From: Halogeometricum sp. S3BR5-2 | GTDB taxonomy: Archaea; Halobacteriota; Halobacteria; Halobacteriales; Haloferacaceae | DNA length: 64,000 bases | Reading direction: 5' to 3' | Assembly (NCBI RefSeq): GCF_031624635.1 | Contig: NZ_JAMQOQ010000002.1 | Location: forward strand, 186,001 to 250,000 | Part shown: positions 1 through 64,000 of the stretch, in pieces | Numbering within the stretch: the first letter of the stretch is position 1 | Layout of the letters: each line of letters starts with the position of its first letter | Notes under the pieces: model-generated | Seen by the model: the letters and a program-made list of their open reading frames with translations, nothing else | Databases searched by the model: none | Told to the model about the DNA's origin: nothing | Program-made: the position numbers and the translations under genes

Positions 1-1
1 C

Positions 2-769
2 ACGAGCGACGTCGGCGTCGGCGAGGCGGTGTTCTGGCGCGACGCGTTCGACTGCCACCGCGAGACGGCCAGGGAGACGGTCGACGCCGCCGTCGAGGCG
101 GGCTTCTTCGAGTCCGAAATCCGCGGCGGCCGCGAGTACGTCCGTCGAACGACGCGCTACCCCGAGGACTGGTTCGCGTCGCTCGTCGGCGTCGAGAACA
201 AACCCGACCTGGACGCCCCCGGCGACCTCGAACGCCAACTCCGAACGGACGTCTCGCTCGGCCTGTTCGACGAGGTGGTGTTGGCCACGGAGAGTCACGT
301 CACCCGCGCGCACCTCAACCGTATCCCCGAGGCTGTCGGCGTCTGGCGGTTCGACCCGACGACGGGCGAGCGAACCGTCGTCCGAGAACCGACGCCGCTC
401 GACCCCACCGCGCCGGGCGTCGAACTCGTCGCCGAACGCCCCCTCCGGACCGACGTGACCGTCGTCTCCGAAGCGGAGAAGCGACTCGCGCGACTCCGCG
501 TCGCGGAGCGCACCTACGGCAAGGGCTGGCGGACGTACGAGTTCCCCCCGTGCGCGAACGTGCGGGCGACCGACGACGGCCGCCCCTACTGCGCGCACTT
601 CGGCCGCGTGGTCGACCCCGGCCGCGAATGCGGCGGCGACTGCCCGGCGTTCGAGGCGGGCGACCCGCCCGCCGTCGACGCCGCGACGCTCCGGGACGAC
701 CGGACCCCGTGGGTCGGAGACCCCGCGGGCGTCGCGCGCCGGCAGAGCGGGCTGGACCGGTTCCTGTAA
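2..769 (+). CDS. DUF5787-like haloarchaeal protein, 5' end outside the window
   Basis: The reading frame is open from base 2, so the true start lies upstream; the GTG at 29 is only the first internal start-type codon. The C-terminal third holds a cysteine cluster (FPPCANV, YCAHFG, ECGGDCPAF) that looks able to bind metal or an Fe-S cluster. From memory the sequence resembles the halobacterial family DUF5787, whose function is unknown. The protein ends in a basic/aromatic tail (GLDRFL). It is convergent with the small membrane gene that follows. No function is assigned; the family match could be tested by an HMM search. Confidence 0.75.
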   Translation, partial: TSDVGVGEAVFWRDAFDCHRETARETVDAAVEAGFFESEIRGGREYVRRTTRYPEDWFASLVGVENKPDLDAPGDLERQLRTDVSLGLFDEVVLATESHVTRAHLNRIPEAVGVWRFDPTTGERTVVREPTPLDPTAPGVELVAERPLRTDVTVVSEAEKRLARLRVAERTYGKGWRTYEFPPCANVRATDDGRPYCAHFGRVVDPGRECGGDCPAFEAGDPPAVDAATLRDDRTPWVGDPAGVARRQSGLDRFL

Positions 770-782
770 CCGCGACCCGCGC

Positions 783-989
783 TCACTCTTCGTTTCCGTC
801 CCCGCCTCCGCGCTCCCCCCGGTCGGCGTGGACGAGGCCGACGGTCACGACGAACCCGAGGAAGACGACGAAGACGGCGCCGCCGACGAAGTCGACGCGC
901 CCCGTCAGAACCACCGAGACGGCCGCGTAGACGACGCCGCCGACGAGGGCGCTGCCGACGGCGTACGGGAGTCCGGGCGGCGTCTCCAC
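783..989 (-). CDS. small two-helix membrane protein
   Basis: A 68-residue protein is read from a GTG at 989 that lies 6 bp after the stop of the upstream metallo-hydrolase gene, so the two are probably co-transcribed. Two hydrophobic stretches (about residues 10-30 and 36-56) are followed by a charged Gly/Glu-rich tail (HADRGERGGGDGNEE). This pattern suggests an integral membrane hairpin with a cytoplasmic tail. Longer readings of this frame run antisense through the neighbouring genes and are not real. The function is unknown. Confidence 0.65.
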   Translation of the reverse strand: METPPGLPYAVGSALVGGVVYAAVSVVLTGRVDFVGGAVFVVFLGFVVTVGLVHADRGERGGGDGNEE

Positions 990-994
990 GGGAC

Positions 995-1819
995 TCAGAG
1001 CTCGTACTGCTCGCCGTCGAGCGCCAGCGGTTCCTCGAACGCCTCCTCGACCGGATAGAAGTGCGCGGTGTGGACGAGTCGGGTCTGCTCGGCGTTCACG
1101 TCCGCGGCGAGGTCCAGGGCCCCCTCCCGCGTCATGTGCTTCGTGCCGAACGTGCGCGGGACGCCGTCGGCGTCGTGGTGCTTGCCGCCGAGCGGATGGT
1201 GCTCGCAGAGCGACGCCGGGACGATGGCGTCGGCCAAGAAGAGGTCCGGGTCCGCGAGCGCCTCCCTCGATTCCTCGGGGACGCCGTAGCTCGTATCGCC
1301 CGACAGCGAGAGTTTCGCGCCCGTCTCGGGGTCCTCGACCGTCAGCCCGAAGCAGATGAGGGGCGGGTGGTCGACGGGGACGAGCGTCACGTCCAGCCCG
1401 CACGTTCGGAAGGACTCGAAGGGAGTCTGCTCGCGCACCGTGATGCGGTCGAGGTAGTCGTACTTCTGCGAGACGGTGTCCGCGACGCTCTGCCCCGTCT
1501 TCGGGTCCACCTCGTCGGCCGCGTGGACCGGCAGGTCGTCGAACACCCGGTAGGCGTTCCCGAGGCCGTCGACGTGGTCGAAGTGGATGTGGCTGACGAG
1601 GCCCGCGTCGGGGAGGGGGACGTCGTGCGTCAGGAACTGCTGGCGGAAGTCGGGGCTGAAGTCGACGAGCAGCGACTCGCCGGTCCGCGTGTTCTCGACG
1701 TGGACCGAGAAGCGCGACCGCTCGACGCCGCGGGCGCGCGCCTCGCGGCAGGTGTCGCAGTCGCACCCGACGGTCGGCGTGCCCGTGGTGTCGCCCGTTC
1801 CGAGGAGGGTGACGCGCAT
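995..1819 (-). CDS. MBL-fold metallo-hydrolase, PhnP-like
   Basis: This 274-residue protein opens with the beta-lactamase-fold signature LLGTGDTTGTP. It then has GCDCDTC (Cys19, 21, 24), which in PhnP-type phosphodiesterases binds a structural zinc. The metal motif HxHxDH is at His77-His79-Asp81-His82 (SHIHFDH). A later Asp in SGDTSYG and the C-terminal HTAHF complete the metal site. Family knowledge points to a cytosolic phosphodiesterase acting on cyclic phosphate substrates. No other phn genes are nearby, so a role in C-P lyase metabolism cannot be inferred. Confidence 0.85.
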   Translation of the reverse strand: MRVTLLGTGDTTGTPTVGCDCDTCREARARGVERSRFSVHVENTRTGESLLVDFSPDFRQQFLTHDVPLPDAGLVSHIHFDHVDGLGNAYRVFDDLPVHAADEVDPKTGQSVADTVSQKYDYLDRITVREQTPFESFRTCGLDVTLVPVDHPPLICFGLTVEDPETGAKLSLSGDTSYGVPEESREALADPDLFLADAIVPASLCEHHPLGGKHHDADGVPRTFGTKHMTREGALDLAADVNAEQTRLVHTAHFYPVEEAFEEPLALDGEQYEL

Positions 1820-1906
1820 CGTCGGGTGTAGGGGACGGCGGGGTGATAAGCGTAGTCGAAGGCGAAGGAGAAAATGCCGAGACCGCGGAACGGCGACGCG
1901 GCGCGC

Positions 1907-3298
1907 TCAGTCGTCGTGGGAGTGCCCGTGGTCGTTGGAGTGGCCGTCGCCGCTCCCGCCGCCGTCGCCCGCCACCAACTGCTCGCCGTCGGACATCATG
2001 TCCATGTTCTTGAGGTTGTCCCGTTCCTCGAAGTCCTCGACGGCGTCGAGGATATCCTCCTGCGTGAGCGACATCCGCTCTTCGGTGAGAGCCTCCAGCA
2101 CGGCCTCGCGGAGGACCATGCGGAGGTCCGACCCGGTCAGTCCCTCGGTTCGCTCCGCGACGGAGTCGGGGTCGAACTCCGCCACGTCCATCCGCTTCGT
2201 GATGATGCGGAGGATGTCCGCGCGCATCTGGCGGTCCGGCTTGGGGAAGTTGACGATTTCGTCGAAGCGCCGCCACGCCGCCGCGTCGAGTTGGTCGGGG
2301 TGGTTCGTCGCCCCGATGAGGATGACCTCGTCGCGGATGAGCGAGATGTCGTCGATGCTCTTCAGCAGCGTGTTGACGGCGCGCTTGAGGGCGGCGTGCT
2401 CGTCGGACCGGCGGGTCTTCGCCACCGAGTCGAACTCGTCGATGAAGAGGATGCAGGGGGAGAGCCGTTTGGCCACCTCGAACGTCTTCTCGACGTTCTT
2501 GGCGGTCTCGCCGAGGTACTGGCTGGTTATCATCGACAGTTTCACCTCGACGAACGGGAGACCGAGTTCGTGTGCGAGAGCGCGGGAGACGGTCGTCTTC
2601 CCGGTTCCCGGCGGGCCGACGAACAGTATCTTCCCGATTTCGCGGAGGCCGATGTCCGCGAGGTACTCGCGGTGCTCGATGGCCTTCATCAGTTTCTGAA
2701 TCTCCCCCTCCTGGTCGCGCGTCAGCACGAGGTCCGAGAGGGTCATCTCTATCTCCTCGGGCGCGCGGACCTGCACGAGGTCCAGCATCTCCGCGTCCTC
2801 CTCCTCGTCGAAGTACTGGTCGAGGAGGCTGTCGATCCAGACGCGGTCGGCCTGGATGGAGCGGGTCTGCTCGCGCGCCTCCGCGTGGGTCACGTCCACC
2901 TCGTCGCGGTCCTCGACGGTGGCGGCGATGGTCGGATTCGTCGACAACCGCTCGCGGTCGGCGCGTTCGAGATACCAGTCGACGGCCATCTCCGGTTGCG
3001 TCAGCGAGATGCGTCCGGAGAACTCCTCACGCTGGGTGAACATGAGGTCCGAGACCGCTTCCCAGGGGCGTTCGACGCCGGTCGCTTTGCGGGCGATGCT
3101 CTCCGTCACCACCAGGGGGCGTTCGATGCCGATGGGGGCCGTCTCGTCGCTGTCGTCCTCGTCGTCGTCGTCCGGCGGGTCCGTCCAAAAGACGCGGCGA
3201 TACCGCGGCGGGAGGTCGTTCTCGTCTAACTCACGGTTTTCGGTGTACAGATTCGCCGTGAGGAGGAACTCGACCACCTCGAGAGCCGGGTCACTCAT
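1907..3298 (-). CDS. AAA+ ATPase with His-rich tail
   Basis: A 463-residue single-ring AAA+ protein. Walker A is GPPGTGKT (228-235), Walker B LFIDEFD (284-290), sensor-1 Asn332 lies in GATNHP, and RRF (343-345) supplies the arginine finger. The first 200 residues form a haloarchaea-type N-domain with an acidic low-complexity stretch (PPDDDDEDDSDE). The last 25 residues are Gly/Ser/His/Asp-rich (HSNDHGHSHDD), which may bind metal. Relatives are annotated as proteasome-activating or Cdc48-like ATPases, but this one lacks the PAN coiled coil, so its substrate is unknown. A TATA-like CTTATG lies about 30 bp before the ATG. Confidence 0.85.
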   Translation of the reverse strand: MSDPALEVVEFLLTANLYTENRELDENDLPPRYRRVFWTDPPDDDDEDDSDETAPIGIERPLVVTESIARKATGVERPWEAVSDLMFTQREEFSGRISLTQPEMAVDWYLERADRERLSTNPTIAATVEDRDEVDVTHAEAREQTRSIQADRVWIDSLLDQYFDEEEDAEMLDLVQVRAPEEIEMTLSDLVLTRDQEGEIQKLMKAIEHREYLADIGLREIGKILFVGPPGTGKTTVSRALAHELGLPFVEVKLSMITSQYLGETAKNVEKTFEVAKRLSPCILFIDEFDSVAKTRRSDEHAALKRAVNTLLKSIDDISLIRDEVILIGATNHPDQLDAAAWRRFDEIVNFPKPDRQMRADILRIITKRMDVAEFDPDSVAERTEGLTGSDLRMVLREAVLEALTEERMSLTQEDILDAVEDFEERDNLKNMDMMSDGEQLVAGDGGGSGDGHSNDHGHSHDD

Positions 3299-3392
3299 CC
3301 CAACAACGTTACCGTCCGGACGGCATAAGACCGTCGAATACCGCCGACGGCGCGGCCGGAGTCCCCGAACCGGACCCGGAGTAGACGAACGG

Positions 3393-3531
3393 ACACCTAT
3401 TATTGTATTAGGTGTTTGATGCTCATCCGTAGTATCAATTCTAGGCTTATCTGTTCAACGATTAGCTCTAAGTGCCGGGGTATTTCACAAATCATCGTGA
3501 TTCGGATTTCGAGCGGTCGGCAAACCCGCTC
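3393..3531 (+). promoter_or_regulatory. palindrome-rich AT-rich promoter region of nasA
   Basis: The region between the divergent ATPase and nasA genes holds three inverted repeats: ACACCTA/TAGGTGT (3393-3399 and 3409-3415), AATCA/TGATT (3490-3494 and 3498-3502), and GAGCGG/CCGCTC (3511-3516 and 3526-3531). The last ends 5 nt before the GTG start. The stretch is much richer in A+T than either flank. It is a plausible site for nitrogen-source control, by an operator in the upstream pair and an RNA hairpin over the start. Function is inferred from position only. Confidence 0.5.
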
Positions 3532-3536
3532 TTTCG

Positions 3537-5735
3537 GTGGCGAATCGTCTACTCTCGGCGGGGGAGGTGGCGTCCGTGGCTAGACAGGTCTCGACGACGT
3601 GCATGCGCTGTGCGGTCGGGTGCGGGCACGTCCACCGCGAGGTCGAGTCGGGGACGGGAATCGAACGCGTCACCGGCGACCCCGCTCACCCGGTCTCGCA
3701 GGGTCTCGCGTGCGGCCGGGGCATCCGCGAGTCCGCGGAGCCGGAGGGAGAGTGGCTCACGCGACCGCTGGTCCGCCGCGACGACGAACTCGTGCCGACG
3801 ACGTGGGAGAACGCCATGTGTCTCGTCGCGAGCGCCGTCTCCGACGCCGCCGCGGAGGACCCCGACGAGGTGGCCGTACTGGGAAGCGGCCAGCAGACGA
3901 ACGAGGCGGCGTACGCCCTCGGGAAACTCGCGCGCGGCGGACTCGGCACGCGGATGTACGACGCGAACACGACGCTGTGTATGGCGTCGGCCGTCACCGC
4001 CTACTACCGCGCGTTCGGCAGCGACGCCCCGCCGCCGTCGTACGACGACATCCCCGAGGCGGAGTCGCACGTCGTCTGGGGGGCGAACCCGGCCGTCGCC
4101 CACCCCGTGATGTTCCGCTGGATAACCGACAGCGCGCAGGACGGCGACCTCGTCGTCGTCGACCCCGTCGAGACGAAGTCGGTGGCGCTGGCCGACGAAC
4201 ACGTCAGCCTCGACCCCGGCGGCGACCTCGCCCTCGCGCGGGCGGTGCTCCGCCGCCTCGTCGACACCGACCGGGTGGACGAGACGTTCCTCTCGGAGAA
4301 CGTCGTCGGCTTCGACTCGCTCCGCGGGTCGCTGCCGACCGTCGAGGACGCCGCCGAGGCCGCGGGCGTCTCCGTCGAGACGGTCGAGCGACTGGCGACC
4401 GCATTCGAGTCGAAGACGCTCGTCTACTGGGGAATGGGGGTCAACCAGAGCGTCCGCGGGAGCGCCACCGCCGGCGCGTTGGTCGACCTCTGTCTCGCCT
4501 CCGGCAATCTCGGCCCCGGGTCCGGGCCGTTCTCCCTGACCGGACAGGCGAACTCGATGGGCACCCGCGTCTGCTCCTCGAAGGGGTCCTGGCCCGGTCA
4601 CCGCGCCTTCGACGACCCCGAAGAGCGCGCGCACGTCGCCGACGAGTGGGACGTGCCGGTCGAGCGACTGCCCGACGACCCCGGTCCCGGCCCCGTCGAC
4701 ATCCTCCGCTCGGACCCGACGGTGCTGTGGACGATAGCGACCAACCCCGCCGCGGGCTACCCGAACGCCGAGGCCGTCCGTGACGCCTTGGAGGAGACGT
4801 TCCTCGTCGTGCAGGACGCCTTCCGAACCGAGACCGCCGAGCACGCCGACGTGGTGCTGCCGGCGGCGACGTGGGGCGAGACGGAGGGGACGGCGATGAA
4901 CATGGAGCGGACCGTCTCGCGCGTCCGCGCGGCCACCGACCCGCCGACCGGGGTCCACACCGACCTCGACATCATCTGCGACGTGGCGCGCCGCGTCGTC
5001 CCCGGCCTCCTGCCCTCGCCGCCCGCGGATCCTTCGACCGTATTCGACGAGTTCCGACGGCTCACCGCCGGCACGAAGGCCGACTGCGCGGGCATCACCT
5101 ACGACCGCCTCGACGCGGAGTACGCCGTCCGCTGGCCCGCGAAGGGACCGACGGACAGCACCGCCTACCGCTACCTGAACGACGACGGCTCGTGGTCGTT
5201 CGAGACGCCCTCGGGGCTGGCGCGCGTCTCGGCCCCCGCCTTCGACGCCCCGGCGCTCCCCGAGGAACCGGACGACGCGTACGACCTCGTCCTCACGACG
5301 GGCCGCGAGGAGGACGGCTACAACACGGGCGTCCGCTCCCGCGGCGGCGACCCCGAACCGCTCGTCGTCCGGGCCGCCCCGGAGACGCTGGAGGCGCACG
5401 CCGACGCCCTCGCCGTCGACGCGGACGCCGGCGGGACCGAGGGCGACGGTGCGGACGCCGGTGCCGACGCCGACGGCCCGGACGGCGAGGCGCCCGAGCG
5501 ACGCACCCTGCTGGACACCCGCCGCGGTACCGTGCCGGCGGTCGTCGAGACCGACGAGACGGTGCCCGCCGGTCTGCTGTGGTGCTCCATCCACCACCCG
5601 GAGACGAACCGCCTCACCGTCGACGCCGTCGACCCGCACTCGAAGGAGGCGAACGTCAAGCAGTGCGCGGTCCGACTGCGCCACCCCTCGGCCCCCCGCC
5701 CCGAACCCTCCGCCGTCGCGGAGGCGAGCGACTGA
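3537..5735 (+). CDS. nasA: assimilatory nitrate reductase, molybdopterin oxidoreductase
   Basis: This 732-residue enzyme reduces nitrate to nitrite in the cytoplasm, probably with ferredoxin as donor as in Haloferax. An N-terminal 4Fe-4S site is formed by Cys22, Cys25, Cys29 and Cys59. The motif NTTLCMASAV places the likely Mo-ligating Cys at 148. The body has the usual bis-MGD oxidoreductase blocks (SLTGQANSMGTR, ATNPAAGYPNA, VVLPAATWGETEGT). The C-terminal cofactor domain is interrupted by an acidic Ala/Gly/Asp-rich insert. The GTG at 3537 follows a hairpin and gives the expected N-terminus. The next gene, mobA, supplies the cofactor nucleotide. No nitrate transporter or nitrite reductase gene follows in the window. 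Confidence 0.88.
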   Translation: MANRLLSAGEVASVARQVSTTCMRCAVGCGHVHREVESGTGIERVTGDPAHPVSQGLACGRGIRESAEPEGEWLTRPLVRRDDELVPTTWENAMCLVASAVSDAAAEDPDEVAVLGSGQQTNEAAYALGKLARGGLGTRMYDANTTLCMASAVTAYYRAFGSDAPPPSYDDIPEAESHVVWGANPAVAHPVMFRWITDSAQDGDLVVVDPVETKSVALADEHVSLDPGGDLALARAVLRRLVDTDRVDETFLSENVVGFDSLRGSLPTVEDAAEAAGVSVETVERLATAFESKTLVYWGMGVNQSVRGSATAGALVDLCLASGNLGPGSGPFSLTGQANSMGTRVCSSKGSWPGHRAFDDPEERAHVADEWDVPVERLPDDPGPGPVDILRSDPTVLWTIATNPAAGYPNAEAVRDALEETFLVVQDAFRTETAEHADVVLPAATWGETEGTAMNMERTVSRVRAATDPPTGVHTDLDIICDVARRVVPGLLPSPPADPSTVFDEFRRLTAGTKADCAGITYDRLDAEYAVRWPAKGPTDSTAYRYLNDDGSWSFETPSGLARVSAPAFDAPALPEEPDDAYDLVLTTGREEDGYNTGVRSRGGDPEPLVVRAAPETLEAHADALAVDADAGGTEGDGADAGADADGPDGEAPERRTLLDTRRGTVPAVVETDETVPAGLLWCSIHHPETNRLTVDAVDPHSKEANVKQCAVRLRHPSAPRPEPSAVAEASD

Positions 5736-5768
5736 TGGCCCTCCGCGGTCCGTCCCGGCGACCGACGG

Positions 5769-6410
5769 ATGACCGCTGACGTCCGCCGGACGGGGGTGAT
5801 CCTCGCCGGCGGGCGCTCGACCCGGTTCGAGGGCGGCGACAAGGCGCTCGCACCCCTCGACGGCGAACCGCTCGTGCGCCACGTCGCGTCCGCGCTCGCT
5901 CCCGTGGTGGACGAACTGGTCGTCAACTGCCGCTCCGAACAGGCGGACGACCTGACCGAGGCCGTCGGTGACCTCTCGGTTCCGCTGGTGCTCGCGTTCG
6001 ACCCCATCCGCGACCGCGGACCGCTGTTCGGCCTCCGAACCGCGCTCAGACACGCGAACGGGGCGTACGCCCTCGCCGCACCCTGCGACATGCCGTGGCT
6101 GTCGACCCCGCTCCTCGAACACCTCCTCTCGCAGGCGGTCGGCGCAACGGGGGCGGCGCTGGAGTGGGAGCGGTGCGTCCGGCCGTTTCCGATAGCCGTC
6201 CACGTCGGCTCCGGACTCGTCTCCTGCTCGGAACTGCTCCGGACGGGTCGCCGGGAGTTCGGCGCCTTCCTCTCCTCGCTCGGTCCGGTCGTCGTCGACG
6301 AACGGGTCGCCCGCGCCCACGGCGCGCCCGCCATCCTCCGGGACGTCGACGTCCGGTCTGACCTCCCCGACCCCCTCCGGCGGCCGGACCCCTCCGGCGT
6401 CGACCCCTGA
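5769..6410 (+). CDS. mobA: MobA/NasC-type molybdenum cofactor nucleotidyltransferase
   Basis: The 213-residue protein has the N-terminal NTP-transferase signature LAGGRSTRFEGGDKAL (LAGGxSxRxGxDK class) and the metal-site block APCDMPW. MobA adds GMP to molybdopterin to make the guanine dinucleotide cofactor used by NasA-type enzymes. It starts 33 bp after nasA in the same direction, which suggests one operon. In Haloferax mediterranei a MobA-like gene (nasC) also belongs to the nas operon, there after a transporter gene that is missing here. The related MobA-like CTP-transferases are the main alternative. Confidence 0.85.
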   Translation: MTADVRRTGVILAGGRSTRFEGGDKALAPLDGEPLVRHVASALAPVVDELVVNCRSEQADDLTEAVGDLSVPLVLAFDPIRDRGPLFGLRTALRHANGAYALAAPCDMPWLSTPLLEHLLSQAVGATGAALEWERCVRPFPIAVHVGSGLVSCSELLRTGRREFGAFLSSLGPVVVDERVARAHGAPAILRDVDVRSDLPDPLRRPDPSGVDP

Positions 6411-6516
6411 ACCCGGAACCCCGACCCGTAACCGGACGCCCCGCCGGCCGTGAAACTCCGCGCCCGTGTCTCCGAGTTCTGCCCCATTTATCACCACGGA
6501 CGCCCGAGGAACGACC

Positions 6517-7650
6517 ATGCCTCAGCCAGTCATCGCGGCCGCGCACCGCACCCCGTTCGGCAAGGCCGGCGGCGTCTTCGAGGACGTCCGCAGTGAGGAC
6601 CTCTCCGTGACGCTCATCGACCACATTCTGGAGGAGACGGGCCTCGACGGCGAGGACGTGGACGACCTGATGTGGGGCGTCGCCCAGCAACGCGGCGAAC
6701 AGGACAACAACGTCGCCCGCGTCATCGCCCTCCTCTCCGAACTCGGCGAGGGGACGCCCGCGACGAGCATCAACCGCTGGTGCGCCTCCTCGATGCAGGC
6801 CGTCATCTCCGCCTCCGACGCCATCGCCGCGGGCAACCGCGACTGCGTCCTCGCGGGCGGCGTCGAGAGCATGAGTCGCGTGCCGATGGACGGCGACTCC
6901 TACGAGCACCTCCACCCCGAACTGTCCGAGAAGTACAACGTCTTCCAACTCCAGATGGGGATGACCGCGGAGAAGGTGGCCGAGGAGTACGGCGTCTCGC
7001 GCGAACAGCAGGACGAGTACGCCGCGCGGAGCCACGAACGCGCCGCCGAGGCCGCCGACTCGGGCCGCTTCGACGACGAAATCGTGCCCGTCGAGACGGA
7101 CGACGGCGTCGTCACCGACGACGAGGGCATCCGCCGGGACACCTCCGCGGAGGCGCTGGCGGGTCTCGACCCCGCGTTCACCGGCGACGGAACCGTCACG
7201 GCCGGTAACTCCTCGCAGATAACCGACGGCGCGGCGGCCGTCCTCGTCACTTCCCGCGAGTTCGCCGAGGAGCACGACTTGGATATCCTCGCCGAAACGG
7301 GCGCCAACGCCGTCGCCGGCGTCGACCCGACGGTGATGGGTATCGGTCCCGTCCCGGCGACGCGAAACCTCCTCGAACGCAACGGTCGGGACGTCGAGGA
7401 CTACGGTCTCGTCGAACTGAACGAGGCGTTCGCCAGTCAGTGCGTCTACGCGCGCGACGAACTCGGCGTCGACCCCGAGAAGTACAACGTCAACGGCGGC
7501 GCCATCGCCCTCGGCCATCCCCTCGGCGCCTCGGGCGCCCGCCTGCCCGTGACGCTCATCCACGAGATGATAAAGCGCGACGAGGAGCGCGGACTCGCCA
7601 CGCTGTGCGTCGGGTTCGGACAGGGCGCGGCCATCGAGTTCAGCCGGTAG
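6517..7650 (+). CDS. thiolase (acetyl-CoA C-acyltransferase)
   Basis: The 377-residue protein has the nucleophile Cys89 in RWCASSMQ, the [17 protein letters not shown] block with the catalytic His, and the C-terminal CVGFGQG with the proton-transfer Cys. It catalyses thiolytic cleavage or condensation of acyl-CoA in fatty-acid turnover or PHA/mevalonate precursor supply. The ATG at 6517 is chosen over an upstream in-frame start because a TATA-like TTTATC lies about 27 bp before it and the protein then begins at the conserved [13 protein letters not shown]. The last 30 bp of the gene recur 98 bp downstream. Confidence 0.9.
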
Positions 7651-7756
7651 TCGGCGACCTGACTCCGAGTTTTTGGTCCAGCTTTTGCGGACGAGCGTCG
7701 CGAGTCGGTAAAAAGTGGCAGGACGCCGCCACCGAGTTCAGCCGGTAGTCGGTGAC
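7621..7756 (+). repeat. 38-bp direct repeat spanning the thiolase 3' end
   Basis: Bases 7621-7658, encoding QGAAIEFSR-stop plus the next 8 bp, recur at 7719-7756 with 34 of 38 positions matching by eye; the second copy would read QDAATEFSR-stop. Between the copies sits a short form of a hairpin-type intergenic repeat (7670-7718). This could be a target duplication, a remnant of a second thiolase gene, or an excision scar. Confidence 0.7.
7670..7718 (-). repeat. short form of haloarchaeal GGTCCAG/GTAAAAAG intergenic element
   Basis: TTTTTGGTCCAGCTTTTGCGG at 7670-7690 matches, with one substitution and one gap, the reverse complement of 31687-31708. GTAAAAAGTG at 7708-7717 matches the other end of the same 31.6-kb element. 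The hairpin-rich middle of the long copy is missing here. The strand is given relative to the long copy. Confidence 0.55.
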
Positions 7757-7828
7757 TCGCGGTTCGACTCTCGGACGCCCGGACGGCCACGACGCTTTTT
7801 GAGCTCCCGTCCGGTGACCGACACGTCC

Positions 7829-8434
7829 ATGAACAGCGACTGCTCACGTGACGTCGACAGCGACCGAACGCTCAGCCGTCGCCGCCTCCTCGCCGGCACC
7901 GCGGCGGCCGGGACGGCGGCGCTGACGCCCGCCTTCGCCGACTCGGCGGCGGCCCAGTCGGGCGACGACGAGGAGGCCGCGACGCCGTCCGCGGCGGTAC
8001 AGAATACGGCGCCGACGTTCGGCAACTCCGATTACACCGGTCTGTTCGTTCAGGTGTCGGGGTACAACCGGGACGCCGACAGCCAGGGCGTCGGCAGTTG
8101 CGGGTTCGTCGAGAGCGAGGACAGCGTGACGGGCTACGACGCCGAGATGATAGACACCTACAACGACAACCACCAGTCCGAGTCCATCGTGCTGTTCGCG
8201 GTGACGCAGAACTCCATCCAACCCGGGAAACTGTTCGTGGTGAACCAACAGTCGTCCTGCGGCGGCGGGTACGTCGGCCTGCAACTCGAAGAGGTGGGCA
8301 GCAGCAGCATCGAGACGCCCGGTTCGACCGGGTCGGGGTCGGGTTCGGGGTCGGCGATTCCGGGGTTCGGCTTCCTCGCCGGTGCGCTCGGACTGGGGGC
8401 GGCGGGTGCGGCCGCCGCCCGGTCGGACGACTGA
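7829..8434 (+). CDS. Tat-exported surface protein with PGF-CTERM-like anchor
   Basis: A 201-residue protein. Residues 13-35 hold a twin-arginine signal (SRRRLLAG followed by an Ala-rich hydrophobic core, cut near AAAQS). The C-terminus has a Gly/Ser linker, then [24 protein letters not shown]. That is the tripartite PGF-motif, hydrophobic helix and charged end recognised by archaeosortase A, which attaches proteins to the S-layer membrane. The central domain, about 110 residues with a few Cys (GSCGF, SSCGGGY), is not recognised. The ATG at 7829 is preferred because it places the RR motif at the usual distance. Confidence 0.8.
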
Positions 8435-8460
8435 GGCGCGTTCTCTCTCGTTCTTCTCGT

Positions 8461-10323
8461 TCAGGCGTCGGGGTGGACGAACGCCATCGCCTCGCGGACG
8501 GCGTCGTGACCGCCGATGACGGTTATCCGGTCGCCGCGCTGGACGGTGTAGTCGGCGCTCGGAACGCTCGTCTCCCCGTCGCGGGCGACCAGCGCGATGA
8601 GACAGCCGTCCGGGAGTTCCGGACCGATGTCGCGGACGGTCCGCCCGACTATCTCCTCGGAGGTGACCTCTATCTCCTGGACGTCGCCCGAGCGGCCTAT
8701 CTCGCTCATCCAGTTCATCAGCGCGGGCCGCTCGATGTAGTTGTCGATGGCGTGGGCCGTCGCCAGCACCGACGAGATGGTGCGCACGCCGAGTTCCTCG
8801 AAGGCGTCGACGTTGTTCGGGTTGTTCGCCCGGGCGATGATGGTCTCGGGGTCGAACTTCGAGTTCGCCAGTTGGGCGACCAGGAGGTTCACGTCGTCGT
8901 CGCCGGTGGCGGCGACGACTATCTTCGCGTTGCCCGCCCCCGCCGAGCGCAACACGTCGGTGTCGGTGCCGTCCCCCTGATGGACGGTGTGGCCCGCGTT
9001 GCGCGCGATCTGGATGATGTCCGGGTCGTGTTCGATGAGCACTACGTTCTCTCCGCGGTCTTCGAGGCGTTCGGCGAGCGTCCGGCCCACCTTACCGCCT
9101 CCGACGATGAGTACACGCATTGGGATGACGTCGAGGTATTCCGCTATCTGTCTCGCGAGGCCGCCCTCGAAGACGACGGTCACGAGGATGACGAGGAAGA
9201 CGGTGCCGACGAGGGTGTCGGCGGCCTGCGTCAGGCCTTCCGCCCGCAGTTGGATGGCGAACAGCGTCGCCACGGACGCGGGGATGATACCCCGCGGGCC
9301 GACGAGGCTCATGAACCACTTCTCGCCCGTCGTGAACCGGTCGCCCCGCGTCGACAGGAACATGAGGAGGGGCCGGAGCACGAGGGCGACGACGGCGACG
9401 ACGCCGAGGCCGCCGAGGCCCAGTCGGACGAGCGTCTCGAAGTCCAACAGCGCCGCCAAGGCGATGAAGACGAACGAGAGGACGATGAGCGTCACGTCGC
9501 CCTTGAACGCCGAGATGTCCTCCTCGTAGGGGATGTCGGCGTTGCCGAGGAGGACGCCGGCCGTGGCGACGGCGGCGATGCCCGCCTCGGTGGCGATGAA
9601 GTCGGCGGCGCCGTAGGCGACGAGCGCCCCCGCGAGGACGAGCAGACGCGCGTTCTGCGGGGCGTTGCCGGGCGAGAGATCCACGTACCGGAGCCCGTAG
9701 ACCATCGCCGCGGCGACGACGGCGCCGACGACGACGCCGATGCCGAGGCGTTCGGCGAACAGCGTGAGGACCGCCCCCGGTTCGGTGACGTCCGCGACGA
9801 TGGTCTCGAAGATGACGACGGCGAGGATGGCCGCCGTCACGTCGTTGACGATACCCTCCGTCTCCAACAGCGCCTCGACGCGGTCCCGCGCCGGGACGAC
9901 CTCGAGGATGGGGGCGATGACCGTCGGTCCCGTGGCGACGAGCAACGCGCCGATGAGGAACGACACGGGCCACGGCGACCCGAGGAGGAAGTGTATCGCC
10001 GCGGCCGTCCCGAGGAGCGCTATCATCGCGCCGACGGTGATGACGCGAATTGTCGCCGCGGGCGCCTCCCTGAGCTTCTGGATGCGCAGGTGAAAGGCCC
10101 CCTCGAAGACGATGATGGCGACCGAGAGGCCGACGATGGCCGAGAGACCGCCGCCGAAGGAGTCGGGGTTGACGACGCCGAGCACCTCCGGTCCGAGCAC
10201 GATGCCCGACGCGATGAGAAAGAGCACGCTCGGGATCTGGAAGCGGTCGGAGAGAATCTGCGAGACGACGCCGATGCCGATGATGGCCGCGACGATGTAG
10301 ATGAGATTAGAACCCGCGGCCAC
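8461..10323 (-). CDS. NhaP-type cation/H+ antiporter with TrkA (RCK) domain
   Basis: This 620-residue membrane protein has about 12 hydrophobic segments in the first 390 residues. It carries CPA1-family motifs (ATGPTVIAP, EGIVNDVTAAIL, VGPRGIIPASVATL). A cytosolic RCK domain follows, with the nucleotide fold LIVGGGKVGRTLAERL and then a TrkA-C domain (EIEVTSEEIVGRTV). It most likely exchanges K+ or Na+ for H+ under NAD(H)/nucleotide control, a core need in salt-in haloarchaea. The GTG at 10323 is chosen because a GGAGG ribosome-binding site (10331-10335, complementary strand) sits 7 nt before it. A TATA-like TTTTATG lies near 10365. Confidence 0.87.
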   Translation of the reverse strand: MAAGSNLIYIVAAIIGIGVVSQILSDRFQIPSVLFLIASGIVLGPEVLGVVNPDSFGGGLSAIVGLSVAIIVFEGAFHLRIQKLREAPAATIRVITVGAMIALLGTAAAIHFLLGSPWPVSFLIGALLVATGPTVIAPILEVVPARDRVEALLETEGIVNDVTAAILAVVIFETIVADVTEPGAVLTLFAERLGIGVVVGAVVAAAMVYGLRYVDLSPGNAPQNARLLVLAGALVAYGAADFIATEAGIAAVATAGVLLGNADIPYEEDISAFKGDVTLIVLSFVFIALAALLDFETLVRLGLGGLGVVAVVALVLRPLLMFLSTRGDRFTTGEKWFMSLVGPRGIIPASVATLFAIQLRAEGLTQAADTLVGTVFLVILVTVVFEGGLARQIAEYLDVIPMRVLIVGGGKVGRTLAERLEDRGENVVLIEHDPDIIQIARNAGHTVHQGDGTDTDVLRSAGAGNAKIVVAATGDDDVNLLVAQLANSKFDPETIIARANNPNNVDAFEELGVRTISSVLATAHAIDNYIERPALMNWMSEIGRSGDVQEIEVTSEEIVGRTVRDIGPELPDGCLIALVARDGETSVPSADYTVQRGDRITVIGGHDAVREAMAFVHPDA

Positions 10324-10456
10324 TATGACTCCTCCATGTACGTCGGTGAAAGTAACGGACGCGCATAAAAGCACAGATTCGCGACTCTCTTTTCCGGGTA
10401 AAACCCGAACGAGCGCGCGGGAAATGGCGGGAAGCGGAGGCGGGTGGGGACGGGCG

Positions 10457-12442
10457 TCAGCGGTCGCCCCCCGCGGCGGCGTCCGCGTCGTAGAGCATCT
10501 CGATCTGATCGGCGTAGCGGTCGAGGATGTTGCGGCGCTTCTTCTTCATCGTCGGCGTCATCAGGTCGTTGTGCTCGGTGAACTCCTCGGGCACCAGCCG
10601 GAACTGCTTGATGCGTTCGTAGGGCTCGAAGCGCTCGTTCACCGCGTCGACCTCCGATTGAGTCCGGTCGCGGACCCGGTCGTCCCGGCACAGCGAGCGC
10701 AGGTCGTCCGGTAGGTCGTACCCCTCGCGGGCGGCCCACTCGCGGACGCCCTCGACGTTCGGCACGACGAGCGCCGAGACGAACTTGCGGCCGTCGCCGA
10801 GCACCATGCACTGCTCGACGACGTCGCTGGAGGCGAAGGCGTCCTCGATGGGGCCGGGAGCGACGTTCTTGCCCGTCGAGAGCACGAGAATCTGCTTGGC
10901 GCGTTCGCGGAAGGCGACGTAGCCGTCCGGCCGGAGCTCCACCACGTCGCCCGTGCGGAACCACCCCTCCTCGAACGCGGCCTCGGTCTCCTCCGGGCGG
11001 TTCCAGTAGCCCTCGGTGACGTTCGGTCCCTTCACGAGCAGTTCGCCCACCTCGCCGCCCGCCGCGCCCGTCACGTCGCCGACGACGGCGTCGTCCAGTT
11101 TCACGTCGACGTCGACCACCGGCGGGCCGATGGTTCCTACCTTCGGCTCCTCGGGCGGGTTGACGGTGATGACGGGCGACGTCTCGGTGAGGCCGTACCC
11201 CTCCAAGATGGGGAGTCCCATCCCGTGATACAGCGCGCACAGCTCCGGCGAGAGGCTGCCGCCGCCGCTGATGAAGAAGTCGATGCGACCGCCGAGCGCC
11301 TCCCGGACCTGCTCGAAGACGAGTCGGTCCGCCACCCGGTGTTTCGCCGTCAGGAGGACGCCGGGCGCGTCCGCCTCGTGGTACTCCCGGCCGACGTCGA
11401 CGGCCCACTCGAAGATGCGCTTTTTCGCCCCCGACTCGCTCGCCTGCGTCCGAATCGCGTCGTACAGTTTCTCGTAGACGCGCGGGACGCTCGTCCCCGT
11501 CGTCGGTTCGACGAGTCGGAAGTCCTCGCGGAGGGTGTCGGGGCTCTCCGCGTAGGCGACGCAGGCGCCCGCCGCGAACATCATGAAGTGGCCGGCGAGA
11601 CGCTCGAAGACGTGCGCCAGCGGCAGGAACGACAGCGTCGTCGACCCCGTCGAGATGACCGGCACGTCGTCGTCCTTGTCGGGTCGGGGGCCGAACCGCC
11701 TGTAGCACTGGTTCACGTTCGAGCGGAAGTTGCGGTGGGTGAGCTTCACGCCCTTCGGCCGCCCCGTCGTCCCGGAGGTGTAGATGAGCGAGGCGAGGTC
11801 GTCCGGGTCGGACCCGTCGACCCACGACTCGTACGCCCCCTCGTCGAACGCCGCCGCGCCCGCCTCGTGCAGTTCGCCGAGCGTGTAGACGTCCGGTCGG
11901 TCGCGGACGGCGCCGCCCATCCCGCTCCCGTCCGCGGGGTCGTCGAGGAGGACGATGAACTCCAAGTCGAGTTCGTCCTCGACGGCGAGGACGCGCCGGA
12001 GCAGGTCGGCGTTCTCTACGACGACGCCCGACGCCTCGGGGTCCGAGAGGAGGTACTCCACCTGCCGCTCCGAGGAGGAGGTGTAGACGGTGGTGACGAC
12101 GCCGCCGGCCGCGAGAAGGGCGAAGTCGCACTGCGCCCACTCCATCCGGGTGTGCGAGAGCATCCCGACGCGCGTCCCGTCCCCGACGCCGAGTTCCCGG
12201 AAGCCGGCGGCGAGGTTCCGGACGATTCCGCGCATCTCGCCGTACGTCAGCGTCGCGAAGTCGCCGTCCGGCGCCGCGGGAACGACGCCCGCGTTCACGA
12301 GCGAGCGGCCGTAGATGCCGCCCTTGTACCGCTGAGCGGGTTCGCCGGCGTTCCGGGCCGCGCTGTCCTCGAACATCCGCGCCAGCGTCCCGTCGCCGAC
12401 GACCTCGTCCTCGAAGGTCGCTTCGGAGTCCCGCCAGTTCAT
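10457..12442 (-). CDS. AMP-forming long-chain acyl-CoA synthetase
   Basis: The 661-residue enzyme has the AMP-binding signature YTSGTTGRPKGVKLTHRN, EGYGLTETSPVITVN, and the adenylate-binding block GWFRTGD. The C-terminal lysine region (RAKQILVLSTGKNVAPGPIED) is of the FadD/long-chain type. It activates fatty acids to acyl-CoA for beta-oxidation or lipid remodelling. The ATG at 12442 has an A+T-rich TATA element 20-30 bp upstream, consistent with a leaderless mRNA. Its thiolase and MBL neighbours are separated by other genes, so no operon is claimed. Confidence 0.9.
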   Translation of the reverse strand: MNWRDSEATFEDEVVGDGTLARMFEDSAARNAGEPAQRYKGGIYGRSLVNAGVVPAAPDGDFATLTYGEMRGIVRNLAAGFRELGVGDGTRVGMLSHTRMEWAQCDFALLAAGGVVTTVYTSSSERQVEYLLSDPEASGVVVENADLLRRVLAVEDELDLEFIVLLDDPADGSGMGGAVRDRPDVYTLGELHEAGAAAFDEGAYESWVDGSDPDDLASLIYTSGTTGRPKGVKLTHRNFRSNVNQCYRRFGPRPDKDDDVPVISTGSTTLSFLPLAHVFERLAGHFMMFAAGACVAYAESPDTLREDFRLVEPTTGTSVPRVYEKLYDAIRTQASESGAKKRIFEWAVDVGREYHEADAPGVLLTAKHRVADRLVFEQVREALGGRIDFFISGGGSLSPELCALYHGMGLPILEGYGLTETSPVITVNPPEEPKVGTIGPPVVDVDVKLDDAVVGDVTGAAGGEVGELLVKGPNVTEGYWNRPEETEAAFEEGWFRTGDVVELRPDGYVAFRERAKQILVLSTGKNVAPGPIEDAFASSDVVEQCMVLGDGRKFVSALVVPNVEGVREWAAREGYDLPDDLRSLCRDDRVRDRTQSEVDAVNERFEPYERIKQFRLVPEEFTEHNDLMTPTMKKKRRNILDRYADQIEMLYDADAAAGGDR

Positions 12443-12460
12443 ACAACAGTGTATTCGTTC

Positions 12461-12472
12461 ACAATTTAAAAG
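12461..12472 (-). promoter_or_regulatory. TATA element of acyl-CoA synthetase gene
   Basis: On the minus strand TTTTAAATTGT lies about 20-30 bp before the ATG at 12442. That spacing places the transcript start at or very near the start codon, as in most haloarchaeal genes. Confidence 0.5.
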
Positions 12473-12522
12473 AATATACCTTCGTGGCGCGGGGCGGGCG
12501 CTCGTCGCCGGCGGTGGCTGCT

Positions 12523-13437
12523 CTACTTCTGTTTCGCCTGATAGTCCAGATAGCCGAGGACGCCGCGCGCGTTCAGTTTCTCCTCCTCGCTCGCCTTCCG
12601 GTCGCCCCACACCTCGGCCATCTGCGTGTGTTCGGCGAAGTGTTCGACGACGGCGTCGTCGTCGCCGAGTTCCTCGCGCTTCTGCCGGATAGCCTCGACC
12701 CACTCCACGAGCGTCCGCTTGTACGACTCCATCAGCGCCTCGTCGTAGTCGGCGGGGCCGAAGTGGCCGAAGCAGAGCACCGCGGGTTCGATGTTCTCGA
12801 TGGTCCGCACGTCCGCCAGGCACTTCTCCAAGTCGAACTGCGAGGGCGGAGACGTCTGCCTGACTTCCCCTTTCTGCGGGACGTAGATGCCCGCCGCGTC
12901 GCCGGTGAACAGCACGTCGTCGGCCGAATCGAGGAACATCGTCTGATGGGGGGCGTGCCCCGGCGCTTCGATCACCGACAGCGTTCGGTCGCCGAGGTCG
13001 ATTTCGTCGCCGTCGCTCAGCGGTTCGACGCGGTCCTCGGGGACGGGTTTCGGTTCGACGTAGTACTCCCACTGCCGGCCGACGGCGGCCTTCGTCCCCT
13101 CCACCAACCGCTCGGGGTCGACGAGGTGCGGAACGCCGATTTCGTGTGTCAGCACCGTCGCGTTCGGGCACGCCTTGGCGAGGTAGCCCGCGCCGCCCGC
13201 GTGGTCGAGGTGGACGTGCGTCGGCAGGACGTACGCCACGTCCTCGCGGGCGATGTCGAGTTCGTCGAGGGCGTCGAGGAGGAACTCCCGGTTCGTCCCG
13301 ATGCCGGTGTCGACGAACGCCGGTCGTTCGGCGTCGAGGATGTACACCGAGCCGTACCGCTCGGTGTCGTACATCCCGGTGTCGACGTAGTAGAGGTCCG
13401 CCGCGCCGGGCACCGCCGAAACGTCGCCGATTGCCAT
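12523..13437 (-). CDS. MBL-fold metallo-hydrolase, glyoxalase II-like
   Basis: A 304-residue zinc hydrolase with THVHLDHAGG (the HxHxDH metal motif), APGHAPHQ, FTGDAAG and a C-terminal CFGHFGP. These are the five metal-ligand blocks of glyoxalase II/RNase Z-like MBL proteins. The ATG at 13437 is the first Met before the conserved VSAVPGAADLYYVDTGMY. The substrate cannot be read from sequence; thioester hydrolysis is common in this haloarchaeal subgroup. It is transcribed in the same direction as the acyl-CoA synthetase, with an 80-bp gap. Confidence 0.85.
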   Translation of the reverse strand: MAIGDVSAVPGAADLYYVDTGMYDTERYGSVYILDAERPAFVDTGIGTNREFLLDALDELDIAREDVAYVLPTHVHLDHAGGAGYLAKACPNATVLTHEIGVPHLVDPERLVEGTKAAVGRQWEYYVEPKPVPEDRVEPLSDGDEIDLGDRTLSVIEAPGHAPHQTMFLDSADDVLFTGDAAGIYVPQKGEVRQTSPPSQFDLEKCLADVRTIENIEPAVLCFGHFGPADYDEALMESYKRTLVEWVEAIRQKREELGDDDAVVEHFAEHTQMAEVWGDRKASEEEKLNARGVLGYLDYQAKQK

Positions 13438-13790
13438 GGCGGATGGCCGACGCGCGCGATGAAAAGCGTTCGGCTCCTGGCTATCGGTCGGCTGTCGAGT
13501 CGGTTCCGAAACCGCGCTCGGAGACGAGAACACCCCGAAAGCCCCCGCGATGTCGACTCGGGGGCCTCGCTGCGGTCCTCGTCGCTCACTTCGCTCCGCT
13601 CGTTCGCGCCTGCGGTCCTTTCGTCGGCCGCCGTCGTCGACACCGCGGCCCGTTTCAGTCCCGCCCGCGCGGACGATTCGGCAGTCGTCGCGCATCCGGG
13701 CCACCCGAATCGGCGCTCCGTCGCCCGCGCCCCCCGCCGAGTGCCACGGATGCGACACGGTTTTTGCGCGTCCATCAGTAGCACTGCGCA
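13438..13790. other. 353-bp intergenic region with haloarchaeal repeat-like block
   Basis: No convincing gene is seen. The middle (about 13525-13630) contains GAACACCCCGAAAGCCCCC followed by a stretch rich in CTCGTCGCTCACTTCGCTCC. From memory this is a very common intergenic motif in haloarchaeal genomes, often mis-annotated as a short protein ending in LVAHFAPLVRACGPF. A second copy was not found in this window. The right end contains the serS promoter (GGTTTTTGCG about 30 bp before its ATG). Confidence 0.5.
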
Positions 13791-15173
13791 ATGATTAGCA
13801 GACAGTTCCTCCGCGAGAACCCGGAGACGGTTCGGGAGGCGCTCCGGAACAAGGGCATCGAGGACGTGGACTTAGACCGCGTCCTCGAAGTGGACGAGGA
13901 GTGGCGGTCGCTGAAACAGGAGGGCGACGACCTGCGGCACGAGCGCAACGAGACGTCCTCGAAGATAGGCGACCTGAAGGCCGCGGGAAAAGAAGAGGAG
14001 GCACAGGAGGCCATCGAGCGCTCCCAGGAGTTGAAATCGGAGTTGGGCGAGGTGGAGTCGCGCGCGGACGAACTCGAAGCCGAGTTGGAGGAGAAACTGC
14101 TCGAACTCCCGCAGATTCCCCACGAGGACGTGCCCGTCGGCGACGACGAGGACGACAACGTCGAGCGCCGCCGCGAGGGGTTCGACGACCTGCGCACGTT
14201 GCCCGACTCGGTGACTCCCCACTACGACATCGGCGAGGACCTGGACATCCTGGACTTCGAGCGCGGCGCGAAGGTGACCGGCGGCGGTTTCTACTTCGCG
14301 AAGGGCGACGGGGCGCGCCTCGAACACGCCCTCATTCAGTTCATGATGGACGTCCACCGCGAACAGGGCTACGTCGACGTCTTCCCCCCGATTCCGGTCA
14401 ATTCGCGGTCGATGGTCGGCACCGGCCAGTTCCCGAAGTTCACCGACGACGCCTACCGCATCGGCGAGTCCAACGAGGAGGAGTGGGACGACGAGGACCT
14501 GTGGCTCCTCCCCACCGCGGAGGTGCCGGTGACGAACATGTACCGCGACGAGATTCTGCTCGACGACGACCTGCCGGTGAAACACCAGGCGTACACGCCG
14601 AACTTCCGGCGCGAGGCGGGCGAGCACGGCACCGAGACCAGAGGAATCGTCCGCGTCCACCAGTTCAACAAGGTGGAGATGGTCAACTTCGTCCGCCCGG
14701 AGGAGTCCTACGAGCGCTTCGACGAACTGCTGGACGACGCCGAGGAGGTGCTCCGCCGCCTCGGACTCCCCTACCGCATCCTGGAGATGTGCACGGGCGA
14801 CCTCGGATTCACGCAGGCGAAGAAGTACGACATCGAGGTGTGGGCGCCCGGCGACGATATGGACGACGGACCCGAGGAGGGCGGCCGGTGGCTGGAGGTG
14901 TCGTCGGTGTCGAACTTCGAGGACTTCCAGGCGCGCCGCGCGGGCCTGCGCTACCGCCCGGAGCGACACGAGTCGGCGGAGTACCTCCACACGCTGAACG
15001 GGTCGGGCCTCGCCGTCCCGCGCGTCGTCGTCGCCATCCTGGAGTACTACCAGAACGACGACGGCACCGTCGAGGTGCCGGAGGCGCTCCGACCGTACAT
15101 GGGCGGTCTGGAGACCATCGAGGGGCACGAACCGGTCGGCGAGTCGGCGGTCGGCGCGGGCAAGCGCGACTGA
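13791..15173 (+). CDS. serS: serine--tRNA ligase
   Basis: This 460-residue class II synthetase has an N-terminal coiled-coil arm (about 25-105) that binds tRNA-Ser. The catalytic core follows: motif 1 around FPPIPVNSRSMVGTG, motif 2 FRREAGEHGTETRGIVRVHQF and motif 3 LNGSGLAVPRVVVAILE. It is the common SerRS form, not the rare methanogen type. The start ATG gives the standard N-terminus (MISRQFLRENPETVREAL). It is transcribed alone. Confidence 0.96.
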   Translation: MISRQFLRENPETVREALRNKGIEDVDLDRVLEVDEEWRSLKQEGDDLRHERNETSSKIGDLKAAGKEEEAQEAIERSQELKSELGEVESRADELEAELEEKLLELPQIPHEDVPVGDDEDDNVERRREGFDDLRTLPDSVTPHYDIGEDLDILDFERGAKVTGGGFYFAKGDGARLEHALIQFMMDVHREQGYVDVFPPIPVNSRSMVGTGQFPKFTDDAYRIGESNEEEWDDEDLWLLPTAEVPVTNMYRDEILLDDDLPVKHQAYTPNFRREAGEHGTETRGIVRVHQFNKVEMVNFVRPEESYERFDELLDDAEEVLRRLGLPYRILEMCTGDLGFTQAKKYDIEVWAPGDDMDDGPEEGGRWLEVSSVSNFEDFQARRAGLRYRPERHESAEYLHTLNGSGLAVPRVVVAILEYYQNDDGTVEVPEALRPYMGGLETIEGHEPVGESAVGAGKRD

Positions 15174-15353
15174 TTCGGGCGAACGGGTATCCCCCCACGA
15201 CCACCTACCCGTCCGTTTAACCGCGTATTTAGCCCGTAAAACGGCGGATATTCGGTTGTATCCGCGCTCAGCGCCGGTCCCCTATTTGACCCCTCGGCGG
15301 GTGGTGAAAACCACGATGAACGCGACTCGTCCCGCTTCGAGAGGTGGGCGCTG

Positions 15354-15713
15354 ATGCCGACGACGGACGCGGGAGAGGAGAGACGCGAACGCGACTCGGT
15401 CCCCGCTCCCTCCCCCGCCCCCGACCGCGAGGCGGCGACCGAGACGACCGCACCCGACGACGACGCGGCGTGGCGCGCGGTCGGTCGCCACCGCTTCGAC
15501 CGCTCGGACGAACTCGACGCGACGCTGACGACGGCGCTCGACTTCGACGGCCGACGACCGACGCGCGTCCGCGGCGTCGACACCGAGGAGGCCGAACGAC
15601 TGCTCGCCTCGGCCCGCGAGGCGGGCGTCGAACTCGTCGTCCGGTTCTGTATCGACGACCGCCTGGTGCGCATCGACTCCGAGGGGGTCGTCGCGGTCAG
15701 AACGGACGACTGA
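15354..15713 (+). CDS. hypothetical acidic haloarchaeal protein
   Basis: A 119-residue protein of unknown family. The first 45 residues are low-complexity (Glu/Ala/Pro/Thr). The rest forms a compact alpha/beta-looking domain (WRAVGRHRFDRSDELDATL through ELVVRFCIDDRLVRIDSEGVVAVRTDD) that resembles the small output domains of haloarchaeal regulators in length and ending. No catalytic motif is seen. The upstream 180 bp contain only A+T-rich patches and no gene. Confidence 0.6.
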   Translation: MPTTDAGEERRERDSVPAPSPAPDREAATETTAPDDDAAWRAVGRHRFDRSDELDATLTTALDFDGRRPTRVRGVDTEEAERLLASAREAGVELVVRFCIDDRLVRIDSEGVVAVRTDD

Positions 15714-15725
15714 ATCGGGCCACCG

Positions 15726-16136
15726 TCACCCCTCGCGGGCGAACGTCTCGATACGCGTCACCCCGTCGTCGACGAGGGAGAACGCGTCCACGAACTCGAA
15801 GCGGACGCGCCCGTCGGCGCCGACGAGTCGGCCGCGGGCGACCCACTCCTCGGCGTCCGCGTCGACGCCGCGGTACACCGCCGTCACGTCGTGCGTCGTG
15901 TCCTTCTCGGGTCGGTCCTCGCGCATGAAGGAGACGAACGCCTCGCGGTCTGACAGCGTCCGGTCGGGCCGGTCGTGGACGAACTCGGGGGCGAGCAGCG
16001 ACGCGAGTCGGTCGTAGTCGCCGGCGTCGATGGCTTCGTAGTAGCCGCGGACGACCGCCTCGCCGCCGCTCGGTCCGCCGTCGGTTTCGTCTCCGTCGGT
16101 CTCGCGTCCGGCGTCCGCGGGGTTCTGCCCGTCCAT
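15726..16136 (-). CDS. nuclear transport factor 2 / SnoaL-like protein
   Basis: The 136-residue protein matches the NTF2-like fold: [44 protein letters not shown], a beta-rich middle, and [17 protein letters not shown] at the end. Members are small cone-shaped enzymes or ligand-binding proteins; the substrate cannot be predicted. The ATG at 16136 is followed by about 25 acidic residues before the domain begins. It is convergent with the hypothetical gene before it. Confidence 0.75.
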
Positions 16137-16262
16137 ACGTCGTCCTCGGCCCCGAGACCCCTCGGTCCTTCGGTCGCGGGGCGCGGGGGGCGAGTCGGGC
16201 CCGTCCTGGCGGCCCGGCGGCGCGACGAACCGCTTTTGTCGGCGCGACCCCTCCCGGCGGAC

Positions 16263-16799
16263 GTGACCGCGGACACGAAGACGGATTCGACCGAGTACGG
16301 GGTGCACGTCCGCTACGAGGGCGACGACGACCCGGAGAAGTGCACGGCCCGGAAGCTCTCGAAGTTCGACCTCGCGGAACTCCACCGCTCGGACCGGGCG
16401 ACGCCGTACGGCGTCGTGCTCAACCCGCACGCCGAGCGCGCGCTCTCGCCGGCCGATTCGGGGGTAAAAAACGTCGTCGCCCTCGACTGCTCGTGGGAGT
16501 CGGCGGGCGAGGCGATGTTCTCCCTTCCGGGCGAGCACCGGGCGCTCCCCTACTTAGTCGCCGGCAACCCGGTCAACTTCGGGCGACCGATGCAGCTAAC
16601 CACGGTGGAGGCTCTCGCCGCGGCGCTGTGCATCTTCGGCCGCGAGGACCGCGCCGAGGCCCTGCTCTCGAAGTTCACGTGGGGTCACACCTTCTTGGAA
16701 CTGAACGAGGAACCCCTCCGGCGGTACGCCGACTGCGCGGACTCGGCGGAGGTAGTCGAGATTCAGCGGGAGTATCTGGAGCGCGGGGAGTCCGAGTAA
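16263..16799 (+). CDS. tsr3: Tsr3-type rRNA aminocarboxypropyltransferase (DUF367)
   Basis: The 178-residue protein matches the DUF367/Tsr3 family: [15 protein letters not shown], a central [39 protein letters not shown] and [20 protein letters not shown]. Tsr3 transfers the 3-amino-3-carboxypropyl group from SAM to a uridine or pseudouridine of the small-subunit rRNA decoding region during ribosome maturation. The GTG at 16263 is used because it gives the usual family start and follows the high-GC leader. An ATG-started extension would read through the antisense neighbour. Confidence 0.88.
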
Positions 16800-16824
16800 C
16801 TCCCCGGCGTCGCTCCCGTCCTCC

Positions 16825-17193
16825 TCAACGACCTTTCAGCCACGCGCCCACCGCGCCCGCTATCGCGCTGTCGACGGCGAACAGGAGGGTGACGAACAGG
16901 CCGACGACGAGGACGCCCGCGCCGCCGAGGAACGCCCCGAGGGGGCCGGCGGCCAGTCCGAGGACGCCGCCGAGGAGGCTCAGGAGGAGCGTGAGGACGA
17001 TTCCGGAGATGGACCCCGCGAGGAGGCCGTTCCACGCGCCGTCGCCGAGGCTCCCGCCGGCGAGGTAGCCCGCGGCGAACCCGCCGACGAGGCCCGCGCC
17101 TATCTGTCCGAGCACCGGCACCGTGAGGCCGACGGCGCCCGCGACCAGTATCAGGAGGAAGCCGACACCGACGGCGCGCCAGTCCGTGTTCAT
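16825..17193 (-). CDS. DUF5518-like membrane protein
   Basis: A 122-residue protein with four hydrophobic segments and Gly-rich turns (GFAAGYLAGGSLGDGAWNGLLAGSISGI). It resembles the small haloarchaeal membrane family DUF5518. The ATG at 17193 starts with the typical MNTDWRAVGVGFLL. It is divergent from the Nog1-like gene and convergent with tsr3. No enzymatic motif is visible. A second protein of similar appearance occurs at 30242-30643. Confidence 0.7.
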   Translation of the reverse strand: MNTDWRAVGVGFLLILVAGAVGLTVPVLGQIGAGLVGGFAAGYLAGGSLGDGAWNGLLAGSISGIVLTLLLSLLGGVLGLAAGPLGAFLGGAGVLVVGLFVTLLFAVDSAIAGAVGAWLKGR

Positions 17194-17346
17194 GGGCTCG
17201 GGTAGACGTCTCGCGGCCAAAAGCCTCGCGTCCGCGGGTGACTCCCGGACCGATTCCGGTCGGTCGCCCGCCGCCGCGAGTGTCACGTACTGGCGCGCGA
17301 GCGCCGAACGGACGCGCTTTTACGGTTCGGACGAATAGTGGGTAGC

Positions 17347-18321
17347 ATGATTTTCGAGTCCCTCCCGACGACGCCGCGGTCGGAGGAACTTCTCGACAAG
17401 GCGTTCTCGCGCGCGGCCCGGTCCGGCCGGGCGAAGTCCGGGTTGGAGGCCCAGGAGTCGATGCTCCAGACGGCCTCCTCCATCCTCTCGGACAACCTCG
17501 AGAACGTCGTCACCGAGTGGCCCGACTTCGGCACCGTCGACCCGTTCTACTACGAACTCGCCGACGCCATCGTGGACGTCGACCTGCTCCGACAGAGCCT
17601 CTCGGAGGTGACGTGGGCGAGCCGACAGATCGGCGAGATACGCCGCGAGTACCACTCGAAGATACGCAACTCCGACCCCGAGACGGCGCGGAAACACCGC
17701 AAGCAGGCGTTCGCCCGCATGGCGGACATCGTCGAGGAAATCGAAGGCGACCTGCTCCGCATCGGCGAGGCGCGCGACTCGCTGAAGGACCTGCCCGACA
17801 TCCGCCCCGACGAACCGGCCATCGTCGTCGCCGGCTACCCGAACGTCGGCAAGTCGTCGTTCGTCAACCGCGTCACCCGCGCGTCGAACGAAATCGCGCG
17901 CTACCCGTTCACGACGAAGGGCGTCCAGATAGGCCACTTCGAGCGCGACCGGGTCCGCTATCAGATCATCGACACGCCCGGCCTCCTCGACCGACCCGAG
18001 GAGGACCGAAACGACATCGAGAAGCAGGCCGTCAGCGCCCTCGAACACCTCGCGGACGCCGTCCTGTTCGTCGTCGACGCCAGCGGCGCCTGCGGCTACC
18101 CGCTCGACGCGCAGGAGGAACTCCGCGACGCCGTCGAGGCGCGGTTCGCGGAGCGAGACGTGCCCGTGCTCACCGTCTGCAACAAGAGCGACCGCTCGAG
18201 GGACGCGGAGGCGGACTACTACATGAGCGTGGAGACGGACGAGGGCGTCGAGGACGTCCTCGATGCCGCCGTCGCCGCCGTCGACTGGACGCCCGACATC
18301 CCGCCGTCACGGCGGGAATGA
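17347..18321 (+). CDS. Nog1-type GTPase
   Basis: The 324-residue protein has an N-terminal helical NOG1 domain (about 1-155), then a GTPase domain with G1 GYPNVGKSS, G3 DTPG and G4 NKSD. Nog1/Obg relatives act in large-subunit ribosome assembly. Archaeal forms are about this length and lack the long eukaryotic C-terminus. The ATG at 17347 is preferred over a GTG 9 bp upstream, because CTTTTA lies about 30 bp before it. Transcription is divergent from the DUF5518-like gene. Confidence 0.9.
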   Translation: MIFESLPTTPRSEELLDKAFSRAARSGRAKSGLEAQESMLQTASSILSDNLENVVTEWPDFGTVDPFYYELADAIVDVDLLRQSLSEVTWASRQIGEIRREYHSKIRNSDPETARKHRKQAFARMADIVEEIEGDLLRIGEARDSLKDLPDIRPDEPAIVVAGYPNVGKSSFVNRVTRASNEIARYPFTTKGVQIGHFERDRVRYQIIDTPGLLDRPEEDRNDIEKQAVSALEHLADAVLFVVDASGACGYPLDAQEELRDAVEARFAERDVPVLTVCNKSDRSRDAEADYYMSVETDEGVEDVLDAAVAAVDWTPDIPPSRRE

Positions 18322-18379
18322 GCGTCGTGTCGACCGAGTCACGGAGACGACCGCGGCTCTCAGAGCGGGTCCGTCCGGC

Positions 18380-18610
18380 ATGAAGGGCCGATTTCCGTCA
18401 CCCTCTGAGCGACTGCGAACGTGGGGCGAAGTCGTCGCTCTCTCGGGGTTCTGCGTCCTGTGGGCCGTCGTCATCCGCTGGGAGACGCTGCTCGCCCTGC
18501 CCGCGGAGGGCGTGGCGCTCCGGTCGCTCCGAGACGTCGCTCTCTTCGTTCTGCTCGTCACGTTCGCGTCGGCGGTGGTTCTCCGAGGGGAGAGTCTGGT
18601 GACCGAGTAA
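18380..18610 (+). CDS. small two-helix membrane protein
   Basis: A 76-residue protein with a basic N-terminus (MKGRFPSPSERLRTW) and two hydrophobic stretches (VVALSGFCVLWAVVI and VALFVLLVTFASAVVL). The orientation is likely both ends inside. It starts 59 bp after the GTPase gene in the same direction. No family is recognised; codon use matches the core genome, so it is likely real. Confidence 0.55.
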   Translation: MKGRFPSPSERLRTWGEVVALSGFCVLWAVVIRWETLLALPAEGVALRSLRDVALFVLLVTFASAVVLRGESLVTE

Positions 18611-18635
18611 GAGAACCCGAACGCCGGTACGTCGG

Positions 18636-19385
18636 TTACTCGGCGTCGTAGGTGACGCTGACCGTCGCGGTCACCGTCACCGGGCCGGGTTCGAAGGAGG
18701 TGCTCCCGCCGGCCGAGTCGGCGCTCTCGTAGGCGACGCGGGTGTCGACGGGTTGGTAGCCGCCCGTCGTGGAGACGGAGCGGACGCCCGTGATGGAGAG
18801 GTCGGCCGCCTCGGCCAGCGTGTCGGCGTCGGTGCGGGCCGCGTCCATCGCGGCGTTCAAGGCCTCCTCGCGGAGGTCGGCGCGCGTCTCGTCGGTGAGC
18901 GTGAACGTGACCTGCTGGACCTCGCTGGCGCCGTTGCCGACGGCGACGTCTATCACCTCGCCCGCCTCGTCGGGGGCGACTTCGACGGTGTAGGCGTGGA
19001 CGGCCTGGTAGCCGGTCATGTTGCGCTCCTGCCCGCTGTAGTCGTACTGCGGGCCGACGCGGAAGTAGGCGGTCGACACGGCGTCGTCGGGGACGCCGGC
19101 GTCGCGGAGCGCCTGTCGCATCCGCTCTGCGTCGTCGGCCACCTGTCCGCGGGCCTCGTCGGCCGAGGACGCCGTGGCGGTGACGGCGACGGTGACGACG
19201 GCGAGGTCGGCGTCCGCGGTCACTTCGCCGTTTCCGGAGACGCTGATGCTGCGGCCGGAGTCGGCCTCCGAGACCTGATTCGCGGAGCCGGTTCCGCCGA
19301 CTTGCAGGGGTGCGAGACAGCCGGCCGTCAGGACGAGTGCGGCGACGGCGAACGGGAGAACGAACGCGTTGAATCTACGTTGCAT
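18636..19385 (-). CDS. SIMPL-domain lipoprotein
   Basis: The 249-residue protein has a lipoprotein signal with lipobox LTAGC near residue 22. It then has a SIMPL (DUF541) domain: ISVSGNGEVTADADLAVVTVAVTATASSADEARGQVADDAERM, then TGYQAVHAYTVEV and the end VTVTATVSVTYDAE. Such periplasmic-type proteins are linked to oxidative-stress and envelope functions in bacteria, but the mechanism is unknown. In haloarchaea it should be anchored to the outer face of the membrane. It is convergent with the small membrane gene before it. Confidence 0.85.
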   Translation of the reverse strand: MQRRFNAFVLPFAVAALVLTAGCLAPLQVGGTGSANQVSEADSGRSISVSGNGEVTADADLAVVTVAVTATASSADEARGQVADDAERMRQALRDAGVPDDAVSTAYFRVGPQYDYSGQERNMTGYQAVHAYTVEVAPDEAGEVIDVAVGNGASEVQQVTFTLTDETRADLREEALNAAMDAARTDADTLAEAADLSITGVRSVSTTGGYQPVDTRVAYESADSAGGSTSFEPGPVTVTATVSVTYDAE

Positions 19386-19472
19386 ACCTCTTACACGTCG
19401 GCTCGGAACATCAAGCCGACGTAGTCGCAAAGAACTCTTTCAGTCTCCTGAGGCGGTCTCGCTCTCGGGCGC

Positions 19473-20777
19473 TCAGGGGTCGTCGACGGCGATGTACCGC
19501 ACCTCGACGGTCACGTCGCGGCTCCCGAGCGGTCCGAGCGGTTCGGGGGCGAGTTCGTCGATGACCGGGCGGATATCGTCGCCGAGGACCGGCGGATTAC
19601 CGCCCGGAGGGTAGCCGACGGTGACCACGACCCGACTCGGCGTCTGGAACGGGAACCCCTCGTACTCGACGTTCATCGATACGAGCGAGGCGTCCTCCGG
19701 AAGTTCGCTCACGATGGCGCTCTGCGCGTCCTGCTCGAACGTGGTGGTGCGGTAGGTGCCGTAGCTGACGCCGACGAGGACCGACGACAGGAGGAGGAGG
19801 ATGGCGCCGATAGTCGCCACCCGCGACACCGTCGCCGACCGCGCCTCGTCCTCGCGGAACCACAGTTGCGGACGGTAGCCCATCTGCCACAGCACCATCA
19901 GGGCGACGAAGTTGATGGAGAGGATGTTCACGAGGACCAGGACGAACGGCCCCAGCATCGCGACGGGGTGGCCCCACGCGAGGGCGACGCCGACGACGGC
20001 GATGGGCGGTACCAACGCCGCGGCGATCATGACGCCGACGAGGGCGGCCGAGACGCCCGACGAGATGGCCGCGGCGCCCGCGGCGCCCGCGCCGAGGGCG
20101 ATGACGAGCGACAGCACGTCCGGCGCGAGTCGCTCGTGTACCTCCCCGAGTGCGAACACCTCCTCGGCCGTCATCGGGACGATGCCCAGCACGCGCAACA
20201 GCGTGGCGAAGACGGCGGCCGCCGCGATGGCGACGGCGACGCCGATGGCCTGCAGTTTTATTCCCTGCAGCGCCATCTCGCGGTCGTCGATGACCGTGCC
20301 GACGCTGGCCGACATCGCCGGACCGACGAGGGGGGCGATGACCATCGACCCGACGACGACGGCCGGCGAGTCGAGGAGGACGCCCGCGGTGGCGACCACC
20401 GCGCTCACGATGGTCATGAGGAGAAAGGAGGGGAACGGCGGCGCCAGCTCGTTGGCGTTGGCGGCGAGTTCCTCGCGGGCGATACGGTCGGAGTCCCCGT
20501 TCTCCTCCTCGTACTTCTCTTCGAGGTCCTGAAACCGCTTGGAGACGACCGTCTCGGCGTCCACGACCACGGTGTAAGCGTCGCGTTCGATGCCCACCTC
20601 GCGCAGTTCCTCCAGCACCGGTTCGACGGCCTGCGCCGGGAGCGGAAAGGAGACCAGCGCCGTGTAGCCGCGTCCGCTCGTCTCGTCGGAGACGGCGTAG
20701 TCGATGCCCTCCTCGTCCAACGTCTGCAGGATCGTGTCGCGCTTGCCGGTCGGCACCATCACCTGTACGAGTCGCAC
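19473..20777 (-). CDS. DUF389 (TIGR00341) membrane protein
   Basis: A 434-residue protein with an ACT-like cytosolic N-terminus (about 1-90, MRLVQVMVPTGKRDTILQTLDEEGIDYAVS). Several membrane helices follow and include the DUF389 signature SPAVVVGSMVIAPLVGPAMSASVGT. A C-terminal beta-rich domain (about 345-434) lies after the last helix. The transport substrate of the family is not established. The start is GTG. The divergent GH43 gene begins about 100 bp away. Confidence 0.85.
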   Translation of the reverse strand: MRLVQVMVPTGKRDTILQTLDEEGIDYAVSDETSGRGYTALVSFPLPAQAVEPVLEELREVGIERDAYTVVVDAETVVSKRFQDLEEKYEEENGDSDRIAREELAANANELAPPFPSFLLMTIVSAVVATAGVLLDSPAVVVGSMVIAPLVGPAMSASVGTVIDDREMALQGIKLQAIGVAVAIAAAAVFATLLRVLGIVPMTAEEVFALGEVHERLAPDVLSLVIALGAGAAGAAAISSGVSAALVGVMIAAALVPPIAVVGVALAWGHPVAMLGPFVLVLVNILSINFVALMVLWQMGYRPQLWFREDEARSATVSRVATIGAILLLLSSVLVGVSYGTYRTTTFEQDAQSAIVSELPEDASLVSMNVEYEGFPFQTPSRVVVTVGYPPGGNPPVLGDDIRPVIDELAPEPLGPLGSRDVTVEVRYIAVDDP

Positions 20778-20879
20778 GGACGAACGTTCCGAGCGGCGTG
20801 CAAAAACCCCGTCGGCCTGCGACGGACGGTCTCGACGGTCCGCGCCGGGTTCATTGCCGACGCGCCGCTACGCGGGTTC

Positions 20880-22031
20880 GTGCACCGCACCGTCGACCGC
20901 CGGGCGTTCCTCGCCGCCGTCGCCGCCGCGAGCGGCGGTTGTCTCGACGGCGCTACGCCCGAACGCTCCGGTGCGACGTCCGCACGCTCGACGGGAGCGA
21001 GCGAGAACGGCGACGGCGCGAGCGAGGACGCGGACGCGACGTACCGGAACCCGGTGTTCGAGAAGGTGTTCGCGGACCCCACAGTCGTCGAGGCCGACGA
21101 CGCCTTCTACGCCTACGCGACGTACCACCCGTGGGGCGGCGCGCGCGAGTCCTCGCGGCTGATTCCTATCGCCCGGTCGACCGACCTCGTGAACTGGTCG
21201 GACGCCGGCGCGGCGCTCGCGTCGATGCCCGACTGGCGGGACGCCGACGGGTTGGGGCTGTGGGCGCCGGACGTCGCCCGCTTCGACGGTCGGTACGTCC
21301 TCTACTACTCGTACGCGCGGTTCGGCGACCCCAACCCCGGCATCGGCGTCGCCGTCTCGCCGTCGCCGAGGGGACCGTTCGAGGACCGCGGCGAACTGCT
21401 CAGGAGCGACGGAATCGGCGTGCCGAACTCCATCGACCCCTGCCTCGTCCGCGAGGGCGGGACGTCGTTCCTGTTCTGGGGGAGCAAGCGGGGTATCTAC
21501 GGCGTCCGCCTCGCGCGGGACGGCCTCTCGGTCGCGGACGACTCGGACCCGTTTCGGATAGCCGGCGACGGCGTCGAAGCGCCGTTCCTCGTGAAGCGGG
21601 ACGGCCGCTACTACTTCTTCGGGTCGCGCGGCACCTGCTGCGCCGGCGCGGAGAGCACCTACCACGTCGTCGTCGGTCGGTCCGAGTCGCTCCGCGGACC
21701 GTATCGGAACCGGAAGGGGACGCCGCTGACGGAGGCGTCGGGGACGACCGTCCTCCGCGGCGACGACGCGTTCGCCGGCCCCGGCCACAACGCCGTCGTG
21801 CGCGACCACGCCGGCGACGATTGGCTCCTCTATCACGCCTACGAGCGCTCGAACCCGTGGACGGGGAACGGCGACGTCCCCCGACGCGTCCCCATGCTCG
21901 ACCGACTGGACTGGCGCGACGGGTGGCCGCGGGTGCGGTCGGGAACGCCCTCGCGGACCGTGCCGGTTCCGCGCGCCGGCGGGAACTCCTCGGGCGCGAG
22001 TCGCTTCCGCTCCGAAACGCCGAGAGAATAA
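20880..22031 (+). CDS. GH43-family Tat-lipoprotein (arabinanase-like)
   Basis: The 383-residue protein begins with a short Tat signal fused to a lipobox (RRAFLAAVAAASGGC), so it should be exported folded and anchored outside. The five-bladed GH43 domain shows the catalytic base Asp in YRNPVFEKVFADPTVV, the pKa-tuning Asp in NSIDPCLV, and the general acid Glu in VEAPFLVKRDGRYYFF. A His block (GPGHNAVV) follows. Relatives cleave alpha-1,5-arabinan or arabino-oligosaccharides. The GTG at 20880 is the best start. No sugar transporter or other glycosidase lies nearby, so the substrate is uncertain. Confidence 0.83.
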   Translation: MHRTVDRRAFLAAVAAASGGCLDGATPERSGATSARSTGASENGDGASEDADATYRNPVFEKVFADPTVVEADDAFYAYATYHPWGGARESSRLIPIARSTDLVNWSDAGAALASMPDWRDADGLGLWAPDVARFDGRYVLYYSYARFGDPNPGIGVAVSPSPRGPFEDRGELLRSDGIGVPNSIDPCLVREGGTSFLFWGSKRGIYGVRLARDGLSVADDSDPFRIAGDGVEAPFLVKRDGRYYFFGSRGTCCAGAESTYHVVVGRSESLRGPYRNRKGTPLTEASGTTVLRGDDAFAGPGHNAVVRDHAGDDWLLYHAYERSNPWTGNGDVPRRVPMLDRLDWRDGWPRVRSGTPSRTVPVPRAGGNSSGASRFRSETPRE

Positions 22032-22067
22032 AACAGGGTCCGCTCGCTTCGGTCCGCCGGCGGCGCT

Positions 22068-23768
22068 TCAGTCGTCGTCCGATTCGGCCGGGTCGCCGGG
22101 ACTCGGGGAGTCAGACGTGCGCTTCCGACTCGACCCCGTGAGGACGGTCTCCTCCTGCAGGAGCACGCGACCGTAGTTCGACCCGAAGTCCCGTATCAGC
22201 GAGAGCAGGGCGAGGAGGCAGACGAATGCGAACGGCGTGCCCGTGATTATCGCCGCCTGCTGGAGCGTGTTCGCACTCCCCGTGCCGCCGAGGATCATCA
22301 GTATCGCCGCGGTCAGTCCGAGGACGACGCCCCAGAAGATGCGGTTGATGGTCGACGGCCGCGCCTTGCCTCCGGTCGTCATCATCGAGACGGCGAGCGT
22401 CGAGGAGTCCGCCGAGGTGACGAAGAACGTCGTCACGAGGACGAGGAACATGTACATCAGAAGCGTGCCCACGGGGAACGTCATCGAAGCGCCGCCGATG
22501 TTCAGCGTGAACTGCAACGCCTCGAAGAGGATGAAGCCGGACACCTCCGCGCCCGCCTCGCCGGCGATGACCGCACCGAAGTCCGCGATGCCGTTGTGCT
22601 GCGCCCAGACCGCGGTGCCGCCGACGAAGGTGAACCACGGGATGGTCGCCGCCGACGTGGCGACGATGCCGGTGAACGCGACTTCGCGGACGGTGCGGCC
22701 CTTGGAGATGCGGGCGATGAACAGGCCCGCGAACGGCGACCACGAGAGCGCCCACGCCCAGTAGAACACCGTCCACGCGTTCATCCAGTTCGTGGCCTCC
22801 GGGTTCCCGGCCCCCATGGGTCCCGCCCCGGTGAAGAGGCTCATGGAGACGAAGTCCGTGACCATCCCGCCGAACGCCTGCGTACCGAGCAACAGTAGGA
22901 ACAGCGTCGGGCCGACGAGGAACGTCGCCACCATGAGGACGACGAAGAGAATCATGTTGAAGTTCGAGAGCCGGCGGATGCCCTTGTCGACACCGAGCAC
23001 CATCGACGTGGTGAACAGGAGCGTCATGAACGTCACCACGAGGAGGATGCCGAGGTTCCCCATGCTGATTCCCCACTGGTAGTCCAGTCCGGTGACGAAC
23101 TGACTGCCGATGAAACCCAGAGAGGTCGCCACCCCGCCGATGGTCGCGAAGACGGCGAGGATGTCGACGACTTTCGCCGCCGTGCCGTCGAGGTTGTCCG
23201 CGCCGATGATTGGCGTCAGCGCCGAGGAGACGCGCAACGGGACGTTCTCGTAGTTGTACGCGAAGTAGCCGATGGCGATTCCCATGATGGTGAACACGGC
23301 CAGTTGGGGGAGCGCCCAGTGGAACATGGTCTGCTGGACGGCGATGGTCATCGCCTCCGCCGAACTCCCTTCGACGCCCCCGAACAGCGGCGAGGGGTTC
23401 GCGTAGTAGAAGAGCGCCTCGGTCGGCCCCCAGAACACCACGCCGGCCGCGAAGCCCGCGGAGTAGATCATCGAGAAGAAGGAGAAGAAGCTGTACTCCG
23501 GGGATTCGTCGCCGAGTTTGATCGCTCCCCACGGACCGACGATGAGGAACAGGAGGAAGACGACGACGAGGAACACGATGAGCAGGAGCGCCCAGTTGAA
23601 CATCCCGAGCAGCGTGTCGTTCAGCGACGAGATGCCGCTCTCGACCGCATTCGGACTGACGAAGAACGCGACGATGACGCCCACCGTCAGCAACGCGCCG
23701 AACAGGAAGACGACGGGGTCTATCTCCTCGCGGAACTCCGCGAACCGCCCCTTCTCAGCGCCGCTCAT
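22068..23768 (-). CDS. BCCT-family osmolyte transporter
   Basis: This 566-residue protein with about 12 membrane segments carries the BCCT hallmark WTVFYWAWALSWSPFAGLFIARISKGRTVREV (the Trp-rich segment 8 and connecting loop) and SADSSTLAVSMMTTGGK. Such carriers import glycine betaine, choline or carnitine with Na+ or H+. In a haloarchaeon this likely supports osmotic adjustment or use of betaines. The acidic C-terminal tail (SPSPGDPAESDDD) is short. It is convergent with the GH43 gene. Confidence 0.92.
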   Translation of the reverse strand: MSGAEKGRFAEFREEIDPVVFLFGALLTVGVIVAFFVSPNAVESGISSLNDTLLGMFNWALLLIVFLVVVFLLFLIVGPWGAIKLGDESPEYSFFSFFSMIYSAGFAAGVVFWGPTEALFYYANPSPLFGGVEGSSAEAMTIAVQQTMFHWALPQLAVFTIMGIAIGYFAYNYENVPLRVSSALTPIIGADNLDGTAAKVVDILAVFATIGGVATSLGFIGSQFVTGLDYQWGISMGNLGILLVVTFMTLLFTTSMVLGVDKGIRRLSNFNMILFVVLMVATFLVGPTLFLLLLGTQAFGGMVTDFVSMSLFTGAGPMGAGNPEATNWMNAWTVFYWAWALSWSPFAGLFIARISKGRTVREVAFTGIVATSAATIPWFTFVGGTAVWAQHNGIADFGAVIAGEAGAEVSGFILFEALQFTLNIGGASMTFPVGTLLMYMFLVLVTTFFVTSADSSTLAVSMMTTGGKARPSTINRIFWGVVLGLTAAILMILGGTGSANTLQQAAIITGTPFAFVCLLALLSLIRDFGSNYGRVLLQEETVLTGSSRKRTSDSPSPGDPAESDDD

Positions 23769-23973
23769 GCCGTCTCACCTCCGGTACCGAGCGACGATGC
23801 GGTGTTCGAACGCGGTTCGACCCACCGTACCCCGTGGTGTGCGAACGCATGCCATTCTGTCACCAGAGAGTCGGATAAGTGTTTTTCACGGGTTCGGTCA
23901 TGTCGGAAGGACGACCAATCGCCGCGCGGAGGCTCGGAGGGCGTTCGGGAGATACGATTCGACGAATACGGCG

Positions 23974-24681
23974 CTATTCGCCCCTCAGACGTTCCAGAAT
24001 CGGTATCTCCGCCATCCGCTCGTCGGTCACCTCCTCCCACGCGATTCCCGAGGGTTTCCGCGCGGACGCCTCGGTCCGAACCGACCGCTCCGGCGTGAAC
24101 ACCCACTCGATAGGCACGTCCTGCGGCGTCGTCGGAATCGCCTCGTCGACGAACTGCGTCTCGTGGAGCGTCGTGACCGTGGTCGTCTCGTCGTCGACCA
24201 GTCCGAACTCTCGAAGGATGGCGAACTCCAGGTCGCTGTATCCCTCTCCCTTCCCGACTCGCGCGCCTTCCTCGTTCACCGCGACGCTCCCCGACACGAT
24301 GAGGTCGACCGGTTCCATCTCGTCGGGTCCGACCGGCACGCCGACTTCCGACGACCCGCCGATGGTCGTCGCGTGGTCGACGTCCTCGACTTCGGTCGGA
24401 TCCAATCGAAGGAAACACTTCTCGTCTCGCAGCCGAGGAACCGCCATGTAGATGGTCTTCCCCTGTCGAAGCGCCGCCCGCCGCACGGGAAGTTGCGGGG
24501 AGTCGGGGTTGGACTTGATCACGTCCGCGTTCTGCCACGCCTCGTTCGCCGCCAATCGCTCCGCCGCCTCGTCCGCGCCGTTGAAATTGGGGATTCTACC
24601 GTGCGGAGGATATGGAAAACGAGATTCCCCACTCTTCTCTAGTTCGTCCCAGATTCGCTCTCGAAGCTCCTGCTTCTCCAT
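23974..24681 (-). CDS. 5-formyltetrahydrofolate cyclo-ligase-like protein
   Basis: The 235-residue protein has the family blocks PFPPHGRIPNF-like (YPPHGRIPNF), NPDSPQLPVRRAALRQGKTIYM, VPVGPDEMEPVDLIVSGSVAVNEEGARVGKGEGYSDLE and the end IPTTPQDVPIEWVFTPE. Classical members convert 5-formyl-THF to methenyl-THF with ATP. This MTHFSD-like subgroup is only known by similarity. It fits haloarchaeal folate C1 metabolism, as does the mer gene further right. The 205 bp between this gene and the BCCT gene contain no gene, only a TATA-like CACTTATCC. Confidence 0.8.
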   Translation of the reverse strand: MEKQELRERIWDELEKSGESRFPYPPHGRIPNFNGADEAAERLAANEAWQNADVIKSNPDSPQLPVRRAALRQGKTIYMAVPRLRDEKCFLRLDPTEVEDVDHATTIGGSSEVGVPVGPDEMEPVDLIVSGSVAVNEEGARVGKGEGYSDLEFAILREFGLVDDETTTVTTLHETQFVDEAIPTTPQDVPIEWVFTPERSVRTEASARKPSGIAWEEVTDERMAEIPILERLRGE

Positions 24682-24828
24682 GCCACCGATTGCGGGGCCG
24701 CGTACTAGTACGTCTCTGGTCTCCGGCAGACGTTCCCCCCCCCCTCTCTGTCCCTCTCCCGCCTCTCGGAACCGGCGCCGTCGTCGAACGGGGAGTAGCC
24801 TTACAACTGCTTATTGCGAACACGGAAC

Positions 24829-25122
24829 ATGATCTCCGAAGGGTCGATCGGCGACGACGGGGCGACACCGCTCTCGGAGACGGCCGAGCGACTTGACGCC
24901 GCCGGCATCGCGGCGACGACGAGAGTCGCCGAGGACGCGAGTCCCTTAGAGGCGCTCCTCGACGCGGTTCCCGACCACGACGCCATCGTGATGGGCGAGC
25001 AGGCGCCCTCGCTCCGGTCGTTCCCGTTCGGAGACGTGACGGAACGCGTCGCGGCGGAGTCGGTCGGACCGGTGCTCGTGGTGCGGCGGCCACGGTCGGA
25101 GCTGGGGTCGCAGTCGGGGTGA
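24829..25122 (+). CDS. short UspA-like protein lacking the N-terminal strand
   Basis: This 97-residue protein matches only the C-terminal two thirds of universal stress proteins: an amphipathic [17 protein letters not shown], then [37 protein letters not shown]. The standard first strand (RILVPTDGS) and about 45 residues are missing. A possible TATA (CTTATTG) lies about 20 bp before the ATG, so it may be expressed. It could be a genuine short form or a truncated gene. The 147 bp before it include a run of ten C residues (24735-24744). Confidence 0.6.
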
Positions 25123-25210
25123 CGGGTCGCTCCGGCGCCGCGGACGGGTTCGCCCGACTCCGACGGACCGCAACGCCAGCGTTAACCCCCGCGACAGCGT
25201 GTCCTCGCAC

Positions 25211-25831
25211 ATGTTCGAAGACCGCCCGGACCGACAGGAGGTCGTCCTCGTCGGGCGCTCTAACGTCGGCAAGTCGACGCTGATGCGGGAACTGACGGGT
25301 CACTCGAAGTTCACGACGGGCAAGAAACCCGGCGTGACCCGGCAGCCGAACCACTTCGACTGGGCCGGCGACGACTTCATGTTCACCGACCTGCCGGGGT
25401 TCGGGTTCATGTCCGGCGTCGAGGAAGACCGCCGCGAGGAGATAAAGACCGACATCGTACAGTACATCGAGGGGAACGCCGACGACATCCTCGCGGGCGT
25501 CCTCGTCGTCGACGGCAAGAGCGTCGTCGACATCATCGACAGACACTCCGGCCCCGACGAGATACCGCACGACGTGGAGATGTTTCACTTCCTGCGCGAA
25601 CTCGGAATCCCCGTCGTCGTCGCGGTGAACAAGATGGACAAAGTCGACGACAGGGACGAGCGCCTGAACGACCTCTGCGATCGACTCGGACTGATGCCGC
25701 CGTGGAAGCAGTGGTCGGACGTGGTCGCGCCCATCAGCGCGAAGCGGGGGAACCTCGACGCCCTCGAAGAGGCCTTGCGCACTCACTTCCACGAGCAGAA
25801 GCGCGACGACCTCCTGAAGTTCGTCAGCTGA
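25211..25831 (+). CDS. engB: EngB/YihA-family GTP-binding protein
   Basis: The 206-residue GTPase has G1 GRSNVGKST, an effector Thr in [11 protein letters not shown]3 DLPGFG and G4 NKMD, followed by SAK (G5). EngB proteins assist large ribosomal subunit assembly. The archaeal form has about the same length as bacterial YsxC. The ATG at 25211 is chosen over a GTG 12 bp earlier because it starts directly at [22 protein letters not shown]. It is convergent with the receiver-PAS gene. Confidence 0.92.
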
Positions 25832-25841
25832 GGGAGGAGAC

Positions 25842-26975
25842 TCAGTTCCGCGCGGTCGACGCGTCCGCGGCGCCGACGCCGGCGACGGAGACGCGGACGG
25901 ACGCCCCCGCCGGCGAGGGGTCGCACGTCGCCCTCGCGGACTCCCCGTCGGGGAGCGTCACCGTCGTCTCGACCGGCGCGCCGGTCTCGACGGCCTCGGC
26001 CACCGCCTCCGCGAGGGGGGAGTCGGTGTCCCACGGCAGGACGGACCACGCGGACGCACCGGCGTCGTCGTCGTCGATTCCGAGCGGTTCGCAGGCGGCG
26101 TTCGCGCCGGTCAGCGTCCCGCCGGCGTCGACGCCGAAAGCCGGGACGCCGAGGCGGCCGAGGACGGCTCCGAGTTCTTCGACTCCGTCGCGGTCCGAGC
26201 GCTCGCGGCCGACGCCGCAGACGGCGAACGGGTCGCCCGCCCCGTCGACGACGAGCAACCCGGTGAACTGGTACCGGCGACTGCCGCCCTCCTTTGTCCG
26301 GACCGACGCCTCGACGGTCGCCTCCTCGCCCGACGCGACCACGGCGTCGATGGCCGCGGCGACGCGCTCTCTGTCCGCCCCCTCGAAGAACTCCGTCGGG
26401 TGCATCTCGGCCACCTCCTCGTCGGAGTAGCCGGTCTGCGCCACCAGCGCGTCGTTCCAGCGGAGGAACCGCCCGTCGGTGTCGAACGCGTAGAGCGGGT
26501 CGTCCACGGCGTCGAAGGCGGCGTCGAGCAGTCGTCGGTCCCGCGCCGCCTCGCGCGCGACGCGCGCGCCGGTGATTGACTGGTCGACTCGCCGGGCGAG
26601 CACCTCGAACTGCTCGGTGCCCATCTCCTTTTTCAGGTAGTCCGTCGCGCCCGCGCGGAACGCCTCGCTCGCCACCTCCTCGGACCCCTTCCCGGTGAAG
26701 AGGATGAACGGGAGGTCCGGACGCTCCTCCCGGAGGCTCCGGAGGAGGTCGACGCCGTTCTCTCTGGTCATGTCGTAGTCGCTGACGACGCAGTCGACGT
26801 CGTCGCCGCGCGACGCCATGAACTCGCGCGCGTCGGCCGGCGACCCGGCGGTGTGCGTCCGCGCTTCCGGGAGGTGGCGGGCGACGAACGTCGCCGCCGC
26901 CTCCACGAACGCCGGGTCGTCGTCGACGAGCAGTACCCCTACGCCCTCGTCCGAACTCGGGTCGTGCTCGCTCAC
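25842..26975 (-). CDS. receiver-PAS signalling protein without kinase domain
   Basis: The 377-residue protein starts (GTG) with a response-regulator receiver domain: LLVDDDPAF acidic pocket, phospho-acceptor Asp66 in CVVSDYDM, Thr in LFTGK, Lys in YLKKEM. A PAS domain follows (about 150-265; AAFDAVDDPLYAFDTDGRFLRWND to CGVGRERSD). A second, degenerate PAS-like segment (about 270-360) comes next. No histidine kinase or HTH domain follows, so it probably passes a signal to a partner. The stop lies 10 bp from that of engB. Confidence 0.82.
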   Translation of the reverse strand: MSEHDPSSDEGVGVLLVDDDPAFVEAAATFVARHLPEARTHTAGSPADAREFMASRGDDVDCVVSDYDMTRENGVDLLRSLREERPDLPFILFTGKGSEEVASEAFRAGATDYLKKEMGTEQFEVLARRVDQSITGARVAREAARDRRLLDAAFDAVDDPLYAFDTDGRFLRWNDALVAQTGYSDEEVAEMHPTEFFEGADRERVAAAIDAVVASGEEATVEASVRTKEGGSRRYQFTGLLVVDGAGDPFAVCGVGRERSDRDGVEELGAVLGRLGVPAFGVDAGGTLTGANAACEPLGIDDDDAGASAWSVLPWDTDSPLAEAVAEAVETGAPVETTVTLPDGESARATCDPSPAGASVRVSVAGVGAADASTARN

Positions 26976-27349
26976 GCCTCCTCGCCGGGCCGCGAGCGTC
27001 TTAAAGCATCGCGACCATTTCTCGAAAACCGTTGTGTTTCACACTGTTTCGTTTTACGCCGCCGTTAACGGCCGTTCTCGGCGGTGAACCGTTACGAACG
27101 CACAGACGGCTCTCGGTCTCGTCGGGTGCCGGACGAAGTCCGTCTCGGAAGGGCGACTCGGGCGTTAACTGCCTCGTCACACGGGGCTCGGTGGGGGTAA
27201 CCCTCGTCACTGTCGCCCGTCTCTCGCTAGCGGACCGCCGCATTTCACGCTTGCCATCGTCGCTCCCGCGGCCGACCCGCATCCGCGTTCGGGCCGGCGC
27301 CCTCCGTCGCCCACCGTCTGCCGCGCGCCGTCCCCCCGTCGCCCTCCGG
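26976..27349. other. 374-bp intergenic region without a recognisable gene
   Basis: The left part is A+T-rich (TTTCACACTGTTTCGTTTTACG) and includes the inverted pair CCGTTAACGG. It probably carries the promoter of the receiver-PAS gene. The right part is ordinary high-GC spacer after the stop of the Nudix-eIF2B gene. Short open frames here lack start signals and family features. Confidence 0.4.
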
Positions 27350-28624
27350 TCACTCCCCGCTCCCGCCTCGCCCGTCCCACGCCGCGTGTTCGGCGTGCTC
27401 GGCGGCGACCCGGCGCGCGTCGTCGCCGTCGAGCAGTCCGTCCTCGGTGGCGAGGCCGTCCACGAGTCGGCCGGGCACCCGTTCGAACGTCGGCGCGAAC
27501 ACGTCCACGTCCTCCTCGCCGTCGTACACCGCCTCCGCCGGCGACGACTCGGTCACTACTCGCTCGTCGCCCGTCGGTCGGACCTTGTCGCGCGCGGCGA
27601 CGACGTAGACGGGGACGCCCGCCTCCCGCGCGGCCAAGGCCAACCCCGTCGTCCCCGTCTTGTTGACGACGCTCCCGTCGGGGAGCACCGCGTCCGCGCC
27701 GACGACGACGGCGTCCGGGGCGACGCTCCCGTCCGCCAGCGCCGCCGGGAACGCCGCCTCGGTGGTCAGCGTCACCGCCGCCGCCGTCTCCTCGGCCATC
27801 GCCTCCGCGACGTCGACGCCCTCGCGTTCGGGACGGGACTCCGCGACGAGGACCGAGTCCGGGCCGAACTCGCGGAGGCACTCGCAGACGGTTCCCGACC
27901 GCGAGAGCGTCGCCACGCCCGTCGCGCCGGCGTCGCGGAGGCGGTCGACCAGCGTCGCGGAGGACGCCTCGTTCGCTGCGTGCGCCGCCGAGAGCGCCCG
28001 GACCGCGGCGGCGGCGACGGCTTCCGGGCGTCGCTCGGCCGTCGCGAGGACGCGGTTCACGCGGTTCGCGACGGCGGCCATGCTCGGGCGCGCGTCGCGG
28101 AGTTCGCGCCCCACCGCGGCGACCGACTCCCAGTCGTCGGCGTCGACGGCGGCGTCCCGTAGCACTTCCAGCGCCCGTGCGGATATCCACGCCGACCCGT
28201 TCGTCCGGTCCTCCCGCACGTCGTCGACGCGCGGCGCGACGCGGCGCCACGTCTCCCAGAGGCGGGGGACGGTCTCTCGGTCGCGTATCGCCGTCGGGTC
28301 GGCCCACTCCACCGCGGCGAGTTCCTCGTTCGGCCGCACCTCGCGGGTCGTCGACTCGAACAGGAAGGGGTGGACGACGAACGACCCCTCCTCGTCGTCG
28401 ACGGCGAGCGTCTCGCCGATTCTGACGAGGCGGAGGCTCGTGCCACCGAATCCCGTCTCCTCGCGCAGTTCCCGCCGGGCGTCGAACTCGGCCTCCTCGT
28501 TGTCCTCCTCGACGTAGCCCGAGACGCCCGCCCAGCGGCCGGCGTACGTCTCGGCCCTGTCGCTGCGGCGGGTGAGAAGCACCTCACCGCGGTTTCTGAC
28601 GAAGCAGGTGACGACGTGGTCCAT
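27350..28624 (-). CDS. Nudix hydrolase fused to eIF2B-like (IF-2B superfamily) domain
   Basis: The 424-residue protein has an N-terminal Nudix domain (about 1-135) whose box is GYVEEDNEEAEFDARRELREETGF; the Gly-to-Glu spacing is one longer than the standard G-x5-E. The C-terminal domain (about 150-424) belongs to the eIF2B/ribose-1,5-bisphosphate isomerase superfamily, with GADAVLPDGSVVNKTGTTGLALAA as signature. Where isomerases carry HCNS, this protein has SRSGTV, so isomerase activity is doubtful. Fusion suggests a nucleotide or sugar-phosphate role linking hydrolysis of an NDP-X to an isomerase-like or sensing step. The ATG is at 28624. Confidence 0.82.
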   Translation of the reverse strand: MDHVVTCFVRNRGEVLLTRRSDRAETYAGRWAGVSGYVEEDNEEAEFDARRELREETGFGGTSLRLVRIGETLAVDDEEGSFVVHPFLFESTTREVRPNEELAAVEWADPTAIRDRETVPRLWETWRRVAPRVDDVREDRTNGSAWISARALEVLRDAAVDADDWESVAAVGRELRDARPSMAAVANRVNRVLATAERRPEAVAAAAVRALSAAHAANEASSATLVDRLRDAGATGVATLSRSGTVCECLREFGPDSVLVAESRPEREGVDVAEAMAEETAAAVTLTTEAAFPAALADGSVAPDAVVVGADAVLPDGSVVNKTGTTGLALAAREAGVPVYVVAARDKVRPTGDERVVTESSPAEAVYDGEEDVDVFAPTFERVPGRLVDGLATEDGLLDGDDARRVAAEHAEHAAWDGRGGSGE

Positions 28625-28682
28625 GTCACACCCTACGTCCCTCGGGACAACGGTTTTTGGGTCGACGGGCGTACCTCCTCGC

Positions 28683-29189
28683 ATGTCCGTGGACCTCGCC
28701 GTCGTCAGCGACACGCACGTCCCCTCACGCGAGGAGCGCATCCCGGAGTGGGTCGAAGAGCGCATCCGCGAGGCCGACCACGTCGTCCACGCGGGCGACT
28801 TCGACTCCGCGGAGGCGTACGACCGAGTGGTCGAACTCGCCGGCGGCGAGGCGAACCTCACGGCCGTCGTCGGCAACATCGACCCGCGCGGGTTCGACCT
28901 CCCCGAGACGGCGACGCTCGACGTCGAGGACGTGCGCTTCGTCGTCACCCACGGGTCCGGGTCGCTGGAGGGCTACCGCGAACGCGTCGTCGAGGCGGTC
29001 CGCGAGGCGGGCGGGTCGGACGCCGTCGGCATCTGCGGGCACACCCACGACGTGATGGACGAGTTCGTCGACGGCGTCCGCCTGCTCAACCCCGGGAGCG
29101 CGACGGGGGCCGAACCGGCCGCCGAGACGACGATGTACCGGCTGACCGTCGAGGGGTCGGACGTTTCCGTGACGCTGCATCACGGGTGA
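28683..29189 (+). CDS. YfcE/MJ0936-type metallophosphoesterase
   Basis: The 168-residue calcineurin-like phosphodiesterase has all expected metal ligands: Asp10 and His12 (SDTH), Asp39 (AGDFD), Asn65 (GNID), His90 (VTHG), and His120 and His122 (CGHTHD). Members hydrolyse phosphodiester bonds, typically cyclic nucleotides or artificial substrates. It is divergent from the Nudix-eIF2B gene with only 58 bp between starts. It is the last core-type gene before the accessory region. Confidence 0.88.
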   Translation: MSVDLAVVSDTHVPSREERIPEWVEERIREADHVVHAGDFDSAEAYDRVVELAGGEANLTAVVGNIDPRGFDLPETATLDVEDVRFVVTHGSGSLEGYRERVVEAVREAGGSDAVGICGHTHDVMDEFVDGVRLLNPGSATGAEPAAETTMYRLTVEGSDVSVTLHHG

Positions 29190-29260
29190 ACTCGTCGGGC
29201 GGAACCCGTTCCGTGCGGGTTCAGCGGTTCAGATCCGTTGAATTCTCGGTCGTTGATAGT

Positions 29261-29335
29261 TCGCTGAGGTCGTGCTGCATAGAGGGCGCGAATCGGTCAC
29301 TGGCACAGTGCTCAGTACGAGAGAACCGCTCGGTG
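29261..29335 (+). repeat. cassette-array repeat, copy 1 (3' part)
   Basis: Contains the second half-repeat GTGCTGCATAGAGGGCGCG ending in CGGTCAC at 29300, plus a divergent tail. The upstream half of the element is missing. It marks the left edge of the accessory region. Confidence 0.75.
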
Positions 29336-29343
29336 CCGAGGCC

Positions 29344-29559
29344 TTACTGTGCGAATCGCTGTGACGTTCCGAAGAACCTGTAGACCCCGACGAATACACT
29401 CGCCAGTAGAAGACCCCCACCAGAGTTAACGAGCCAGCTTGAGATATGTAGCCACCCGAATCGGAGAGATTCTGGGGTTAGCAACCCGAAACAGAGTATG
29501 AATAGCCCCACCCAGAACAACTCATTGCGTCGGTAGAGGGATATGAGCAATTCCCGCAT
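29344..29559 (-). CDS. small two-helix membrane protein in repeat array
   Basis: This 71-residue protein has a basic N-terminus (MRELLISLYRRNE) and two hydrophobic helices (LFWVGLFILCFGLL and LVNSGGGLLLASVFVGVYRF). The ATG at 29559 has ATATTG about 25 bp upstream, consistent with leaderless transcription. It sits alone between repeat copies 1 and 2. Codon use is clearly less GC-rich than in the core genes. No family is recognised. Confidence 0.6.
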   Translation of the reverse strand: MRELLISLYRRNELFWVGLFILCFGLLTPESLRFGWLHISSWLVNSGGGLLLASVFVGVYRFFGTSQRFAQ

Positions 29560-29664
29560 AGTGATTGTTATTTCTGGTTGACAATATACATTTCGCACAC
29601 TGATACGCTTGCACACCAATTCGCCAGTTATCTATCGCCAGTTAAGGAAATGAGATACCTCCGC

Positions 29665-29759
29665 GTGCTGAATACACCCTCTGTCTCGGCTACGCCACTC
29701 CTGACAGTGTTTGGCGAGGTTTCTGTGTACGTGCTGAATAGAGAGCGCGAGTCGGTCAC
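29665..29759 (+). repeat. cassette-array repeat, copy 2
   Basis: A full two-half copy. It starts with GTGCTGAATACACCCTCTG at 29665. Its second half-repeat GTGCTGAATAGAGAGCGCG begins at 29731 and ends in GTCAC at 29759. Confidence 0.85.
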
Positions 29760-29800
29760 TATCCAATCGACTTATTGTCAACCGCTGTTAATATCCTACA

Positions 29801-30013
29801 GTGCCTTTGTTGAACACCTCATCATTGATTGCTCGTCGATGGAAAAGTGGTGTTTTAGTTACTCTCGTAGCGCTTATCATGGTTTTCCGCTTTTACCTAG
29901 TTCCAGATGGTTCTTTGCTAGACAAAGGACTCACAGTTGTCGGTGTAATCTTGATGGTTGCATTCTTTGTGAGGGCGTATTACCGGGGACAGTACGGGAA
30001 ATCACCGTGGTAA
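29801..30013 (+). CDS. small two-helix membrane protein in repeat array
   Basis: The 70-residue reading from GTG at 29801 gives two hydrophobic helices (GVLVTLVALIMVFRFYL and GLTVVGVILMVAFFVRAYY) and a basic end (RGQYGKSPW). GTTAATATCC lies just upstream and may include the TATA element. Two TTG codons 6 and 9 bp later are alternative starts. It is the only gene between repeat copies 2 and 3. The function is unknown. Confidence 0.5.
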   Translation: MPLLNTSSLIARRWKSGVLVTLVALIMVFRFYLVPDGSLLDKGLTVVGVILMVAFFVRAYYRGQYGKSPW

Positions 30014-30061
30014 ATTAGTTCAACCCGTGAGTTAGAATGGTCACTAATGTGGTGTCCGTAA

Positions 30062-30200
30062 GTGCTGAACTCACCCTCTCCATTCAGCACGTCGCTCTTG
30101 ACCGCCTTCAGTGAGGTTGCTGTGGGCGTGCTGCATAGCGGGCGCGAATCGGCCATGGGCTCGGTATCCAGTATAAGCGAGTCGGCTTGCTCAGAACAGG
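30062..30200 (+). repeat. cassette-array repeat, copy 3
   Basis: This copy is complete with tail. Its left half contains an 8-bp inverted repeat GTGCTGAA/TTCAGCAC (30062-30090). The second half-repeat GTGCTGCATAGCGGGCGCG starts at 30128. The tail TTGCTCAGAAC ends near 30200. Confidence 0.85.
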
Positions 30201-30241
30201 CGTCCTGTCTGACGGCCTGTCGTCGAATTGCTCTGATACGT

Positions 30242-30643
30242 TCAGCTTCGTCGACTATCGAGAGACAGCTTGGTCGCCACCCACCCACCGGCACGACCGA
30301 ATCCGAGCCCGAACAGTGAAGAAACGCACAGTAGTAGCCCACAGAATACGATTCCAAGTAGCGGCCGTCTCACTGCTGTGCCAACCGTTACCATGGAGAT
30401 GACCAGTCCAACGAGGCCAGCGACGAAGCCAGTTCGGAGGCCAGCAGCACCGGGGTCTGACGAGCGGATTGCAGCGATGGTTCCTGCGATGAACGCTCCG
30501 AATATCATGATACCACCGCCAATGGTCGCCTCAGAGTTCGGTAACCAATTCAGAAGGGCGGTGACAGGTAACGAGGCAATTGCACCGAAGAGCGCAAATC
30601 GCCATATCTCAGGAGGGGTACGGACGCGGAGAGATAGCACCAT
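30242..30643 (-). CDS. DUF5518-like membrane protein in repeat array
   Basis: A 133-residue protein with four hydrophobic segments and Gly-rich turns (GGGIMIFGAFIAGTIAAIRSSDPGAAGLRTGFVAGLVGLV). It is similar in pattern to the DUF5518-like protein at 16825-17193. The ATG at 30643 is preferred over an upstream in-frame start because AATATAT lies 26-32 bp before it. It is the sole gene between repeat copies 3 and 4. Confidence 0.65.
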   Translation of the reverse strand: MVLSLRVRTPPEIWRFALFGAIASLPVTALLNWLPNSEATIGGGIMIFGAFIAGTIAAIRSSDPGAAGLRTGFVAGLVGLVISMVTVGTAVRRPLLGIVFCGLLLCVSSLFGLGFGRAGGWVATKLSLDSRRS

Positions 30644-30729
30644 ATTCCTACTACAAGTTGCCAACAATATATCATTTGTGTGAGATTGGACGATGAAAAT
30701 CTCGACGACCAATTAACTGCTGTTACACT

Positions 30730-30882
30730 CGCAGGCGCTACTCAGCAGTTAGTTTAGCGGGAATACAACAGAATAGAGGAGTCCTCTGTGCTGAATACAC
30801 TCTCTGAATCTGTCACGACGCTTCTGACAGCGTTCGGTGGGGTTTCTGCGAGCATGCTGAATAGAGGGCGCAAGTCGGTCAA
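30730..30882 (+). repeat. cassette-array repeat, copy 4 with 5' extension
   Basis: A two-half copy (30788-30882) preceded by the block CGCAGGCGCTACTCAGC at 30730. That block recurs before copy 14 (40533), which shows a second repeat subtype with its own left flank. Confidence 0.85.
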
Positions 30883-30956
30883 TTGTGTTCACTGGAGCGT
30901 GAAAACCGTCTCAGAGAACCCACGTTTCCATCTCGTCTGAGAGTGGTCTGCCGAAC

Positions 30957-30965
30957 GCTTATACG
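30957..30965 (+). promoter_or_regulatory. TATA element of hicB
   Basis: GCTTATACG lies about 27 bp before the hicB ATG at 30990. The spacing indicates a leaderless hicBA transcript starting inside the cassette, not in the repeat. Confidence 0.5.
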
Positions 30966-30989
30966 GCTCATCGGGTTACTAGAAGTACG

Positions 30990-31259
30990 ATGGCCAGTTC
31001 GACTCAGAACGGCGACGCCAACGATGGCGAGATACGTCTCTGGCAAGAGGATGGCTGGTGGATCGCGAACGACGTCGATACGGGCGTGACGACGCAGGGA
31101 GCGTCTAGAACGGAGGCACTGGAAAACCTGGACGACGCCGTCGCAGTCCATACCGGGGAGCGTGGCCACGAACCGACGGACGAGGAACTCCGTTCGCTGG
31201 GAATCGACCCCGAGGACAACACCACCGGCGACCAGGCACCGCCAGATGTCCTCGACTGA
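30990..31259 (+). CDS. hicB: HicB-family antitoxin
   Basis: The 89-residue protein shows the HicB partial RNase-H-like fold: EIRLWQEDGWWIANDVDTGVTTQGASRTEALENLDDAVAVH. An acidic C-terminal tail follows. HicB binds and inhibits the HicA mRNA interferase and usually represses its own operon. The antitoxin gene comes first and the toxin follows after 3 bp, an order common in archaeal hicBA pairs. It occupies its own interval between repeats 4 and 5. Confidence 0.85.
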   Translation: MASSTQNGDANDGEIRLWQEDGWWIANDVDTGVTTQGASRTEALENLDDAVAVHTGERGHEPTDEELRSLGIDPEDNTTGDQAPPDVLD

Positions 31260-31262
31260 TCG

Positions 31263-31514
31263 ATGGGAAGGCGAACGTTCTCCGGAATGGAGGTCGTAAC
31301 GGTGCTGGTCAACGTCGGCGGGTTCGAGTGGCGACGAACGACCGGTGACCACGCTCAACTGTACTACGAACACCCGACGAACGAAGAGGACCGTCGACAA
31401 GTGACTGTCCCGTTACACAGCGAACTCCGTACCGGAACGCTCCGAAGTATCGCCGAAAGCGCCGGAGCACACGACTTCGATGCGTTCTGCGAGTGGATCG
31501 ACGAAAACGCTTGA
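31263..31514 (+). CDS. hicA: HicA-family mRNA interferase toxin
   Basis: The 83-residue protein is a HicA double-stranded-RNA-binding-fold toxin. The catalytic His30 lies in TTGDHAQLYYEHP (GSH in most relatives). The end VTVPLHSELRTGTLRSIAESAGAHDFDAFCEWI is typical. HicA cleaves mRNA to arrest translation when HicB is lost. It is translationally linked to hicB by a 3-bp gap. The full-length toxin appears intact. Confidence 0.85.
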   Translation: MGRRTFSGMEVVTVLVNVGGFEWRRTTGDHAQLYYEHPTNEEDRRQVTVPLHSELRTGTLRSIAESAGAHDFDAFCEWIDENA

Positions 31515-31540
31515 TCTTCCACGAAGAGGTGGATGCTCTC

Positions 31541-31590
31541 ACCGTTGTCGAATACCGAGTAGGCTTTCGTGCTTATGCTGAATAGAGGGC
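31541..31590 (+). repeat. cassette-array repeat, copy 5 (partial)
   Basis: The fragment ATGCTGAATAGAGGGC (31575-31590) of the second half-repeat stops abruptly where the hairpin-rich element begins. Weak similarity extends left to about 31541. The repeat seems to have been interrupted by that element. Confidence 0.6.
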
Positions 31591-31782
31591 ACCTTTTTAC
31601 TTCGCCGAGTGCGCCTGCGGCGCACCGCTCTCGCGAGAACGCGGAACGTTCTCCTGGCTGACGAGACGGGAGGCGTCTCGTGAACCCCGCAAAAATCTGG
31701 ACCAAAAAGGGCCGACTCCGCCGTCTTCGACGGCTTCGTCGGAGAATCGCTCGCTCCCTCCGGTCGCTCGCGGATGCTCGTT
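31587..31782 (+). repeat. hairpin-rich intergenic element, long form
   Basis: This element of about 195 bp lies between repeat copies 5 and 6. It has at least four perfect hairpins in series: TGCGCC/GGCGCA (31610-31624), GAGAACG/CGTTCTC (31635-31653), ACGAGACG/CGTCTCGT (31661-31681) and GCCGTC/GACGGC (31720-31734). GCAAAAATCTGGACCAAAAA at 31689-31708 also occurs, inverted and slightly changed, at 7670-7690. From memory this sequence is frequent in Haloferacaceae genomes. No start signal supports a protein here. Confidence 0.7.
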
Positions 31783-31915
31783 GCGCATTTCTCTACTGGA
31801 CCGCTGTTTCGCAACCAACGGCGTGAAACGAATCGCAGTGCCGTGCCGAATAGAGAGCGCGAATCGGCCACGGACTCGGCACCTGCTGTGAGAGAAGCGA
31901 ATCGCTCAGAACGAC
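31783..31915 (+). repeat. cassette-array repeat, copy 6 (internal deletion)
   Basis: The left arm (CGCATTTCTCTACTGG at 31784, GTTTCGC to GTGAAAC) runs directly into the second half-repeat CGAATAGAGAGCGCG. The block of about 66 bp between the two half-repeats is absent. The tail ATCGCTCAGAAC ends near 31912. Confidence 0.85.
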
Positions 31916-31990
31916 GTACGTATCGCCCACCGAAGTTTGCTGAATGACTGCCGGAGGAGTGGTATTTCGAGATATGAGGGAAACAGAACC

Positions 31991-31996
31991 TATAAG
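31991..31996 (+). promoter_or_regulatory. TATA box of the trpS leader
   Basis: TATAAG, preceded by AACC, lies 25-30 bp before the ATG of the short leader reading frame at 32021. It is thus about 190 bp before trpS. It predicts a transcript beginning at or just before that leader ATG. Confidence 0.6.
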
Positions 31997-32020
31997 CAGT
32001 GCAATCTTGTCGATGTCAAT

Positions 32021-32092
32021 ATGGTGTCTACTTCCCACGCCAATTGCTGGCGTTGGCACGTGTATCGGGAAGTGGACAGTAGCGCGGCTTAG
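32021..32092 (+). CDS. candidate Trp-Arg-Trp leader peptide of trpS
   Basis: This 23-residue frame starts with ATG 25-30 bp after a TATA box, so it would be read from a leaderless mRNA. Residues 9-13 are Cys-Trp-Arg-Trp-His; the Trp codons are at 32048-32050 and 32054-32056. The first Trp codon forms part of the right arm of a hairpin (ACGCCA 32037-32042, TGGCGT 32048-32053). The frame stops at TAG 32090-32092, before two further hairpins and then trpS. Two Trp codons in so short a frame, directly upstream of a Trp-tRNA synthetase, match the design of attenuator leader peptides. Translation is inferred, not shown. Confidence 0.5.
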   Translation: MVSTSHANCWRWHVYREVDSSAA

Positions 32093-32099
32093 GGTCAGA

Positions 32100-32156
32100 C
32101 GGGCTTAACCCGGCGGATTCGGTCGCGATGCTCACTCGCTTTCTCAATCGCATCGC
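32100..32156 (+). promoter_or_regulatory. alternative hairpins in trpS leader
   Basis: After the leader stop codon, CGGG/CCCG (32100-32103, 32109-32112) competes with GGGT/ACCC (32092-32095, 32108-32111). A 7-bp perfect stem GCGATGC/GCATCGC (32125-32131, 32150-32156) follows. It ends 30 nt before the trpS ATG and could hide or expose the trpS start region or act on transcription. Confidence 0.45.
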
Positions 32157-32186
32157 CTCCTAAGTGACTGCAATCATCAAACACAC

Positions 32187-33368
32187 ATGCCAGCAGAAGA
32201 CGACTTCACCGTAACGCCATACGCCGTCGAAGGCGACATCGACTACGACCGACTCATAGACATGTTCGGGGCTGATGCCCTCACTGCCGAGCAGAGGGCT
32301 AAGTTTCCTGACCCCGGCCATCCGCTCGTGCGCCGTAGCGTGTTCTATGCAGAGCGTGACGTAGACCCATTCCTTGATGCCGCCAACGAAGACAAGCTTC
32401 ATTCCATCGTGACGGGACGTGGCCCCTCAGGGCCGATGCACATCGGTCACATCTTCCCATTCTACTTCGCTAAGTATCTACAAAACCAGACAGGAACTCT
32501 CGTCTACATCCCGTTCTCCGACGACGAGAAGTACTTTCTCAAAGACAAGTCGCTGGAGGAAATCAGCGGCTACACCCGCGAAAACCTCCTTGACCTTCTC
32601 GCAGTCGGGTTCAACCCCGAACGAACCCGAATCGTCGTAGACACGGCGGACGCGGACGTGGTGTACCCTCTAGCGACCGCGTTTGCCAAGGAAGTGACGC
32701 AAGCGACCGTGGACGCAACATACGGAGAACCCGAGAATATCGGTCTCTCGTTCTACCCTGCTGTCCAAGCCACACACCTCCTCCTCCCGCAACTTGTGGA
32801 GGGTCGCCATCCGACGCTCGTCCCGATTGCGGTTGATCAAGACCCCCACGTTCGAGTCTGTCGGGACATCGCGGCCAAGGAACGGTACGATGTGGCCAAG
32901 CCCGGTGCCTTGCTCTCGAAGTTTCTCCCAAGTCTCGAAGGGCCGGGGAAGATGAGTTCGTCCGACGATGCACCGAGTATCCTTCTCTCAGACGATCGAG
33001 AGACGGTCTTCAACAAAATCCGCACCCATGCTTATTCTGGTGGGCAGACGAGTCTCAAAGCACATCGAGAGCAGGGAGGAAATCCCGAGGTAGATGTCTC
33101 GTATCAGTTCCTGTACTACTTCTTTGAAGAAAATGATGAGCAGGTAGAACGGCTTGCACGCGAGTATCGAAACGGGTCACTCCTGAGTGGTGAACTCAAA
33201 GATATGGCGGCGAAGAATATTGCGAACTTCCTCGAAGCACATCAAGAACGTCGCAGGGCGCTTGGCTCGCTCGAAGACGAGTTGGAACAGTTCCGCTTGA
33301 CAGAGGATGAGCGACAGGTTGCGCGGCGGCGAGCAGGCTACCCCGAGAGTTCTCTGGTTCAGAGATAG
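32187..33368 (+). CDS. trpS: accessory tryptophan--tRNA ligase
   Basis: This 393-residue class I synthetase is of the archaeal/eukaryotic TrpRS kind. HIGH is at 85-88 (GPSGPMHIGHIF), KMSSS at 255-259, and NIGLSFYPAVQATHLLLPQ forms the substrate region. It is shorter than the roughly 500-residue TrpRS usual in haloarchaea (from memory). Its A+T-richer codons and its place in the repeat array suggest an acquired second copy. Auxiliary TrpRS genes in bacteria can give resistance to the TrpRS inhibitor indolmycin; that role is only a hypothesis here. A leader with Trp codons precedes it. Confidence 0.9.
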   Translation: MPAEDDFTVTPYAVEGDIDYDRLIDMFGADALTAEQRAKFPDPGHPLVRRSVFYAERDVDPFLDAANEDKLHSIVTGRGPSGPMHIGHIFPFYFAKYLQNQTGTLVYIPFSDDEKYFLKDKSLEEISGYTRENLLDLLAVGFNPERTRIVVDTADADVVYPLATAFAKEVTQATVDATYGEPENIGLSFYPAVQATHLLLPQLVEGRHPTLVPIAVDQDPHVRVCRDIAAKERYDVAKPGALLSKFLPSLEGPGKMSSSDDAPSILLSDDRETVFNKIRTHAYSGGQTSLKAHREQGGNPEVDVSYQFLYYFFEENDEQVERLAREYRNGSLLSGELKDMAAKNIANFLEAHQERRRALGSLEDELEQFRLTEDERQVARRRAGYPESSLVQR

Positions 33369-33400
33369 ACCCACTCACTCGGAAATCAACCTACTAAGTT

Positions 33401-33556
33401 CGCATTTCTCTACTGGACGGTTGCTTCGCAACCAACGGCGTGAAACGACTCGCAGTGCCCTGCTGAATACACCCTCTGAGTCGGTCACGACGCTTCTGAC
33501 AGCGTTCGGTGAGATTGCTGTGGGCGTGCTGCATAGAGGGCGCGAGTCGGTCATAG
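33401..33556 (+). repeat. cassette-array repeat, copy 7 (complete)
   Basis: One of the fullest copies. It has the left arm CGCATTTCTCTACTGGACGG with CAAC...GTGAAAC, the first half-repeat at 33460, the spacer TTCTGACAGCGTTCGGTGAG, and the second half-repeat GTGCTGCATAGAGGGCGCG ending in GGTCA. That TCA also provides the stop codon of the next gene on the minus strand. Confidence 0.9.
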
Positions 33557-33814
33557 GAGAGAAAGAGCAGTACCGAGAACACTCAGACAGGCAGCCGCAA
33601 TCAGCGCAAAGAGGAGACTAGCGGAGATCTCAAAGCTATCAGGGTCTCTTTGCAGTGATTCATAGCCAGCCACAATAGTCATCCCGGCCCCACCAACGGT
33701 CATAAGCAAGAGCGGAATACTATGGTCGCCAGAGAGAACCGATAGCGCCGCTGGAAGCCCAATAGAAAGTCCAATTACTGCAAGAGCACCGCTGTAGATA
33801 TACAATCGTTCCAT
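33551..33814 (-). CDS. small membrane protein, tandem duplicate copy A
   Basis: The 87-residue protein has three hydrophobic segments (IYSGALAVIGLSIGLPAALSVL, IPLLLMTVGGAGMTIVAGY, ISASLLFALIAAACLSVLGTALSLL). It is identical to the product at 34011-34274 except Leu16/Phe and Leu34/Ile, although the DNA differs at about a dozen places, so selection seems to keep the protein. TATA-like AAATATATC (33838-33846) lies 24-32 bp before the ATG. The stop codon is formed by the last bases of repeat copy 7. The function is unknown. Confidence 0.75.
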   Translation of the reverse strand: MERLYIYSGALAVIGLSIGLPAALSVLSGDHSIPLLLMTVGGAGMTIVAGYESLQRDPDSFEISASLLFALIAAACLSVLGTALSLL

Positions 33815-33837
33815 AGACGTCTAATCAAACCTTGGCC

Positions 33838-33846
33838 AAATATATC
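33838..33846 (-). promoter_or_regulatory. TATA element of duplicate copy A
   Basis: AAATATATC (TATATTT on the gene strand) lies 24-32 bp before the ATG at 33814. It is preserved at 34297-34305 before copy B, so each unit carries its own leaderless promoter. Confidence 0.55.
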
Positions 33847-33930
33847 TGAGGAAGTTGACACTGCTGTCTTGCTTGGGACAACTCGGACAGGACTTCACTA
33901 CCGAAGAAGTAGGATAAGTGGTGCCCGATT

Positions 33931-34016
33931 GATGCTCTATACTCAGCACGCTCTTTCTGACAGTGTTCGGTGAGGTTTCTGGGCCATGCTGCATAGAGGG
34001 CGCGAATCGGTCACAG
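33931..34016 (+). repeat. cassette-array repeat, copy 8
   Basis: A diverged left half (ACTCAGCACGCTCTTTCTGACAG) is followed by the second half-repeat ATGCTGCATAGAGGGCGCG and CGGTCAC. It separates the two tandem copies of the 87-residue gene. Confidence 0.85.
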
Positions 34017-34274
34017 GAGGGAAAGAGCAGTACCGAGAACACTCAGACAGGCGGCCGCAATCAGCGCAAAGAGGAGACTAGCGGAGATCTCAAAGCTATC
34101 AGGGTCTCTTTGCAGTGATTCATAGCCAGCCACAATAGTCATCCCAGCCCCGCCAACGGTCATAAGCAAAATTGGAATACTATGGTCACCAGAGAGAACC
34201 GATAGCGCCGCCGGAAGCCCAATAGAAAACCCAATTACTGCAAGAGCACCACTGTAGATATACAATCGCTCCAT
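34011..34274 (-). CDS. small membrane protein, tandem duplicate copy B
   Basis: This 87-residue paralogue of 33551-33814 lies exactly 460 bp away. The two differ at residues 16 and 34 only. It has the same three hydrophobic segments, the same TATA position, and a stop codon formed by the end of repeat copy 8. The duplicated unit therefore comprises gene, promoter and one repeat, as expected from recombination between repeats. The function is unknown. Confidence 0.75.
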   Translation of the reverse strand: MERLYIYSGALAVIGFSIGLPAALSVLSGDHSIPILLMTVGGAGMTIVAGYESLQRDPDSFEISASLLFALIAAACLSVLGTALSLL

Positions 34275-34390
34275 AGACGTCTATCAAACCTTGGCCAAAT
34301 ATATCTGAGGAAGTTGACACTGCTGTCTTGCTTGGGAACAACTTGAACAGGGACTTCACTACCGAAGAAGTAGATAAACAGTGCCCGATT

Positions 34391-34517
34391 GATGGTCTGA
34401 ATCGGTTACGACACTTCTGACAGCGCTCGGTGAGGTTTTTGCGGGCGTGCTGCATAGAGAGCGCGAATCGGTCACGGACTCGGCACCTGCTGTGAGAGAA
34501 TCGCATCGCTCAGAACA
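34391..34517 (+). repeat. cassette-array repeat, copy 9
   Basis: The first half is shortened (GTCTGAATCGGTTACGACAC). The second half-repeat GTGCTGCATAGAGAGCGCG is followed by CGGTCAC at 34475 and the well-kept tail CTCGGCACCTGCTGTGAGAG...TCGCTCAGAAC. Confidence 0.85.
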
Positions 34518-34571
34518 GGGCCTGTAGTCATCACTCTGTTCGCGCAGTCTGGCCCGGGAACCGCTGACTGG

Positions 34572-35390
34572 CTACCTCACCGGGTTCGCCACGGGGAGCA
34601 GACCCGAGGAGATGATCCGACGAAGGAGGACGACGATACCGTTCTCTAGACCGTTGGCGAAGATCGCCTGCTCATGTGAGTCGTCGTAGTCGGCGTCCGG
34701 GTAAAAGGAACTGACCAGCAACGTCGTGCGGTCGACCAACAGCAGGCGGCTGATGGCAATCTCGTCGTCGCTCGCGGGCCCTAGGAGCCAGTCCAGGTCG
34801 GTTTCGAACACCTTCACGGATGGGATCTCGGTATCGAGTTTGGCGATGATCGCGTCCGTTTCGCCACCGATGGTCACGTCGACACCGCGGTCGACTGCGC
34901 CGTTGAGCAGCCCGTACAACGCCTCCGTCAGGAGTTCCTCCTCGACGACCAGCAGGACGATCTCCGATTCGGCGTCCGCCAGCAGATTGTGTGTCCGGGC
35001 CTCGATGCCACCGTGGCCGGACATCGTCCATACCTCCTGCATTCGGTCGTTGTCGTCGACCTCCGGTTGGAGATCGAGCGCTTCGAGGTGTGACTGAAGG
35101 GTGTCGATCCGCGTGTCGTACTGCTGACGCAAGATCGCGGTTGCTTCCTCGATGCTGACCGCGCGAAACTGCTGGGGGTTCGAATGCCGTACTTCCACCA
35201 GCCCCTTTGACTCCAGCACTCGGACGGCGTCGTACACCCGAGTTCGAGGGACCTCGGAGATCTCGCTGATTTCCTTGGCGGTCCCCGTCGAGAGTCGGGT
35301 CAACGCCAGGAAACTCCGCGCCTCGTACTCCTTGAGTCCAAGGTCCTGCAGCAGACTCACCGTCTCGGCTTTACGTTGCTCATCCGTCAT
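34572..35390 (-). CDS. TrmB-family transcriptional regulator
   Basis: The 272-residue protein has the TrmB winged-helix domain at residues 10-75 (LLQDLGLKEYEARSFLALTRLSTGTAKEISEISEVPRTRVYDAVRVLESKGLVEVR). A short coiled linker follows (about 80-110). The TrmB effector/PLD-like domain comes next (ARTHNLLADAESEIVLLVVEEELLTEALYGLL). TrmB proteins control sugar or metabolic genes in response to ligands. No sugar operon is adjacent. It is followed by a zinc-ribbon gene and a DUF7344-like gene on the same strand. Confidence 0.88.
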   Translation of the reverse strand: MTDEQRKAETVSLLQDLGLKEYEARSFLALTRLSTGTAKEISEISEVPRTRVYDAVRVLESKGLVEVRHSNPQQFRAVSIEEATAILRQQYDTRIDTLQSHLEALDLQPEVDDNDRMQEVWTMSGHGGIEARTHNLLADAESEIVLLVVEEELLTEALYGLLNGAVDRGVDVTIGGETDAIIAKLDTEIPSVKVFETDLDWLLGPASDDEIAISRLLLVDRTTLLVSSFYPDADYDDSHEQAIFANGLENGIVVLLRRIISSGLLPVANPVR

Positions 35391-35402
35391 TATGTTGTCC
35401 TG

Positions 35403-35630
35403 TCATGGCCGAATGGTCGAGGGGGCTAATTCACGCTCGGACGGGATTTGGGTGACTGACTCTCCACACTTCGAGCAGGCGTCCATCGCTTTGCTAATGT
35501 ACGTCTTCTCGCAGACAGGGCACGAAAACAGGGCCGTGGTGACTTCGTCCTCGGAGTCGTCGCGAGTGGGCAGTGTCTCGGCCTGTGTGCGCCTACTGAG
35601 TCGGGAGAGCCACGTGTGGAGCCGGCTCAT
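35403..35630 (-). CDS. small zinc-ribbon protein
   Basis: A 75-residue protein with two CxxC pairs (CPVC and CSKCG) 12-13 residues apart, forming a rubredoxin-like zinc knuckle. The N-terminus is basic and the middle is acidic. It lies 3 bp after the DUF7344-like gene and 12 bp before trmB on the same strand, so the three probably form one operon. The function is unknown, but such small zinc proteins often bind nucleic acid or protein partners. Confidence 0.65.
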   Translation of the reverse strand: MSRLHTWLSRLSRRTQAETLPTRDDSEDEVTTALFSCPVCEKTYISKAMDACSKCGESVTQIPSERELAPSTIRP

Positions 35631-35633
35631 GGG

Positions 35634-35990
35634 TTACGACCCTCCCGCGGGCAGTACGTCTTCATGGTCGGTCACCAACCGGAACAATGACGCGTTGTCG
35701 TCGAAGCTGGATCCCCGCCGAATCGTGCGGGAGCCCGTATTCCACGCGAGATAGTCTGCCTCGGAGAATTTGGGCAGATGAATGTGATACAGGGCTGTAC
35801 GCATCTCGGTGAGGGTGGCGTCGTCAACGGCGTCCGGGTCGCAGTCGATGTGCCAAGTGGCAACCCGAGTGGCGAGGCAGTTGAGGGAGACGGGAGTCTC
35901 CTGCTCGTCGAGGTAGTACAGGACGTACCGACGAACGGGATTCGACAATATGCTGAAAGTATTGGTTACCGCCTCGGTTGCCTGGGCCAT
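35634..35990 (-). CDS. DUF7344-like winged-helix protein
   Basis: The 118-residue protein begins with ILSNPVRRYVLYYLDEQETPVSLNCLATRVATW, a winged-helix core found in haloarchaeal regulators. RTALYHIHLPKFSEADYLAWNTGSRTI follows as the recognition and wing part. It likely binds DNA as a repressor or activator. It is first in a predicted operon with the zinc-ribbon and trmB genes. CTTATTCG lies about 25 bp before the ATG, next to the palindrome noted upstream. Confidence 0.7.
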   Translation of the reverse strand: MAQATEAVTNTFSILSNPVRRYVLYYLDEQETPVSLNCLATRVATWHIDCDPDAVDDATLTEMRTALYHIHLPKFSEADYLAWNTGSRTIRRGSSFDDNASLFRLVTDHEDVLPAGGS

Positions 35991-36045
35991 ACTGTGGCAA
36001 GGACGAGCTAACGAATAAGCCCGTTTATCTAGACGAGCGATATAT

Positions 36046-36138
36046 TTTGAAAATTCAACCTAATTCAATTATCTATTGATATATCCAAACTCAAATGGGA
36101 ACTTAGAGCATATGGGCCCCGGATAGATTTGAAAATTC
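36046..36138. promoter_or_regulatory. paired operator-like repeats upstream of DUF7344-like gene
   Basis: TTTGAAAATTC occurs twice (36046-36056 and 36128-36138). The first copy extends into the inverted repeat TTGAA/TTCAA. Both lie in a strongly A+T-rich gap between a DUF7344-like regulator gene and the end of an Lrp gene. They may be binding sites for one of these regulators. Confidence 0.4.
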
Positions 36139-36152
36139 CAAGCGATCCTCGA

Positions 36153-36674
36153 TTATCCTTGATTGGTGACAGACCCGTCGTCGATGTCGTCGTCCTGGCG
36201 CGCGCCGGGGTCCGGCCGTGGATAGAAGTGGTCCCATGGCTGGACCCGCGTCTCGGAGATGATCTCAGAACTGTTGATAGTCAAGCCTAAGTCCGCTAGT
36301 TCGTTGCGGATCTCTTCGATCTCCCCGACCGTGTCGGCGACGACTTCGACGTGGACATTCCGTTCGCCCCCAAGCAAATCGCGGGTGGTCACCACACCGC
36401 GAACGTCGAGGATCTGTTCGGTCATTGATTCCAGCTTATTCGGATTGACCGTGCAGACAAACATGACGTGGAGGGGGTAGCCCGCTTGCTCGTAGTTGAT
36501 CTCGGGGCGATAGCCCCGGATCACGCCCCCGCCCTCGAGTTTGTCGAGGCGATTCCGGACCGTCGTGGAGGTCACATCCACCTTCTCGGCGATCTCCGTA
36601 TCGGTCTGACGGGCGTTAAGTTGGAGTTGGTGCAGGATGCCCCGGTCCACGTCGTCGATTTGAATGTCGTCCAT
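36153..36674 (-). CDS. Lrp/AsnC-family regulator
   Basis: The 173-residue protein has an N-terminal AsnC-type HTH (DDVDRGILHQLQLNARQTDTEIAEKVDVTSTTVRNRLDKLEGGGVIRGYRPEINYEQAGY). An effector-binding RAM-like domain follows (FVCTVNPNKLESMTEQILDVRGVVTTRDLLGGERNVHVEVVA). A longer-than-usual C-terminus ends in acidic residues. Such proteins regulate amino-acid or nitrogen metabolism as octamers. The ATG at 36674 gives the usual family start. A remnant of another regulator gene lies directly upstream on the other strand. Confidence 0.85.
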   Translation of the reverse strand: MDDIQIDDVDRGILHQLQLNARQTDTEIAEKVDVTSTTVRNRLDKLEGGGVIRGYRPEINYEQAGYPLHVMFVCTVNPNKLESMTEQILDVRGVVTTRDLLGGERNVHVEVVADTVGEIEEIRNELADLGLTINSSEIISETRVQPWDHFYPRPDPGARQDDDIDDGSVTNQG

Positions 36675-36726
36675 ACCGTGCCTTGGACGGGGGGAGTGAA
36701 AAGTCCGCACGGGCCCCTTCACTACC

Positions 36727-37032
36727 ACGAATACACTCAAAATCACGTACGGACAGCGCGAGAATAACCAGCGAGCCGCTCGCGAACGACTCCGTCGGGC
36801 GGAAGATGGAGAAGAGTTCGACGAGCAGGAGGCAGCGTTTATCCTCAACTTCGAGGATCTTAACGACGTCGAACGACTCATGCGTCGGTTGAATCTCCAA
36901 CACCTGGACATCGTCGCCAGTGAACGTCCGGAGAGTATTCGCGAGACGGCTCGACTCGTCGACCGCGATTACAAAGCAAGAGACATCAGCGTGAGAACGA
37001 AACAGTGCTTAGAACGTCTGCTGGCACGTTGA
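36727..37032 (+). pseudogene. remnant of HVO_A0114-type HTH regulator
   Basis: The frame NTLKITYGQRENNQRAARERLRRAEDG...FILNFEDLNDVERLMRRLNLQHLDIVASERPESIRETARLVDRDYKA matches, from memory, the haloarchaeal HVO_A0114-type DNA-binding family. No ATG, GTG or TTG begins it: a stop lies a few codons upstream, and an ACG (36727) stands where the start is expected. After RDYK the sequence loses the expected wing (EVHRNL type) and ends at TGA 37030-37032. Both ends are therefore damaged, and the gene is probably dead. Confidence 0.7.
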
Positions 37033-37053
37033 GTCCGTTGACATTCTCATCTC

Positions 37054-37088
37054 ATGACAGTGTATTGGGATGTGCTGAATAGAGAGTG
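37054..37088 (+). repeat. cassette-array repeat, copy 10 (fragment)
   Basis: Only GACAGTGT and TGTGCTGAATAGAGAGTG remain, corresponding to the spacer and second half-repeat. The copy lies between the regulator remnant and the MFS gene. Confidence 0.6.
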
Positions 37089-37181
37089 TATATTTAGTAT
37101 TCGAGCTGCGTTTTGCCCGTGGTGCTCTGAGCTACTATCTATCCAGTCGGGACCTACTGAAGTGAACTGGCTATGCGGAGC

Positions 37182-38420
37182 TTAGTGTTGGATTGATTCG
37201 TCGCCGATAGGAGCCTCCCAGAGAAGGATGGCCGTTGCCCCAACGACGAGAACGATACCACCGACACCCAGTGCGAACAGCGGAGAGACGGCGTCGGATA
37301 TGACGCCGCTTCCGAGTTGAAACGGGACGACTGCGAGGCCGCTGACCATCGCCATCGCACTTAGAACGGTGGCGCGACCGAGCGTCTCCACACGGTCATT
37401 GATGTACTGCCCAGCGAACGATCGGGTGACGTCCGAGACTCCTCGAATCAGAAGGAACGTCGGGAGGGCAAGCACCGGGAGGAAGTACATCCCGATCAAC
37501 GCGCCACCGACGGCGAACGGGAGGACGAGAAACCACGTTTGTAGTCCGATCGTCTCTCTGATCCTTCCCGTGTAGTAGTTGAGCATCGCACCAACGAGGC
37601 TGTACGCCGCATAGAACCACCCCAGCAGGGCTTCAACCTGCGATTGCTGGATTCCAAGGTCGAGAACGACGGTCTCGAAGATCGGCTGGAGAAAGACGAA
37701 TACGAGGTAGGTGACCGCGGCGTACAGAACATAGTAGTAGAGCAGGAACGACCGCAAACGGCGACGACCGAGGACCGTTCTCACGATACGGACCGTTCGA
37801 CGGAGGCTCAACTCCTCAGTCGCGGTTTCCTTGTACGTCTGGGGTTCGTCAAGCGTGAGCAGTACCACGACCCCGAGACTCGTCACGCCCGCTGCGACGA
37901 ACCAGGGATACGAGAGGTCGATGCTGCCGAGATACCCGCCGAGAATCGCCGCACCGGCTCCAACGGCCAACGCCGCCGATTCTCCTCGCCCCCGAACGTG
38001 GGCGAACTCGTCTTCGGAGAGGTCGTCGGTGAGTGTGTCGTAGAGCCACGCGTCTTCGCTCCCGGAGCGGAAGTTGTAGCCCAGTGACCAGCAGACGTAG
38101 AGGCCTGCCAGCGGAAGAAACGAGTTCGACAGACCGATACCGAGGAGTGTCAGTGATATGAGTGACGTCCCGATGAGGAGACTGTTGCGTCGTCCAACGC
38201 GGTCGCCGATGTAGCCAGTCGGTATCTCTCCGAACAACGTCGTCAGATTGTAGAGCACCTCCAGAATGGAAATCTGAGTGAACGAAAGCCCCTGAGCCAA
38301 AAAGAAGAGGTACATGATGGGTCGATAGAATTCGACCGCTTTGGTCGACTTGTATATGTAATAATGTAGGATGTTTTTAGAGACAGCCTCCCGGATACCA
38401 TCTCCTGTGGCTTCTCCCAT
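37182..38420 (-). CDS. MFS transporter
   Basis: The 412-residue protein has about 12 hydrophobic segments. The MFS loop motif GYIGDRVGRRNSLLIGTSL lies between segments 2 and 3. The second half has RIRETIGLQTW and a long central loop (TYKETATEELSLRRTVRIVRTVLGRRR). Relatives are drug or small-solute exporters; no substrate can be named. Codon use is of the accessory type. It fills the interval between repeat copies 10 and 11. Confidence 0.82.
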   Translation of the reverse strand: MGEATGDGIREAVSKNILHYYIYKSTKAVEFYRPIMYLFFLAQGLSFTQISILEVLYNLTTLFGEIPTGYIGDRVGRRNSLLIGTSLISLTLLGIGLSNSFLPLAGLYVCWSLGYNFRSGSEDAWLYDTLTDDLSEDEFAHVRGRGESAALAVGAGAAILGGYLGSIDLSYPWFVAAGVTSLGVVVLLTLDEPQTYKETATEELSLRRTVRIVRTVLGRRRLRSFLLYYYVLYAAVTYLVFVFLQPIFETVVLDLGIQQSQVEALLGWFYAAYSLVGAMLNYYTGRIRETIGLQTWFLVLPFAVGGALIGMYFLPVLALPTFLLIRGVSDVTRSFAGQYINDRVETLGRATVLSAMAMVSGLAVVPFQLGSGVISDAVSPLFALGVGGIVLVVGATAILLWEAPIGDESIQH

Positions 38421-38818
38421 GCGTATGCTGGCGAAGGAAGAGCCGACAGGTATAGCCTGTTATTACAGAATAGCTGATTAGTGCATATTTCGGCGTATTT
38501 AGCCGGTATACTCATCCGATCAATTGCTCTAAGAAGCGGTTGGATGGCGATTAGTCAACAGTCAATTCGCACGTCTCTACTGAACGCCTGTTTCACAACG
38601 AGAAGCGTGAAACAAACCGCAGTGCCGTGCTGAATACACCCTCTAAGTCTTGCACGGCTTTTCTGACAGCGTTCGGTGGGGTTTCTAGGGTCGTGCTGAA
38701 CTCACAGCGCGAGTCGGTCACTAGTTTTCCTTGGAAGAGCTTGCCAAATCGCTCAGAACGGACTGCGGTTTTATCATATCAACCGGAAGTAATTTTCTAT
38801 CTGACGTTCTATACATGG
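38421..38818. other. 398-bp gap holding repeat copy 11
   Basis: Besides the repeat (38567-38762), the left 145 bp are A+T-rich spacer (GTATTTAGCCGGTATACTC). They probably hold the MFS promoter on the minus strand. The right 55 bp (TTTTATCATATC) should hold the promoter of the next small gene. No coding sequence is supported here. Confidence 0.45.
38567..38762 (+). repeat. cassette-array repeat, copy 11 (complete)
   Basis: The left arm here has a perfect 7-bp inverted repeat GTTTCAC/GTGAAAC (38590-38613). The first half-repeat GTGCTGAATACACCCTCTA starts at 38628, the second GTGCTGAACTCACAGCGCG at 38692. The tail ATCGCTCAGAACGG ends near 38762. Confidence 0.9.
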
Positions 38819-39112
38819 ATGATGGCTGACTCTGCACTCTGGATTGGACTCCTCATACTGGGCGGATTGCTCTGCCTTGCTGGGACAGTCGGCCAGTACA
38901 TCCGGACGAACGAACTCAACTACTGGGGGTGTTCGGGGACGTGCACCGCTGCTGGAGGTGTCGTCGAGCTTCTGGTTTCCAGTAACTATCTCGCTGAGTC
39001 GGGTTTCAGCGACGGTGTCACTTGGTTATTCCTGCTACTCGGATTCGTGTTCATCGCAGTAGCACTCCGAAGGCATGGACTCAGTTGGGGAAATTCGAGC
39101 GAAAAGGTCTGA
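38819..39112 (+). CDS. three-helix membrane protein in repeat array
   Basis: A 97-residue protein with three hydrophobic segments (LWIGLLILGGLLCLAGTVGQYI, CTAAGGVVELLVSSN, VTWLFLLLGFVFIAVALRR). Two adjacent in-frame ATGs (38819 and 38822) could start it. Cysteines in WGCSGTCTA may form a pair. It is the only gene between repeat copies 11 and 12. No family is recognised. Confidence 0.6.
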   Translation: MMADSALWIGLLILGGLLCLAGTVGQYIRTNELNYWGCSGTCTAAGGVVELLVSSNYLAESGFSDGVTWLFLLLGFVFIAVALRRHGLSWGNSSEKV

Positions 39113-39118
39113 GACACC

Positions 39119-39273
39119 CGCGCCTTTCTACTGCACGGCTGTTTCGCAACCAACGGGGTGACACGAATCGCAGTGGCGTGCTGAATACATCCTCTGTACT
39201 CGACGCCCTCTTTCTGACAGTGTCCGGTGAGGTGCTTGCGGGTGTGCTGAATAGAGGGCGCGAATCGGTCAGT
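39119..39273 (+). repeat. cassette-array repeat, copy 12 (complete)
   Basis: Left arm CTACTGCACGGCTGTTTCGC, first half-repeat GTGCTGAATACATCCTCTG at 39178, spacer TTTCTGACAGTGTCCGGTGA, second half-repeat GTGCTGAATAGAGGGCGCG at 39243, then CGGTCA. Confidence 0.9.
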
Positions 39274-39319
39274 GGACTATCGCTGTAACGGGCCGGGGAG
39301 CATCGCTACTCACAGACCA

Positions 39320-39742
39320 CTACTGACTGCACCCTTCGAACTGTGATTCGGACGGCATATCCCTGAATCGTCCATCCATCCCAACGCGAACGGTCACTGA
39401 GTAACAATCACCACCTTTGGTTGGATACGTTCTCGCTATCGAATCTTCCCCTCCATCGAGAGTAGCCGAGACGGTGTATTTTCTGCGTCCAGTCGGCAGC
39501 CCATCCTCGGAAGTAATGATGGGCTGTTCCTCGTCCGATGGCGGCATCTCTTCGCTCAAGCTGTAGAGCGTCTCGCCTGAGGACTGAATCTGTACTCGAA
39601 CTGTATGACTCTCATCGTCCATATTCAACAGGACAATCTCTCCGAGACGGGTTTGAGAGCGCTGGAAAGGGGAGGTACAACCTGCGACGGCGAGGAGGCT
39701 GGAGCTCAAACCGGTGAGGAACGCACGACGCGAGGGGGACAC
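39320..39742 (-). CDS. Tat-exported lipoprotein in repeat array
   Basis: Read from GTG at 39742, this 140-residue protein starts VSPSRRAFLTGLSSSLLAVAGC, a twin-arginine signal joined to a lipobox. It should be exported folded and lipid-anchored. The mature part is beta-rich (IVLLNMDDESHTVRVQIQSSGETLYSL, RKYTVSATLDGGEDSIARTY, CYSVTVRVGMDGRF), like small haloarchaeal immunoglobulin-fold lipoproteins. A longer reading upstream runs into repeat copy 13 and is not used. The function is unknown. Confidence 0.75.
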   Translation of the reverse strand: MSPSRRAFLTGLSSSLLAVAGCTSPFQRSQTRLGEIVLLNMDDESHTVRVQIQSSGETLYSLSEEMPPSDEEQPIITSEDGLPTGRRKYTVSATLDGGEDSIARTYPTKGGDCYSVTVRVGMDGRFRDMPSESQFEGCSQ

Positions 39743-39806
39743 AGTTTGATAAATAGTGTCGGTTTTGAAAATACTTCGCTTGGTGACCAAGCGAGCGAAC
39801 GACGAC

Positions 39807-39943
39807 TTGCTGAATACACCCTCTGAGTCGGTCACGACGCTTCTGACAGTTTTCGGTGTGGTTACTGTGGACGTGCTAAATAGAAGGCGCGAATCGGTCA
39901 CGGGCTCGGGCCTGTTGTAAGAGAATCGAATCGCTCAGAACAG
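39807..39943 (+). repeat. cassette-array repeat, copy 13
   Basis: First half-repeat TTGCTGAATACACCCTCTG at 39807, second GTGCTAAATAGAAGGCGCG at 39873, then CGGTCAC, and the tail GAATCGCTCAGAAC to about 39943. The left arm is missing. Confidence 0.88.
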
Positions 39944-39965
39944 AGTGTATCTCGAACAGAGGATT

Positions 39966-40190
39966 CTAGGTGGTACCGTCCGCTTCCTCCTTCGGGAGAT
40001 TCTTTCGCTCTGAGAGATAGTAGAGTACTACGACGAACCCTACTGCGGGGATAACCACTCCCAACCAGTACTTCTCCGGGTTTTTGAGCTTCAGCCGCTT
40101 CGCGTCAAAGAACATGAGAACTCCGATAGGTAGTTGCAGGGCGAGCACGCCGTAGAACAGTGTAATTCCTGCGTCGACCATTTCCAACAT
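39966..40190 (-). CDS. small two-helix membrane protein in repeat array
   Basis: A 74-residue protein with two hydrophobic helices (ITLFYGVLALQLPIGVLMFF and YWLGVVIPAVGFVVVLYYL) separated by a basic loop (DAKRLKLKNPEK). It has a charged tail (SERKNLPKEEADGTT). ATG at 40190 or the Met four codons later may start it. CTAATATG lies about 20 bp upstream. It shares the interval between repeats 13 and 14 with a divergent small gene. Confidence 0.6.
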   Translation of the reverse strand: MLEMVDAGITLFYGVLALQLPIGVLMFFDAKRLKLKNPEKYWLGVVIPAVGFVVVLYYLSERKNLPKEEADGTT

Positions 40191-40305
40191 TTATCTCTCA
40201 CAGAACATATTAGTTCCGTCAAGTGGTACCGAGGAGTCTGTTGTGTGGCGTAATAGACCATCGGTACTACCTTCTAATCACGAACGGACATGACGTAAAT
40301 CAAAG

Positions 40306-40503
40306 ATGGATTCGTACCCCAAATTTATGCTCATCACTGCAGCAACGCTGTTACTTGTAACACCCGGTGGAATTGCAATCCTGTATCCAGACATATCCTT
40401 TCTCGGACTGTTCACCAGCTTAGGGTTCTGGATTCCGGTGATGATCCTGTTTCTCGTGATGCTGTTCGGGTTCTGGGTCGGTCAGCAGTCGAAGTATACG
40501 TGA
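40306..40503 (+). CDS. small two-helix membrane protein in repeat array
   Basis: A 65-residue protein with helices FMLITAATLLLVTPGGIAILY and FTSLGFWIPVMILFLVMLFGFWVG and a short polar end (QQSKYT). The ATG at 40306 follows an A+T-rich stretch. It is divergent from the gene at 39966-40190. No family is recognised; size and style match the other array genes. Confidence 0.55.
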   Translation: MDSYPKFMLITAATLLLVTPGGIAILYPDISFLGLFTSLGFWIPVMILFLVMLFGFWVGQQSKYT

Positions 40504-40532
40504 CCTCTTTTTCGCTGAGTAATCGCTCACTA

Positions 40533-40680
40533 CGCAGGCGCTACTCAGCGGTTAGTTCAGCGTAAAGAGGACGGGATAAACGAACCCTCGGCGCTGAATA
40601 CAGCCTCTGAGTCGGTCACGGCGCTTCTGACAACCTTTGGTGAGGCTTCTGTGGCCGTGCTACAGTGAGAGCGCGAATCT
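40533..40680 (+). repeat. cassette-array repeat, copy 14 with 5' extension
   Basis: The block CGCAGGCGCTACTCAGC (40533), shared with copy 4, precedes GCGCTGAATACAGCCTCTG (40591). The second half is diverged (GTGCTACAGTGAGAGCGCG at 40657). Copies 4 and 14 form a subtype. Confidence 0.8.
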
Positions 40681-40759
40681 TGAACCGTGCCAGCATGGGA
40701 ACGTAGATGTCGAAATCGTTCAGTAGAGAACGTGGGTGAAGCAGAGAAATCGACGTGAC

Positions 40760-41164
40760 TTAGCTGGATTTGGGGGTACGGTAGTGGTGATAGAGCAGTT
40801 GCGTCACTGGCACTGCCCATGTGAACGCGAGTGAAAACTGAATGACTGCCCCAATATACTGTTGGGGGACAAGCAGCCACACTGCTATGGTTACCACGCA
40901 AATACAGCCGAGCGCGACAACCGACGCCGTCACATCGTTCACGTCTCGGAGGTCCACGTCGACCAGTCCGACAGCTGCCACGATTCCGAGAGCCACCCCC
41001 AATCCGATGGCCGCCAGTGTCGCCTCCAGTGAGACGATTCGACGAGCCGGGTCAATGGACAGTAGCCACGGGGTCCCAATGAGTGCAACCCCAAATAATC
41101 GGAGTGCCCGCGCTCGCTCGCCAGTGCCTAGCAACAAGTGTGTCTCAGAGGAGGACTGGTTCAT
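40760..41164 (-). CDS. four-helix membrane protein in repeat array
   Basis: A 134-residue protein with about four hydrophobic segments (ALRLFGVALIGTPWLL, LEATLAAIGLGVALGIVAAVGLV, VTASVVALGCICVVTIAVWLLV, IGAVIQFSLAFTWAVPVTQLLY) and a basic C-terminus (HHYRTPKSS). The ATG at 41164 is used; an in-frame Met about nine codons upstream is possible. It sits alone between repeat copies 14 and 15. The function is unknown. Confidence 0.6.
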   Translation of the reverse strand: MNQSSSETHLLLGTGERARALRLFGVALIGTPWLLSIDPARRIVSLEATLAAIGLGVALGIVAAVGLVDVDLRDVNDVTASVVALGCICVVTIAVWLLVPQQYIGAVIQFSLAFTWAVPVTQLLYHHYRTPKSS

Positions 41165-41232
41165 AAGATGAAAGTGAGATGGCACGAGCATATCTGTTTC
41201 GACCAGCCCCTTCGACTGAACACGCTGATACA

Positions 41233-41400
41233 CTCGCACGTCTCCACTGAACGGCTGTTTCACAATGAGAAGCGTGAAACGAATCGTAATGGCGTGCTGA
41301 ATACATCCTCTGTATCGGTCACGCCAGTACTGGCAGTCATCAAACAGTATATGCACGGTCTGATGGATACCGAGCGCGAGCGTAGCAAATCGGGCCTGTA
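41233..41400 (+). repeat. cassette-array repeat, copy 15
   Basis: Left arm with perfect GTTTCAC/GTGAAAC pair (41257-41280), then GTGCTGAATACATCCTCTG at 41294. The right half is strongly diverged but keeps GAGCGCGAG and AATCGGGCCTG. Confidence 0.8.
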
Positions 41401-41462
41401 ACCGCCTCTCAGAATGCCCCAGTCGCCGAGCAGATGAATACTCACCGTGTCGTATCGGCGTC

Positions 41463-42545
41463 ATGCGTACCCACACCGACGCGGAAGCGTGGCGCTTGCG
41501 GGCGGCGGCGAACGGACTGGACGGGGACGCGGACTCCGCCGCTGCCGTCGTGAAGCGGGTGTGCGGGATTCAGGCACAGGACCCTCGCTCGGCCGCGTTG
41601 TCGATACGGCCACGTGCGAGAACTCTCGACGCCGAAGCCGTCGAGTCGGAACTGCACGACGAAGTGATTCGGACGTGGAGCATGCGGGGCACACTGCATC
41701 TGATCGCGGCGGAGGACCTCCCGTGGTTGCTGTCGTTGTTCGGTCCGCACTTCGCCGAACGGGGACCGGAGCCGAAACGCTTGGAGGAAGCGGGACTGGA
41801 CAAGGGGGGAGTGGAGACAGCCGTCGCCACGCTCGGTCGACTACTCGACGATGCGGGGCCGATGACCCGCGACGAGGTAGCAGCCGAACTCGTCGATTCC
41901 GGTATCGACATCGACCCGTCGAGTCAGTCTCCGAACTTCCTGATACGAAGAGCCGCACTCAGGGGCATCATCCGCGAGGTTGCGCCTATCGACGGGGCCG
42001 TGGCGTACGATGTCCTCGACGTCGAGATTCCGCCACCGGGGTTCGACCGCGAGGCGGCGCTCGTTCGGTTGGCTGAGCGGTACCTCGCCGCCTACGGCCC
42101 GGCGACCCTCGACGACTTCGTCGCGTGGACCGGCCTCGGAAAGCGGGATGCCCGACTCGGATGGGAGGAGGCCGAAAGCGTCACCGTGACCGTGGGGGAC
42201 GCCGAGATGCTGACTACCGTCGATGGCTCCGCCGAGCCACCAGGTGCGACCGGCGACCTCCGACTCCTCCCCGCGTACGACACGTATCTGCTCGGGTACG
42301 CCGCGGCGAACCGCCCCGTTCCAGAAGCCCACCGGACGGATGTGTGGCCGGGAGCGGGGATAATCAGGCCGACCATCGTTCGCGACGGCGTCGTCGTCGG
42401 GACGTGGCGGCTGGATCGCTCACGTGCGACGTCGGCCGTCGAGGTAACGTCGTTCGACGAACTCGACACGGACGCGCTGGACGAAGAAGTCGCCGACGTC
42501 GGTCGGTTCCTCGACGAGGAACTCGACCGCTCTCTGTCGCATTGA
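41463..42545 (+). CDS. AlkZ/YcaQ-type DNA glycosylase (winged-helix, HTH_42)
   Basis: The 360-residue protein has the AlkZ-family catalytic QxQ motif at Gln37-Ala38-Gln39 (VCGIQAQDP) and SMRGTLHLIAAEDLPWL. Tandem winged-helix blocks follow. The C-terminal LLPAYDTYLLGY and IIRPTIVRDGVVVGTWRL are typical of HTH_42 proteins. Bacterial members excise alkylated bases or unhook interstrand cross-links. Its GC-rich codons are closer to the core than those of the other array genes. It lies at the right border between repeat copies 15 and 16. Confidence 0.82.
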   Translation: MRTHTDAEAWRLRAAANGLDGDADSAAAVVKRVCGIQAQDPRSAALSIRPRARTLDAEAVESELHDEVIRTWSMRGTLHLIAAEDLPWLLSLFGPHFAERGPEPKRLEEAGLDKGGVETAVATLGRLLDDAGPMTRDEVAAELVDSGIDIDPSSQSPNFLIRRAALRGIIREVAPIDGAVAYDVLDVEIPPPGFDREAALVRLAERYLAAYGPATLDDFVAWTGLGKRDARLGWEEAESVTVTVGDAEMLTTVDGSAEPPGATGDLRLLPAYDTYLLGYAAANRPVPEAHRTDVWPGAGIIRPTIVRDGVVVGTWRLDRSRATSAVEVTSFDELDTDALDEEVADVGRFLDEELDRSLSH

Positions 42546-42556
42546 ACTCCGTTCCG

Positions 42557-42597
42557 CGCTGAACGCATCCTCTCTGCTCAGCACGCGGTTCGTGTCG
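42557..42597 (+). repeat. cassette-array repeat, copy 16 (fragment)
   Basis: CGCTGAACGCATCCTCTCTG followed by CTCAGCACGCG resembles the first half of copies 3 and 8. It is weak and marks the right border of the array. Confidence 0.45.
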
Positions 42598-42694
42598 GAT
42601 TCGACAGATTCCAACGGAACCGACGGCGTCGGAGGAACCGGCCGCACTCACCAACATCTGTCCGCTTTTTACGTCCCCGCGCCGACCGACGAGC

Positions 42695-43453
42695 ATGGAA
42701 CTGTTCGCCGTCCCCGACGTGCCGGAGGTCCGGCCGGGCGACGACCTCGCGGCGACGATTCGCGACCGGGTCGAGTTACGCGAAGAGGACGTCGTCTGCG
42801 TCGCCTCGACGGTCGTCTCGAAGGCCGAGGGGCGACTGTTCGACTTGGAGGACTTCCCCGCCGGCCCCCGCGCCCGCGAGATAGCCGCCGACTTGGAGGA
42901 ATCGACCGGCGAGGAGAAGGACCCGCGCTTCGCGCAGGCCGTGTTGGAGGAGAGCGTCGACCTGTTGATGGAGTCGCCCTTCCTCCTCACCGAGACGCGC
43001 TTCGGCCACGTCGGCGTCAACGCCGGCATCGACCGCTCGAACGTCGCCGGCAGCGACCTGTTGCTCCTGCCGAAGCGACCCTCCGAGAGCGCCGAGCGAC
43101 TCCGCGCGGGCCTGCCCGCCGAGCGGGTTATCGTCACCGACACCTGCGGACGGCCGTTCCGTCACGGGCAACGCGGCGTCGCCCTCGGGTGGGCCGGCAT
43201 GAAGGCGTCCAGAGACTGGCGCGGGGAGACGGACCGCGACGGCCGCGAACTCGGCGTAACCGTCGAGAGTGTCGTCGACGAACTCGCCGCGGCCGCGAAC
43301 CTCCTCGCCGGCGAGGGCGACGGCGGCACGCCCGTCGTCGTCGTTCGGGACTTCGAGTGGGGCGACCACGACGGCAGCGACAACCTCTACCGGGAGATAG
43401 AGGGCGATTTCGTCCGGCAGGCCGTGCGCGCCTGGGAGCACGACGATGCGTGA
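42695..43453 (+). CDS. cofE: coenzyme F420:L-glutamate ligase
   Basis: The 252-residue protein matches CofE: PDVPEVRPGDDLAATIRDRVELREEDVVCVASTVVSKAEGR, GHVGVNAGIDRSN and VTDTCGRPFRHGQRGVALGWAGM. It adds glutamates to F420-0 with GTP, the last steps of F420 synthesis. CTTTTTA about 25-30 bp before the ATG is the likely promoter. The next gene, mer, uses F420 and overlaps cofE by 8 bp, so they form an operon. Confidence 0.93.
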   Translation: MELFAVPDVPEVRPGDDLAATIRDRVELREEDVVCVASTVVSKAEGRLFDLEDFPAGPRAREIAADLEESTGEEKDPRFAQAVLEESVDLLMESPFLLTETRFGHVGVNAGIDRSNVAGSDLLLLPKRPSESAERLRAGLPAERVIVTDTCGRPFRHGQRGVALGWAGMKASRDWRGETDRDGRELGVTVESVVDELAAAANLLAGEGDGGTPVVVVRDFEWGDHDGSDNLYREIEGDFVRQAVRAWEHDDA

Positions 43454-44474
43454 GGATACCGACGGCGACGGCGACGGTGGCGGTGACGCCGGCGCTCCCA
43501 CCCTCGGCGTCGAACTGACGCCCGAACACCCGGTTCCCGAAGTCGTCCGCCGCGGCGTCCTCGCCGAGGAGGCGGGCTACGACGCGGCGTTCGTCTCCTG
43601 TCACTACAACAACCGCGACCCGTTCGCCGTCCTCGCGCGCCTCGCGGGCGAGACGGCATCGATTCGGCTCGGACCCGGCGTCGCCAACCCCTACGAGATG
43701 CACCCGGTCACGCTGGCGACGAAGACGGCCACCGTCGCGGAACTCTCCGAGGGCCGCGCCGCCTTCGGCATCGGCCCGGGGGACAAATCCACTCTCCGGA
43801 ATCTCGGTATCGACGACGAACGCGGCCTGCGCTCGGTGCTGGAGGCGTTCAAAGTCGCACAGCGCATCTGGGACGGCGAGCGCGTCAGCCACGACGGGAC
43901 GTTCGAGGCGAACGACGCGGGCGTGAACTTCGAGGTACCCGGCGAGATACCCGTCTACGTCGGCGGCGAGGGGCCGCACATGTGCCGGATGGCGGGCAAG
44001 CACGCGGACGGTCTGCTGTTCAACGGCTCGCACCCGGACGACGTGGCGTGGGCCAGAGACAGAGTCGAGGAGGGAATCGAGGACCGACCCGACTCCCGCG
44101 GCGCGTTCGAACTCCTCGCGTACGCCAGCGTGAGCGTCGGACCCGACCGCGAGGCGGCGAGAGAGGCGGCCCGCCCGCCGGTGGCCTTCATCACCGCCGG
44201 AGCGGCGCCGCCGGTGCTCGACAGACACGGGATAGACGCCTCGCTCGCGGAGGATATCGGTGAAAAGATCTCTGCGGGCGAGTTCTCCGAGGCGTTCGGC
44301 CTCGTGACGCCCGCGATGATAGACGCCTTCGCGATGGCCGGCACCGAAGAGGAAGTCGCCGACCGGATGGCGTCGGTGTTCGACCGCGCCGACGGGGTGG
44401 TCGTCGGGTCGCCTCTCGGGCCGGACCCCGACGAGGCGATCAGACTCGCTGCTTCGGCCGCGCGTCGTCGGTAG
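43446..44474 (+). CDS. mer: Mer-like F420-dependent methylene-tetrahydropterin/folate reductase
   Basis: The 342-residue luciferase-like (TIM barrel) enzyme has TLGVELTPEHP, VSCHYNNRDPFAVLARLAGETASIRLGPGVANPYEMHPVTLA, GIGPGDKSTLRNLGI and PVYVGGEGPHMCRMAGKHADG, as in Mer. In methanogens Mer reduces methylene-H4MPT with F420H2; haloarchaea use folates, so methylene-THF is the likely substrate. The start overlaps cofE and adds an acidic 18-residue extension. The 3' end overlaps the next, convergent gene by about 35 bp. Confidence 0.88.
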   Translation: MREDTDGDGDGGGDAGAPTLGVELTPEHPVPEVVRRGVLAEEAGYDAAFVSCHYNNRDPFAVLARLAGETASIRLGPGVANPYEMHPVTLATKTATVAELSEGRAAFGIGPGDKSTLRNLGIDDERGLRSVLEAFKVAQRIWDGERVSHDGTFEANDAGVNFEVPGEIPVYVGGEGPHMCRMAGKHADGLLFNGSHPDDVAWARDRVEEGIEDRPDSRGAFELLAYASVSVGPDREAAREAARPPVAFITAGAAPPVLDRHGIDASLAEDIGEKISAGEFSEAFGLVTPAMIDAFAMAGTEEEVADRMASVFDRADGVVVGSPLGPDPDEAIRLAASAARRR

Positions 44475-44685
44475 CGCTCGAACCGAGACCCGTGACGGCG
44501 TTCACCGCCGCGCCGAGGACGAGGTAACCGAAGACGAGGCTCGAGACGCCGACGAACGCCGCGCCAATCAGGAACGAGAGCGCGGTGAGCGGGTCGCCCG
44601 ACAGGAAGATGTCGAAGAGGAACGTCGTCACGAGGTCGAGGACGCTGAGGAGCAACTCCACGACGAAGTCGATGACTGTGACCAT
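44440..44685 (-). CDS. small membrane protein convergent with mer
   Basis: An 81-residue protein with two or three hydrophobic stretches (VIDFVVELLLSVLDLVTTFLFDIFL and ALSFLIGAAFVGVSSLVFGYLVLGAAVNAV) and a basic end (DDARPKQRV). The ATG is at 44685. Its 3' end overlaps the end of mer on the other strand by 35 bp. Its function is unknown, but the composition is typical of real haloarchaeal membrane peptides. Confidence 0.6.
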   Translation of the reverse strand: MVTVIDFVVELLLSVLDLVTTFLFDIFLSGDPLTALSFLIGAAFVGVSSLVFGYLVLGAAVNAVTGLGSSATDDARPKQRV

Positions 44686-44803
44686 ACGCCCCGTTTGGCG
44701 TCCCCGTACTTGTGTGTTGAGGGTTCGCGTGCGCCCGCCGTCGACGTCGGAGTCCCGTCCGCCCGTCGGTACGGCTAAGGCCGGGCGTCCGCTCCTTCGA
44801 GAC

Positions 44804-45133
44804 GTGACACGAGACCGCTCGCTGGACGACTTCGTGGGCGGCGGAGAGGGCGAGGAGAGCGACGGTTCGGACCCCACCGAGGGCGACGACTCGAAGGCGG
44901 ACTCGGCGGACCGAGCGGACGGGGCCGGCGGAGATGCCGGCGACGACTCGGGGACGACGCCCGATTCGGCGGCGACCGAGTCGGCCGCGCCGACGACCGA
45001 CGCGGTCGACCCCGCGGTCGGCACCTACCGCTGGGACCCCGACGGCGTCGCCTGCGCCGCCTGCGGCGAGACGGTTCATCGGCTATGGCTCGACGACGGC
45101 GGGCAGGTGTGCGAAGAGTGCAAGGAGTGGTGA
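44804..45133 (+). CDS. acidic zinc-finger protein (DUF7573-like)
   Basis: The 109-residue protein starts (GTG) with RDRSLDDFVGGG. It continues with a long Asp/Glu/Ala/Gly-rich disordered stretch. It ends with a zinc finger CAACGETVHRLWLDDGGQVCEECKEW (two CxxC pairs). This matches from memory a haloarchaeal family (DUF7573) of unknown function. Its stop overlaps the start of the next small membrane gene. Confidence 0.7.
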   Translation: MTRDRSLDDFVGGGEGEESDGSDPTEGDDSKADSADRADGAGGDAGDDSGTTPDSAATESAAPTTDAVDPAVGTYRWDPDGVACAACGETVHRLWLDDGGQVCEECKEW

Positions 45134-45297
45134 GGCGGGTGGCCCCCGCCGAGCGTCCGCTTCTCGGCGTCGGCTCGTACCTCCTCTTCGTGACGCTCGG
45201 TGGCGTTCTCGGGTACTGGCTCGTCTGGTGGGGCGGCTGGGGACGCCTCCGCCGCGAGTTCGGCTGGGGTCACCCGACCGAGGCGGCGGACCGCTGA
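45130..45297 (+). CDS. single-pass membrane protein coupled to zinc-finger gene
   Basis: The 55-residue protein is read from GTG at 45130, overlapping the TGA of the preceding gene (GTGA), so translation is probably coupled. It has one hydrophobic helix (VGSYLLFVTLGGVLGYWLVWWGGW) and an arginine-rich end. The family is not recognised. It is convergent with mutL, 13 bp away. Confidence 0.55.
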   Translation: MRRVAPAERPLLGVGSYLLFVTLGGVLGYWLVWWGGWGRLRREFGWGHPTEAADR

Positions 45298-45310
45298 CCC
45301 GACGGCTCTC

Positions 45311-47065
45311 TCACTCCATCCGCGTCGAACGCCGCTCGAACCCGCGGACGAACGTCTCCTCCTCTATCGAGAGCACCGTCGGCCGGCCGTGCGGGCAGGC
45401 GTACGGCGTCTCACAGGCGCCGAGTCGCTCGACCAGTCGCGTTGCCTCCTCGATGCCGAGTTCGTCGCCGGCCTTCAGCGACGGGTGACAGGCGAGGTCC
45501 TTCAACAGCCCCTCGGTGGCGTCCGCGGGCGTCTCCCCGCCTCTGAGCGCGTCGAGGGCGTCGCGGACGCTCTCCGGCGCGGCGGCCCGACCCATCGGCG
45601 CGGGGACGGCGCTCACCCGGACGGTACCGCCGCCGAACGGTTCGACGGCGAAGCCGAGTCGGGCGAGTTCGTCGCGCCACTCGTCGGCCGCGGCGGCCTG
45701 CGCGGGGGACAGCGACACCGTCGCCGGCGGGTCGACGTCGGCCGACGCGGGCGACTCCGAGTCCCCGCCGTCGCCGTCCCGCGCCGCCCGCAGGCGCTCG
45801 TAGTTCACCCGTTCGTGGGCGGCGTGCTGGTCTATCACCAGCAGGTCGTCGTCGGCCTCGCAGAGCAGGTACAGCTCTCGAAACCGGCCGATGACGCGCA
45901 CGTCGTCGAATCTGGACTCCTCGCCGTCGACGGGTTCTAACGTCGAATCGAGGTCCATCGCAACCTCCTCGCTCCGGCGCAAATCGGCCGTCGAGAGGGC
46001 GTCGCGCACCGACTCTCGGACGGCGTCTTCGACCGCCCGGTGCGCGCGGAGGCGCACTTCGCGCTTAGCCGGGTGGACGTTGTGGTCGCACCAGTGGGCG
46101 GGGAGCGACAGGGAGACGACGGCGACGGGCGCGCGGCCGTCGGGCAACAGGTCGCCGTAGCCCGCGACGACGGCGCGGCGGAGCGTCTCGGAGGGGAACG
46201 CGCGGCCGTTCACCGCGGTGTACACGTGGTCGCGGCGAGCGCGGGTGACCGAGGGGTGCGCGAGGAGGCCCTCGACGCGAACGGTCGCGGACTCGCCGTC
46301 GTCCTCGACCGTCCGCTCGGACTCGAACGCGGTGCTCCGCCCGGCCACGTCGCGGTCGTAGACGCCGAGGACGGCGTCGGCGTAGTCGCCGCTGCCGGAC
46401 GTGGAGAACACCTCGCGGCCGCGGCGGCCGTCCGACGGCCCCGACTCCCCTTCTGTCTCGTGGACCAGCGAGAACGCCACGTCCGGGCGGGCGAGGGCGT
46501 AGCGGGAGACGGCGTCGGAAACGCGGGCGAACTCGGCGCGCGAGGAGGCGAGCGACCGCCGGCGGGCGGGCGTGTCGGCGAACAGGTCCCGCACCTCGAC
46601 GGTCGTCCCCCGCGCCCGCCCCGCCGGTTCGACGCGCTTCTCGCCGCCGCTCACGAGCACGCGCGTCCCGCGCGCGCCGCCGTCGTTCGTCACGAGTTCG
46701 AGCGTCCCCGCCGCGGCGACGCTCGGGAGCGCCTCGCCGCGGAAACCGAGCGTCGACACCGTCCGCAGGTCCGCGGCGTCGCCGAGTTTGCTCGTCGTGT
46801 GCCGGTCGACGGCGCGGGCGGCGTCCGCCTCGCTCATCCCGCGGCCGTCGTCGCGGACGCGGAGCAGGGGCGTCCCGTCGCCGACGACGGTCACCGCTAT
46901 CCGCGAGGCGCCCGCGTCGAGGGCGTTCTCCACGAGTTCCACGACGACGTCCTCCGGGCGCGTGACGACTTCGCCGGCGGCGATGCTCGCCACCGTCTCC
47001 TCGTCAAGCGCGCGGACTCGCTCGCCGGGTTCCGCCTCAGTCTCGGTTTCGGTCTCTCTCGTCAA
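45311..47065 (-). CDS. mutL: DNA mismatch repair protein MutL
   Basis: The 584-residue protein has the GHKL ATPase motifs: [20 protein letters not shown] (catalytic Glu), VRDDGRGM and [12 protein letters not shown]. The transducer domain ([10 protein letters not shown]) and a C-terminal dimerisation domain with [12 protein letters not shown] follow. The C-terminal CPHGRPT may take part in metal binding. It acts with MutS in mismatch repair. The frame opens with a TTG at 47065 inside the end of mutS (29-bp overlap); a slightly later start cannot be excluded. Confidence 0.92.
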
Positions 47066-49877
47066 GTCTCTGTTTCAGGTCGTCGAGGGCGTTCAGGGCC
47101 TCCAGCGGCGTCGTCTGGGCGACGTCCAGTTCGCGGAGTTCCGCCAGCACGTCGGCTTCCGCGCCGGTGGTCGTCGTCCCCTCGGCCCCCTCGTCGGACT
47201 CGATGCCGTCGACGTAGGCGGCGAGGGTGCCTTCGGAGGCCCGGCCGTTCGTCGGCGCTTGGGCGTCGGCGGAGGTATCGCTTTCGCCGGCCGGGGCATC
47301 GTCCGAGGATGTCCGCATCTCCGCCTCGTCGGGTCCTTCGCCGCCGTTCGCGTCGGCCGGTATCGCGCCGCTCTCCCGGACGTACTCGCGGGCGCGTTCG
47401 ACCACCGCCGGCGGTACGCCCGCCAGTTCGGCCACCTCGACGCCGTACGACGACGAGGAGGCGCCGTCGGCGACGCGGTGCAGGAACGTCACGTCCGGAT
47501 TTCCGTCCTCTCCTTCCGCCTTCTCGACGGTGAAGTGGAGGTTGAACGCGTCCGGCAGGTCCTCGACCAGTTCCGTGAGGTCGTGGTAGTGCGTGGCGAA
47601 CAGCGTCGTCGCGCCCACCTCGTCGTGGACGAACTCCGTCGTCGCGCGGGCGATGGCGAGGCCGTCCGTCGTCGACGTCCCCCGCCCCACCTCGTCGAGG
47701 AGGACCAGCGAATCCTCGGTGGCGTTGTGGAGGATGTCGGTCAACTCGGCCATCTCGCGCATGAACGTCGACTGGCCGCCCGCGATGTCGTCGGAGGCGC
47801 CGACGCGGGTGAAGATTCTGTCCAGAATCGGGAGGCGGGCCGCTCTCGCGGGGACGAAACTCCCGGCCTGCGCGAGGACGGCTATCAGCGCCACCTGCCG
47901 CATGTACGTCGACTTCCCGCTCATGTTCGGCCCGGTGATGACCGCGACGTGACCCGCCGAGAACTCCGCCGGGTTCGGCACGAACTCCGACCGCGTGCGC
48001 TCGACGACGGGGTGCCGCCCCGCCTCTATCTCCACGCTGTCGGCGCCCATCTCGGGACGCACGTAGCCGTTCGCGGCGGCCACGGCGGCGAACGTCGTCA
48101 GCACGTCCAGTGTCGCCAGCGAGTCCGCGAGCGTCTGGAGGCGTTCGACCTCCTCGGCCACGTCGGCGCGGACTTCGGCGAACACCTCGTACTCCAGGGC
48201 GTCCGCGCGCTCCGAGGCGGAGAGAATCTCGTCCTCGCGGCGCTTCAACTCCGGCGTGTAGAAGCGCTCGGAGTTCTTCAGGGTCTGCCGACGGGTGTAG
48301 TCGTCCGGCACCCGGTCGAGGTTCGGGTTCGTCACCTCGATGTAGTAACCGTGGACCTGCGTGTACCCCACGTCCAGCGAGTCGATACCGGTCCGCTCTC
48401 GCTCCCGTTCCTCGAGGGCCGACACCCACTCGCGCCCCTCGCGTTCGGTGGCGCGCACCTCGTCGAGTTCGTCGTCGAACCCCTCCCGGACCACGCCGCC
48501 CTCCGTTATCTCCTGCGGCGGGTCGGGACGAATCGCTTCCCCCACCAACTCGCGCACGTCCGCGAGTTCGTCCAGCGAGTCGCGCAGGTCCCGGAGGGGG
48601 TCGCTCTCCACCTCGGAGAGCGCCGCCTTCACCTCCGGGACGGCGTCCAGCGTGTTCTTCAACGCGCGCAGGTCGCGGGCGTTCGCGCGTTCGCGCGAGA
48701 CCCGCGAGACGAGGCGTTCGAGGTCGTACACCTCGGAGAGATGCTCCCGCACCGTCTCGCGGGCCATCGGCCGGTCGAGGAGTTCCGCGACGGCGTCGTG
48801 TCGCCGCCGAATCTCCCCCTCGTCGACCGACGGCCGGCGGAGCCACGAGGCGAGTCGCCGCCGGCCGAGGGCGCAGGCCGTCTCGTCCAACACCTCCACG
48901 AGGGTGTCCCCGGACCGCGGACTCCGCGACTCGAACAGTTCGAGGCTCCGGATGGCCGTCGCGTCGAGTTGCAGCGACCGCTCGGGGTCGTAGCGGCGGA
49001 CGCGCGAGACGTATTCGAGGGGGCCGTCGTCGCCCTGCGTGTACTCCGCGTAGTCGAGGAGGCCGCCGACGGCGCGCAGTTCCGCCTCGCTCCCGACGAC
49101 CGAGTCGGGCGCGGCGACGTACGCCGAGAGCGTCTCGCGGGCGGCGTCGGCCTCGAAGGTTCCGGGGTCGGCGTCGGTCGCCATCGTCTCGAAGCCGAGT
49201 TCGAAGTCGGGCGCGTCGGGGGCGCGGAGCAGTTCCGCGGGCGCGAGGCGGTCCAGTTCCTCGCTCATTCGCCTCTCCGTGCCGCTCGTCACCTGGCACT
49301 CGCCCGTCGAGACGTCCACCGTCGCCAGCGCCGTCTCCTCGCCGGACCCGGCCACCGCGCCGAGGTACGTCGCCGTCGCCCCGGAGAGCAGTTCCTCGTC
49401 GACGACGGTGCCGGGGGTGATGACCTGCGTCACCGCGCGGTCCACCAGTCCCGACGCCTCGGAGGCCTCTTCGACTTGGTCCGCGATGGCGACGCGGTAC
49501 CCGGCGTCGAGGAGGGCTTCGAGGTACGACGCCGCGTTGTCGATGGGGATGCCCGCCATCGGGTACGTCCCCGTCGAGTCCTCGCGCTTGGTCAGCGTCA
49601 CCTCGCAGACGCGGGCCACCTCTTCTGCGGCCTCGCAGAACGCCTCGTAGAAGTCGCCCACCTGAAACATGACGACCGCGTCGGGGTGGGCTTCGCAGAG
49701 GTCGAGATACTGCGACAGCATCGGCGTGAGTTCCTCGCGGGCGCCGAGCATCGTGCGCGGCGGTCCCTCCGGTCGCGGGGCGTCGTCCCGCCCGTCCGCC
49801 GAATCGGGGCCGGGGTCGCGGTCGCTCCCCGTCGACGCCTCCGGGTCCGACGTCTCCGTCCCGTCCGCGTGTTCCAT
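47037..49877 (-). CDS. mutS: DNA mismatch repair protein MutS
   Basis: This MutS1-type protein of 946 residues has the mismatch-binding N-domain with the Phe-x-Glu motif in VGDFYEAF, connector, lever and clamp domains. The ABC ATPase has Walker [29 protein letters not shown], Walker [13 protein letters not shown] and FATHYHDL. A long acidic insert precedes the C-terminal helix. The ATG at 49877 is preferred over an upstream TTG (49904). mutL follows with overlap, so they are co-transcribed. Confidence 0.95.
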
Positions 49878-50072
49878 GTCCCGTAGAGGGCGACCGACGG
49901 ACAAAAGCGGACGGGAAGCCGACGCGACCGGCGAGCGAACCGGTCACACCCAGCAAAGTTACGTGCGCCCGGTCCCTACCCGTGTCCGTGTGCGTGCGAA
50001 TCGGTGTCGGGGACTTTCACGGGGATGCGAGAGTTCCGCCGCCGATTCGACCGCCTTCTCAACCCCTGATAC

Positions 50073-51047
50073 ATGACCGACGCAGACGCAGTACCTGACT
50101 CGAAACCGGAGGCAACAGCCATCTCTCCGCTCCCGGTCGAGGACGCCGCCGACCTCGCGACCCGGATCACGGAGAACGTCGAACGCGTCATCGTCGGCCA
50201 ACGGGACGCCATCGAAAACATTCTCATCGCCGTTCTCGCTCGGGGTCACTTGCTCTTGGAGGACGTGCCGGGCGTGGGGAAGACGATGCTCGCGCGGTCC
50301 GTCGCGGTGTCGCTCGGCGGGTCGTTCAAACGCGTGCAGTTCACGCCGGACCTCCTCCCCTCCGACGTGACCGGGGTGAGCGTGTTCAACCAGCAGACCC
50401 GCGAGTTCGAGTTCCAGCGGGGACCCGTCTTCGCCAACGTCGTCCTCGGCGACGAGATAAACCGCGCGCCGCCGAAGACGCAGGCCTCCCTCCTCGAAGT
50501 GATGGAAGAAGAGCAGGTGACCGTCGACGGGACGACCCGAGAGGTGCCGAACCCGTTCACGGTCATCGCCACGCAGAACGACGTGGAACCGGGTCGAACG
50601 TACGAACTGCCCATCGCCGAGATAGACCGCTTCATGAAGAAGATACGACTGGGCTACCCCTCCGAAGCCGACGAGACGGAACTGCTCGGCCGGGTCACCG
50701 GCGACCACCCCATCGACTCGCTGGACCCCGTCGCCTCCACCGAGGACGTACTGCAGGCTCGCCGGACCGTCTCGCAGGTGACCGTCCGCGAACCCGTCCG
50801 CGCCTACGTGTCGCGCCTCGCGGGCTACACGCGCCAGCACGCCCAACTCGGCGCGAGTCCCCGCGGCGCCATCGCCCTCGTCCGCGCCGCGCAGGCCCGC
50901 GCCGTCTTCGAGGGCCGCGACTACGTCGTCCCCGACGACGTGCAGGCCGAGGCGCCGAGCGTCTGGGCGCACCGCGTCCGCACCGACGGCGACGACACCG
51001 GCGCGTCGGTCGTCGACCGCGCCCTCGACGCGGTGGCGGTCGAGTAG
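50073..51047 (+). CDS. MoxR-family AAA+ ATPase
   Basis: The 324-residue protein has Walker A DVPGVGKTML (variant Gly-rich loop), the MoxR block FKRVQFTPDLLPSDVTGVSVFNQQTREFEFQRGPVFANVVLGDEINRAPPKTQ (Walker B) and sensor FTVIATQNDVEPGRTYELPIAEIDRFM. MoxR proteins act as chaperones for metal or cofactor loading and cell-surface stress. It is the first gene of a tightly packed operon with DUF58 and transglutaminase genes. Confidence 0.92.
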   Translation: MTDADAVPDSKPEATAISPLPVEDAADLATRITENVERVIVGQRDAIENILIAVLARGHLLLEDVPGVGKTMLARSVAVSLGGSFKRVQFTPDLLPSDVTGVSVFNQQTREFEFQRGPVFANVVLGDEINRAPPKTQASLLEVMEEEQVTVDGTTREVPNPFTVIATQNDVEPGRTYELPIAEIDRFMKKIRLGYPSEADETELLGRVTGDHPIDSLDPVASTEDVLQARRTVSQVTVREPVRAYVSRLAGYTRQHAQLGASPRGAIALVRAAQARAVFEGRDYVVPDDVQAEAPSVWAHRVRTDGDDTGASVVDRALDAVAVE

Positions 51048-51051
51048 CGCG

Positions 51052-52085
51052 ATGCGGTTGACTCGACGCGGGTACGCGGTCTGCGCCGTGGTCGCCGTCG
51101 GCTTCGCCCTCGGTCTCCGCTTCGGGCCGCGCGCGCTCAACGCCCTCGTCCTGCCGACCGGCGTCGCCCTCGCGGCCGCCCTCCTACAGGTCCGCCTCGC
51201 CGCGACGCCGACGGTCGAGCGGACGCTCCCCGCCGACGGCTTCCCCGACGAGACGGGGGAGGTCACGCTCTCGTTCGACGTCGACCGCCCGTACCCGGCG
51301 CGCGTCGTCGACTCGCTCCCGCCCGGCGTCGACGGCGACGCCGAGGCGGACGCCCTCGTCGGCGGCGACCCCGTCTCCTACGAGGTGACCTACCGCTCGC
51401 GCGGCGAGCACCGACTCGGCCCCGTCGCCGTCGTCGCCACCGACGTGCTCGGGTTGGCCGAACGGGAACTCGTCGCCTCGGGCACCGACGCCGTGTTGGT
51501 GTTCCCCCGCGTCCGCCGCCTCTCGTCCGGGGCCCGCAACGACCTCTGGGCGCTGCACGACGCCGAGTTCTCCTCGCGCCGCGAGGAGTTCGACAGGCTC
51601 CGCGAGTACGTCCGCGGGGACTCCCTGCGCGACGTGCACTGGAAATCCTCGGCGAAGCGCGGCGACCTCATCGTCAAGGAGTTCGTCGCCGAGTCGGACG
51701 CCTCCGCGATTCGCATCGCCGCCGGCGGCGCGCGCGGCGCCGACGACGAGATGGCCGAGGCCGCGGCGACGCTCTGTCTCGCCTTCGTCAGGTCGGGCGT
51801 GCCCGTCACGCTGTCGACGCCCTCCGGCGTCGTCGAGGCGGCGGCGGGCGACGACGCCCCCCTGCTCGGACACCTCGCCCGCGCCGAGGCCGGCCCCGTT
51901 CCCGACGAGGGGGCGGACGTGGTCGTCCGAGCGAACGAGTCGGCCACTCACGTCCGCTTCGGCGACACCGAGACGACGTTCGACCGCCTCGTCGTCGATG
52001 AGTCGGCCCCCTCCGTCGACCCCGACGGGCGACGGACGCCCCCCGCCGCGGAGTCGGCCGACGAGCGGTCCGAGGAGGCGGTCGC

Positions 52086-52089
<4 letters not shown>
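51052..52089 (+). CDS. DUF58 protein of MoxR operon
   Basis: The 345-residue protein has two N-terminal membrane helices (VCAVVAVGFALGLRFG and ALNALVLPTGVALAAALLQV) and a beta domain. The DUF58 signature REYVRGDSLRDVHWKSSAKRGDLIVKEF is present. A vWA-like part follows. Its exact role is unknown, but it is nearly always found with MoxR and a transglutaminase-like partner. It starts 4 bp after the moxR stop and overlaps the next gene by 4 bp (GTGA). Confidence 0.9.
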
Positions 52090-54754
<2,665 letters not shown>

Positions 54755-54793
54755 CCGTTCACCCTCGACTACTCCGAGCGTTCCGATTCTCCG

Positions 54794-54799
54794 TTTTTT
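54794..54799 (+). terminator. T-rich terminator after aIF1
   Basis: A TTTTTT run 40 bp after the aIF1 stop fits the oligo-T terminators of archaea. It lies between the convergent aIF1 and rhodanese genes. Confidence 0.4.
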
Positions 54800-54841
54800 C
54801 GCGCCGCGAGCCGCGCTTCTCGTGACTCTCCTCGAAGACGG

Positions 54842-55228
54842 TCAGAACGGCGCGTCCGGCCCCTCGTCGGCGGACGTCGCCTCACCGTCTGCTCCGGCCT
54901 CGTCGTCGGATTCGGCTGCGTCGAGCGGTCCCTCCCACGCTTCGAGGCCGCCGCGCATGCTCTCGACGCGGGCGTCGGCGGTCCCCTCGTACGACCCGAT
55001 GAGGCGGGCGGCCTGCACGCTCGCCTTCCCGTGCGGGCAGACGGTGACGATGCGCTCTTCGCCCTCGAAGTCGGCGACGCGGTCCGGCAACTCCGCGAAC
55101 GGCACGTTCTCGCTGCCGGGGATGTGACCCCGGTCGAACGTCTCCGGCGACCGGATGTCCACGACGCGCGGGGCGTCCGCGCCGTCGAGCAGCGATTCGA
55201 CTTCCGCGGGGTCTATCTCGTCGTCCAC
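54842..55228 (-). CDS. rhodanese-domain protein
   Basis: The 128-residue protein is a single rhodanese domain: VVDIRSPETFDRGHIPGSENVPFAEL and the active loop CPHGKAS (Cys64). An acidic tail follows. It likely carries persulfide sulfur to acceptors. GTG at 55228 starts it. It lies downstream of the Nudix gene on the same strand, 51 bp away, so they may share a transcript. Confidence 0.88.
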   Translation of the reverse strand: MDDEIDPAEVESLLDGADAPRVVDIRSPETFDRGHIPGSENVPFAELPDRVADFEGEERIVTVCPHGKASVQAARLIGSYEGTADARVESMRGGLEAWEGPLDAAESDDEAGADGEATSADEGPDAPF

Positions 55229-55279
55229 GTCAGGGGGGAGCGGACGCCGGGAGATAAGCGTGCGGGTGGCGGATGTCGA

Positions 55280-55843
55280 CTACAGCAGTCCGTCCTCGCG
55301 CGCGAGGAGGACGCCCTCCACCGTCGCGTCGTTCGTCGGGTCCGCCCGCGCCACGTCGAGGGCCTCCTCGACGGGTACCGACCGGACCGACAGGAACTCG
55401 TTGTCGTCCAACTCGCGGCCGACGGGCGAGAGGCCCTCGCAGAACACGAACGCGCGGCGATGGCGGAGCAGCCCCGTCGAACACCAGAACTCCTCGACGA
55501 GCGAACTGCTCGACGCCTCGAACCCCGTCTCCTCGCGGAGTTCGCGCTCGGCCGCCTGCGTGTACGACTCCCCGCCCTCGACGATGCCGGCGGGCAGTTC
55601 CAACTGCGTCTCCCGGACCGTCGGGCGGTACTGCTCGACGAACACCATCTGCCCGTCCTGCACGGCGACGACGACGACGGCCGAGGCGAGTTCCGCCCAG
55701 TAGTAGCGCTTCGTGCTCCCGTTCGGTTGCTCGACGAGGTCGTAACCGCCGGTGAACCACCCCGTCTCGTACTCGACTTCGGTCTCCAGGACGGGCCACT
55801 CCGGGTCGGGCAACTCCTCGTGTCGGCGTCCGTCTCCGTTCAT
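55280..55843 (-). CDS. Nudix hydrolase (ADP-ribose pyrophosphatase-like)
   Basis: The 187-residue protein has a standard Nudix box GIVEGGESYTQAAERELREETGFE (G-x5-E-x7-RELREETGF) and the NudF-like block VFVEQYRPTVRETQLELPAG. It should hydrolyse ADP-ribose or a related NDP-sugar to AMP and sugar phosphate. The ATG is at 55843. Confidence 0.87.
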   Translation of the reverse strand: MNGDGRRHEELPDPEWPVLETEVEYETGWFTGGYDLVEQPNGSTKRYYWAELASAVVVVAVQDGQMVFVEQYRPTVRETQLELPAGIVEGGESYTQAAERELREETGFEASSSSLVEEFWCSTGLLRHRRAFVFCEGLSPVGRELDDNEFLSVRSVPVEEALDVARADPTNDATVEGVLLAREDGLL

Positions 55844-55869
55844 CGTGCGACGGTGCGGTCGCTCGCGGC

Positions 55870-56376
55870 TTAACTCTCCGGACCGGTCTCCTCGGGTTCC
55901 GCTCCCGGTCCGTCCGCGGATTCCGTGTCTCTCTCCTCCCTCTCGTCGTCGCCCCCGTCTTCGAACCGCGGCCGGTAGAGCCGCGAGAACGCCTGTCTGC
56001 GAAGCGTGCCGACGGCCGCCTCTCGTTCGTTCTGGTACGTCGCGGCGACGGCTTCCTTCGCGAAGGGGGCGGCGTGCCAGACGACGCGCTCGACGTTCGG
56101 ACTGCCCGCCTCCGTCACCTCGTACTCGGGGTGCTCATCGGCCCACGCGTCGAACTCCTCGCGCGTGCCGACCCGCACGCACAGTCGGTCGGCGAACAGC
56201 ACGTTCCGTGCCGTCTCCACCACGTCGCCCGTGACGCGCTCTCGGTACTCCTCGCGGTCGAACGACATCGCCCTGGCCGCCTCGCGGACGACCTGCCGTG
56301 CGGTCGGGCCGGCCGACTCGAACGCCGCGCGCGCCTCCGCCTCCGTCTCGGGTGCGAACGAACCCTCTGTCTCCAT
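55870..56376 (-). CDS. DUF5809-like haloarchaeal protein
   Basis: The 168-residue protein starts METEGSFAPETEAEARAAFESAGPTARQVVREAARAMSFDREEY, which matches a conserved halobacterial family (DUF5809, from memory). A mixed domain (ADRLCVRVGTREEFDAWADEHPEYEVTEAGSPNVERVVWHAAPFA) and an acidic tail follow. The function is unknown. The DUF5810-like gene is nearby on the same strand, with one small membrane gene between. Confidence 0.75.
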   Translation of the reverse strand: METEGSFAPETEAEARAAFESAGPTARQVVREAARAMSFDREEYRERVTGDVVETARNVLFADRLCVRVGTREEFDAWADEHPEYEVTEAGSPNVERVVWHAAPFAKEAVAATYQNEREAAVGTLRRQAFSRLYRPRFEDGGDDEREERDTESADGPGAEPEETGPES

Positions 56377-56457
56377 GTTCGTCGAATCCGTCCGAGAAGT
56401 GGAACCGCTTTCGGTCGGCGCGCCCACGTCCGGTCCCGTTTCCACGCCCCGACCGGC

Positions 56458-56682
56458 TCAGTCCCCGCCCTCACCGAACAGTCTGGTGAGCGTCCGCAGG
56501 AGGTCGAGGACGGCTTCGAGGAACCGGTCGAGACCCCGAACGAGTTCCGTCAGACGGTCGAGCGCGCCGAGCTGAATCGCGGTCGGCGGACCCAGAACCG
56601 TGAGAGCGCCGGCGTCGACGGCGACGGCGCTGAGGAAGACCAAGACGATGCCCGCTGTGAGCGCTCCGGCGCGTCGTTTCAT
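56458..56682 (-). CDS. small membrane-associated protein
   Basis: A 74-residue protein with a signal-anchor-like helix (KRRAGALTAGIVLVFLSAVAVDAGALTVLG) followed by an amphipathic helical part (LDRLTELVRGLDRFLEAVLDLLRTLTRLF). The ATG at 56682 gives a basic start. The second part may be a coiled or membrane-lying helix. No family is recognised. Confidence 0.5.
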   Translation of the reverse strand: MKRRAGALTAGIVLVFLSAVAVDAGALTVLGPPTAIQLGALDRLTELVRGLDRFLEAVLDLLRTLTRLFGEGGD

Positions 56683-56856
56683 CGGTACCGCCCGTAGCGA
56701 GCCCACCCGCTTGTATCGTCCGGCAGACGACCCGACTCCTTTCGAGTGGGTCTCCGCCGTGCTCGAGAACAGTTCGGCCCCGTTATCGGGCGCCGTAAGC
56801 CGAGAAGGACGGAATCGCCGACACCGGTCGAGACCGCTCGTCGGTACCGGCGGTCC

Positions 56857-57324
56857 TCACGAACCGGCGTCGTCCGACGACCCGTCGTCCGCCGATTCGC
56901 CGTCGTCGTCGTCGTCGTCCCCCTCGCCGAGCATCTCGCGGGTCATCTCCCGCGCCTCGTCGAGGACCGCCTGCGCCTCGGCGTCGAGCGCTCCGGCGCC
57001 GCGCTCTCGGGCGTCGGCGGCGTCGACGCGGTCGGTCGCGCCGGCGCCCGCGCTCCCCTCCTCGAACAGCGAGTCGCCGTCGTGCGCGTGCCCGGCGTGG
57101 TCGTGGACGGTGTCCTCGAACACCGTGTCGTAGGGCGCCTCCTCGGCGAGTTCCGCCACCTCCGGGGCGAGTTCCGCAGGTCCGGACGACGACCACTCGG
57201 GCACGTGTTCGTCCAACCACGACTCGTGGTCGTCGCCGTAGGTCATCGCGGTGAACGCCATGTGGTTCGCTAAGTGTTCTCCGTCCTGTTGCGGCACGTC
57301 GCAGACGGGACACGCGTAGCCCAT
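56857..57324 (-). CDS. DUF5810-like zinc-finger haloarchaeal protein
   Basis: The 155-residue protein starts MGYACPVCDVPQQDGEHLANHMAFTAMTYGDDHESWLDEHVP, a zinc-finger-like CxxC...HxxxH module. A long acidic tail (DDDDDDGESADDGSSDD) is encoded by a GTC/GAC repeat. It matches a conserved halobacterial family (DUF5810, from memory) of unknown function. The ATG at 57324 puts the CxxC directly after the start. Confidence 0.78.
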   Translation of the reverse strand: MGYACPVCDVPQQDGEHLANHMAFTAMTYGDDHESWLDEHVPEWSSSGPAELAPEVAELAEEAPYDTVFEDTVHDHAGHAHDGDSLFEEGSAGAGATDRVDAADARERGAGALDAEAQAVLDEAREMTREMLGEGDDDDDDGESADDGSSDDAGS

Positions 57325-57455
57325 GCTCGTCGGTTGGGTATCGCGGTACAAGGGTCGTGCGGTCGATTGGTCGAATGCCCGGCCGTGTTCCCCCCTTTCC
57401 CTTCTTTCCCCCGTGCTCCCCCCAGAGCGTCAGCGGGTGGGGACGCGAACCCGAA

Positions 57456-57830
57456 TCAGGCTTCGCCCGCCGAGGTCGGGTCCTCGACGACGACGACGCC
57501 GTCCTCGGATATCGTGACGTTGTAGCCCACGTACGTGAAGCGCACGCGGGACGGCGACGCGCCTTCGTCGGCGGTCGGGTGACCGCCGTCCGTCGCGGGG
57601 CGACCGCGGTTGCGCGTCGGCGCGAACAGCGACTCCAGTGCGTCGGGGTCGACGACGCTCCCGACGGGCGGGAGCGTCATGGCGTCGTCCGGGTTTCCGG
57701 TCCACGCCTCGGCGGCGGCGCGGGCAATCGTGACTGCGAGGCAGTCCCCTCCGTCCCAGTCGTGCTCGACGACTATCTTGGACGTTTCGTTCAGTTTCGG
57801 TTCCGCCTCGTGTGTCATTGCGTCATCCAT
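57456..57830 (-). CDS. HalOD1 output-domain protein
   Basis: The 124-residue protein matches the haloarchaeal HalOD1 domain: VTIARAAAEAWTGNPDDAMTLPPVGSVVDPDALESLF, then RVRFTYVGYNVTISEDGVVVVED. HalOD1 often forms the output part of response regulators; stand-alone forms like this probably bind partners. ATG at 57830 or 57818 starts it. It lies just downstream of the large Bat-like gene's 3' side and may work with it. Confidence 0.85.
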   Translation of the reverse strand: MDDAMTHEAEPKLNETSKIVVEHDWDGGDCLAVTIARAAAEAWTGNPDDAMTLPPVGSVVDPDALESLFAPTRNRGRPATDGGHPTADEGASPSRVRFTYVGYNVTISEDGVVVVEDPTSAGEA

Positions 57831-57955
57831 GGTTCTCTCGTCGGCCCCCACGCCGACATCTTACTGTTCGGTTCTCGGGTAATAGTCTTCGTCACTACTA
57901 CAGTATAGTGCGCGCTCGTGACGACCCTATTCGAATAGTACCACGCCTTCGACGC

Positions 57956-60900
57956 TCACTCCAACACGAGTTCGAGCAGTTTCCGCTCGGCCGCCCGCAG
58001 GTGGTACTGGAACGTCGGAGAGGAGATGTCGAACGCCTCCGCGAGCGTCGAGACGGACGTCTTCCGCGGCCACTGGTAGAGGCCGCCGTGGAGGGCGGCC
58101 GAGATGGCCTCGCGCTGACGCTCGGTCCACACCTCGTCGAGGCGGGCGCGGAAGCCCTGTCTCGTTTCCGGCGTCTCGGTCACGGTCCGCCGAGCGGCGA
58201 GCGACGTCCCCGGGTGGACGGCGTCGAACGCCTCCACCACCGACCGGACGCTCACGTCGGAGGGAATCGTCAGCGTCACCGTGCAGACGCCGCCGTCGGC
58301 CCGCATCTCGTGGAGTCTCCCCCGCTCCGCGTACAGCGTCTCGAACGGCGTCGTGTCGGAGGGTCGTATCTCGTAGAGGTGCTCCTCGTCGTCCTCGTCG
58401 GTCAGTTCGCGGACGACGGTGCCCGCGGGGAGCGCTTCCGCCGCCGCCTCTCGGGGCGCGACGGTGCGGACGAACGCCCGGTACTCCCCCTCCGTCGTCG
58501 GGACAACCCCCGTCACCGTCGCCGGGTGCCCCGTCGCCTCCGAGAGGCGGATGAGGAACTGCCGGTCGTCGCGTATCTCCAACTCGACCTCCGTCTGCTG
58601 GTTGCCGAAGACGGGGCGGGACCGGCCCAGTTGGTCGATGACGGCGCCGAGCGTCTCGCCCAACTCGACGAGCACGTCGCCGTCCTCGCCGACGAACGTC
58701 TCCGGGCGCGTGCCGTGGACCACGAGGAGTCTGTCCTCGCCGGCCGGGACGACGGCGAGCGACCGGAACCCCCGCGAAAGCGCGTCGCGCCGGTGCGGTT
58801 CCCACGCGGGGTCGTTCAGCACGTCGTCGACGACGGCGCGGCGGCCCGTCGAGGCGACCTGCGAGAGCAACTCGGGGAACGGCGTCGTCCGCGCTACCTC
58901 CGGCAGACGGGCCGCGTAGCCGTCCTCGACGCCCGCCGTCGTCACGGGCGTTATCGACGGTTCGTCCTCGGCGGCCGACTCGCGGTACTCGCAGAGCCAC
59001 GCGAACTGGTACGGTTCGGCCTCGACGAGTCGCTCGCACGCCCGCGCCGTCGCCTCCTCCATCGTCGCCGCGTGGACGACCGAGCGGGTCACCCCCCGCA
59101 CCGTCCGGTTGATGCGGTTCAGTTGCGTCAGCCGCTCGTTCTGCTGGCCGAGGCGCTGGTCTCGGTCCCGGAGCGCCTCCTTCGCTTCGACGCTCCCGAG
59201 CAGTTCGCTCGTCGTCGCCGCCAGCAGTCTGAGCACCTCCCTGTCGGTTTCGAGCGGGGTCGACTCGGCGGTGCGCTCGACGGCGAGGACGCCGTACTGG
59301 CCGACCGGCGCGAACTCGACGACGTCCCCCTCCGCCTCCGTCCGGGTCGTCCGCTCCTCGGTGAAGGCGACCCAACAGGGGTCCTCGCCGGGGTCGACCG
59401 ACTCGCGCCCGTGCAGGCGGTCGGACCCCTCGCGCCGGACGAGTCGCCGCGCCGCGGCCTCGTAGTCGAAGAACGCCGCGCGGCACGGCTCGAACAGTTC
59501 GTGGCTGGCCTCTAGCGCGCGGTCGACCACGTCGCCGGCGTCCTCGGCCTGCGCGATTTCGCGCGTCCACTCGTGCAGCGTCGTGAGCGAGCGCTCGCGG
59601 TGCCGTCGGTCGGTCACGTCGCGGGTGACGCCGACGGTGCCGACGAACTGTCCCGTCTCCTCCTCGACGATGGCCGAGAAGTGGGTCTCCACCCACATCT
59701 CGCCGCCGCCGTCGAGTTCGACCTCGAACTCCATCCGCTGGGGCTCGCTCGTCTCCCCGGCCTCCCGCCGGACTTGCGCTCCCGCTTCGGCCGCCACCGC
59801 GCCGATGAGTTCCGAGGCGTGCGTCCCGATGAGTTCCTCCGGGTCCCAGTCGAACATCTCCGCGAACGCCTCGTTGGCCTGCACGACGTACTGGTCCGCG
59901 TCGAGGGCGTAGACGCCGTCGGTGGCCGCCTCGACCATCCGCTCGTAGCGCAGCAGTTCCATCTCGCGTTCGACCCGGTCGGTCACGTCGGCGAAGTAGA
60001 TGGAGAGGCCGGCCGAGGAGGGGTACGCCTCCATCTCGTACCACCGGTCGTGCGGCGGGTAGTACCACTCGAAGGACGCCTTCTCGCCCGTCCGCAGCGC
60101 CTTCTCGTACCGGTCACGGAGCGGTTCGGACTCCTCGCCGAACACCTCCCACAACTGCTCGCCCACCAGGTCGCGCCGCGCGCGGTCCAGCAGTCGCTCG
60201 GCCTCCGGGTTCGCGTAGGTGACGCGCCACTCCTCGTCGACGCCGAGCAACCCCTGGTCCATCCGCACGAACGTCTCCTCCAGCGTCGTCCGCAACGTCT
60301 CCCGTTCGAGCACGGCGGCGATGAGCGCTGCGACGTTCTCGACGAAGCGCGCGTCCGTCTCGTCGAACGCGCCGGGCGAGGGGCTGTGGACCGAGAGTAC
60401 GCCCCACGGCTCGTTGGCGCCGCCGACGACGACGTTCAACTCGCTCCGCGCGTCGAAGTTCGCCGTCAGCGCCGTCGCCCCGCCGGACAGGTCGTTCTCC
60501 ACGACGGAGCGGCGCTCCGCGAGCGCTCGTCCCGGTCCGGAGTCGAGACCGACGGCGACGCCGCCGACGTACGCCTGCGGCCACCCCTCCGCGGCGACGA
60601 CCGACAGGTCGCCCCGTTCGGCGCGCGAGCGGAACAGCGCCACCCTGTCGACGCCGAGGGCCTCGGAGACACAGCGGACCGTCTCGTCGAACACCTCCTC
60701 GCGGGCCGGCCCGGAGAGGGCGAACGCTCCGAGGTCCGACAGCGCCTGCTGCTGTCTGTCCAGGCGCGCGCGCTTTCGGTCGGTGCGGTAGGAGTCCGCG
60801 GCCGTCCGGACGCGGTACGCCAGCCACGTCGCCTCCGCCTCCGTCCCGCGGACGGCGAGGTAGTCCGCGACGCCGACCGAGAGGGCTATCTCGGCGAGTC

Positions 60901-61132
60901 CGTCGTCGTCCTCGGCGATAAGCAGGACGGGCGCGGCGACGGACGCCGGGTCGAACGTCGCCGTGACCGCGCCTCGCGACGCGAGCACGCAGTCGACCGT
61001 GCTGTCGAACGAGGCGGCGGCCGGGTCGAGACCGTACTTCAGCGTCACGACGTCGAACCCCGACTCGAAGCCGTCGACGTCGAACGCCTCGGGGAGGGCG
61101 CCGACGACGCAGACGGTGTACGAATCGCTCAC
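57956..61132 (-). CDS. Bat-like multi-sensor HTH regulator
   Basis: This 1058-residue protein starts (GTG) with a receiver-like domain (about 1-115) that lacks a clear phospho-acceptor. GAF (about 140-290), PAS (about 295-400), PAS (about 400-520) and two more GAF-like domains (about 535-670 and 690-850) follow. A bacterio-opsin-activator domain (about 855-1000) comes next. The end is an HTH_10 DNA-binding domain (LTERQREAISAALHGGLYQWPRKTSVSTLAEAFDISSPTFQYHLRAAERKL). It probably senses light, redox or small ligands and directly controls transcription. Its target genes are not evident. Confidence 0.88.
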   Translation of the reverse strand: MSDSYTVCVVGALPEAFDVDGFESGFDVVTLKYGLDPAAASFDSTVDCVLASRGAVTATFDPASVAAPVLLIAEDDDGLAEIALSVGVADYLAVRGTEAEATWLAYRVRTAADSYRTDRKRARLDRQQQALSDLGAFALSGPAREEVFDETVRCVSEALGVDRVALFRSRAERGDLSVVAAEGWPQAYVGGVAVGLDSGPGRALAERRSVVENDLSGGATALTANFDARSELNVVVGGANEPWGVLSVHSPSPGAFDETDARFVENVAALIAAVLERETLRTTLEETFVRMDQGLLGVDEEWRVTYANPEAERLLDRARRDLVGEQLWEVFGEESEPLRDRYEKALRTGEKASFEWYYPPHDRWYEMEAYPSSAGLSIYFADVTDRVEREMELLRYERMVEAATDGVYALDADQYVVQANEAFAEMFDWDPEELIGTHASELIGAVAAEAGAQVRREAGETSEPQRMEFEVELDGGGEMWVETHFSAIVEEETGQFVGTVGVTRDVTDRRHRERSLTTLHEWTREIAQAEDAGDVVDRALEASHELFEPCRAAFFDYEAAARRLVRREGSDRLHGRESVDPGEDPCWVAFTEERTTRTEAEGDVVEFAPVGQYGVLAVERTAESTPLETDREVLRLLAATTSELLGSVEAKEALRDRDQRLGQQNERLTQLNRINRTVRGVTRSVVHAATMEEATARACERLVEAEPYQFAWLCEYRESAAEDEPSITPVTTAGVEDGYAARLPEVARTTPFPELLSQVASTGRRAVVDDVLNDPAWEPHRRDALSRGFRSLAVVPAGEDRLLVVHGTRPETFVGEDGDVLVELGETLGAVIDQLGRSRPVFGNQQTEVELEIRDDRQFLIRLSEATGHPATVTGVVPTTEGEYRAFVRTVAPREAAAEALPAGTVVRELTDEDDEEHLYEIRPSDTTPFETLYAERGRLHEMRADGGVCTVTLTIPSDVSVRSVVEAFDAVHPGTSLAARRTVTETPETRQGFRARLDEVWTERQREAISAALHGGLYQWPRKTSVSTLAEAFDISSPTFQYHLRAAERKLLELVLE

Positions 61133-61256
61133 TGGGAGGTACTGTGCGACCGAGCGACATGACCTTGTCGCAGGACGGAGTCGGAGCGTGCGAGTGGAAT
61201 CGGAGGGAAAAGGAGAAGGAGAACGAGAACTACGAGAGCGCGTGCGGTCGAGGGTC

Positions 61257-61814
61257 TCAGCCGCCCCCGCCCCACTCGCTCAGGTCGAGCACCATGAGGT
61301 AGGCGTCCTCGCCGTCGGCGTAGTAGGACGGGACCCGCCGGGCGGAGTCGAACCCGGCGCTCCGGTACAGCGATAGCGCCGAGTTGTTTCCGACGCGGAC
61401 CTCCAGTTTGACGACGGCGGCCCCCGCGAACGACAGCGCCAGCAGCCCCCGTTGGAGGAGGCGTCGTCCGAGGCCGAGGCCGCGCGCCTCCGGCGCGACG
61501 GCGAGGTCCTTGACGTGGCCGATATCCCGGCCGTGGTTCGGCATCACGTCGGCGACGACGTACCCGAGGACGCTCCCCTCGCGGTCGGCGACGAGGAAAC
61601 CCGGTTCGTTGAGAAACGACTCGAACGCCGCGTACGGCCACGGTTCCGTGAAACAGCGCTTCTCGATGCGGAGCACGTCGAGCAGGTCCGCGCGCTCCGC
61701 GTCGCGGACCGTCACGTCCGCCAGCGGGTCGCTCGCCGACGCGTCGGCGTCGCTCTCGGTCTCCGACGACCGGTCGGCCGCCCCGCGTCCCGCGTCCGGA
61801 GTTCCCTCGCTCAC
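61257..61814 (-). CDS. rimI: RimI-type N-acetyltransferase
   Basis: The 185-residue GNAT protein has an acidic 30-residue extension. The GNAT core follows: RDAERADLLDVLRIEKRCFTEPWPYAAFESFL, acetyl-CoA site VKDLAVAPEARGLGLGRRLLQ and VRVGNNSALSLYRSAGFDSARRVPSYYADGEDAYLMVLDL. Archaeal RimI/Ard1 acetylates protein N-termini. GTG at 61814 starts it. It lies downstream of aconitase on the same strand. Confidence 0.9.
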   Translation of the reverse strand: MSEGTPDAGRGAADRSSETESDADASASDPLADVTVRDAERADLLDVLRIEKRCFTEPWPYAAFESFLNEPGFLVADREGSVLGYVVADVMPNHGRDIGHVKDLAVAPEARGLGLGRRLLQRGLLALSFAGAAVVKLEVRVGNNSALSLYRSAGFDSARRVPSYYADGEDAYLMVLDLSEWGGGG

Positions 61815-61972
61815 TCTCTACCTGTTCGCGCGGTGTGCGCAAAAGTGCGGTGGTCGCTCGCGCCGGCCGAGTCGCGGTCGCAACCGAAGTCGCTGGACGG
61901 CGGCGCCACTGTCGGGGCGACGGCGTCGAAAAAACGAAAATCGGATTCGGATTCGCGTCGGGTCGGCTCCGC

Positions 61973-63952
61973 TCAGTCGTCGGCGGGCGTCGCGCCGCTG
62001 CCGCCCTCGTCGGCGTACTGCTCCTTCGTGAGGCGGAGCTTGCCGCCGGCCGCGAGGATGCGGCGCTCGCGTTCGGAGGCGTTGAGCGTCGCGGTGGCCT
62101 CCCAGTCGTCGTTCACGCGGACGGTGAACTCGTCCTCGCCGGCGCTGACGGCCTCGGCGACGTCGGTGACGACTTCGACGTCGTCGCCCTGCTCTATCTT
62201 CTCGTAGGTCTCGTCGTCGATGGCGAGCGGCAGGATGCCGAAGTTGAACAGGTTCGCCTTGTGGATGCGGGCGAACGACTGCGCCAGCACGGCCTCGATG
62301 CCGAGGTACTGCGGGCACATGGCGGCGTGCTCGCGCGAGGAGCCCTGTCCGTAGTTCTCGCCGGCGACGAGGACGCCGCCGTCGGCGTCCATCGCGCGCT
62401 GTGCGAACGTGTCGTCGACGCGCGAGAGCGTGAACTCCGAGAGCTTCTCGATGTTCGAGCGGAACTTGAGGATGTCCGAGGTGGCCGGGATGATGTGGTC
62501 CGTGGTGATGTTGTCCTCCATCTTCAGGAGGGCCTCACCGCGGATGTCCGCCTCGAGGGGCTCGCCGATGGGCGCGTTGCCGATGTTCGGCCCCTTGATG
62601 AGTTCGTCGTCGACGGCCTCGTCGGGCGAGATGAGGTCGGCCTTCGAGCCGTCGTACTTGTCGGGCAGTTCGATGCCCGGCGCTTCGAGGTCGCCGAGTT
62701 CGTCGGCGAGGTCGCGCGGGTCGACGATTTCGCCCTTCAGCGCCGCGGCGGCGGCGACCTCCGGCGAGCAGAGGTAGACGTTGTCGTCCTCGATACCGGA
62801 GCGACCCTCGAAGTTTCGGTTGAACGTCCGCAGCGAGACGGAGTCGGAGGCGGGGACGTGACCGATGCCGATGCAGGCGCCGCACGTCGCCTCGGAGAAG
62901 TTGACCCCGGCGGCCATCATCTCGGCGGTCCAGCCCTGCCGCGCGAGAATCTCGGAGGCCTGCTTCGAACCGGGCGCGACGATCATCTCGGTCTTCTTGT
63001 TGACCTCGCGGTCCTCGAGCATCTTCGCGGCCGGGAGGATGTCCTCGTAGCCGCCGTTCGTACAGGAACCGACGATGACCTGGTCGACCGACTCGCCCGC
63101 GACTTCGCGGACGGGGACGACGTTGTCCGGCATCGACGGCTTGGCGATGAGCGGTTCGAGGTCCGAGAGGTCGATGGTAATCTCGTCGGCGTACTCGGCG
63201 TCCTCGTCGGGCGAAAGCTCGACGTACTCGTCCTCGCGGTCCTGCCGGGCGAGGTAGTCCTTCGTCTTCTCGTCCGTGCCGAAGATGGACGAGGTGGCGC
63301 CGAGTTCCGTGCCCATGTTGGTGATGGTCGTCCGCTCGGGGACGGTCAGCGAGTCCGCGCCGGGACCGGTGTACTCGAACACCTTGCCGACGCCGCCCTT
63401 CACCGAAAGCTGACGGAGCATCTCGAGGATGACGTCCTTCGCGGTGGCCCACTCGGGAAGCTCACCTTCGAGGCGGATGTTGACGACTTCGGGCATCTCG
63501 ACGTAGTAGGCGCCGCCGCCCATGGCGACGGAGATGTCGAGGCCGCCGGCGCCGATGGCGAGTTCGCCGAGGCCGCCGGGCGTCGGCGTGTGCGAGTCCG
63601 ACCCGAGGAGCGTCTTGCCGGGCGCGGCGAAGTTCTCCTTGTGGACGTTGTGACAGATGCCGTTGCCGGGGCGCGAGAAGTGCGCGCCGTACGTGCCCGC
63701 CGCCGACCGGAGGAAGCGGTGGTCGTCGGTGTTCTTGAAGTCGAACTGGTAGGTCTGGTGGTCGCAGTACTGCGCCGCCAGTTCCGTCTGGACTTCGTCG
63801 AGTTCGAGCGCCTCGAACTGGAGCCAGACCATCGTACCCGTGGTGTCCTGCGTGAGGACCTGATCGATCTCGATTCCGATCTCCTCTCCGGGTTCGAGTT
63901 CCCCTTCGACGAGGTGATCGTCGAGAATTTTCTCCGTAAGCGTCTGTCCCAT
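61973..63952 (-). CDS. acn: aconitate hydratase
   Basis: The 659-residue protein has the aconitase 4Fe-4S cysteines in VGSCTNGGYED and ATCGACIGIG. The substrate blocks LLGSDSHTPTPGGLGELAIGAGG, GENYGQGSSREHAAMCPQYLGIEAVLAQSFARIHKANLFNFGILPL are present. It interconverts citrate and isocitrate in the TCA cycle. The length fits the short haloarchaeal/bacterial mono-protein form. TTTATAATC about 30 bp before the ATG is a strong TATA element. Confidence 0.95.
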   Translation of the reverse strand: MGQTLTEKILDDHLVEGELEPGEEIGIEIDQVLTQDTTGTMVWLQFEALELDEVQTELAAQYCDHQTYQFDFKNTDDHRFLRSAAGTYGAHFSRPGNGICHNVHKENFAAPGKTLLGSDSHTPTPGGLGELAIGAGGLDISVAMGGGAYYVEMPEVVNIRLEGELPEWATAKDVILEMLRQLSVKGGVGKVFEYTGPGADSLTVPERTTITNMGTELGATSSIFGTDEKTKDYLARQDREDEYVELSPDEDAEYADEITIDLSDLEPLIAKPSMPDNVVPVREVAGESVDQVIVGSCTNGGYEDILPAAKMLEDREVNKKTEMIVAPGSKQASEILARQGWTAEMMAAGVNFSEATCGACIGIGHVPASDSVSLRTFNRNFEGRSGIEDDNVYLCSPEVAAAAALKGEIVDPRDLADELGDLEAPGIELPDKYDGSKADLISPDEAVDDELIKGPNIGNAPIGEPLEADIRGEALLKMEDNITTDHIIPATSDILKFRSNIEKLSEFTLSRVDDTFAQRAMDADGGVLVAGENYGQGSSREHAAMCPQYLGIEAVLAQSFARIHKANLFNFGILPLAIDDETYEKIEQGDDVEVVTDVAEAVSAGEDEFTVRVNDDWEATATLNASERERRILAAGGKLRLTKEQYADEGGSGATPADD

Positions 63953-63978
63953 ATCGTCCTGATTTCGACTGTCTACGA

Positions 63979-63988
63979 TTATAAATCC
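63979..63988 (-). promoter_or_regulatory. TATA element of aconitase gene
   Basis: TTTATAATC on the minus strand lies 27-36 bp before the acn ATG at 63952. It fits a strong promoter with a very short or no leader. Confidence 0.6.
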
Positions 63989-64000
63989 CGCGTGTTTGAG

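Follow-up and report, generated by a model that had tools for sequence, protein, structure and literature searches.

How is a haloarchaeal tryptophanyl-tRNA synthetase (TrpRS) gene regulated when a small reading frame containing Trp codons lies ahead of it, and might translation of that frame be the controlling event? The question is raised by a locus in Halogeometricum sp. S3BR5-2, where a preliminary description of the window (the whole stretch of 64,000 nucleotides that was analysed) read the region before trpS as a Trp-responsive attenuator. A TATA box, an ATG at 32021, a frame of 23 codons with Trp10-Arg-Trp12, a TAG at 32090 and the trpS start at 32187 are all found where that description had placed them. 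Below, we describe what comparison with related leaders reveals about the gene, the upstream open reading frame (uORF) and the RNA around it, and how these may work together.

The leader and the gene behind it

The features of the locus to which the following sections refer are these:

31983–31996, + strand: promoter for the leader transcript, BRE/TATA-like, with ACAGAAC followed by CCTATAAG, recognized from the sequence
31989–31996, + strand: the CCTATAAG box itself, likewise read from the sequence
32021–32092, + strand: uORF of 23 codons, probably leaderless, encoding MVSTSHANCWRWHVYREVDSSAA and then a stop
32026–32036, + strand: 5' arm of helix H1, GTCTACTTCCC, identified by covariation
32048–32056, + strand: TGG-CGT-TGG (Trp10-Arg11-Trp12), the sensor codons, lying in the H1 loop and identified by counting TGG by frame; the individual Trp codons are at 32048–32050 and 32054–32056
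32067–32077, + strand: 3' arm of H1, GGGAAGTGGAC, identified by covariation
32078–32087, + strand: 5' arm of helix P2, AGTAGCGCGG, identified by RNAalifold and then by covariation
32090–32092, + strand: uORF stop codon, TAG
32100–32112, + strand: hairpin H2 (CGGG-CTTAA-CCCG), enclosed by P2, identified by covariation
32123–32132, + strand: 3' arm of P2, TCGCGATGCT, overlapping the 5' arm of a 7-bp hairpin (32125–32156)
32133–32145, + strand: conserved pyrimidine-rich tract CACTCGCTTTCTC, putative partner (in pairing P1') of a freed H1 3' arm
32150–32156, + strand: GCATCGC, candidate competitor of P2 (hairpin H3, with 32125–32131), which forms here and shows weak covariation
32187–33368, + strand: trpS2, auxiliary archaeal-type TrpRS, 393 amino acids (PF00579, NF008927, TIGR00233)

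The trpS2 product matches PF00579, scores above the cut-off of NF008927 and is also matched by TIGR00233 (trpS). The same genome encodes a second TrpRS, about 33% identical to it. All of 194 haloarchaeal genomes gave a match, and about a third of them contain a gene at least 59% identical to that of the window. Since the sampled haloarchaea also have a housekeeping TrpRS throughout (about 33% identity), the window gene is the auxiliary TrpS2, in agreement with the preliminary description. In H. mediterranei, trpS2 is carried on plasmid pHME505 and flanked by integrase and transposase genes. The neighbours of trpS2 in the window include, downstream on the minus strand, tandem near-identical ORFs of 87 amino acids (33551–33814 and 34011–34274) with the look of membrane proteins, the first of them without an NCBIfam match; upstream of the leader, at 30990–31514, is an adjacent pair of small ORFs that resembles HicB/HicA by eye and has no NCBIfam match. 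A tyrS gene lies within ~7 kb of trpS2 in eight genomes (G003, G010, G012, G018, G019, G022, G023 and G024), which suggests a conserved neighbourhood.

A covariance model of the leader matches in 164 of 391 haloarchaeal genomes. In Haloferax the TrpRS leader is on plasmids, and Halobacterium salinarum has one too. Beyond the haloarchaea, the element was not found among 295 genomes of the phylum, and a generalized model with masked loops (R2) gave weak hits in 9 of 80 element-free genomes and no large further family. The link to an accessory trpS that the preliminary description had drawn holds in the window, but it is not general: in several genera the element precedes the housekeeping TrpS1 gene, whose product is 71–78% identical to TrpS1 of the window genome, and these leaders also carry Trp uORFs, e.g. 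MSASDGWRWRWQFPEADSLASPAAR. That two paralogues only ~33% identical have the element in common argues for regulation linked to Trp rather than for passive inheritance. The housekeeping trpS1 of H. volcanii shares an overlap of 4 nt with endA; the two are co-transcribed, and trpS1 is transcribed from internal promoters in addition (PMC7714728).

The uORF and its Trp codons

Scanning a collection of genomes at species level yielded 73 relatives, and the addition of later finds gave a set of 90 aligned elements. All 90 have a uORF. In nearly all haloarchaeal relatives a Trp-x-Trp uORF, visible in the raw alignment, lies 90–290 nt upstream of the gene. Across 87 aligned loci the signal of an AT-rich box is strongest between −31 and −25 from the uORF start, with BRE-like A residues ahead of it at −36 to −33, a spacing that fits a haloarchaeal promoter whose transcript begins at the uORF itself; the uORF is thus, as judged from promoter position, probably leaderless. 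TTWT and CGAAA are given as haloarchaeal promoter motifs in PMC4983044.

The same paper, a dRNA-seq study of H. volcanii (Babski et al. 2016), supports this directly, its Table 2 listing 16 uORFs within 5'-UTRs of 150–250 nt. One of them, of 23 residues (pI 5.4, 2743 Da), precedes the plasmid gene HVO_A0127 for a tryptophan-tRNA ligase, for which no further transcription start close to the gene itself is listed, and another, of 26 residues, is upstream of pheS (PMC4983044). In that table they stand as small proteins, and conservation, structure or a regulatory role is not proposed there. In the related H. prahovense the uORF has 23 residues, a pI of 5.43 and a mass of 2625; the published 2743 Da corresponds exactly to none of the uORFs compared here. 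Going by the table entries, the two H. volcanii uORFs are very probably members of the Trp leaders and of the Phe leaders described below.

In the window the uORF reads ATG GTG TCT ACT TCC CAC GCC AAT TGC TGG CGT TGG ... TAG (32021–32092). In-frame Trp codons, specifying between one and four residues, are present in 85 of 85 trpS leaders, and a W-x-W uORF was found in 66 of the 85 under a strict length filter, compared with a mean of 0.55 after shuffling. TGG triplets within H1 of the trpS leaders share the frame of the uORF start in 182 cases and depart from it in 6, and the distance from the start of H1 to the first Trp codon changes mostly in steps of 3 nt (10, 13, 16, 19, 22, 25 and 31 nt). 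It is possible to imagine that the triplets are read without translation, uncharged tRNA-Trp pairing directly with TGG in the H1 loop, as in a T-box; the sensor triplets do lie in the hairpin loop of a covarying structure, with an aminoacyl-tRNA synthetase (aaRS) gene downstream. We nevertheless regard such direct reading as very unlikely. It needs neither a frame shared with a start codon nor a fixed distance of that codon from the promoter, both of which are observed; the Phe leader likewise has several in-frame codons; and at the gathering threshold the window contains no match to a T-box or to any other Rfam family.

Relative to the RNA scaffold, the stop codons of the uORFs occur in all three frames, at positions between −22 and +36 nt of P2, so that the C-terminus of the peptide is not the conserved part. 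From the aligned leaders, what is conserved in the uORF is the start codon and the Trp codons, not the remaining peptide. This bears on the suggestion that the uORF product is itself a working microprotein whose only tie to trpS is a shared transcript. Residues after the Trp motif are partly conserved (ADS, VDS), as such a protein might require, but this conservation follows the RNA (AGT is used, not other Ser codons), and in Halorussus and in plasmid variants the frame shifts or ends directly after the Trp codons, as in VSTSRETDERRWR followed by a stop, while the RNA is kept. A microprotein is accordingly an extremely unlikely explanation. The variants ending in this way one codon after a single Trp are trpS2 leaders (L019, L023, L121, L124 and L126), some of them plasmid-borne, and their RNA scaffold is intact. 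A further leader (L118, G226:C6:266819-266969) is intact before a trpS2 that appears to be truncated after ~55 residues; a second, intact copy of trpS2 is present elsewhere in that genome.

The RNA scaffold and the proposed switch

RNAalifold and the covariance model together define a scaffold of three helices: H1, of 11 bp, around the Trp codons; P2, of 9–10 bp, which begins at the base directly after H1; and H2, of 4 bp, inside P2. Covariation is seen at 8 of 11 pairs of H1 (92.5% of cells paired), at 5 of 9 pairs of P2 (89%) and at 3 of 4 pairs of H2 (81%). Over the whole structure in 90 sequences, 89.4% of cells are paired; the number of double-change cells is 242, against 20 to 48 when the helices are slid by 1–3 columns, and the covariation score is 0.325, against at most 0.10 in the slid controls. 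None of 500 shuffles matched any of the observed covariation measures. The alignment used for these values was fitted to the structure, which favours it; H1 and P2 are seen also in a MAFFT-based alignment. The arms of a given leader pair better with each other than with arms swapped from other leaders.

H1 and P2, the strongest helices and the key structures, were both missed in the preliminary description, which had named other hairpins. A hairpin with the first Trp codon in its arm does form in the window sequence but is poorly conserved across the family (63% of cells paired), and it was rejected as a conserved element. As regards the two alternative pairings proposed after the stop codon, CGGG/CCCG, which is H2, is conserved, with compensatory changes (81%), whereas GGGT/ACCC lacks such conservation (50%). 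At 32125–32156 the 7-bp hairpin can form and is 72% paired, but covariation is slight, with 5 double changes, and for that reason H3 was rejected as the main regulator. The central proposal of a Trp-responsive attenuator fared well when homologous leaders were compared, a comparison that might have shown Trp codons and hairpins to be unconserved: both are kept, with an in-frame Trp in every trpS leader found and helices that covary while the surrounding sequence varies.

The spacing is also conserved. The distance from the start of P2 to its far arm is nearly constant, at 49–52 nt, and the core of the pyrimidine tract is a pyrimidine in 90–100% of sequences at most positions. In 45 of 85 trpS loci the H1 3' arm begins 13 nt downstream of where the last Trp codon starts, which is about as far as a ribosome reaches ahead of the codon in its A-site. 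The uORF, its in-frame Trp codons, the position of its promoter, the helices H1, P2 and H2 and the spacing between them are what the comparison of leaders brings out.

From these features we infer stalling, a switch from H1 to P1' and the direction of the response. Transcription would start at or next to the start codon of the uORF, and a ribosome would load on the leaderless frame. With ample Trp-tRNA, it would pass the Trp codons, terminate and depart, and H1 would form. When Trp-tRNA is scarce, because the cell is starved or because TrpRS is blocked or cannot meet demand, the ribosome would be expected to stall on the Trp codons of the H1 loop. With its leading edge just reaching the first bases of the H1 3' arm, it would hold the 5' arm open and leave the 3' arm free. 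The freed arm might pair with the pyrimidine tract (P1') and so extend P2 into a single long hairpin, which would hide the tract and exclude the competing downstream hairpin, and trpS would be expressed. Predicted folding is consistent with this scheme: when the RNA is folded from the H1 3' arm onward rather than as the full leader, the mean prediction for P1' is 0.63 versus 0.18, for P2 0.78 versus 0.53 and for H3 0.05 versus 0.18. The P1' value of 0.63 exceeds that for shuffled tails (0.39) and, by less, that for swapped tails (0.56). P1' and H3 show little true covariation, and with covariation of P1' weak it is from the folding and the arrangement of the leader that the switch step is deduced.

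The output of such a switch may differ from that in bacteria. The pattern of an intrinsic terminator (a GC hairpin followed by a U-run) was not found at the leader, and a conserved U-run is absent, the longest T-run after GCTC being 2–3 in 73 of 90 loci. With no terminator-like site, the element is classed as attenuator-like in its working and outside the bacterial class with intrinsic terminators. Our preferred guess is that the exposed pyrimidine tract allows factor-dependent termination; control of translation or of RNA stability is possible instead. On the strength of sequence comparison and modelled folding, a ribosome-mediated, Trp-codon-dependent attenuator of an archaeal TrpRS gene is the best explanation of the leader, and one in which we have considerable confidence.

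Related leaders and known systems

Is the arrangement confined to Trp? Upstream of haloarchaeal pheS (L199–L224, e.g. L205, L210 and L201) the uORF is typically MASEP...GFGFFFDA, with a Phe-Gly-Phe-Phe-Phe run, and 17 of 28 pheS loci pass a strict test for a Phe run, against a shuffled mean of 0.05. A TATA box is at −29 to −26. Directly after the start, CCGAACCC pairs with GGGTTCGG at the Phe codons in a hairpin of 8 bp, which is 97.9% paired and has 10 double-change cells, compared with at most 2 when slid; sequences complementary to the run of Phe codons follow further downstream (CGAAACCG and CGGAACCG). By the evidence of its sequence this is a second aaRS leader, analogous in logic to the Trp leader. 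Leaders with cognate codons before other genes are at chance level, with 2 of 25 for trpC (Trp), 1 of 25 for hisS (His) and 2 of 25 for tyrS (Tyr), and cross-controls for the leader motifs gave 1 of 25 and 0 of 25.

The Trp scaffold itself also has five relatives before genes that do not encode an aaRS: GNAT genes in four cases (L111, L115, L136 and L172) and an ABC exporter in the other (L123). Three of the five, all before GNAT genes, have uORFs free of Trp (MSAPNASAGRSRERTVRSAA, MSALSTFAVTSRERTVRSAA and MRVASHPNMCGRHTEKRPVSR), and hence the scaffold is not specific to Trp. Among resistance genes, acetyltransferases and exporters are common; a role in resistance induced by stalling is therefore possible for these leaders, which is speculation. 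They also recall drug-induced stalling, and it might be asked whether, as with the arrest peptide TnaC, the nascent WRW acts in the ribosome tunnel as a sensor of free tryptophan or of some other small molecule. WRW is indeed the commonest form of the motif. However, RRW, WHW, WCW, WPW, WQWRW and WWRWW occur as well, the residues around Trp, including those at the N-terminus, vary widely, as does the number of Trp residues (one to four), and a TrpRS gene is better suited to a signal of low charging; an arrest peptide is in our judgement unlikely. Returning to attenuation by codon-dependent stalling, we lean slightly towards a broader reading, in which attenuators with leaderless uORFs evolved independently in the haloarchaea and form a class of their own there, comprising a Trp scaffold with an exchangeable sensor loop and a Phe scaffold at pheS. 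One scaffold would then serve TrpRS genes, with Trp codons, and, with other loops, GNAT and ABC-exporter genes, the leaders of which would perhaps sense the stalling of ribosomes by inhibitors.

If the attenuator reading of the leader is correct, a second domain of life uses leader translation to sense amino acids, and does so through leaderless uORFs and an output step of archaeal type. Archaeal attenuation would become directly testable in the genetically tractable Haloferax and Halobacterium salinarum, and a role is suggested for two H. volcanii uORFs that stand uninterpreted in the published table (PMC4983044). A full-text literature search, with most subscription journals outside its reach, found no description of leader-peptide attenuation in Archaea. 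We know of none ourselves.

Several known systems resemble parts of this leader. T-box riboswitches also control aaRS genes by the charging state of tRNA; the haloarchaeal leader differs in having no Rfam match and in being constrained by a translation frame. The attenuators of the E. coli trp operon and of pheST have cognate codons in a leader peptide, that of pheST being rich in Phe, and share with the leader described here a first hairpin at the cognate codons; their alternative downstream pairing has a predicted counterpart in P1'. In contrast to them, the haloarchaeal leader is without a U-run terminator and has its codons in the loop of H1, not in a strand, and haloarchaeal trpC, unlike the E. 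coli trp operon, shows no Trp leader. Similar in setting is Streptomyces coelicolor, in which the gene for an auxiliary TrpRS resistant to indolmycin is governed, as Vecchione and Sello are said to have described in 2010 (cited in PMC4787780), by a ribosome-mediated attenuator; there too a second TrpRS gene is preceded by a leader peptide with Trp codons. The haloarchaeal leader differs in its TATA/BRE promoter, its probably leaderless uORF, its other covarying scaffold and its lack of an intrinsic terminator, and as far as tested the two are not homologous. Leader-peptide attenuation is of a known bacterial kind, and what is new is an archaeal version that uses a leaderless uORF and a scaffold of its own.
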